Below, in pieces: positions 1 through 27,974 of a stretch of DNA of 27,974 nucleotides. Made by a program: the position numbers and the translations under genes. A model generated the notes under the pieces. That model searched no databases. It had not been told where the DNA came from and worked only from the letters and a program-made list of their open reading frames with translations. Each line of letters begins with the position of its first letter. Within the stretch, counting starts at the first letter, position 1. The stretch is from an uncultured Treponema sp. (GTDB lineage Bacteria; Spirochaetota; Spirochaetia; Treponematales; Treponemataceae): contig CAKUTI010000026.1 of NCBI GenBank assembly GCA_934691925.1, positions 1 through 27,974 on the forward strand. The letters are read 5' to 3'.

Positions 1-191
1 ACGCTGGCTCACACCACCTCAATGTAAACGTATTCGGAGTTGAAAAACTCAAGGACTGCCAGGCTCATCCAGAGAAACCTGAATATGCAAACTTCACAGT
101 TCGCGTTTCTGGATATGCAGTTCGCTTCATCAACCTTACAAAAGAGCAGCAGGACGATGTTATCGCTCGTACTTGCCACGCTTCTCTGTAG
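1..191 (+). CDS. pflB: Pyruvate formate-lyase, C-terminal end (5' truncated by window)
   Basis: Only the last 62 codons are present, read from base 3 to the TAG at 189-191. The translation contains [16 protein letters not shown], the glycyl-radical loop of formate C-acetyltransferase; the Gly in RVSGYA is the residue made into a radical. It is followed by [16 protein letters not shown], the usual PFL C-terminus. The enzyme converts pyruvate and CoA to acetyl-CoA and formate in anaerobic fermentation. Its activase gene lies about 1.4 kb downstream on the same strand, which supports the call over other glycyl-radical enzymes such as diol dehydratases. A strong terminator follows, so pflA is probably transcribed separately. 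Confidence 0.93.
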
Positions 192-258
192 TCAAAGAGA
201 AAATTCAAGGCTGAAATCATATAAAACCGATATTCAGTCTTGAAAATTTGATTCTTTT

Positions 259-300
259 AGCCGCTTTGCCCGTTTATTCTGACAAGGCGGCTCTTTTTTT
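259..300 (+). terminator. Rho-independent terminator of pflB
   Basis: Ten-base stem AGCCGCTTTG (259-268) with CAAGGCGGCT (283-292), one G-U pair, followed by CTTTTTTT. Confidence 0.85.
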
Positions 301-393
301 GGCATTTAATCTAAAAAATCTTTTAACTTTTCTATCACTTTTGTTTTTTATATTTTATACAGAAGACAAAATTTTATTTTTAAGGAGACTTTT

Positions 394-849
394 ATGAAAA
401 AATTATTCTTGATTTTGACTGCGGCAGCTCTTTCTTTTGCTGGCTGCAAAAGTGTCTCGCCAGCAGCTGAAAACGCTTCAACAACAGCGATTTCAATCGA
501 AGGCGACTGGAAGACAAGTAAACTCGAAATCGACAACGTTGAGCAGGAGCTTTGTCCGTCAGAAATGTCAATCAAACAGAAAGACGGCAATCTTTACTCA
601 ATCAACGGCGACTCAGGCGTAAACAGATTTTTCGGCGATGTAAAAGTAAGCGGCTCGTCATTCAAAGTTCAGGACAACATCGGAAGCACAAAAATGGCAG
701 GCGATCCCGTTTCTATGAAATTTGAGGACAACTTTACAGACGCGCTTCTTTCGGCAACTTCATGGGAAACATTCCAGAAAGATTCTTCAGCTTTCCTCAA
801 AATTTCAGACAAAGACGGAAAACGAGCAATCACTTTCACAAAGAAATAA
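394..849 (+). CDS. META/HslJ-domain lipoprotein
   Basis: A 151-aa exported protein with a short signal peptide ending in a lipobox, SFAGC, with Cys18 as the probable lipidation site. The rest, from about residue 33, resembles the META (DUF306, HslJ-like) fold: GVNRFFGDVKVSG, then STKMAGDP where many members have STRMAC, then the helix FTDALLSATSWE and a final strand. META proteins are small envelope beta-barrel proteins linked to stress or inhibitor resistance in other bacteria; the substrate or partner here is unknown. The start is fixed by AAGGAG (382-387), six bases before the ATG. It is a single-gene unit between two terminators, unlinked in function to the flanking pfl genes. Confidence 0.82.
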   Translation: MKKLFLILTAAALSFAGCKSVSPAAENASTTAISIEGDWKTSKLEIDNVEQELCPSEMSIKQKDGNLYSINGDSGVNRFFGDVKVSGSSFKVQDNIGSTKMAGDPVSMKFEDNFTDALLSATSWETFQKDSSAFLKISDKDGKRAITFTKK

Positions 850-888
850 AACGCGTTCAACATTTGCAAGTTTTTAGGCAATACAATA

Positions 889-943
889 AAAAAGCCGTGC
901 AGGATTTTGCTTTTTTTAGCATTTTCCAAGCACGGCTTTTTTT
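889..943. terminator. Bidirectional terminator between convergent genes
   Basis: AAAAAGCCGTGC (889-900) pairs with GCACGGCTTTTT (930-941). T-runs exist on both strands, so it can serve both the META lipoprotein (plus) and the serine-rich protein (minus). Confidence 0.85.
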
Positions 944-964
944 AGATCCTATAAAAGGCAAGGA

Positions 965-1459
965 CTAGCGCCACTTGTCTTTTTCTTCTTCTGAAGGTCC
1001 ATTCAAAACCGCTAAATATCTGCCAATTTCTCCGCCCCATTCCACAAGCGCCAATGCATCAGCTTCAGGAGTGGCTTCTGTAAACGGAATCGCATTGGAC
1101 TCATCATAATATTTCTGGGCAGTCTTGTAATCCTTTTTCAAAAGAGCATTTTCAGCCTTTTCATAAAGTTTATATCTTTTCTGAACAGAAGCCTCTTTTG
1201 AAAGTTTCGCGGGCTTTTTTGATTTGTAAGTGCTTATATCAGAATATTTTCCGCCGCTGCTGAAATTCTTGAAAAAGCCGGAACTCGAACTGCTTGAGCT
1301 TGAGCTGCTGCTCGACTCGCTTGATGACTGCGAACTGTTTTTTCCGCCTACTCTGCCCTCGATTCCTTTTACAATGCCTTTCCATTTCTGAGAAAAACAA
1401 GCTGATGAAGCAATCATAAGCAAGACAACTGCAATCTTTGATTTTCTTGATAATTTCAT
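965..1459 (-). CDS. Exported serine-rich protein with TPR-like C-terminus, unknown function
   Basis: I start at the second in-frame Met group (MKLSRKSK) because GAGGAG lies just upstream; an ATG ten codons earlier has no ribosome site. That gives 164 aa. The N-terminus is a signal peptide; SSAC could be a loose spirochaete lipobox, or cleavage could fall after CFSQ. Next comes a low-complexity serine tract, almost uninterrupted for about 20 residues, a likely flexible linker. The C-terminal part (ENALLKKDYKTAQKYYDESN) looks like one or two TPR-type helical hairpins. No enzyme motif is visible. Convergent with the META lipoprotein and sharing its terminator. A surface or periplasmic scaffold is possible but unproven. 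Confidence 0.7.
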   Translation of the reverse strand: MKLSRKSKIAVVLLMIASSACFSQKWKGIVKGIEGRVGGKNSSQSSSESSSSSSSSSSSSGFFKNFSSGGKYSDISTYKSKKPAKLSKEASVQKRYKLYEKAENALLKKDYKTAQKYYDESNAIPFTEATPEADALALVEWGGEIGRYLAVLNGPSEEEKDKWR

Positions 1460-1565
1460 ATTCACTCCTCTTAATTCAAAAGCCATCATAAAATTCTTAT
1501 GAATATTTTCTAAGATAATTTATTATAACATATGAATTCTTAAATTTCATTAAAAAAATAATCAT

Positions 1566-1594
1566 TTTTCATAACTTCGGAAATTTGCTAAAAT
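1566..1594 (+). promoter_or_regulatory. Probable sigma-70 promoter of pflA
   Basis: TTTTCA (1566-1571), 17-bp spacer, TAAAAT (1589-1594). The predicted start gives a leader of about 10 bases containing GGAGG. Confidence 0.5.
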
Positions 1595-1611
1595 AAACTG
1601 GAGGTACAAAA

Positions 1612-2358
1612 ATGAAAGGTTATATTCACTCATTTGAAAGTTTCGGCTGCGTTGACGGACCAGGCTCTCGTTTTATAGTTTTTGTGGCCGGCTGCAATTT
1701 CCGCTGCAAATATTGCCACAATCCCGACACTTGGATTATGAAAGACGGCAAAGAATGGGAAGCAAAAGATGTCTTGAAAGAAGCCCTTTCGTGCCGCTCG
1801 TACTGGGGCAAAAAAGGCGGAATCACAGTTTCAGGCGGAGAGCCGCTTCTCCAGATTGATTTTCTTCTTGAACTTTTCACGCTTGCAAAAAAAGAAGGAA
1901 TAAACACTTGCATCGACACTGCCGGAGGCCCCTTCACAAAAGAAGGCGAATGGTTTGAGAAATTCAAAAAACTGATGGAAGTCACAGACATTCTTTTGAT
2001 GGACATCAAGCATATCAATGAGGAAGAGCATATAAAACTCACTGGAAAAACGAGCAAGAACGTCCACGATATGTTCCGCTATCTTGATGAAATCAACAAG
2101 CCAATCTGGATTCGACACGTTCTCGTTCCAGGAATCACAGACAAAGACGAATATCTCACGCAGACAAGAGATTTTATCCGCTCGCTTCACAATGTCTACA
2201 GAGTCGAAGTTCTTCCGTATCATTCGCTTGCAATCGCAAAATACGACGAGCTTGGAATTCCTTACCAGCTGCGCGAAACGCCAATGCCGGAAGCAGACAG
2301 AATAGAAAATGCAAGAAAAATTCTTGAATGCGACAAATATAATAGATGGAAAGAGTAA
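1612..2358 (+). CDS. pflA: Pyruvate formate-lyase activating enzyme (radical SAM)
   Basis: A 248-aa radical SAM activase. The N-terminus MKGYIHSFESFGCVDGPG matches PflA, and the [4Fe-4S] cluster motif is C28-x3-C32-x2-C35 (CNFRCKYCHNPDTW). VSGGEPLLQ is the SAM-binding GGE motif, and DILLMDIKH and RHVLVPG follow in the order usual for the family. It abstracts a hydrogen from the glycine of PflB to generate the catalytic radical. The length is normal for PflA and there is no extra ferredoxin domain, so this is the short PFL type rather than a glycerol dehydratase activase. TGGAGG sits about eight bases before the ATG. It has its own promoter and terminator and is not an operon with pflB. Confidence 0.95.
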   Translation: MKGYIHSFESFGCVDGPGSRFIVFVAGCNFRCKYCHNPDTWIMKDGKEWEAKDVLKEALSCRSYWGKKGGITVSGGEPLLQIDFLLELFTLAKKEGINTCIDTAGGPFTKEGEWFEKFKKLMEVTDILLMDIKHINEEEHIKLTGKTSKNVHDMFRYLDEINKPIWIRHVLVPGITDKDEYLTQTRDFIRSLHNVYRVEVLPYHSLAIAKYDELGIPYQLRETPMPEADRIENARKILECDKYNRWKE

Positions 2359-2395
2359 ATTTCATCTGAATTTTTAGAGATAATGGATTTTTTCT

Positions 2396-2437
2396 GACCG
2401 AAATAAAGATTTTCTTCCTTTATCTCGGTCTTTTTTT
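2396..2437 (+). terminator. Terminator of pflA
   Basis: GACCGAAATAAAG (2396-2408) pairs with CTTTATCTCGGTC (2418-2430), one mismatch, followed by seven T. Confidence 0.85.
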
Positions 2438-2503
2438 GTTTTTTTCGTTGATTTTTCCCCGGTGAGAATTAAAATTGAACCTAATTAAAAAACGGAGGAT
2501 TCA

Positions 2504-3535
2504 ATGAAAAAGTTCTTAAAAATCGTGGCGGCATTTTTAGCAGCTTCGCTCGCGTTTTCAGGCTGCAAAAATTCAAAAAAGCTGCCAGCCGCCTCTCCAA
2601 AAAGCATACCGGCAAAAGTCCAGAATTCGGCGGCACCGCAGAGAATTATTCAAGTCGGATACGCGCAGGTCGGACACGAATCTGCCTGGCGGCTTGCAAA
2701 CACAGAATCATTCAAGAAAACTTTCACAGCGGGGAACGGCTACAATCTCATTTTTGTTGATGCGGACAATAATCAGAAAGTCCAGATTGCCGCAATCAGA
2801 GATTTTATCGCAAAAAATGTTGACTATATTGTAATGGCGCCTTGCGTTGAAACCGGCTGGGACGAAGTTCTAAAGGAAGCAAAAGAGGCGGCAATTCCAG
2901 TTATTTTGTCAGACAGAATGTTGCAGACAGATGACAAAAGCCTTTACCTTTGCTGAGTCGGCGGAAATTTTCTTAAAGAAAGCGAGGATGCGGTTTTCTG
3001 GCTCGACACTTATCTGAACGAAAAAGGAATGAACGGCGAAATCAAAATCGTTGACCTGCAAGGCTCGCTCGGAGCTTCCGCGCAAATCGGACGCACGCAG
3101 GGAATTGAAAACGGAATCGCTTCACACAGCAACTGGAAGCTCGTGGCTCAAAAATCCGGAAATTTCAGCTATGACGAAGGAAAAGCAGCTTTTGAAAGCA
3201 TAATTTCTGAAATCGGAATCGACAATATCGATGTTGTTTTCAGCGAGAATGACGATATGGCTTTTGCGGTCGTTGATGTTCTTAAAGAAAACGGAAAGAA
3301 CCCCGGAAAAGACGTGATTATAATCACTTTTGACGCAGGAAAAAAGGCGTTTGAAGCAATGATTGCAGGCGAAATCAACTGTGCCGCTGAATGTAATCCG
3401 CTTCACGGTCCCCGCGTTGACGGAATAATCAAGACGCTTGAAAATGGCGGAACTGTTGAGAAAGCACAATATGTCGATGAGGAGATTTTTGACCAGACGA
3501 ATGCCGCACAAATTCTTCCAACAAGAGCATATTAA
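2504..3535 (+). pseudogene. Sugar ABC transporter substrate-binding lipoprotein, interrupted by one TGA
   Basis: The reading frame runs from 2504 to 3535 (343 codons) but has one in-frame TGA at 2954-2956. The first half has a lipoprotein signal (AFSGC, Cys21) and a periplasmic-binding fold of the YtfQ/RbsB group (Peripla_BP_4): IQVGYAQVGHESAWR, DADNNQKVQIAAIRDFIAK, VDYIVMAPCVETGWD. The second half continues in the same frame with FLKESE, DLQGSLGASAQIGRTQGIENGI, FSENDDMAFAVVDVL and CNPLHGPRVDGIIKTLENG. Relatives usually have W-[IV]-G after a short strand; here the codons read C-stop-V-G-G, so the TGA is most simply a TGG-to-TGA change at that Trp. No frameshift or other decay is seen, so this is a recent nonsense mutation, a sequencing error, or readthrough. 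No permease or ATPase gene is adjacent. An ATG at 3029 could restart the second half, but with no clear ribosome site and without export signal. Confidence 0.85.
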
Positions 3536-3564
3536 ATAAAAAATCTCCTGAAAAACTTTCAGGA
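3536..3564 (-). terminator. Minus-strand terminator, probably of the lytic transglycosylase
   Basis: On the minus strand TCCTGAAA-GTT-TTTCAGGA is followed by GATTTTTTATTT. It lies directly after the stop of the plus-strand binding-protein gene. Confidence 0.6.
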
Positions 3565-3580
3565 AACATAAGAAAGACAA

Positions 3581-3638
3581 TTCCTAAGAGAGTTTATTTG
3601 CTGCACTGATTTTTTAGTGCAGCATTCCTATTTAGGAA
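3581..3638. other. Nested inverted repeats between convergent genes
   Basis: TTCCTAA (3581-3587) pairs with TTAGGAA (3632-3638), enclosing GCTGCACT (3600-3607) / AGTGCAGC (3616-3623). Neither strand has a T-run after it, so it is not a classical terminator; it may protect 3' ends. Confidence 0.45.
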
Positions 3639-3647
3639 AATGCAAAA

Positions 3648-4409
3648 TTATTTTACAAAAGCGAGAGCTTTAGATTTTTCTGTTCCAGCCTGATAGAAAG
3701 CAAGAACATCAGAATCAAAATGGCTGTCGAGTCGAGACTTGTAATTTGAAATCTTTGCAACGTAATTCAATGTGTGCTGCGGAGTCTTGTTTGCTTTTAC
3801 ACGGCTCGTTCCGGCATTGTACATTGCAAGTGCCGTAATGTCGTTTCCGGCAACGTCCATGCAGTAGCGCAAATGGCTAATTCCGTATCTCGCGCTTATC
3901 TTCGGGTCAAAAAATTCAGCTTCGGTAAGTTTTGGAAACGAAGCACTGTTAAGCTGAAATAATCCGCGGTCAATCGTATAGTTTGAATTTTTATTCACCG
4001 CATTGGCATTAAATCGGCTTTCAACGTAAGCAAGCGAAAAAGCAAGCGTCGGAGAAATATCGTTTTTATCGGCATTTTCAAGAATCGCCTGTGCAATCTC
4101 GCGGTCGCCAGTCACACGAGAAAAGAACCACTCCACCGCCGGACGCGACTGAGGCTGCCTGTAAAGAGCCAAAGCCTGATCATCTTCCGGGGAATAGTCA
4201 TCCGAATAGTCAGTTTTGAAACTGGAATCTGAAAAAAAGTCTTCAGTTACGAGAGTGCTTAAATTTGAGAAAGAATTGAATTCTGAAACTTTTTCAGTGT
4301 CGTCTTGAGCTTTTGCAGGAAGAAGCAAAACAACGAGCAGACACAAGCCTAAAAAAAGTCCGCTAAAAAGAAGCGTTCCCTGCAAAGTTCTTTTGTTAAA
4401 AGAATTCAT
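3648..4409 (-). CDS. Exported lytic transglycosylase (SLT domain)
   Basis: A 253-aa protein with one N-terminal hydrophobic segment (residues about 10-32), either a signal peptide or a membrane anchor, then a Ser/Asp-rich linker. From about residue 100 it has the Slt70/GEWL-like fold: ILENADKNDISPTLAFSLAYVESRF with catalytic Glu130, DRGLFQLN (the GxxQ motif), ISARYGISHLRYC and ALAMYNAG. It would cleave peptidoglycan glycan strands with formation of 1,6-anhydro-muramic acid in the periplasm. The ATG has no ribosome-binding site, but a promoter ends seven bases before it, so the mRNA may be leaderless. It lies downstream of the 140-aa unknown gene on the same strand but has its own promoter. 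Confidence 0.88.
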   Translation of the reverse strand: MNSFNKRTLQGTLLFSGLFLGLCLLVVLLLPAKAQDDTEKVSEFNSFSNLSTLVTEDFFSDSSFKTDYSDDYSPEDDQALALYRQPQSRPAVEWFFSRVTGDREIAQAILENADKNDISPTLAFSLAYVESRFNANAVNKNSNYTIDRGLFQLNSASFPKLTEAEFFDPKISARYGISHLRYCMDVAGNDITALAMYNAGTSRVKANKTPQHTLNYVAKISNYKSRLDSHFDSDVLAFYQAGTEKSKALAFVK

Positions 4410-4416
4410 AGGCTGA

Positions 4417-4445
4417 ATGTTAGCGAATCAGATTATTTTAAGCAA
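4417..4445 (-). promoter_or_regulatory. Promoter of the lytic transglycosylase, leaderless type
   Basis: Minus strand: TTGCTT (4440-4445), 17-bp spacer, TAACAT (4417-4422), then TCAGCCT and the ATG at 4409. Seven bases from the -10 box to the start codon leave no 5' leader. Confidence 0.55.
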
Positions 4446-4570
4446 TAGAGATTTTGGAGTTTTTAGCAAAAAACGGCTCATTTTTTGGAAAACTCGTGAA
4501 ATCTCTAACATTTTTCGCAAATATTGACATTTTTTAATCTTCTTACGCAATTTATTCAGTCTTATTCTTT

Positions 4571-4993
4571 TTAATAAAGAACGATTGAATCATCTTTTAA
4601 AGATTTTGAGAAAAAGCAATAATGCTGATGTTTCGTGCTCAATTCTTCGATGAAAAAATCTTTTTGAGCCTCAGCTTCCTTTGGAATCGCAAAACCGATT
4701 ACAGAAACGCAGTCCTTTATTCTCCGCGCGGTGTGCTTCATTGCCGCCGTGAACTGCTCAACACTTGCATTTTTGTCAAAAACAGGCTCAATAAAAACAA
4801 ATTCTTTTTTTTCTTCAAGAGATTTTAGCCCGTCGCGGAGTTCCGCAAGAAATTCCTCATTGTATTCTTCCGGCGAGCCTTCAACCTCGCTCCATTTTAC
4901 AGGTTTTACATTTTTCTCAGAAAGAGGATATTCCTCGCCGGAAATCATAAAGAGCTTTCCGCCTTTTACTTCAAACAGTCTGTCTAGTTTCAT
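4571..4993 (-). CDS. Conserved-looking hypothetical protein, 140 aa
   Basis: Not recognised. It is a soluble, charged protein without signal peptide or membrane segment. It starts with MKLDRLFEVKGGKLFMISG and ends with DDSIVLY. Alternating hydrophobic strands (FVFIEPVF, VSVIGFAIPKE, HYCFFSKS) and an amphipathic helix (EEFLAELRDGLKSLEEKKE) suggest a compact alpha/beta fold. Cysteines are only C94 and C125, so a metal site is unlikely. It has no ribosome-binding site; the promoter overlaps the terminator of the upstream PTS gene and ends nine bases before the ATG. It has codon use similar to its neighbours and is likely a real gene of the core genome of this group. Confidence 0.65.
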   Translation of the reverse strand: MKLDRLFEVKGGKLFMISGEEYPLSEKNVKPVKWSEVEGSPEEYNEEFLAELRDGLKSLEEKKEFVFIEPVFDKNASVEQFTAAMKHTARRIKDCVSVIGFAIPKEAEAQKDFFIEELSTKHQHYCFFSKSLKDDSIVLY

Positions 4994-5002
4994 AATGAAA
5001 TT

Positions 5003-5031
5003 ATTTTAGACAAAAAAAAATCTCTACGCAA
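5003..5031 (-). promoter_or_regulatory. Promoter of the 140-aa gene, embedded in the upstream terminator
   Basis: Minus strand: TTGCGT (5026-5031), 17-bp spacer, TAAAAT (5003-5008), nine bases to the ATG at 4993. The -35 box lies in the loop region of the EIIA terminator hairpin and the spacer contains its T-run. Confidence 0.55.
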
Positions 5032-5042
5032 TGGTAGAGATT
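5010..5042 (-). terminator. Terminator of the PTS EIIA gene
   Basis: Minus strand: AATCTCTAC, six-base loop, GTAGAGATT, then a run of T (stem 5019-5027 / 5034-5042). Confidence 0.8.
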
Positions 5043-5065
5043 CCCAAAAGTTTTATAAAACGACC

Positions 5066-5512
5066 CTATTCTGTAAGAATCTTGATTACTTCAGCCTTGT
5101 CTTGTGTATTCAAGATTTGAGCACGTTTTTCCGCGCTCTTGAAAAGCAGGCTAACTTCTGCCAAGAACTGAAGATGAGGTCCAGTTTTGTTGACTGGAGA
5201 AAGAGTCATAATAAAAATACGGCAAGGTTCCTGATCCAAAGAATCAAAATCAACTGGATTGTCAGAAATACCGATGCACGCAACCAAATCAGAAACTGTG
5301 TCTGTTTTTCCGTGCGGAATTGCAATTCCGTGCTTCATGCCTGTTGACATTTTGCGTTCACGGTCAAGAACACATTCGCGAGCGGTAGCTTTGTCAGTTA
5401 CCTTTCCAGCCTTAACGAGAATATCAAGCATCTCATCGATAATCTCTTCTTTTGTCTTACCTTTGAGATGAAGTTCTACAGTGTCAGGTGTTAATACAGT
5501 TTTTAAGTCCAT
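5066..5512 (-). CDS. PTS EIIA protein, fructose/nitrogen (PtsN-like) type
   Basis: A 148-aa single-domain EIIA of the mannitol/fructose/Ntr family. Conserved blocks are CVLDRERKMSTGM, then HGIAIPHGKT with the phosphorylated His67 in IPHG, then FIMTLSPVNKTGPHLQFLAEVSLLF. In transporters this His accepts phosphate from HPr or EI and passes it to EIIB; in stand-alone proteins it is usually regulatory. No EIIB, EIIC, HPr or sigma-54 gene is beside it, so a regulatory PtsN-like role is more likely than sugar uptake, as in several spirochaetes with an incomplete PTS. No usable ribosome site: AAGGGA is 16 bases away from the ATG. The promoter's -10 box ends seven bases before the ATG, so the message is predicted to start at or next to the A of ATG. 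Confidence 0.88.
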   Translation of the reverse strand: MDLKTVLTPDTVELHLKGKTKEEIIDEMLDILVKAGKVTDKATARECVLDRERKMSTGMKHGIAIPHGKTDTVSDLVACIGISDNPVDFDSLDQEPCRIFIMTLSPVNKTGPHLQFLAEVSLLFKSAEKRAQILNTQDKAEVIKILTE

Positions 5513-5518
5513 AGATAA

Positions 5519-5547
5519 AGTGTAAATTCCCTTATTAGAAAAGTCAA
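5519..5547 (-). promoter_or_regulatory. Promoter of PTS EIIA gene, leaderless type
   Basis: Minus strand: TTGACT (5542-5547), 17-bp spacer, TACACT (5519-5524), seven bases, ATG (5512). Confidence 0.65.
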
Positions 5548-5826
5548 GTTTTTTTAAATTAAAAATAAACTAGAATTTTCTAGTCCAAATTTTGCACATT
5601 TACGAAGCGAATCTTAATGCTACGCCAGATTGGAGCGGCGAAGTTCTGGAGCGAAGCGCAGGCGAAGCCAAGTGAAGCGGAAGAATGTGAACCGCTGAAA
5701 GCTGGGCTTGTTTTTCAGCATTGACGCTTTGCTCAAGAAAAACATTGGCTGCTCAAACAGAACTCCGTCCAAAAAGAAAAAATCATAAAAAACAATTTTC
5801 GCGGGAAAAATGGAAAAATCATTTGC
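5548..5826. other. Non-coding stretch with a small palindrome and GCGAAG-rich segment
   Basis: No gene is supported here. ACTAGAA-TT-TTCTAGT (5569-5584) is a perfect inverted repeat 22 bp upstream of the EIIA -35 box and could be an operator. Around 5625-5685 GCGAAG and AGCGAAGC recur several times in a GC-richer patch, which may be a decayed repeat or gene remnant. The rest is AT-rich. Confidence 0.4.
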
Positions 5827-5855
5827 TTTAACAGATTCAAAAAAAACATTATAAT
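5827..5855 (+). promoter_or_regulatory. Promoter of the acidic protein gene, leaderless type
   Basis: Perfect TATAAT (5850-5855) with a weak TTTAAC (5827-5832) at 17 bp, then TGGAAAT and the ATG at 5863. Seven bases from the -10 box to the start. Confidence 0.6.
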
Positions 5856-5862
5856 TGGAAAT

Positions 5863-6270
5863 ATGACACAAATTGAGAAATTTTTATCGGACATAAAGAG
5901 AATCATAAAATACGACCGCGCAAACAACGGCGGACGCTACGACGGAAAAAGAGCCTGCACGGAAATTTCAAAGCTTTTCGCGCGGAACAACCCAATTTTG
6001 GGCGTGCTTGCAACTTCGCTTTCTGATTATTGGCTTGACAAATACATTTTAGCTTCTGAAAATCCGGAAAACGAGCCGACAGAAGAAAATATCGAAAAAA
6101 TCAAGGCATTTCAATGTTTTGTTGACAATATTGACGACGAAAGCTTGGACAGCCTTTCAGCTGAGGATTTTGAAAATTTGAAAGGCTTTGTTGACGAAGC
6201 GAGCGAGGAGCTTGATTTGGACGCGCTTCAAAATATGATGGGAATTTTGCTAGACAGAGGCGCGATTTAA
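5863..6270 (+). CDS. Acidic hypothetical protein, 135 aa, coupled to a PflX-like gene
   Basis: Not recognised. It is a soluble, predominantly helical protein with a strongly acidic second half (EENIEKIKAFQCFVDNIDDESLD and the stretch to the C-terminus), one Cys and no signal peptide. The N-terminal part contains YDRANNGGRYDGKRACTEISK. Its stop codon is directly followed by the TTG start of the radical SAM gene, so the two are almost certainly co-transcribed and translationally coupled. That makes it a candidate partner or regulator of the radical SAM protein, but no motif shows this. It has no ribosome site and probably a leaderless message. Confidence 0.68.
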   Translation: MTQIEKFLSDIKRIIKYDRANNGGRYDGKRACTEISKLFARNNPILGVLATSLSDYWLDKYILASENPENEPTEENIEKIKAFQCFVDNIDDESLDSLSAEDFENLKGFVDEASEELDLDALQNMMGILLDRGAI

Positions 6271-7314
6271 TTGAATCAGAATTTTTGTTCGGATAAATTT
6301 TATTCGAAATGCCTTCAATGCCCGAGAAAATGCGGAATTGACCGCACGGAAAAGTCGCCGCTGAGCCACGCAGGATTTTGCAAGGAAAGCGAAAAAATCA
6401 GAGTTGCGGTTGCGTGCCTGCATTTTGGCGAAGAGCCGCTTTTGACTGTTCACAATGGAAGCGGAACGATTTTCTTGACCGGCTGCAATCTGCGATGCGC
6501 GTTCTGCCAAAATTATCAGATTAGCCAGCAGGGAATGGGCGCGGAAACCACAAAAGACGAATTTGCTGAAATTTGCCTGAAGCTTGAAGCGGCTGGAGCT
6601 GAAAACATAAATCTCGTTACGGGAAGCCACCACATTCCGGCGATTGCAGAAGGGCTTGAAGAAGCTAAAAAACGCGGGCTTAAAATTCCAGTCTGCTGGA
6701 ATTCAAGCGGATACGACGATGTTGAGTCTCTTAAAATGCTTGAAGGGCTTGTTTCGATTTATCTTCCGGACTTGAAAACTTTGAGCGCGGAGCTTTCACA
6801 GAAATTGTGCCAGTCGAAAGATTATCCTGAAAAAGCTGAAAAAGCGATTTCTTGGATGATTTCCCACAATCCGCTAAAAATTGTTCAGGAAGAAAAAATC
6901 ATAGACGGCGAAAAAATCACAAAAGACAAAATTCTTTCGGGCGTGATTGTGCGCCATCTTTTTTTGCCGGGAAAATTCTTTGAAACGGCGGATGTCCTTG
7001 AATGGCTAAAACACAACGCGGACAAAAAAGCGATAATCTCGCTGATGAGCCAATATACGCCAGTTCCTTTTAAGGGAAGCGACGAAGAGCTTTCAAAGCG
7101 GAAAAAAGCGTTGTCTTCTATAGAAAATCGACTTGTGAACGCGCAGGAAGACAAGGATTTGCGCGATTTAATCGAAGCCTACGATTTTGACTATCTTTTT
7201 TATCAGGATTTGTGTCAGGACACAGAATGGCTTCCGGATTTCGAGAAAAAGCAGCCTTTCAGCTACAAACTTGCAAAGCCCGTTTGGCACTGGAAATACG
7301 GTTTTATTGAATAA
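6271..7314 (+). CDS. PflX-type radical SAM protein (COG1313)
   Basis: A 347-aa radical SAM protein. An N-terminal cysteine motif CLQCPRKCGIDR (C14, C17, C21) and GFC (C37) is followed by TIFLTGCNLRCAFCQNYQIS, with cluster ligands C72-x3-C76-x2-C79. This arrangement is that of PflX, homologous to pyruvate formate-lyase activases but of unproven substrate. CWNSSGYDDVE, LPDLKTLS and GVIVRHLFLPG are family blocks. The start is TTG immediately after the TAA of the previous gene; no ATG upstream of the cysteine motif exists, and AGAGG about ten bases before supports it. A separate true PflA is at 1612, so this protein likely has another target. It ends 72 bp before the GH13 gene, which has a separate promoter. 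Confidence 0.85.
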   Translation: MNQNFCSDKFYSKCLQCPRKCGIDRTEKSPLSHAGFCKESEKIRVAVACLHFGEEPLLTVHNGSGTIFLTGCNLRCAFCQNYQISQQGMGAETTKDEFAEICLKLEAAGAENINLVTGSHHIPAIAEGLEEAKKRGLKIPVCWNSSGYDDVESLKMLEGLVSIYLPDLKTLSAELSQKLCQSKDYPEKAEKAISWMISHNPLKIVQEEKIIDGEKITKDKILSGVIVRHLFLPGKFFETADVLEWLKHNADKKAIISLMSQYTPVPFKGSDEELSKRKKALSSIENRLVNAQEDKDLRDLIEAYDFDYLFYQDLCQDTEWLPDFEKKQPFSYKLAKPVWHWKYGFIE

Positions 7315-7342
7315 AAAAACGAGATATTCCGCAAATCTATGA

Positions 7343-7348
7343 TATAAT
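7343..7348 (+). promoter_or_regulatory. -10 box of the GH13 gene
   Basis: Perfect TATAAT 38 bases before the ATG; no good -35 box at 17 bp. A GGGGG tract (7376-7380) lies six bases before the start and serves as ribosome site. Confidence 0.4.
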
Positions 7349-7386
7349 TTTAAGGATTACAAAATATTTTCCGCCGGGGGCTTTTT

Positions 7387-10300
7387 ATGTTTTTCTCGCA
7401 CAATGAATTCCACATTTCTCGGACTGTCCGGGAGGCGTGCAACTTTTCTGATGGGCTTTTTGCTTCTAGCGGAAACGTGATTTTAGCGAATATTTCAGCA
7501 GTTCGAGCTTTTCAGACAAAATTCAACAAATATCTTGAAAAAAACAATCTGCCTCAAATTTCAGCGGGAACTTTGAATGCAATGGGCTTGCTCGACGAGA
7601 TTTTTCATCTTGCGTGCTACACTTACCGCCGCCACAAAAATGCCGACGCTTTCAAAAATCTTCTTTCAAAACTTGAAAATAAATTCGGAAAAGAAAAAAT
7701 AGATTTGCTTTTGGTTAAATTCTCTAACGAATTTCCACCGGTCGATGCCTACAAAGGAAAATGCTCAATAGAAGAATATCTGAACACGGAACTCACGGAG
7801 AGAAAAACAGGCAGAATAAGAACAAACCGCGAGCAGACGCTTGAAGAGCTGATTATGCTTTGCCTCGACAACGAAAATCCTGCGTTCAAGCCGTTTTATC
7901 CGCTTTTTGACGATTCAAAATTAAAAGAAGATTCTGATTTTGACTTCAAAGAAATCTGGAGCGAAATTCAGTCATTTTTTAAAAGCCAGTCAGGATTTGG
8001 AAGCTACGGAAACGACCTGATTTCATTTTTGCGCGAGCCTGTCAGATTTGCGCCGGACAATCTTCAAGAACAGCTAAATTACGTTCGTGTTCACTGGGCG
8101 GAACTTTTTCTTCCGGGAGACGGAGAAGGCGAAGATTACTGGCTAAAGCGGCTTTTTGGCGGAAGCGACCTTTTATCTGAGGAATGGAAACCTGAGTGGC
8201 ATCCGACAAACGGCGGAAGTCCTGATATGTCGCCGCCGAATTACGATTATCTTATGCGCGAGTACGAGCGTTTCAGCGCAGACAAAGAATGGATGCCGCG
8301 CGTTGTTCTTATGGCAAAAACGGTTCTCGTTTGGCTTTTTCAGCTTTCAAAAAAATACAACAGAGAAATTTCACGGCTCGACCAAATTCCAGACGAAGAG
8401 CTTGACTTGCTCCGTGACGAAGGATTTACAGGTCTTTGGCTTATTGGACTTTGGGAGCGTTCGCAGGCAAGCAAGAGAATCAAGCAGATGTGCGGAAACC
8501 CGGAAGCGGCTGCTTCGGCGTATTCTCTTGAAGATTACGAGATTGCGGCGAATCTTGGAGGCTGGGACGCGCTTTCAAATTTGCGCACAAGGCTTTGGCA
8601 ACGCGGAATCAGGCTTGCAAGCGATATGGTTCCGAACCACACAGGAATGGACGCTAAATGGGTTGTCGAAAAGCCCGGCTTGTTCATGCAGCGGAAAGAC
8701 AATCCGTTTCCGCAGTACACATTCAACGGTCCGAATTTAAGCCATGACAGCCGTGTTGCGATTTATCTTGAAGACCATTACTACTCAAAATCCGACTGCG
8801 CAGTTGTCTTCAAGCGTGTTGACACAAGCACAGGCGACACGCGCTACATCTATCACGGAAACGACGGAACTGGAATGCCGTGGAATGACACAGCCCAGAT
8901 TGACTTTTTGAATCCGCAGGCGCGCGAGGAAGTGATGCAGGAAATTCTTCACGTTGCGCGGAATTTTCCGATTATCAGATTCGATGCGGCGATGGTTCTC
9001 GCAAAAAAGCACATCAAGCGTCTTTGGTATCCGGAGCCAGGAAAAGGCGGAGACATTGCGACAAGAAGCGAATTTGCGCTTAGCGCGGCGGAATTTGAAA
9101 AACGGATTCCAAACGAATTCTGGCGCGAAGTTGTTGACCGAATCGCAAAGGAAGTGCCTGACACGCTTTTGCTCGCCGAAGCTTTTTGGATGATGGAAGG
9201 ATATTTCACACGAACGCTCGGAATGCACCGCGTCTACAATTCGGCGTTTATGAATATGCTCAAAAAAGAGGAAAACTACAAATACCGCCAAACCGTCAAG
9301 AACACAATTCAGTTTGACCCGCAGATTCTAAAACGCTACGTGAATTTTATGAACAATCCGGACGAAGAGACAGCGGTCGCGCAGTTTGGAAAAGGCGACA
9401 AATATTTTGGAGTCTGCACACTGATGGTCACAATGCCGGGCTTGCCGATGTTCGGACACGGACAAATCGAAGGATTCGAAGAAAAGTACGGAATGGAATA
9501 CACTCGCGCTTATCGCGACGAACAGCCAGACCAGTATTTAATCGAGCGGCACAAAAGAGAAATCTTCCCGCTTATGAAAAAACGCTACATTTTCGCAGGC
9601 GTTGAGGATTTTTTGTTCTACGATGTCTGGAACAATGGCGCCGTCAATGAAAACGTTTTTGCATATTCAAACAAATGCGGCTCAGAATATTCACTTGTCT
9701 TCTATAATAATAAATACGAGCGCGCATGCGGCTGGATAAAACAGTCATGCGAATACAGCGTAAAAACAGGCACTGGCGAAAACGACAAAAAACTCGAAAC
9801 CCGCTCAATCTCTGAAGGTCTTGGACTTTGTAGCGAGGACGATTTCTATATGATTTTCCGCGAGCAGCGAAGCAACCTTTGGTACATCAGAAAATCAAAA
9901 GAGATTTGCGAGAACGGAATTTTCATCGCATTGAACGGATTTGAAACTCAGGTTTTTCTCGATATTCGGCAGGAAAAAGACACAGACGGAAGCCTCGGCG
10001 AAATCTGTAATTTCTTGAACGGAAGCGGAACTCCAGACTTGAAAATCGCATGGCAGGAACTTCATTACAAGGAACTTTACGAAGCGTTCGCGAAATTGAT
10101 TGAAAGCGTGAAAAATGAAGAATCAAAATCAAAGAAAATCGCGCTAAAAGAATACAAAGCGGAAATTGAAAAGCCGCTTGAAGATTTTTACAAGCTCGCA
10201 AATATTTTCGCAGAAAAAGAATTCAACGAAAATCTTAAACAGACTGAATCTAAAGAAAAAAGCAGCGTGAAAAAATCAAAATCGCATGCAAAAAGAAAAA

Positions 10301-10935
10301 TTCAGAAATTCAAGCCGATTGAGCCTCCTAAAATAATCCTACCAAAGAAATCTAAAGATTCTGAAAACGATTTGAATTTGAATCTCTCGATTCTTGCGCT
10401 TCTTCTTCCTCTTGCTGAAAATGGAATAACAAGCGAATGGGGACTTGCGCGGAAAATTTCAGAATTTTTGAAAAATGAAAATTCTGAATCTGAAAAGAAC
10501 GAAAAAATTTCTGGCTGGTTTGAAAAAGCATTTATCCTGCTTGAAAACTGCAAGCTAAAATTTTCGGAAAAGTCAGGAAATCAGGATTGCCTTGAATTTG
10601 TGCAGCATCTCGTAAACTCAAAAAATGCATGGCTTTTGACCGGCGCAAACGAGTACGGCGGCGTGAAGTGGTTCAACGCGGAAAAAATGGAAGAGATTCT
10701 GAAACTCGGAAAAGATGTGTTCTCGCTTGCAAAAAGCGCGAAAAAAGCGGATTTGGTTTCAAAAATGATCAAAAAAATTGACAAAGCGCAAAAAAATGCG
10801 GAATACAAGTGCGAAAATCTTCTAAAAGAATTTTTGGAATCTGAAAAATCAGAAACGGGAAAAGAAAAATCCCCGAAAGCTGAAATAAAAATAAGCAGCA
10901 AGAAGATTCCGAAAAATCAAAAAGAAAAGAAATAA
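7387..10935 (+). CDS. Large GH13 (alpha-amylase family) protein, 1182 aa
   Basis: The central region (about 340-800) is a GH13 barrel. LASDMVPNHTGMD (411-422) is conserved region I, IIRFDAAMV carries the nucleophile Asp533, LLLAEAFW carries the acid/base Glu598, and FMNNPDEETA stands for region IV, with NNPDE in place of the common NHD, as in some glucan-transfer or phosphate-using GH13 groups. GLPMFGHGQIEGFEEKYGMEY follows. About 330 residues before the barrel are unassigned and include helical segments. After about 800 come a sheet-like part and then a Lys/Glu-rich helical tail to 1182. No signal peptide, so it is probably cytoplasmic and acts on alpha-glucans such as glycogen or malto-oligosaccharides. 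Exact specificity cannot be read from the sequence. It is monocistronic, with its own -10 box and terminator. Confidence 0.85.
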   Translation: MFFSHNEFHISRTVREACNFSDGLFASSGNVILANISAVRAFQTKFNKYLEKNNLPQISAGTLNAMGLLDEIFHLACYTYRRHKNADAFKNLLSKLENKFGKEKIDLLLVKFSNEFPPVDAYKGKCSIEEYLNTELTERKTGRIRTNREQTLEELIMLCLDNENPAFKPFYPLFDDSKLKEDSDFDFKEIWSEIQSFFKSQSGFGSYGNDLISFLREPVRFAPDNLQEQLNYVRVHWAELFLPGDGEGEDYWLKRLFGGSDLLSEEWKPEWHPTNGGSPDMSPPNYDYLMREYERFSADKEWMPRVVLMAKTVLVWLFQLSKKYNREISRLDQIPDEELDLLRDEGFTGLWLIGLWERSQASKRIKQMCGNPEAAASAYSLEDYEIAANLGGWDALSNLRTRLWQRGIRLASDMVPNHTGMDAKWVVEKPGLFMQRKDNPFPQYTFNGPNLSHDSRVAIYLEDHYYSKSDCAVVFKRVDTSTGDTRYIYHGNDGTGMPWNDTAQIDFLNPQAREEVMQEILHVARNFPIIRFDAAMVLAKKHIKRLWYPEPGKGGDIATRSEFALSAAEFEKRIPNEFWREVVDRIAKEVPDTLLLAEAFWMMEGYFTRTLGMHRVYNSAFMNMLKKEENYKYRQTVKNTIQFDPQILKRYVNFMNNPDEETAVAQFGKGDKYFGVCTLMVTMPGLPMFGHGQIEGFEEKYGMEYTRAYRDEQPDQYLIERHKREIFPLMKKRYIFAGVEDFLFYDVWNNGAVNENVFAYSNKCGSEYSLVFYNNKYERACGWIKQSCEYSVKTGTGENDKKLETRSISEGLGLCSEDDFYMIFREQRSNLWYIRKSKEICENGIFIALNGFETQVFLDIRQEKDTDGSLGEICNFLNGSGTPDLKIAWQELHYKELYEAFAKLIESVKNEESKSKKIALKEYKAEIEKPLEDFYKLANIFAEKEFNENLKQTESKEKSSVKKSKSHAKRKIQKFKPIEPPKIILPKKSKDSENDLNLNLSILALLLPLAENGITSEWGLARKISEFLKNENSESEKNEKISGWFEKAFILLENCKLKFSEKSGNQDCLEFVQHLVNSKNAWLLTGANEYGGVKWFNAEKMEEILKLGKDVFSLAKSAKKADLVSKMIKKIDKAQKNAEYKCENLLKEFLESEKSETGKEKSPKAEIKISSKKIPKNQKEKK

Positions 10936-10940
10936 AAATA

Positions 10941-10979
10941 AAAGGCGGATTTGCAAAAAAATGCAACTCCGCCTTTTTT
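10941..10979. terminator. Terminator between GH13 gene and threonine synthase
   Basis: AAAGGCGGATTTGCA (10941-10955) pairs with TGCAACTCCGCCTTT (10961-10975), one mismatch, followed by TTTTA. A-rich 5' flank makes it usable on both strands. Confidence 0.85.
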
Positions 10980-11036
10980 ATAATTTTTCAAAAATCTAAA
11001 AAATGCAACTGGATTTCAAAACGCTTAGTTCAATTT

Positions 11037-12350
11037 CTATTTTCCGAGATATTTTTTCATAATAGCCAAAACTTCATCCGAAGTCTTTACAAGCGGATTT
11101 TCAAGATGATTTTGAACGAGCGCGCTTTTCACACATTCCGGCATTTCAGGAGCTTCGCCAATCGCGTGACGAATCCACGATGAAGAAAGAGCCGGATGGT
11201 CACGCATAACAAGAACAGTACAGGCTTCATCCTCGTCTGTCATTCCTTTTCGCGCTACGGCAGCGGAAAAAGCCCGGCTCGTGCATTTGTCTGCGTAAAC
11301 ATTGTAGTCAAGGAAAAGTTTCCGGCTGCATTTTTCCGCCTCTTCGTCAGAAACATCGCTTGGATAAATAAAATGCTTCAGCATAAGCGAATAAGACGCA
11401 AAAACTTCTTCAAGACGCTCAAGGTTTGAAGGGCTTGCGGGGTCGGCATTTTCACGGTCTTTTAGAGAGACAATGCTGTCCATAATTTGGCAGTTTCCAG
11501 CCAAGTCAGTTTTGATTTCGTCAGTTGTCGGACAAATAAATCCGTTTACAGGAAGAGAAAGCCGCCAGCTGTAAAGGCCTGCAACGAGATTTGAATAATT
11601 TCCACAAGGCATCGCGTAGAAAATATCCGCATTGACCTGTTCTTTCAAGCGGCTGAACGCGTAAGGATAAAAAAACATCTGTGGCATAAGGCGGCCGATA
11701 TTCGCCGTGTTTGCAACAGTAAGATTATATCTTTCAACGAGATTTCTATCCGCGAAAAATTTTCTTGCAAGGGAATGGCAATCGTGCTCAGTTCCGTCAA
11801 TTTCAATTGGAATGACATTTCCGCCGTTCCAGATAAAATCCTCGTCGCAAAGCCCTCGCATAAATCCGCGAGGATAAAGCAAGACAGCTTTCAGGTTCTT
11901 TTTTCCACGAATTGCGCGCGCAAGGCTCGCACCGAGTTCTCCGACAGTGGAATCAAGAAAAACCGCATTTCCGCCGTTCATAGTAAGAATTGTTTCGAGG
12001 CAGTTCACGAGATAGGAAATTCCAAAATCCTTGTGGCTTCCAGTCGGCGTGTGAAAAAGCTCCAGCGCAAAGAGCCTTTCGTCAAGACGCTTTAAACTCG
12101 GGGCAAAAGGGAAGGCCTTTGTCGCGATTGTCTCGCAAATAATCGGTGAAAATTCGTCGTTTATGCACGCCGAGGTCAACGTTCCGGCAATGTTCGCAAA
12201 AGAAGTGCGGCTGTCCATATACAAAAGAAAACGGCGCAAGTCAACAAAATCTTTTGGAACATAAAGACCGCCGTCCTTTGGCATACAGTCAAGCACGGCT
12301 TTTTCAAAATTTACAGAATTCGAAGAATCTCTAGTGCTAACAAATTTCAT
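11037..12350 (-). CDS. thrC: Threonine synthase
   Basis: A 437-aa PLP enzyme of the ThrC family that converts O-phosphohomoserine to threonine. MKFVSTRDSSNSVNFEKAVL and PKDGGLYVP are the ThrC N-terminus; LELFHTPTGSHKDFG carries the PLP-binding Lys107; FYAMPCGNYSNLVAGL is the phosphate-binding loop region seen in bacterial ThrC. The start is 15 bases after the stop of the DUF3943 gene. No Shine-Dalgarno is visible; either it is translated by coupling, or from the possible promoter that overlaps the end of the upstream gene. There is no thrA, thrB or other amino-acid gene beside it, so it is a dispersed pathway gene. Confidence 0.93.
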   Translation of the reverse strand: MKFVSTRDSSNSVNFEKAVLDCMPKDGGLYVPKDFVDLRRFLLYMDSRTSFANIAGTLTSACINDEFSPIICETIATKAFPFAPSLKRLDERLFALELFHTPTGSHKDFGISYLVNCLETILTMNGGNAVFLDSTVGELGASLARAIRGKKNLKAVLLYPRGFMRGLCDEDFIWNGGNVIPIEIDGTEHDCHSLARKFFADRNLVERYNLTVANTANIGRLMPQMFFYPYAFSRLKEQVNADIFYAMPCGNYSNLVAGLYSWRLSLPVNGFICPTTDEIKTDLAGNCQIMDSIVSLKDRENADPASPSNLERLEEVFASYSLMLKHFIYPSDVSDEEAEKCSRKLFLDYNVYADKCTSRAFSAAVARKGMTDEDEACTVLVMRDHPALSSSWIRHAIGEAPEMPECVKSALVQNHLENPLVKTSDEVLAIMKKYLGK

Positions 12351-12362
12351 ATATCGCTAGAT

Positions 12363-12391
12363 ATTTTAACGGAACTTCCATTTTGCGTAAA
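12363..12391 (-). promoter_or_regulatory. Possible internal promoter for thrC
   Basis: Minus strand: TTTACG (12386-12391), 17-bp spacer, TAAAAT (12363-12368), 12 bases to ATG. It overlaps the stop codon of the upstream gene. If used, the leader is about five bases. Confidence 0.35.
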
Positions 12392-13865
12392 TGCTCGCAG
12401 AATTCAAAATCTGGAAAACATCAGGCTCTGTCTTGTAGAAAGTCCGCTTTGCATAAAGACGGTCGGAAATTCCAAGAAGAACGGATTTTGAAACCGCAAC
12501 TTCCGCGCTGAGAGTTCCTTTTCCAATCAATTCCCAGCCAACAGAAGCTCCGTCTTTCAGCTGATTGTAAAAATCATACATCGCGTAACCGTGGAAATCA
12601 AAAGCGACGTTCGAGCCTTTGTCTGTCGCGTATTTCAATTTCAAGACAGACTCGGCTCCAGTCGTGTAGCTGTAGAACCGCACAGTTCCGTCTGGATAAT
12701 CGGTCAGCAAACTTCTTCTCAAATAATAATTGTCCGCAGTTCCCAAAGCAATCCAAGCTCCGTGAAGCTGCCATTCAAAGCGGCTTGTGTCAAAATTTAC
12801 GCGCTGCTTGATTGCAAGTCCAGGCGCAAGAGATGAGATCAGATAGAACGAATGCCAGTCAAAATCGTATTCCATCACAAATCCCAAAGTCGTGTCGATG
12901 TTGTCTGCAAAAACCGGCGAGCGAGACCACAACATTCCGTTGCTTTCAATTTCAATGTTGTACATAACCTGCTCATCGAATTCCTTAAAATTGCAGTCAG
13001 AGCCAGTTCCAGAGCCTTTTCCGGCATCAGCATGGATTTTCAGCTCAAAATGGCTGTAAGGAACGTTCGAGTCGTTTGTGTAAGGGTCGTTGTAAACCGC
13101 CAAAACTTCAAATCCGCCATAAACCGGATAATTCTCGTTTCTGTCAAAATTCGTCATATCGACTTTTGAATCCGAGCCAAGAATGTTCGTGTAAGAAGAC
13201 GCAGTTCCAGCCTCAACTTTAAAAGTAAGCTCATTGATTGTTCCATGAGGATTCTGCGGCTTTTGACCTGTCGCAAATTCAGTCCAAAGACGCATTGGAT
13301 TCAAAGCAAAGCCCGCAAGACGAGATTTGCTGTCTGCGGCAAGCGAAAGGCGGTACATCATTTCACCGACAGAAAACGCGCCCAAAGTCGTGTAAATCAT
13401 ATCGTTTTTTGAAGGAGCGTTTGTCTCGCAAAGATATTCCCAAAAAGCCGAGCCGACAGTTGTAACAAGCAAAGATTCAAAAACATTGAGATTAGAGCCG
13501 CGCGCCGACATATAATAAAGGCTTCCCTGATAAGGATGAAGAACGAAATTCGTCCAGTACCAGTCATCGTCCCAAGCCAAGTCGCGCTCCCAGAAGCGGT
13601 TCCATTCATCAGGACCTGTCTGCGCCCAGCCAGAGCCAATCACGTAGCGGTTCCAAGTCGCAAGCCCCAAGTTAAAAATCAACATTCCGCCGAACGCAGA
13701 AAACCAGTGTTTTTTTCCGTCATTTTCTGAATCAGAAAGAGCGTTTTCCGCCCCACCCGTCATCTGTTTTGCCAATTCAGCATTTGTCTGCGACTGCGAA
13801 TAAACATTTCCGCCTAAAAACGCGGCGAGCAAGCAAACAGCAGCCATTTTTGTAATTTTTTTCAT
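12366..13865 (-). CDS. DUF3943 outer-membrane protein
   Basis: I start at the second ATG (MKKITKMAAV), giving 499 aa, because the -10 box ends two bases before the first ATG; a transcript would start around the second. The N-terminus is a signal peptide ending near VYSQ. The segment HPYQGSLYYMSARG...LLVTTVGSAFWEY and AFSVGEMMYRLSL is characteristic of DUF3943. The remaining two-thirds has alternating aromatic and polar residues in strand-length stretches and ends with YAKWKFR, consistent with an outer-membrane beta-barrel. Function of the family is unknown. Followed at 15 bp by thrC; the pairing is probably positional, not functional. Divergent from the DctP gene, with intermeshed promoters. 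Confidence 0.83.
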   Translation of the reverse strand: MKKITKMAAVCLLAAFLGGNVYSQSQTNAELAKQMTGGAENALSDSENDGKKHWFSAFGGMLIFNLGLATWNRYVIGSGWAQTGPDEWNRFWERDLAWDDDWYWTNFVLHPYQGSLYYMSARGSNLNVFESLLVTTVGSAFWEYLCETNAPSKNDMIYTTLGAFSVGEMMYRLSLAADSKSRLAGFALNPMRLWTEFATGQKPQNPHGTINELTFKVEAGTASSYTNILGSDSKVDMTNFDRNENYPVYGGFEVLAVYNDPYTNDSNVPYSHFELKIHADAGKGSGTGSDCNFKEFDEQVMYNIEIESNGMLWSRSPVFADNIDTTLGFVMEYDFDWHSFYLISSLAPGLAIKQRVNFDTSRFEWQLHGAWIALGTADNYYLRRSLLTDYPDGTVRFYSYTTGAESVLKLKYATDKGSNVAFDFHGYAMYDFYNQLKDGASVGWELIGKGTLSAEVAVSKSVLLGISDRLYAKRTFYKTEPDVFQILNSASIYAKWKFR

Positions 13866-13873
13866 AGGCATAA

Positions 13874-13902
13874 ATAATAGTAAAAAGATTGCAGTTTTTC
13901 AA
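13874..13902 (-). promoter_or_regulatory. Promoter of DUF3943 gene, nearly leaderless
   Basis: Minus strand: TTGAAA (13897-13902), 17-bp spacer, TATTAT (13874-13879), eight bases to the ATG at 13865. Confidence 0.6.
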
Positions 13903-13917
13903 TTTATATAAGATAAT
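13889..13917 (+). promoter_or_regulatory. Promoter of DctP gene
   Basis: TTGCAG (13889-13894), 17-bp spacer, GATAAT (13912-13917). Predicted start near 13924. Its -35 box lies inside the spacer of the opposing DUF3943 promoter. Confidence 0.5.
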
Positions 13918-13943
13918 TTTAAGTTAGGACTCTATAAGCATTT

Positions 13944-14939
13944 ATGAACAAAATATTCACAAAAATTTTTGCGGCGTCGGCAGTTTGTTCCGCAATATTT
14001 TCATTTTTATCCTGTCAGAATAAAAAAATAAACTTGAAACTTGCCGAAATTCATCTTGACGGCTACCCTATTTCGCTCACGGACAAAGAATTTGCGAATC
14101 TCGTGGGAAAAAGAACGAACGGAAGAATTCATATTGAAGTTTACTCGGGCGGAATTCTTTATCAGGACGAGACAGATTCGATAAAAGCGCTGATAAACGG
14201 AGAAATCGATTTTGCAAGAGTTTCAAGCGCGCCGGTTTCAGCGTTTGTTCCAAAAATAAATCTCGTGAACCTGCCTTATCTTTTCCGCGACAGAGAACAT
14301 ATGTGGCGAGTTTTGAACAGCGATGTGGGAAGCAAAATTTTGGACGAGATTGAAAAATCGAATTTGGGTCTCGTAGGGCTTTGCTATTACGATTCTGACT
14401 GCCGCTCTTTTTACAGTGCAGAGCCAATCAGAACTCTCGAAGATATGAAAGGAAAGAGAATTCGGGTTATGAACAGCCCGCTGATGAAAGACATTGTAAG
14501 CGCGCTCGGCGGAGTCGGAGTTGTGAACATTCCGCCCACGGAAGTTTACGCGGCGATTCAAAACGGATTTGTTGACGGGGCCGAAAACAACTGGTCAACT
14601 TACGAAGGCATGGGAGATTTTCTCGTCGCGCCTTATTACACGCTCGACCAGCACGCTTGGATTCCAGAAATTTTGCTCGCGTCAAAAACGGCTTTGTCAA
14701 AACTTTCAGAAAAAGATGTGGAGCTTATAAAATCCTGCGCAAAAGATGTCCAAAAATACGAGATTGAAAAAAACATCGAAAAGCAAAACTCGGCAAAAGA
14801 AAAAACAATACAGTCGGGAACAACGGTAATCGAGCTTCCTGAGGAAGAAATTCAAAAATTCAAGAATAAAACAGAAAAAATTTACGAGAAATACGCCGCA
14901 GACTCAAAAGACTTAATCGAAAAAATCAAAAATATGTAA
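13944..14939 (+). CDS. DctP-family (TRAP-type) solute-binding lipoprotein
   Basis: A 331-aa lipoprotein with signal peptide and lipobox FLSC (Cys24). It has the DctP fold: LAEIHLDGYPISL, IHIEVYSGGILYQDETDSIKAL, INLVNLPYLFRDREHMWRV, DMKGKRIRVMNSP (the Arg region that binds the carboxylate of ligands in this family), PTEVYAAIQNGFVDGAENNW and a helical C-terminus. TRAP systems import organic acids with ion gradients; the ligand here is unknown. No DctQ or DctM membrane gene is next to it, so the permease is elsewhere or the protein is a sensor for another system. No strong Shine-Dalgarno: TAGGA is about 14 bases from the ATG. Confidence 0.88.
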   Translation: MNKIFTKIFAASAVCSAIFSFLSCQNKKINLKLAEIHLDGYPISLTDKEFANLVGKRTNGRIHIEVYSGGILYQDETDSIKALINGEIDFARVSSAPVSAFVPKINLVNLPYLFRDREHMWRVLNSDVGSKILDEIEKSNLGLVGLCYYDSDCRSFYSAEPIRTLEDMKGKRIRVMNSPLMKDIVSALGGVGVVNIPPTEVYAAIQNGFVDGAENNWSTYEGMGDFLVAPYYTLDQHAWIPEILLASKTALSKLSEKDVELIKSCAKDVQKYEIEKNIEKQNSAKEKTIQSGTTVIELPEEEIQKFKNKTEKIYEKYAADSKDLIEKIKNM

Positions 14940-15021
14940 AAAAGAAGCGAAAAAAGCGAGACGAAGTTTTTTTTTGATTCAAGATGACAACAATAAAAAA
15001 AGAAAACGACTTAATTCGAGA

Positions 15022-15071
15022 AAACAAAAAAAAAACCGCGGAAATCGCAAAAAAGCAATCCGCGGATTTTT
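15022..15071. terminator. Bidirectional terminator between dctP and fabF
   Basis: CCGCGGA (15036-15042) pairs with TCCGCGG (15059-15065); inner AATCGC/GCAAT extends the stem with a bulge. A long A-run before and T-runs after make it usable on both strands. Confidence 0.8.
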
Positions 15072-15103
15072 CATTTTTCTATTTTCAATATTTCGATAAA
15101 AAA

Positions 15104-16369
15104 CTACTCGACAAATTTCTTTATGACAACGCAGCCATTGTGTCCGCCAAATCCCAAGCTAGCGCTTGCGGCAGCGTCAATGTTGCAGGAAACGCCTTTG
15201 TTTGGAGTGTAGTCCAAGTCGCAACCGCCCTCGATGTCCTGATTTTCAAGATTGATTGTAGGCGGAACAAAGCTGTCGTTAATCGCTTTTACGCAAAAAA
15301 GAGCCTCGATTGCGCCGGCAGCTCCAACCAAGTGTCCTGTCATCGATTTTGTTGAAGAAATGTGGAGCTTTCTCGCCTGCTCCTCGCCGAATGCGAGCTT
15401 AAGCATATGAGTTTCGCCAACGTCATTCGCATGAGTTGAAGTTCCGTGCGCATTGTAATACTGGATGTCCTCCGGCTTTAATCCGGCATCTGCAATCGCC
15501 TCTTTTACAGCGAGAGCAGCTCCGCTTCCGTCTTTCAACGGCGCTGTGATGTGGTAAGCGTCGCAGCTAGAGCCAAATCCGGCAAGCTCCGCGTAGATTT
15601 TCGCGCCGCGCTTTTTCGCATGCTCAAGCTCTTCAAGCATAAACATTGCAGAGCCTTCCGCAAGAACGAATCCGTCGCGGTCGCGGTCAAACGGGCGGCT
15701 TGCCTTTTCAGGGCAGTCATTGAATTTTGAAGCCAAAGCCATCAATTTTATGAATGAAGCAATTGAAAATTCTGTGATTGCAGCCTCTGTTCCGCCGGAA
15801 AGACAGACATCAACTCTTCCGCTTCGAATCATATCGATTGCAAGTCCAAGAGCGTCAGTTCCAGAAGCGCAGGCAGTGTTCAAAGCCCAAGAAGGTCCTT
15901 TCAAACCGTAATAAATAGAAACGTTCGCCGCAGCCTCGTTTGAAATCATAAGCGGAGTTGTGAGCGGGGGCAAGCGCGAAGGTCCAGCCTCTGGATTGTC
16001 GAGCTTTGAAAAGCCCTCGCTGATTGCGTCCATTCCGCCAATGCAGCAGCCGACCATAACGCCGACTTTTTCAGCCGACAAAGTCTCTTTTGTGTATCCA
16101 GAATCAGTTATCGCCTGAGTTGATGCCGCAAGACAGAATTTTGAAAAGCGTGCCATTTTTCGCACTGCTTTTGACTCGATTCCGTATTTTTCAACATCAA
16201 AATCCTTGACTTCCGCATCGATTTTCACGCTCAAGCGTGACGGATCAAATAAAGTTACTTTTCCGATTCCTGATTTTCCATTTTTTACAGAATTCCACGC
16301 TTCGTCCACTGTGTTACCAACAGGAGAAATAACGCCCATTCCAGTAATCACAACTCTTCTTTTGCTCAT
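15104..16369 (-). CDS. fabF: 3-oxoacyl-[acyl-carrier-protein] synthase II
   Basis: A 421-aa condensing enzyme of type II fatty-acid synthesis. MSKRRVVITGMGVISPVGN is the typical start. The triad is Cys167 in NTACASGTDA, His308 in YYNAHGTSTHAND and His346 in TKSMTGHLVGAAGA, with Lys341 also present. The C-terminal GFGGHNGCVVIKK is complete, and length is normal for FabF. It elongates acyl-ACP with malonyl-ACP in the cytoplasm. No other fab or acpP gene is adjacent, so it is a solitary fatty-acid gene. GAGGA lies seven bases before the ATG. Confidence 0.95.
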   Translation of the reverse strand: MSKRRVVITGMGVISPVGNTVDEAWNSVKNGKSGIGKVTLFDPSRLSVKIDAEVKDFDVEKYGIESKAVRKMARFSKFCLAASTQAITDSGYTKETLSAEKVGVMVGCCIGGMDAISEGFSKLDNPEAGPSRLPPLTTPLMISNEAAANVSIYYGLKGPSWALNTACASGTDALGLAIDMIRSGRVDVCLSGGTEAAITEFSIASFIKLMALASKFNDCPEKASRPFDRDRDGFVLAEGSAMFMLEELEHAKKRGAKIYAELAGFGSSCDAYHITAPLKDGSGAALAVKEAIADAGLKPEDIQYYNAHGTSTHANDVGETHMLKLAFGEEQARKLHISSTKSMTGHLVGAAGAIEALFCVKAINDSFVPPTINLENQDIEGGCDLDYTPNKGVSCNIDAAASASLGFGGHNGCVVIKKFVE

Positions 16370-16423
16370 AAAAAATCCTCAAAAACAAAAATTCTTTTTA
16401 TTTTTAGACACATTATCTAAAGA

Positions 16424-16438
16424 AACGTTGCAAACGTT
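16424..16438. promoter_or_regulatory. AACGTT-GCA-AACGTT inverted repeat upstream of fabF
   Basis: Two self-complementary AACGTT arms three bases apart, 54 bases before the fabF ATG and 25 bases after the solute-binding gene stop. It resembles a LacI-type half-site pair, or could be a weak terminator for the upstream gene. Unproven. Confidence 0.3.
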
Positions 16439-16463
16439 CCGTTTTTCGCATTTTTTCTATTTT

Positions 16464-18035
16464 TTAATCGTTGACTTTATTGTCATCCATAAGGAGATTG
16501 CTAGACTCAACCTGAATCTTGCAGCGGTTTTCCCAGTCAAGACCGCCCATATTGTCAAATTCATTGAGCCAGTTTTTCCAGCTTTCAGGAGTCAGACGAA
16601 CCGCGCCAGTAACAAAATCAAGAACGCCTTTCTCGTAATATTCTTTAAGCTCTTTTGAGCAGCCTGGAATTCCGACAGCCATAGTCCACGGCTGGTTCTG
16701 CATTGAACGGAGCAAAGTCAAGGCCGACATTGTTTTTCCGTTGCGAGAAATCCAAGTTGGATAACGGCCGGCAAGCTCTTCGTTCGAGTTGTGGAAAACA
16801 AGGTTTCTAAGCTGCAAAAGCGAAGCCACAGATTTTTTTGTATACGCAAGCTCCGGATTTGGAAGTCCTTCAGTTGTGACTTCTCCGTTGTCATCAAGAA
16901 GAAAGTTCACGCCTTCCTCGCCGTAAACGACGTAATTGTAGCCGTCGGTAGACATCCACTCAAGAAGTTTTGCAAGAACAGGCAGTTTCCCAAGTTCCTG
17001 AGTTCTTTTTGAAACTGCGTAAGTTCTGTAGCCGGTTGTGTAAGCTCCAACGGAAGATTCTCCGCGCGGTCCCTTTGGAGGCGCAATAAGAAGCCATTCG
17101 CCGTCCGGGAATTTCTCATCAAAAGAACGGTAGTTCGATTCAAGCGCGAGAGCCGCATTCTGCTCGCGCATCATTCCGAATTTTCCAGCTTTCCACGCCG
17201 CACGGAATTCGTTTTTGTTGTATGTTGTCCAGTTCGGGTCGATTACGCGGTCAGCGCACATTGTTCTGACAAAATCGAGAGCGTCATAATACGCAGGCTT
17301 ACGAACGTTCAAGCCGGCATTTTTCTTTGTTGCATTGTAAGTTCCCTCAACACCGAACGCGCCGAAAAACGGAGAAAAACGCTTTCCAAGTCCATCCTCA
17401 TAATTGGCAATTTCAATGTACGCGCCGTAACCATAAGTGTCGTCCTTGCCGTTTCCGTCAGGGTCATTAAAAGTGAATTCGCGCATAACGTTAAGGAATT
17501 CTTCTGTTGTTGTAGGAACTGAAAGCCCCAACTTGTCGAGCCAGTCCTTTCTGATAAGAACACCCTCGTTGCGGTCGATAGAGCCGGAATGTGAAAGCCC
17601 GAAAGAAAGTCCGTCAAAAGTTGAAGAGCGGCGTGAAGCACCATTGTACATCTGCTTTGTGCGCTCCGGCATCAGCGGATACATAGAGTCAACGCGCGCA
17701 ATCTTGTCCTCTGAGAGCAGCTTAATCAAAGTATCACGGTTCACATAAAACAAGTCTGGAAGCGAATTTGTCTTTGCCGCCGACAAAATCGCATTGCTAA
17801 GCTCGTCCTTGTCTGTCGGAAGCGCGACCGCCTTCAAGTTAATTCCCAAGTCGCCTTCAATTCTGTCAAGCAAATCGCACTCTTTTGGAAGAGGAGCAGC
17901 GTCGCTTGTGTAAGGGCTGTACCAAATTTCAATTTCGTTAAGCTCGGAAATTCCTTCCATATCGATTCTTTCGCAGGCTGTAAAAACAAAGCCCGCAGCC
18001 AAAATCAAAGAAACAGCTTTTATGATTTTCTTCAT
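16464..18035 (-). CDS. Extracellular solute-binding lipoprotein, family 1 (LplA-like)
   Basis: A 523-aa ABC-type solute-binding protein with signal peptide and lipobox VFTAC (Cys21). It has the large two-lobe fold of family 1 proteins for oligosaccharides: IEIWYSPYTSDA, LPDLFYVNRDTLIKLLSEDKI, GVLIRKDWLDKLGLSVPTTTEEF, and the calcium-type loop FNDPDGNGKDDTYG common in LplA-like proteins of gut and soil bacteria. A sugar oligomer is the likely ligand. No permease (LplB/YtcP) or ATPase gene lies nearby, so it is another orphan binding protein. GGAAGG about seven bases before the ATG gives the start. Confidence 0.88.
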   Translation of the reverse strand: MKKIIKAVSLILAAGFVFTACERIDMEGISELNEIEIWYSPYTSDAAPLPKECDLLDRIEGDLGINLKAVALPTDKDELSNAILSAAKTNSLPDLFYVNRDTLIKLLSEDKIARVDSMYPLMPERTKQMYNGASRRSSTFDGLSFGLSHSGSIDRNEGVLIRKDWLDKLGLSVPTTTEEFLNVMREFTFNDPDGNGKDDTYGYGAYIEIANYEDGLGKRFSPFFGAFGVEGTYNATKKNAGLNVRKPAYYDALDFVRTMCADRVIDPNWTTYNKNEFRAAWKAGKFGMMREQNAALALESNYRSFDEKFPDGEWLLIAPPKGPRGESSVGAYTTGYRTYAVSKRTQELGKLPVLAKLLEWMSTDGYNYVVYGEEGVNFLLDDNGEVTTEGLPNPELAYTKKSVASLLQLRNLVFHNSNEELAGRYPTWISRNGKTMSALTLLRSMQNQPWTMAVGIPGCSKELKEYYEKGVLDFVTGAVRLTPESWKNWLNEFDNMGGLDWENRCKIQVESSNLLMDDNKVND

Positions 18036-18066
18036 TTTTTTCCTTCCAAGTCAAATGGATTTTTCT

Positions 18067-18095
18067 ATTTTATTATTATTTTCGGAAAGTTTAAA
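18067..18095 (-). promoter_or_regulatory. Probable promoter of the LplA-like gene
   Basis: Minus strand: TTTAAA (18090-18095), 17-bp spacer, TAAAAT (18067-18072). Leader about 25 bases with GGAAGG. Confidence 0.45.
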
Positions 18096-18133
18096 CACGT
18101 TCCGCAGAAAGGAGCAGTTCTGGAAAGTTAGAG

Positions 18134-18260
18134 TTCGGAAGATTTCGATTTTTGGGAACAGATGAAGCAAAACAAGATTTTTGGATTTCGGAAGATTTTA
18201 GATTTTTCAGACAAAGCGAAATCACACAAGTTCTTTTGGTTTCCGTAAGATTTCAGATTT
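18134..18260. repeat. Three degenerate direct repeats, 53-54 bp period
   Basis: TTCGGAAGATTT recurs at 18134, 18187 and, as TTCCGTAAGATTT, at 18241, each followed by a C/T-A/G-GATTT stretch. Together they fill the non-coding gap 18096-18286 between the methyltransferase and the binding-protein gene; no gene is seen there. Confidence 0.55.
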
Positions 18261-18286
18261 CAAAACACAAAAGATTTTTCATCTTC

Positions 18287-19213
18287 TTATTTTCCAGAAT
18301 TTCGCTCCCAAAAAACGCCGTCCTCGTAGCCTTGAATTTTCTTGTCGTTTTCAGCGAGATTCAGCCTTTTTTGCGCGAGAAGGCAATATTCCTCGTTCAG
18401 CTCGATTCCGCAGTAATTTCTGCCAAGCTTTTTCGCCACAACGCTTGCAGTTCCGCTTCCCAAGAACGGATCAAAAACCAAGTCGCCCGGCTTGGAGCTT
18501 GCCAAAATCAGCTTCGCGTAAAGTTTTTCAGGCTTTTGGGTCGGATGCTCGGTGTTTTCAGGCATTGACCAAAACGGAACTGAAATATCGTCCCAAAAAT
18601 TCGAGGGATATGTTACTCTGAATTTTCCGTCGTCGCTTTCCTCCCAGTCTTTCGGCTTTCCTTCTTGACGGTAAGGAGCGACAACTTTTCTCTTGATTTT
18701 CACGGCTTCAACGTTGAAATAATAATCTTTCGGATTTTTCACCGCGAACCAAATATCTTCCATTGAATTTTTCCAGTTCGATTTTGAGCCGCGCCCTTTT
18801 TCCCTCTGCCAAGTGATTCTATTCAGAACGAAAAGCTCTTTTTCCACCGCGCGCTGCAAAGACGAAGTGCATTTCCAGTCGCCGCAAATGTAAAGCGAGC
18901 CGTTTTTTTTGAGTTTTTTGCAGACAAGAGGAAACCACGAAGCCAGATATTCGTCATAAGACTCGATTGAACGCTGTAAAAACGTAAATCCGTTGAAATT
19001 TTTCGTGAGATTGTAAGGCGGATCGATTATGATTAAATCCGCAAATTCGTCAGGAAGAAGCGGAAGAGCCTCCAAAATGTCGGAATTTATCGTAGAATTA
19101 ACGAAATTTCCAAAATTCACTTGGCTTTTTGTGAGAATTTGGCTTTTTAAAACAGGAATTTCATCCTCACTCAAAATGACAGTTCTGTTCCGCGGAGCTT
19201 TCTGTTTTTTCAT
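18287..19213 (-). CDS. Orphan beta-class DNA methyltransferase (N6-adenine or N4-cytosine)
   Basis: A 308-aa AdoMet-dependent DNA methyltransferase. Motif IV DPPY (64-67) precedes motif I FDPFLGSGT (247-255), the order of the beta class. Between them are RITWQREKGRG, WKNSMEDIWFAV and YPSNFWDDI, and then HPTQKPEKLYAKLI. The DPPY form favours N6-adenine methylation, though N4-cytosine is not excluded. The recognition sequence cannot be read off. No restriction endonuclease gene is beside it, so it is solitary. The start codon lies one base after the stop of the P1 peptidase gene and there is no ribosome site, implying translational coupling. Confidence 0.88.
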   Translation of the reverse strand: MKKQKAPRNRTVILSEDEIPVLKSQILTKSQVNFGNFVNSTINSDILEALPLLPDEFADLIIIDPPYNLTKNFNGFTFLQRSIESYDEYLASWFPLVCKKLKKNGSLYICGDWKCTSSLQRAVEKELFVLNRITWQREKGRGSKSNWKNSMEDIWFAVKNPKDYYFNVEAVKIKRKVVAPYRQEGKPKDWEESDDGKFRVTYPSNFWDDISVPFWSMPENTEHPTQKPEKLYAKLILASSKPGDLVFDPFLGSGTASVVAKKLGRNYCGIELNEEYCLLAQKRLNLAENDKKIQGYEDGVFWERNSGK

Positions 19214-19214
19214 A

Positions 19215-20267
19215 CTAGCTATTTTTATTGAAGAGAATCGCGTTTTTTATCGCTTTTTCCATGACTTCGGCGGCCAAAGTTCCAGCAACATTCAGATTTG
19301 ACTTTACTTTGTTTTCGGATTTTGCCGTGCTGAACGCGTAAATCGTGTCGCCGTCGCCCATCGTTCCAACCGGCCTAATGCATCTGTCGTAAGCCGCGCG
19401 CGTCATTGAGGCGACTTTTTTTAGCTGCGACTTTGAAAAGTCTCCGTTCGTGAAAACCGCGCCGATTGTCGTGTTCGCTCTGCCCGAAAACGCGCCACAC
19501 TCGCAAGATTTCTCGTAAATTTTGTAAAGCTCTTTCACGCTGTCGCAAAATGATTTTTTGTCTTCTGACAAAAGTCCCGCGATTTTTCTTCCGCCTGCAC
19601 ATTCGCCGTCAAAAGCGTAAATGTCGCCGAGCGCGTTCACAACGACCGCCGCCCCGATTTTTAGATTTCCGACCTGAGCCGCTGCAAAGCCGATTCCAGC
19701 CTTTTGGCTTCGCTCCATTCCGCAGATTTTTCCGACCGTCGCGCCAGTTCCCGCGCCGAAAGAGCCGTTTCTAGCCCCGGAAAAAACTTTGTTTTCAAAA
19801 CGAGAAAGATTCTGCGAAATGCCGCAAGGAGAGTCAGATGACGCACGAGAAATGCCGCAAGATGAGTCTAAAGCCGCCTCGCAAGCTTCCTCGCCCATTT
19901 TTTGGTCAGGACGGATTTTCGCGCTTCCAAAGCTCAAATCATAAATGTCGCTTTGAACAACAATCGGAACTAAAGCAGAGCGTGTGTCATAGCCGATCCC
20001 GTGCTTTTCAAGGCAGTCCATAACTCCGCTTGAAGCTTCAAGCCCGTAAGCCGAGCCGCCGCCCAAGACAAGCGCATTCACAGGAGTGTCGGCGCGCTCC
20101 GGATCGATTACAGGAGTTTCCCGGCTTGCAGGTCCGCCGCCAGAAATATCAACCGCTCCGACCGCCGTGTAAGGAAAAACAAAAACTGTAACGCCTGTTT
20201 TCGCGTCGTCATTTTGAGCGTTTCCAACGAGAACGCCCTCAATTTCTGAAAAATCAATCTCTTTCAT
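19215..20267 (-). CDS. P1-family (S58, DmpA-like) N-terminal nucleophile peptidase with repeat insertion
   Basis: A 350-aa protein of the DmpA/ornithine-acetyltransferase-like fold. FPYTAVGAVDISGGGPASRET, ALVLGGGSAYGLEA, FGAGTGATVGK and GRANTTIGAVFTNG are family blocks; self-cleavage is expected at the NTT (265-267), releasing a Thr nucleophile. Members hydrolyse N-terminal residues of peptides, amides or beta-peptides. Residues about 134-165 are an insertion absent from typical members and contain a duplicated unit (DSSCGIS and DSPCGIS); the DNA there has two copies of GAAATGCCGCAAG 33 bp apart. The insertion precedes the GAGTGATVGK block and may be a surface loop. Middle gene of a three-gene minus-strand run with YugP and the methyltransferase. 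Confidence 0.85.
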   Translation of the reverse strand: MKEIDFSEIEGVLVGNAQNDDAKTGVTVFVFPYTAVGAVDISGGGPASRETPVIDPERADTPVNALVLGGGSAYGLEASSGVMDCLEKHGIGYDTRSALVPIVVQSDIYDLSFGSAKIRPDQKMGEEACEAALDSSCGISRASSDSPCGISQNLSRFENKVFSGARNGSFGAGTGATVGKICGMERSQKAGIGFAAAQVGNLKIGAAVVVNALGDIYAFDGECAGGRKIAGLLSEDKKSFCDSVKELYKIYEKSCECGAFSGRANTTIGAVFTNGDFSKSQLKKVASMTRAAYDRCIRPVGTMGDGDTIYAFSTAKSENKVKSNLNVAGTLAAEVMEKAIKNAILFNKNS

Positions 20268-20293
20268 TTTTTTATTTTTACCGATTTATCTTT

Positions 20294-21028
20294 TTATCTT
20301 CTTCGCCGTTTCTGAGTCAAAAGCAAAAGCCGAGCAAAGTTTCCGATTGCGCCGAGCGCGCTTGCAACATAAGTCATCGCCGCCGCCCACAAAACTTCCC
20401 GCGCGCCTGCAACTTCATCTTTGTCAACAAAAACGCCCGCGCCTTTCAGGATTTTCAATGCGCGCCACGAAGCGTTGAATTCAACAGGAAGAGTAACGAG
20501 ATAAAAAAGCGTCGCGCCTGCAAAAAGCAAAAGCCCGATGTTCGTCAAAAGCTGGCAAATCGGAACATATTCTGAAGAAGCGGCAGAATATCCAAAGCCA
20601 AGCCCCGCAATCGCAAGAATCGGGCCGAAAGTCGAGCCAAGATTAGCGACCGGAACAAGCATACGGCGGAATTCAAGCGGAAAATATCCGACATTGTGCT
20701 GAATCGCGTGTCCTGTCTCGTGCGCCGCAACTCCAACCGCCGCAATCGAAGAGCTTGAATAAGTCGCGTCGCTTAAACTTAGAACCTTGTTCGCCGGATT
20801 GTAATTGTCGGTCAAATTTCCTTTGATATGCGCAATTTTAACGTCTGTGATTCCGTTCGCACGAAGCAAAATCGCCGCCGCCTGCGCGCCTGTAACGCCT
20901 TTTTTCGTGCGGATTCTGTCGTACTTTGCAAAGCGTGTTTTTACCGCAGACTGCGCCCACATTCCCAAAAGCAAAGCCGGAACTGCAAAAATCAAATAGC
21001 TTAAATCAAAACCGCCATAATAAAACAT
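20294..21028 (-). CDS. YugP-type zinc membrane metallopeptidase
   Basis: A 244-aa protein starting at MFYYGGFDLSYLIF; GGAG lies about ten bases upstream. An in-frame ATG 153 bases further upstream would add residues encoded by repeat DNA and is not accepted. There are about four hydrophobic segments: N-terminal (10-28), two in the middle (about 127-165) and one near the C-terminus. The zinc motif is AAHETGHAIQH (His103, Glu104, His107). GVTGAQAAAILLRANG, NYNPANKVLSLSD and LPVEFNASWRAL are typical of the YugP (DUF2268-unrelated, peptidase membrane) family. The substrate is unknown; a role in membrane-protein turnover is inferred. It ends in a run of Arg. Likely first gene of the run with the P1 peptidase and the methyltransferase. 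Confidence 0.85.
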   Translation of the reverse strand: MFYYGGFDLSYLIFAVPALLLGMWAQSAVKTRFAKYDRIRTKKGVTGAQAAAILLRANGITDVKIAHIKGNLTDNYNPANKVLSLSDATYSSSSIAAVGVAAHETGHAIQHNVGYFPLEFRRMLVPVANLGSTFGPILAIAGLGFGYSAASSEYVPICQLLTNIGLLLFAGATLFYLVTLPVEFNASWRALKILKGAGVFVDKDEVAGAREVLWAAAMTYVASALGAIGNFARLLLLTQKRRRR

Positions 21029-21080
21029 CTTTTGAACTCCATTTTTTTCGCGGAAACGCAACTTCGCCACGCAAATCAAG

Positions 21081-21155
21081 TTTCCGCAATGCGGCATTGC
21101 AAAATTTGTCATTCTGGACTTGAAACCGGCAAAATCAAATTTCCGCAATGCAGCA
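21081..21155. repeat. Two copies of a TTTCCGCAATGC repeat upstream of yugP-like gene
   Basis: TTTCCGCAATGCGGCA (21081-21096) and TTTCCGCAATGCAGCA (21140-21155), 59 bp apart, with GTCATTCTGGACTTG between. GCAATG-CCG-CATTGC can form a hairpin. This looks like a decayed REP-type element; its GAAATGCCGCAA-like core resembles the insertion in the P1 peptidase gene. Confidence 0.5.
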
Positions 21156-21217
21156 GATTTTTCGGTTTTAGATTCTAGCATTTATCAATAATTTTTAAAA
21201 TACGGCTTTGAATAAAA

Positions 21218-21940
21218 TTAAATCCAGACTAAATCGCGCACGGAGCTGTAAGACACAAGAGGATTTCTGATATTCCAGCTTTCAAGATTCTGTTTCAATC
21301 CGTCTTCAGGAGTTCCGTCAAAAACTTTGTCGCCGCGGAACAAAACGATAAAACGGTCGGCAAGCCCCAGGCATTTTTCAAGCTCATGGGTCAAAATTAT
21401 GATTGTCTTTCCCTCGGAATTTAGCTTTTTCACGAGAGAATTCACCTGCTTTACGCCGCCAAAATCAAGATTCGCATAAGGCTCGTCCAAAATAAGAACC
21501 GGGAAATTCATTGAGAGCATACACGCAACGGCAAGCCGCCTTTTTTCGCCGCCCGAAAGAAAGCGCGCAGGATAGTCGGCCTTTGCCGAGAGCCCGGTCT
21601 GAAAAAGCGCGTCGTTCACGGCTTTTTCAATCTCTTCCTTTGATTTTTTCTGATTTTTAAGACCGAACGAGATGTCCTCGCGCGGAGTCTCGCCCAAAAT
21701 CTGAGTGTCGGCTTCCTGAAAAACAAGCCCTGCCCTTCCGTAAGACGCGACGCTTCCTGAATCGGCTTTTTCAAGCCCCGAAATTATGTTCATCAAAACG
21801 CTTTTTCCGCTTCCGTTCTCGCCGCCGATAACACAAAGCGAGCCTTCGTCAAGCGAAAACGAGACATTCCGCACCGCGACTTTTTCACCCTCGGCGGTCT
21901 CGTAGGATTTTGTGATGTTTTTTAGTTCAATTTTATTCAT
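21218..21940 (-). CDS. ECF-type ABC transporter ATPase (EcfA/BioM/CbiO family), orphan
   Basis: A 240-aa ATPase. Walker A is GENGSGKS (40-47), then the Q-loop LVFQEADTQILGETPREDISFG, which is characteristic of energy-coupling-factor ATPases, signature LSGGEKRR (128-135), Walker B VLILDEP (148-154) and switch LTHE. ECF transporters take up vitamins or metal ions such as biotin, cobalt or nickel. No T-component, S-component or second ATPase is seen on either side, so partner and substrate are unknown. No Shine-Dalgarno; a promoter with consensus TTGACA ends six bases before the ATG. A perfect 13-bp inverted repeat and a seven-copy palindrome array lie upstream, suggesting specific regulation. 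Confidence 0.87.
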   Translation of the reverse strand: MNKIELKNITKSYETAEGEKVAVRNVSFSLDEGSLCVIGGENGSGKSVLMNIISGLEKADSGSVASYGRAGLVFQEADTQILGETPREDISFGLKNQKKSKEEIEKAVNDALFQTGLSAKADYPARFLSGGEKRRLAVACMLSMNFPVLILDEPYANLDFGGVKQVNSLVKKLNSEGKTIIILTHELEKCLGLADRFIVLFRGDKVFDGTPEDGLKQNLESWNIRNPLVSYSSVRDLVWI

Positions 21941-21946
21941 TCAAAG

Positions 21947-21975
21947 ATAATCGCAAATTGGAGAACGATTGTCAA
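21947..21975 (-). promoter_or_regulatory. Promoter of ECF ATPase gene, leaderless type
   Basis: Minus strand: TTGACA (21970-21975), 17-bp spacer, GATTAT (21947-21952), then CTTTGA and the ATG at 21940. Six bases from the -10 box to the start. Confidence 0.7.
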
Positions 21976-22003
21976 CTTTGTTTCACTTTGCAAAGTTGAC
22001 AAT
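21968..22003. promoter_or_regulatory. Perfect 13-bp inverted repeat overlapping the -35 box
   Basis: ATTGTCAACTTTG (21968-21980) and CAAAGTTGACAAT (21991-22003), ten-base loop. The proximal arm includes the -35 TTGACA. A repressor or activator site is the simplest reading; there is no T-run for a terminator. Confidence 0.6.
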
Positions 22004-22040
22004 CCAGCAGATTTTGCCGATTTAGTCAGACACAGGCGGA

Positions 22041-22298
22041 TTTCGTATTCAGTACGATTTGAAAAATAAAACCGTCTTTCGTACTGAGTACGATTCAAGG
22101 AATTTTGAAAAAACGAGTTTCGTACTCATTACGATTCATAAAATTTTCGCAAGATGAGATTCGTACTCAATACGATTTATAAATTTTAGAAAAAATGACA
22201 TTCGTACTCATTACGATTTGTGTTTTTTGGAAAAAGAACATTCGTATTCAATACGATTCAAGAAAATGCAAAAAGCATATTTCGTATTGAATACGATT
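22041..22298. repeat. Array of seven palindromic sites, about 41-bp period
   Basis: Seven copies of TTCGTAyTsAnTACGATT, beginning (one base before TTCG) at 22041, 22077, 22118, 22159, 22200, 22240 and 22280; intervals 36, 41, 41, 41, 40 and 40. TCGTA and TACGA arms are invariant in all copies and all copies have the same orientation. The five-base centres are TTCAG, CTGAG, CTCAT, CTCAA, CTCAT, TTCAA, TTGAA; copies 2, 6 and 7 are perfect 15-bp palindromes with different but compensating arms. The AT-rich stretches between copies share a weak AAATTTTnGAAAAAA pattern, so the unit is a 41-bp tandem repeat in which only the palindrome was kept. Repeats are too short and spacers too alike for CRISPR. 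It fills the gap between the ECF ATPase promoter and REP element A. Confidence 0.9.
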
Positions 22299-22317
22299 TG
22301 GAAAAAATGCTTATGCC

Positions 22318-22407
22318 GTCACCCTGAATTTATTTCAGGGACTACATTTTTTATAGATTCCAAATCAAAGCGAACACAACAACAAACGTTCTCGAGTTCG
22401 GAATGAC
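22318..22407 (+). repeat. REP-like element A
   Basis: Begins GTCACCCTGAATTTATTTC, contains the hairpin CCCTGAA-TTTAT-TTCAGGG, and ends CGGAATGAC. It has about 45 extra bases before the 3' end compared with element B. Ends GTCA...TGAC are complementary. Confidence 0.75.
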
Positions 22408-22426
22408 GAGTTAAGGAAAAGCGGAA

Positions 22427-22448
22427 GCGGAGCCGCAGACAACTCCGC
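22427..22448 (-). terminator. Possible terminator of the liv-CBS operon
   Basis: GCGGAG (22427-22432) pairs with CTCCGC (22443-22448), ten-base loop. On the minus strand it is followed by an interrupted T-run (CCGCTTTTCCTT). Confidence 0.4.
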
Positions 22449-22457
22449 CCTGAAAAA

Positions 22458-23102
22458 CTAAAGTTCCCGGATGTCGAGCTTTTTGACGCCGATTTCGCTG
22501 ATTACGCTTTCAACGCCGTTTGTGTCGAGATTCGAGATTTTCACGGTGACTTTTTTGCTTGTCATATTGCTGCCGTCGTCCGTAACAACCGCGATTATGT
22601 TTCCGCCCTTGTCGGCGATTTTTCTTGCAAAGTCAGCGAGTGCGCCTGCTCTGTCTTGGAATTCCATTGTCACGCGCACTCCATGGTGGCGCGCGCCGAA
22701 CATTGAGATGAACTGCTTGAAAATGTCGCTTTCAGTGATGATTCCGACAAGGATTCCGTCCTGAACAACCGGCAAACAGCCGATGTCCTTGTCTGCCATT
22801 ATTCTTGCGGCTTCCTCAATAACTTCGTCAGGCGAAACTGTAACAGGATTTTTTGTCATCACCTTTTCGACTTTGAGCTTTGAGAGAAGATAGCCCATCT
22901 CGTAGATGTCGAGAGTTGTGGCGGCAGACGGAGCGGCCTTTGCCAAGTCGTTTTTTGTTATGATTCCAACGAGATTGCTGTCCTTGTCTAAAACCGGCAG
23001 CTTGTTGATTTTTTCTTTTGTCATTATCGCTTTGGCTTCGGTTACCGAGCGGTCAAGTGAAATGCAGACCGGGTTTTTGCTCATGTAGTCAGATATAATC
23101 AT
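22458..23102 (-). CDS. CBS-CBS-ACT regulatory protein (AcuB-like)
   Basis: A 214-aa cytoplasmic protein with two CBS repeats (about 7-57, MSKNPVCISLDRSVTEA to GIITKNDL; and 80-132, VMTKNPVTVSPDEV to GIITESDIF) and a C-terminal ACT domain (about 141-212, VTMEFQDRAGALADFARKIADKGGNI). CBS pairs bind adenine nucleotides and ACT domains often bind amino acids. It is the last gene of the liv operon, two bases after livF, with AGGAGG before its ATG. This position suggests sensing of branched-chain amino acids or energy state to control the transporter or metabolism, which is inference from position and domains. Confidence 0.88.
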   Translation of the reverse strand: MIISDYMSKNPVCISLDRSVTEAKAIMTKEKINKLPVLDKDSNLVGIITKNDLAKAAPSAATTLDIYEMGYLLSKLKVEKVMTKNPVTVSPDEVIEEAARIMADKDIGCLPVVQDGILVGIITESDIFKQFISMFGARHHGVRVTMEFQDRAGALADFARKIADKGGNIIAVVTDDGSNMTSKKVTVKISNLDTNGVESVISEIGVKKLDIREL

Positions 23103-23104
23103 TT

Positions 23105-23827
23105 TTAGCCTCCTAAATATGCTTTTTGAACAGCAGGGTCTTTTATCATGTCGGCTGCGTTTCCGCTTGCAGAAATCAGGCCTGTTTCAAGAATGTAGAC
23201 ACGGCTTGCAATCTGCATCGCCTTGTACGCGTTCTGTTCCACCAAGAGAATCGTTGTTCCCTCGCTGTTGATTTTCTTTACAATCTCAAAAATCTCGTCA
23301 ACGAGAATCGGGGCAAGCCCCATGCTAGGCTCGTCAAGAAGAAGAAGCTCCGGCTTTGACATAAGCGCGCGGCCCATCGCAAGCATCTGCTGCTCGCCGC
23401 CTGACAAAGTGCCTGCCTCCTGCCTCAACCGTTCTTTCAGACGCGGAAAAAGCGTGTAGACGTGCTCCATATCGCTTTTGATGTTCTGCTTGTCTTTTCT
23501 GGTGTACGCTCCCATCTCAAGATTTTCCTTTACGGTAAGATTCGCGAAAATTCGCCGTCCCTCTGGAACTTGAATCAGCCCGCGGCGGACAATCTGGTCA
23601 GGAGAAAGGCTCGTGATGTCCTCGCCTTTGAAGAAAACTTTTCCTTCCGCCTTTTTTATGAGATTCGAGATTGAATGAAGAGTTGTGGTTTTTCCCGCGC
23701 CGTTCGAGCCAATCAGACTTATTATCTCGCCTTTTTTAACGTCAAAGCTGATTCCTTTCAACGCCTTGATTGCGCCGTAGCTCACAACGAGATTTTCAAC
23801 AGAAAGCATTTTTTCGTTTTCAGCCAT
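23105..23827 (-). CDS. livF: Branched-chain amino-acid ABC transporter ATPase LivF
   Basis: A 240-aa ATPase with Walker A GSNGAGKT (40-47), the LivF-specific QVPEGRRIFANLTVKENLEMGAY, signature LSGGEQQMLAMGRALM, Walker B LLLLDEPSMGLAP and switch LLVEQNA. LivF is one of the two ATPases of the HAAT importer for Leu, Ile and Val. Its start overlaps the end of livG by eight bases and has GGAGG upstream. Length is normal. Confidence 0.94.
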   Translation of the reverse strand: MAENEKMLSVENLVVSYGAIKALKGISFDVKKGEIISLIGSNGAGKTTTLHSISNLIKKAEGKVFFKGEDITSLSPDQIVRRGLIQVPEGRRIFANLTVKENLEMGAYTRKDKQNIKSDMEHVYTLFPRLKERLRQEAGTLSGGEQQMLAMGRALMSKPELLLLDEPSMGLAPILVDEIFEIVKKINSEGTTILLVEQNAYKAMQIASRVYILETGLISASGNAADMIKDPAVQKAYLGG

Positions 23828-24626
23828 TTACAGCCTCCGCCTCAGTTCCAAGATAAGCCTTTATGACTTCAGGATTCTTTTGAATCTCCTCTGGAGTTCC
23901 CTCCGCAAGAACGCGCCCGTAGTTAAGAACGTAAAGACGCTCGCAGATTCCCATTACAAGTTTCATATCGTGCTCAATCAGAAGAATCGTAAGACCGAAT
24001 TCTTTTCTGATGAACGAAATCAAGTCCATAAGCTCGGCCGTTTCCTGCGGATTCATTCCGGCAGCAGGCTCGTCAAGAAGAAGCAGGCTCGGCTTTGAAG
24101 CAAGCGCGCGGCAAATTTCAAGTTTCCGCTGCTCGCCATAAGGAAGATTCGAGGCAAGCTCGTTTTCCTTTTTTTCGAGCCCGAAAAGTTTTAGAAGATG
24201 GAAAACCTGCCGTCCGACTCTAAATTCTTCCTGAAGGAATTTTTTTGTTCTGAACAAGACGCTGAGCGGATTCGCCTTTCTCTGGCCGTGCATTGCAATT
24301 TTAACGTTGTCAGCCACAGAAAGATTTCCGAAAAGCCTTATGTTCTGGAAAGTGCGCGCGATTCCGATTTTGTTAAGCTCGGCTGGCGTTTTCTTGTTCA
24401 CAACGTTCACTTTGTCGTTTTTGTCCCAGAAGGCAATCTGTCCGCTTGTAGGCGTGTAGACTCCAGAAAGCATATTGAACAAAGTCGTTTTTCCAGCTCC
24501 GTTCGGGCCGATTAAGCCAATCAGCTCGCCTTTGTAAATTTCCATATTCAAATCGCTCACAGCGCGAAGTCCGCCGAAAACGATTGAGATGTCAGTCGCC
24601 TGAAGAACCAGCTGTTTTTCACTCAT
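23820..24626 (-). CDS. livG: Branched-chain amino-acid ABC transporter ATPase LivG
   Basis: A 268-aa ATPase with Walker A GPNGAGKT (40-47), IARTFQNIRLFGNLSVADNVKIA, signature LPYGEQRKLEICRAL, Walker B LLLLDEPAAGMNP and LLIEHDMKLVMGICERLYVLNYG, all typical of LivG. It pairs with LivF to power LivHM. It overlaps livM by eight bases and livF by eight bases, so translation is coupled through the operon. GGAGG precedes the ATG. Confidence 0.94.
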   Translation of the reverse strand: MSEKQLVLQATDISIVFGGLRAVSDLNMEIYKGELIGLIGPNGAGKTTLFNMLSGVYTPTSGQIAFWDKNDKVNVVNKKTPAELNKIGIARTFQNIRLFGNLSVADNVKIAMHGQRKANPLSVLFRTKKFLQEEFRVGRQVFHLLKLFGLEKKENELASNLPYGEQRKLEICRALASKPSLLLLDEPAAGMNPQETAELMDLISFIRKEFGLTILLIEHDMKLVMGICERLYVLNYGRVLAEGTPEEIQKNPEVIKAYLGTEAEAVNG

Positions 24627-25638
24627 TGCCAGCCTCCGATTTGTTCTTTTTCATTTTTGTCTTGAACTTTGAAAAAATCTTGTCCCAGAAGCCCACGAAA
24701 GAAAGCTCCTTCATTCCAAGCAAGCCCTGCGGCCGGAAAAGCATTACGAGAATCAGGACGACAGGATAAAGCAAAAGCCTGTAGTTCGCCATAAAGCGCA
24801 AGAATTCCTGCAAGTACGTCAGGACAAAAGCAGCAATCACAGAGCCTGTAATAGAGCCCATTCCGCCAAGAACAACGAAGATAAGCGCGTTGATTGAGTT
24901 GTTGAAGGAAGCAAGCTCCGGCTTAATAAAGCCCAAGAAAGGCGCGTACAAAGCTCCGCCTATTCCGCCGATAAAAGCCGCGATAACAAAGCCAATCATC
25001 TTGTACCTGAAAACGTTGATTCCGTTTGAGTTCGCCGCAATCTCGTCCTCGCGCACAGCCTTTATCGCGCGTCCGTAGCTTGAGCGCAAGAAGTTCTGCA
25101 AAAGGATAATCACAACGACAAGCATGCCGATTACCGCAAGATAAGAAAGAGACGCCCCCCAGTCAAGGCTGTCTCGCAAAAATGAATACTTGAAGCTTTT
25201 TCCGTTAGGGCCGCCAGTAATTCCCCTGAAATTCACAAGAACAACGCGGATAATCTCGCCGAACGCAAGAGTCACAATCGCAAGATAGTCGCCCTCAAGC
25301 TTCAAAGTCGGAAATCCAATCAGAAATCCGAAGAACGCCGCCACAAAAGGCCCGATTGCCATCGCAAGAGGAAGCGGAAGCCCCACGTCCTGAGAGAGAG
25401 CCATAACCGTGTACGCTCCCACGGCCTGAAAAGCGCACTGTCCAAGTGTAAGCTGGCCTGTGATTCCAGTGACAACGTTCACGCTGATTGCCATAATCGC
25501 ATTTACGCCGCCGAGAGTTATAACCTGCGCCGTGTAAGAGTCAATCACGCCGATTTTTATCAAAAGGAACGGAACGACAACCGCAAAAAGCGAGATTCCG
25601 CCGAGAATAAAAGTGTTTCGCCTGAATTTATTTTTCAT
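24619..25638 (-). CDS. livM: Branched-chain amino-acid ABC transporter permease LivM
   Basis: A 339-aa permease with about nine to ten membrane segments. LGGVNAIMAISVNVVTGITGQLTLGQCAFQAVGAY and EDEIAANSNGINVFRYKMIGFVIAAFIGGIGGALYA are the LivM signature regions, the second containing the coupling helix that contacts the ATPases. GGMGSITGSVIAAFVLTYLQEFLR follows, and a charged tail (about residues 318-339) is cytoplasmic. It forms the membrane channel with LivH. Gap of 12 bases to livH. Confidence 0.93.
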   Translation of the reverse strand: MKNKFRRNTFILGGISLFAVVVPFLLIKIGVIDSYTAQVITLGGVNAIMAISVNVVTGITGQLTLGQCAFQAVGAYTVMALSQDVGLPLPLAMAIGPFVAAFFGFLIGFPTLKLEGDYLAIVTLAFGEIIRVVLVNFRGITGGPNGKSFKYSFLRDSLDWGASLSYLAVIGMLVVVIILLQNFLRSSYGRAIKAVREDEIAANSNGINVFRYKMIGFVIAAFIGGIGGALYAPFLGFIKPELASFNNSINALIFVVLGGMGSITGSVIAAFVLTYLQEFLRFMANYRLLLYPVVLILVMLFRPQGLLGMKELSFVGFWDKIFSKFKTKMKKNKSEAGNE

Positions 25639-25650
25639 TGTCTTCCGTCC

Positions 25651-26550
25651 TTAAACCTTTACGTGAGTTTTCTTTCCGAGAAGTCCTGCAGGCTTTACAA
25701 GAAGAATCACAATCAAAATGCAGTAAGAGACAGCGTCAGCATAGCTTGAAGAAACATAAGCCTTTACCATTGTCTCCGCAACGCCGAGAATAATTCCGCC
25801 GGCCATCGCGCCTGGAATAGAGCCGATTCCGCCGAGAACCGCCGCAACGAACGCCTTAAGACCTGGAATGTAGCCCATAACAGGGTCAATCTGAGGATAA
25901 TAAGTCGCGTAAAGAACGCCGCCCGCGCCAGCAAGAACCGAGCCAATAACAAAAGTCGTGGCGATAACGCGGTTCACATTGATTCCCATAAGGCTTGCAG
26001 CCCCCAAGTCAAAAGAGACCGCGCGCATCGCCTTTCCCATTTTTGTGTAGTTTACAATGTAGTTCAGGATAATCATCAAAATCGCGCTCAAAACAATAAC
26101 AATAATCTGAATGTTTGAGATTGAAACGAGACCGAATTTAAGGTTCACAGTCGCCATTGTCGGAAACTCACGAGGGTCAGGCCCAACAAACGGAAGAACG
26201 CGCATAAGATTCTGCAGGATAAGCTCAACCGCAATCGCCGTAATAAGCGAATTCAAGCGAGGAGCGTTTCTAAGCGGCCGGTAAGCCACGCGCTCAATCA
26301 CAAGAATCAAAAGAGCGCACATAACCATTGCCGCGACAAAAGCGCAGACCATTCCGGCAGGCGTAGTGCCAAGCGCGCAAAGCACAAAATAGCCCGCATA
26401 CGCGCCGACCATCATAACATCGCCGTGCGCAAAGTTAATCAGCTTTACAATTCCATAGACCATCGTGTAGCCAAGCGCAATCAAAGCGTAAATGCTGCCG
26501 AGCGAAAGTCCGTTTACAAGCTGCTGTATAAAAACTGAACCAGCGTTCAT
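25651..26550 (-). CDS. livH: Branched-chain amino-acid ABC transporter permease LivH
   Basis: A 299-aa permease starting at MNAGSVFIQQLVNGLSLGS; GGAGG lies five bases before this ATG. An in-frame ATG 75 bases upstream is not used because its added residues are unlike LivH and it has no ribosome site. IYALIALGYTMVYGIVKLINFAHGDVMM is the classic LivH N-terminus, and RAVSFDLGAASLMGINVNRVI is the coupling-helix region. First gene of the operon livH-livM-livG-livF-CBS/ACT. No livJ or livK binding-protein gene lies upstream, where it is usual. Confidence 0.93.
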   Translation of the reverse strand: MNAGSVFIQQLVNGLSLGSIYALIALGYTMVYGIVKLINFAHGDVMMVGAYAGYFVLCALGTTPAGMVCAFVAAMVMCALLILVIERVAYRPLRNAPRLNSLITAIAVELILQNLMRVLPFVGPDPREFPTMATVNLKFGLVSISNIQIIVIVLSAILMIILNYIVNYTKMGKAMRAVSFDLGAASLMGINVNRVIATTFVIGSVLAGAGGVLYATYYPQIDPVMGYIPGLKAFVAAVLGGIGSIPGAMAGGIILGVAETMVKAYVSSSYADAVSYCILIVILLVKPAGLLGKKTHVKV

Positions 26551-26669
26551 TTTTCCTCCATCACTTTTTCTTATATAGCTTGCGTCAATTTTACTTAAAA
26601 ACAAACAGCCCCGCAACAACAGCAAAAAGTAGAAGAAAATGATATGGAAAGGGGAAAAAGGAACTGTCT
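26551..26669 (-). promoter_or_regulatory. livH upstream region with possible -10 box
   Basis: TATATA (26572-26577) lies 21 bases before the livH start and could be a -10 box; TTGACG nearby is too close to serve as its -35 box. No other structure seen. The promoter of the liv operon should be in this stretch. Confidence 0.35.
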
Positions 26670-26717
26670 GTCAACCTGAATTTATTTCAGGGTCTGTATT
26701 TTTAATTTCGGAATGAC
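26670..26717 (+). repeat. REP-like element B
   Basis: A compact 48-bp copy: GTCAACCTGAATTTATTTC, CAGGGTCTGTATTTTTAA, then TTTCGGAATGAC. The 23-bp array 1 follows directly. Confidence 0.75.
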
Positions 26718-26727
26718 ATACTAAAAT

Positions 26728-26842
26728 TAAAAACGTGTCCACGTCAGACAGTGTGACAAGGCTTTGTCAGGGGGCCTGCCCAGCACACGGCAGGGGTACT
26801 GACAAGGAAATGTCAGCCCCCCTGACAAAGAATCAGAAAGAA
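26728..26842. repeat. 23-bp palindromic tandem array 1
   Basis: About four to five units with exact 23-bp steps: 26728, 26751, 26774, 26797 and 26820. Clear unit cores are TGTGACAAGGCTTTGTCAG, CCTGCCCAGCACACGGCAGG and CTGACAAGGAAATGTCAG. In the second, an A:T pair of the arms is replaced by C:G, keeping the pairing. It ends just before the toxin-antitoxin promoter. Confidence 0.75.
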
Positions 26843-26869
26843 ATAATGGAAGACAAGGGAACATTCGAT

Positions 26870-26875
26870 TATAAT
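26870..26875 (+). promoter_or_regulatory. -10 box of the toxin-antitoxin operon
   Basis: Perfect TATAAT 26 bases before the ATG; -35 region poor (TGGAAG at 17 bp). Leader contains AAGGAG eight bases before the start. A weak -35 box fits a promoter that is autoregulated. Confidence 0.5.
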
Positions 26876-26901
26876 CAAGAAAATCAGCAAGGAGAAATTA
26901 T

Positions 26902-27114
26902 ATGACAACAACGGTTCTTGAAAAAAAAGTAAAGTCTCTGCCAGAAAATCTTGTCTCAGAAGTTTCAGACTATATAGATTTTCTGCTATATAAAAATTCT
27001 AAAACGCAAAACAAAAATGGACTTGACGAAGCAATCGCAGAATTTGAGCGTGGCGAATATGACACATACGCTAGCGTTGACGAGCTTATGAAAGCGGTGG
27101 ATTCAGATGCGTGA
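26902..27114 (+). CDS. Antitoxin of a type II toxin-antitoxin pair
   Basis: A 70-aa protein. The N-terminal part (EKKVKSLPENLVSEVSDYIDFLLYK) matches the DUF2281 type found in many VapB/RelB-like antitoxins, and the C-terminal acidic part (GLDEAIAEFERGEY, SVDELMKAV) resembles toxin-wrapping tails of RelB/DinJ antitoxins. It overlaps the toxin gene by eight bases (27107-27114), the normal arrangement. It should neutralise the toxin and, with it, bind its own promoter region; the 23-bp palindromes just upstream are candidate sites. Confidence 0.82.
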   Translation: MTTTVLEKKVKSLPENLVSEVSDYIDFLLYKNSKTQNKNGLDEAIAEFERGEYDTYASVDELMKAVDSDA

Positions 27115-27400
27115 ATTAAGAGTTTCTAAAAGTTTTAAGAAAGACATGAAGAAGCTGACAAAAAGCGAATCTGAAAAAGCTATCACCGTAATTAAAAAGC
27201 TTCAAAAAGACATCCCTCTCGAGCAAAAATATCATGACCACTATCTAAGAGGAAATTACGAAGGATGGAGCGAATGTCATATAGAACCAGACTTGCTGCT
27301 TGTCTATAAAAAAGGAGAGGGCAGCAACACACTTTATCTCGCGCTGCTTAGAATAAGCTCACACTCAAATATTTTTTCAGTACGGAAGCGCGCTCTTTGA
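27107..27400 (+). CDS. YafQ/RelE-family mRNA interferase toxin
   Basis: A 97-aa toxin of the YafQ branch of the RelE/ParE superfamily. Conserved residues are His45 in YHDHYLRGNYEGW, His58 and Asp62 in ECHIEPDLLLVY, and His86 and Phe90 in RISSHSNIF, matching the catalytic set of E. coli YafQ. The Trp that usually follows the Asp is Leu63 here. YafQ toxins cut mRNA in the ribosome A site. No ribosome site of its own is needed because of the overlap with the antitoxin gene. Complete, not truncated. Confidence 0.88.
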   Translation: MRELRVSKSFKKDMKKLTKSESEKAITVIKKLQKDIPLEQKYHDHYLRGNYEGWSECHIEPDLLLVYKKGEGSNTLYLALLRISSHSNIFSVRKRAL

Positions 27401-27416
27401 TTCAAAGTTTACCTTC

Positions 27417-27517
27417 GTCACCCAGAATTTATTTCAGGGACTACGTCTGTCACCCTGAACTCAAATGCGGAAGCATTCGCTTTGATTCAGGGTCTACATT
27501 TTTAATTTCATAATGAC
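27417..27517 (+). repeat. REP-like element C, composite
   Basis: A first partial copy (27417-27444, GTCACCCAGAATTTATTTC then CAGGGACTAC) is followed at 27449 by a full copy with a longer hairpin (CCCTGAACTCAAA with TTTGATTCAGGG) ending in CATAATGAC at 27517. The last bases run into array 2. Confidence 0.75.
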
Positions 27518-27739
27518 AAACACATCGGCAGCGCACTAATTGGATGGCTGTTACTGCACTAACAAGCACATTGTCAGTGCAGTAACAAGGGGACTGTCAG
27601 CACACAAGCAAGCATATTGTCAATGCAGTGACAAGCCCATTGCCAGCGTACTGACAAGCATATTGCCAGCGCAGTAACAAGCCCATTGTCCATGTACTAA
27701 CAAAAACATCGTCAGTGAAATAACAAGTGTATTGTTCAC
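27510..27739. repeat. 23-bp palindromic tandem array 2
   Basis: Ten units in exact 23-bp register, at 27510, 27533, 27556, 27579, 27602, 27625, 27648, 27671, 27694 and 27717. The common core is TGACAAGC..ATTG.CAG; good units are CTGACAAGCATATTGCCAG (27651-27669) and GTAACAAGCCCATTGTCC. Seven-base arms CTGACAA / TTGyCAG surround a five-base centre. No gene is supported in this stretch; one reading frame across it is low-complexity repeat translation. Confidence 0.88.
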
Positions 27740-27748
27740 AAATGAACA

Positions 27749-27795
27749 AAAAAACTCCCCTTGCATTCAAAAACGAATACAAAGGGGATTTTTAT
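27749..27795 (-). terminator. Terminator of the gene at the window's right edge
   Basis: TCCCCTTGCATTC (27756-27768) pairs with GAATACAAAGGGGA (27775-27788) with one bulge and one wobble. On the minus strand seven T follow (27749-27755 region). Confidence 0.7.
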
Positions 27796-27814
27796 TTTAT
27801 ACAGATTCTAAATC

Positions 27815-27974
27815 TTACTTGCTTACAGTCCAGACACCAGCACCGGCGTTGGCGGCAACGTAAGTTTTTGCATTTTTAGCTGTCATTGGTTCATAATAAT
27901 AAGGCACAGTAAATGGAGCAGAAGAAACCGCAGTATACTCGCTTGTTTTCTTTGTATTGTTGTCAACACTTCCT
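27815..27974 (-). CDS. C-terminal end of an exported protein, possibly pectate lyase (5' part outside window)
   Basis: The minus-strand frame ending at TAA 27815-27817 gives 52 residues up to the window edge: SEYTAVSSAPFTVPYYYEPM, then AKTYVAANAGAGVWTVSK. The ending NAGAG plus a short tail resembles the C-terminus of bacterial pectate lyases of the parallel beta-helix type, which often end in (V)xxNAGAGK. The evidence is short. The terminator just downstream shows this is a real gene end. Polysaccharide breakdown would fit the GH13 enzyme and sugar-binding proteins nearby. Confidence 0.5.
   Translation of the reverse strand, partial: GSVDNNTKKTSEYTAVSSAPFTVPYYYEPMTAKNAKTYVAANAGAGVWTVSK

Follow-up and report, generated by a model that had tools for sequence, protein, structure and literature searches.

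A seven-copy palindrome array in an uncultured Treponema as a candidate locus of a dispersed minisatellite family with palindromes probably kept by templated copying

Seven closely similar palindromes stand in tandem between two genes on a contig of an uncultured Treponema sp. (CAKUTI010000026.1, assembly GCA_934691925.1), and they raise the question of whether such an array is a set of binding sites for a dimeric protein, for instance an operator of the adjoining gene, or a repeat whose palindromes are kept up in another way. On the minus strand of the window, by which we mean the whole stretch of 27,974 nucleotides that was analysed, a LIV-type transporter operon is followed by a CBS-ACT gene, which ends at 22458, then by the array and by an ABC ATPase gene with its start at 21940. 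The features of the locus are as follows.

21218..21940, minus strand: ABC ATPase gene, ECF-like, the downstream neighbour of the array
21967..22004, no strand: perfect inverted repeat of 14 bp with 10 nt between its arms, covering the -35 element of the predicted ATPase promoter
22042..22298, plus strand: palindromic tandem array, seven copies of TTCGTAyTSAnTACGATT
22042..22059, plus strand: copy 1, TTCGTATTCAGTACGATT, one mismatched pair; the 36-bp step to copy 2 is short
22078..22095, plus strand: copy 2, TTCGTACTGAGTACGATT, a perfect 15-bp palindrome
22119..22136, plus strand: copy 3, TTCGTACTCATTACGATT, one mismatched pair
22160..22177, plus strand: copy 4, TTCGTACTCAATACGATT, one mismatched pair; with the centre left out, its arms match the reverse complement of the copy 1 arms
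22201..22218, plus strand: copy 5, TTCGTACTCATTACGATT, one mismatched pair
22241..22258, plus strand: copy 6, TTCGTATTCAATACGATT, a perfect 15-bp palindrome
22281..22298, plus strand: copy 7, TTCGTATTGAATACGATT, a perfect 15-bp palindrome with a 15-nt core that matches the reverse complement of the copy 6 core exactly
22458..23102, minus strand: CBS-CBS-ACT protein gene, the upstream neighbour, with its 3' end toward the array

The array consists of seven exact TCGTA-N5-TACGA sites that start at 22043, 22079, 22120, 22161, 22202, 22242 and 22282, with steps of 36, 41, 41, 41, 40 and 40 bp. A reading made earlier from the sequence alone had placed seven sites at intervals of 40-41 bp, which describes the sites and every step except the first. 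The TCGTA and TACGA arms and the flanking T and TT are invariant in 7/7 copies, and variation is confined to C/T after TCGTA, C/G at the centre and A/G/T before TACGA. Mean identity was 90% in the 18-bp block and 52% in the aligned linkers, which bears out the description of invariant arms with drifted linkers. The motif alone is not rare, as the loose form TCGTAN5TACGA with two mismatches tolerated gave 13 matches in the window against a shuffle mean of 7.7. The sequence-only reading had further proposed that changes in one arm were compensated in the other. This applies to copies 2, 6 and 7 and does not apply to copies 1, 3, 4 and 5, and in the window taken by itself pairing was not above chance (48 paired cells against a shuffle mean of 47.4, with 2303 of 5000 shuffles as good). 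With relatives included (57 units from eight arrays), 479 of 513 cells pair, a value reached by 0 of 5000 shuffles, whose maximum was 464; compensation is thus a property of the family and not one that the window by itself reveals.

The relatives were found by pattern searches in which the pair pattern of array sites matched 2 of 274 genomes of the family and a looser version matched 7. Among the latter, inspection confirmed arrays in five (G672, G676, G576, G532 and G657), and a reversed control pattern had matches in nine genomes, one or two in each. Most of these arrays have 5-11 copies at the 40-41 bp step seen in the window. The palindrome is AATCGTAATSATTACGATT in G672 and G676, with compensated variants CGTCAT/ATGACG and ACGT ends, AAACGTACTnAGTACGTTT in G576, and TCGTTATnATAACGA in G532 and G657, where it drifts to TTCCTTAT/ATAAGGAA within one array. 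Across the family, palindromes of 13-19 bp recur at a nearly fixed step of 40-42 bp with letters specific to each array. In window copy 6 the linker opens with ten letters, CAAGAAAATG, that also open several linkers of G672, and the array beside an orthologous gene of the DUF6261 family has 7 copies in G672 and 6 in G676. Among the titles listed, no earlier report of intergenic 41-bp tandem or palindromic repeats in Treponema was found, and a literature query for 'tandem palindromic repeat' with intergenic and genome gave no match.

Two observations had been named in advance as favouring a neutral minisatellite. Hundreds of scattered copies were not seen; in G672, five arrays account for 34 of the 38 forward matches that one pattern gave. 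Failure of the palindromes to persist at orthologous loci was seen in part: 16 loci of relatives with the CBS gene (L019-L034, flanks of up to 1.5 kb) had no comparable array. Relatives of the CBS protein reach 79-95% identity (P0001-P0018, from the sources ena and lgn and once ncbi), and its best match in the genomes searched is 64%.

The step is held more closely than the letters. A de-novo search of 1.12 Mb of G672, open to any even spacing of like palindromes between 18 and 120 bp, turned up six arrays of at least five copies, all with a 40-41 bp step and of three palindrome types, along with a single three-copy row at 20.5 bp. The same search of 0.4 Mb of G532 gave one 40-bp and one 42-bp array, plus rows of three copies at 22, 46 and 84 bp. 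The G672 and G532 counts lean to 41 bp because many of the loci had been chosen for arrays or sites (all G676 loci, the first contig of G532, and G672 contigs C4, C8, C12, C19, C23, C28, C42 and C61). In 0.2 Mb of G241 there was one three-copy row at 41 bp, and in 0.2 Mb of G175 no array. Shuffled sequence yielded 0 arrays when the scan for similar palindromes was limited to steps of 30-60 bp; an earlier scan without the similarity filter had given five arrays from shuffles in three rounds, and several rows of unlike palindromes were taken as chance. Tandem Repeats Finder (TRF), over a range of 30-60, returned only periods of 37-46 bp (49 rows, some overlapping), and the commonest intergenic period after merging was 41 (15 of 56, including four from outgroup loci), a count that leans to 41 bp for the same reason. 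Short steps of 36-38 bp were concentrated at array ends, making up 11 of 24 terminal steps and 1 of 50 internal ones (p 6e-6), a Fisher value that, like those given below, is too small, since arrays in one genome are not independent and may share descent.

How palindromes of so many spellings are maintained is suggested by changes between neighbouring copies. At the centre, 18 of 26 changes are G-C or A-T flips, compared with 12 of 69 in the linkers (Fisher p 3e-6), flips that may be shared by duplication instead of recurring. In one array (L089), copies 1 and 2 are exact reverse complements over 19 bp, including two arm mismatches, while their linkers run in the same direction; in another (L148), copies 5 and 6 are reverse complements over 11 bp. 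Both AAA and TTT occur as centre triplets in the array L162, and by eye the linker direction is constant within arrays. Twelve arrays contain 42 asymmetric copies, of which 12 find a reverse-complement partner within the same array when the centre is ignored; the 42 include L107 and L162, arrays without a single-base centre. Inversion of copies is thus frequent, yet most asymmetric copies are without a partner.

These observations lead us to a reading, held at a probability of roughly 0.5, in which the window array belongs, as one locus, to a dispersed minisatellite family of palindrome-bearing repeats in Treponema-like bacteria, with palindromes kept by templated copying; the upkeep by copying between copies is, as a part of it, probable. 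Template switching between inverted repeats homogenises arms and inverts spacers, as described in the parts consulted of PMC8604942. In an array, whole units would be gained or lost by slippage or unequal exchange, and each palindrome could fold on itself or pair with any other copy, because all copies are inverted repeats of one another. Switching of the template by DNA polymerase among copies would then even out the arms and flip the centre, and the non-palindromic linkers would be left to drift. Template switching leaves unexplained the constancy of the step at the diverged linkers of L162 and the short end steps, purifying selection could equally account for the arms invariant in 7/7 window copies, and a purely neutral repeat does not account for the association with DUF6261 genes described below. 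If the reading is right, palindrome compensation, which is usually taken to mean dimer binding, can arise from templated copying within an array, and these loci supply natural arrays in which such copying could be measured.

The sequence-only reading had taken the compensated arms as a pointer to selection for dimer binding. Inverted copies occur in place and several unrelated palindromes share one step, within a single genome as well, and compensation is therefore a weak argument for such binding. The idea itself, a nucleoprotein array in which a dimer sits on each palindrome and neighbours cooperate on about one face of the DNA for nucleoid organisation, anchoring or segregation, is possible and rather unlikely in our estimate. 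It draws on the invariant arms among drifting linkers in the window and in L162, where arms are 98% and linkers 42% identical at steps of about 37-41 bp, and on the step held at 40-42 bp with its distinct end steps. A constant step with short end steps could reflect a series of bound proteins with end effects, or else layered growth with the older units at the edges. It draws also on the palindrome of G672 and G676, whose letters match the Zur box of Bacillus subtilis, a 7-1-7 sequence (TCGTAATnATTACGA). In our own alignment of positions, the invariant C4 G5 and C15 G16 fit the positions critical for Zur in the sections consulted of PMC4324032. That one genome spaces unrelated palindromes by the same step, that arms vary inside single arrays and that promoters are not preferred all speak against the nucleoprotein array.

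A link of another kind was found with genes of the DUF6261 family (PF19775), which have arrays of mutually unrelated repeats directly upstream. An HMM search of the sampled DNA gave ten such genes, nine of them with upstream sequence, and a TRF array lay within 450 bp upstream of 8 of the 9; the ninth (L107, start 735) shows only a weak periodicity of about 40 bp, and that with thresholds set low. These counts come from a TRF listing that has overlapping rows and leans to 41 bp, and from a sample in which two genes had been fetched for their arrays (L061, L065) and two noticed through arrays in DNA fetched otherwise (L107 at 6472, L195). For the five genes found from homology alone (L095, L100, L105, L107 at 735 and L215), 4 of 5 have a 41-42 bp array upstream. 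With a simple gene caller, 5 of 6 DUF6261 genes had an upstream array, compared with 20 of 1574 others (p 4e-9); it was by their arrays that two of those five had come to notice. Seven DUF6261 genes lie in 0.8 Mb of G532 (L095, L100, L105, L107, L215, L222), one of them cut by a contig end, and 5 of the 6 with upstream sequence stand beside a 41-42 bp TRF array.

It is on these counts, the homology-only subset among them, that we base a doubtful alternative, in which gene and upstream array form one unit whose repeat is the target of the protein, solitary arrays like the one in the window being offshoots. The array units differ gene by gene, except at the orthologues L061 and L065, and three solitary G672 arrays (C12, C23, C61) have the palindrome of the DUF6261 array of that genome. 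Against it, most arrays do not adjoin DUF6261, two G672 arrays (C7, C42) carry other palindromes, the ten genes come from four genomes with seven from one, and tblastn of DUF6261 had no hit in the window at 1e-3. A protein 98% identical to the DUF6261 product at L065 is predicted to be all-helical (mean pLDDT 91.4, pTM 0.67), and fold searches with the model matched generic helical bundles only, with no distinctive match; the sole literature match for DUF6261 concerns, by its title, daptomycin resistance. One could picture protein and arrays as two halves of one system, equally doubtful, in which DUF6261 would recognise or shape its own array as structured DNA, with hairpins every four helical turns and solitary arrays as satellites; palindromes might then change letters freely as long as step and palindromicity were kept. 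This picture is kept at low odds, since no more than five DUF6261 genes were found without the help of arrays. The DUF6261 link and the 40-42 bp step across unrelated palindromes offer a testable way into this protein family of unknown function.

The box identity noted above also invites the thought that the arrays are operator clusters for Zur, of the Fur family, controlling zinc genes, which we consider very improbable. An array of eight copies of AATGTCAnnnTGACATT with strongly diverged linkers (L162; positions 12225-12525 of G672 contig C42) does lie about 300 bp upstream of znuA, and in G676 a Fur-family gene is near znuA. The palindrome of this array, the sole one so placed, differs from the Zur box, however, which sets aside Zur operators at zinc-gene promoters; no match to the box with fewer than three mismatches was found in the sampled znu and zur loci, and both three-mismatch matches fall in coding frames. 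Only one Fur-family protein of G672, a genome that is perhaps incomplete, exceeded the cut-off, and by eye its rubrerythrin-like neighbour makes it PerR-like. The window sites themselves do not qualify as Zur boxes, having C/T and A/G/T at inner arm positions, unlike the box TCGTAATnATTACGA.

Equally remote is the proposal that the array is a cooperative operator of the ECF-like gene, which the sequence-only reading had raised and which is left unsupported here. About 100 bp separate the end of the array from the ATPase start, which lies downstream of it. Flanking genes could be classified for 15 of 16 arrays, including two pairs of orthologous loci, as 7 tandem, 4 divergent and 4 convergent; the convergent ones are L062, L064, L089 and L093, L064 on weak ORFs, and L090 was called divergent where its orthologous locus L091 is tandem. 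Because arrays stand between convergent, tandem and divergent genes alike, a promoter-operator role is not general, and the 16 CBS loci without an array count against the proposal too. By one caller, no ORF of at least 90 codons overlaps an array at 16 arrays; in another analysis, some 42-bp arrays of G532 overlap ORFs. The predicted ATPase promoter (minus strand, TTGACA from 21975, a 17-bp spacer and GATTAT to 21947) is a prediction only, the scan having given 2 sites against 1.5 expected. It bears the inverted repeat at 21967..22004, a likelier candidate operator for the gene than the array. As for the neighbour itself, called an ECF ATPase by the earlier reading, it is an ABC ATPase; its ECF identity, judged by sequence models, is likely and not certain, since it scores closest to ECF models yet under their cut-offs (169.6 vs 330 bits).

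A centromere of the parS kind was set aside, the window neighbours being an ABC ATPase and a CBS-ACT protein without a ParA/ParB-type partner; no Par families were found beside the arrays of relatives, where some neighbours matched no family.

The window holds further repeats and genes. By eye, intergenic elements of the form CACCCTGAATTTATTTCAGGG ... GGAATGACG are dispersed at about 22319-22410, where one follows the array, 26670-26720 and 27418-27520. A second tandem array, at 27555-27727, has a period of 23/46 bp (TRF scores 129 and 170) and units that look palindromic by eye (TTGTCAGTG...TRACAA). A YafQ-family toxin gene (27107-27400, plus strand; PF15738, E 2e-25) and the short gene before it are probably a toxin-antitoxin pair, with YafQ as the toxin half. 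At 18287-19213 on the minus strand lies a gene for an N6/N4 DNA methyltransferase (PF01555), CcrM-like and under the NCBIfam cut-offs.

Set against known repeat systems, the arrays match some and depart from others. CRISPR repeats are at least 24 bp long with cas genes beside them; here the conserved unit is 15-19 bp, and no cas family was found among 20 proteins scanned with Pfam. REP/BIME elements with their RAYT were likewise rejected, a Y1 transposase (PF01797) being present in 1 of 6 searched genomes, five of which have arrays and which are perhaps incomplete. Zur boxes of Bacillus subtilis are mostly single, unlike the present arrays, which are promoter-independent and change their letters. 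The Neisserial dRS3/NIME repeats are short inverted-repeat units arrayed between genes, with another unit and spacing. The mycobacterial MIRU/VNTR minisatellites resemble our arrays in standing in tandem between genes at several loci, with units of about 40-100 bp; they are not known to carry compensated palindromes. Dispersed intergenic tandem repeats of the STAR and MIRU kind are recognised in our arrays by head-to-tail tandem units, by several intergenic loci per genome among the relatives, as in the 1.12 Mb of G672 with its six arrays, and by copy number varying at one locus (7 in G672, 6 in G676). The STAR elements of Staphylococcus aureus, in the sections consulted of PMC3532100, share with them the dispersed intergenic tandem arrays, a short conserved motif with recurring linkers, variable copy number and a distinct last spacer. 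There, a GC-rich direct repeat of 14 bp makes up the STAR motif and spacers measure 40-44 bp; our units lack this motif and so are not STAR elements, being palindromes with linkers of 21-23 bp, array-specific and flipping. A likeness in mechanism is the template-switch mutation of quasipalindromes, which, in the parts consulted of PMC8604942 and PMC7202029, also homogenises arms and inverts spacers; it acts within single inverted repeats, and in the present family we infer it among the many copies of an array.
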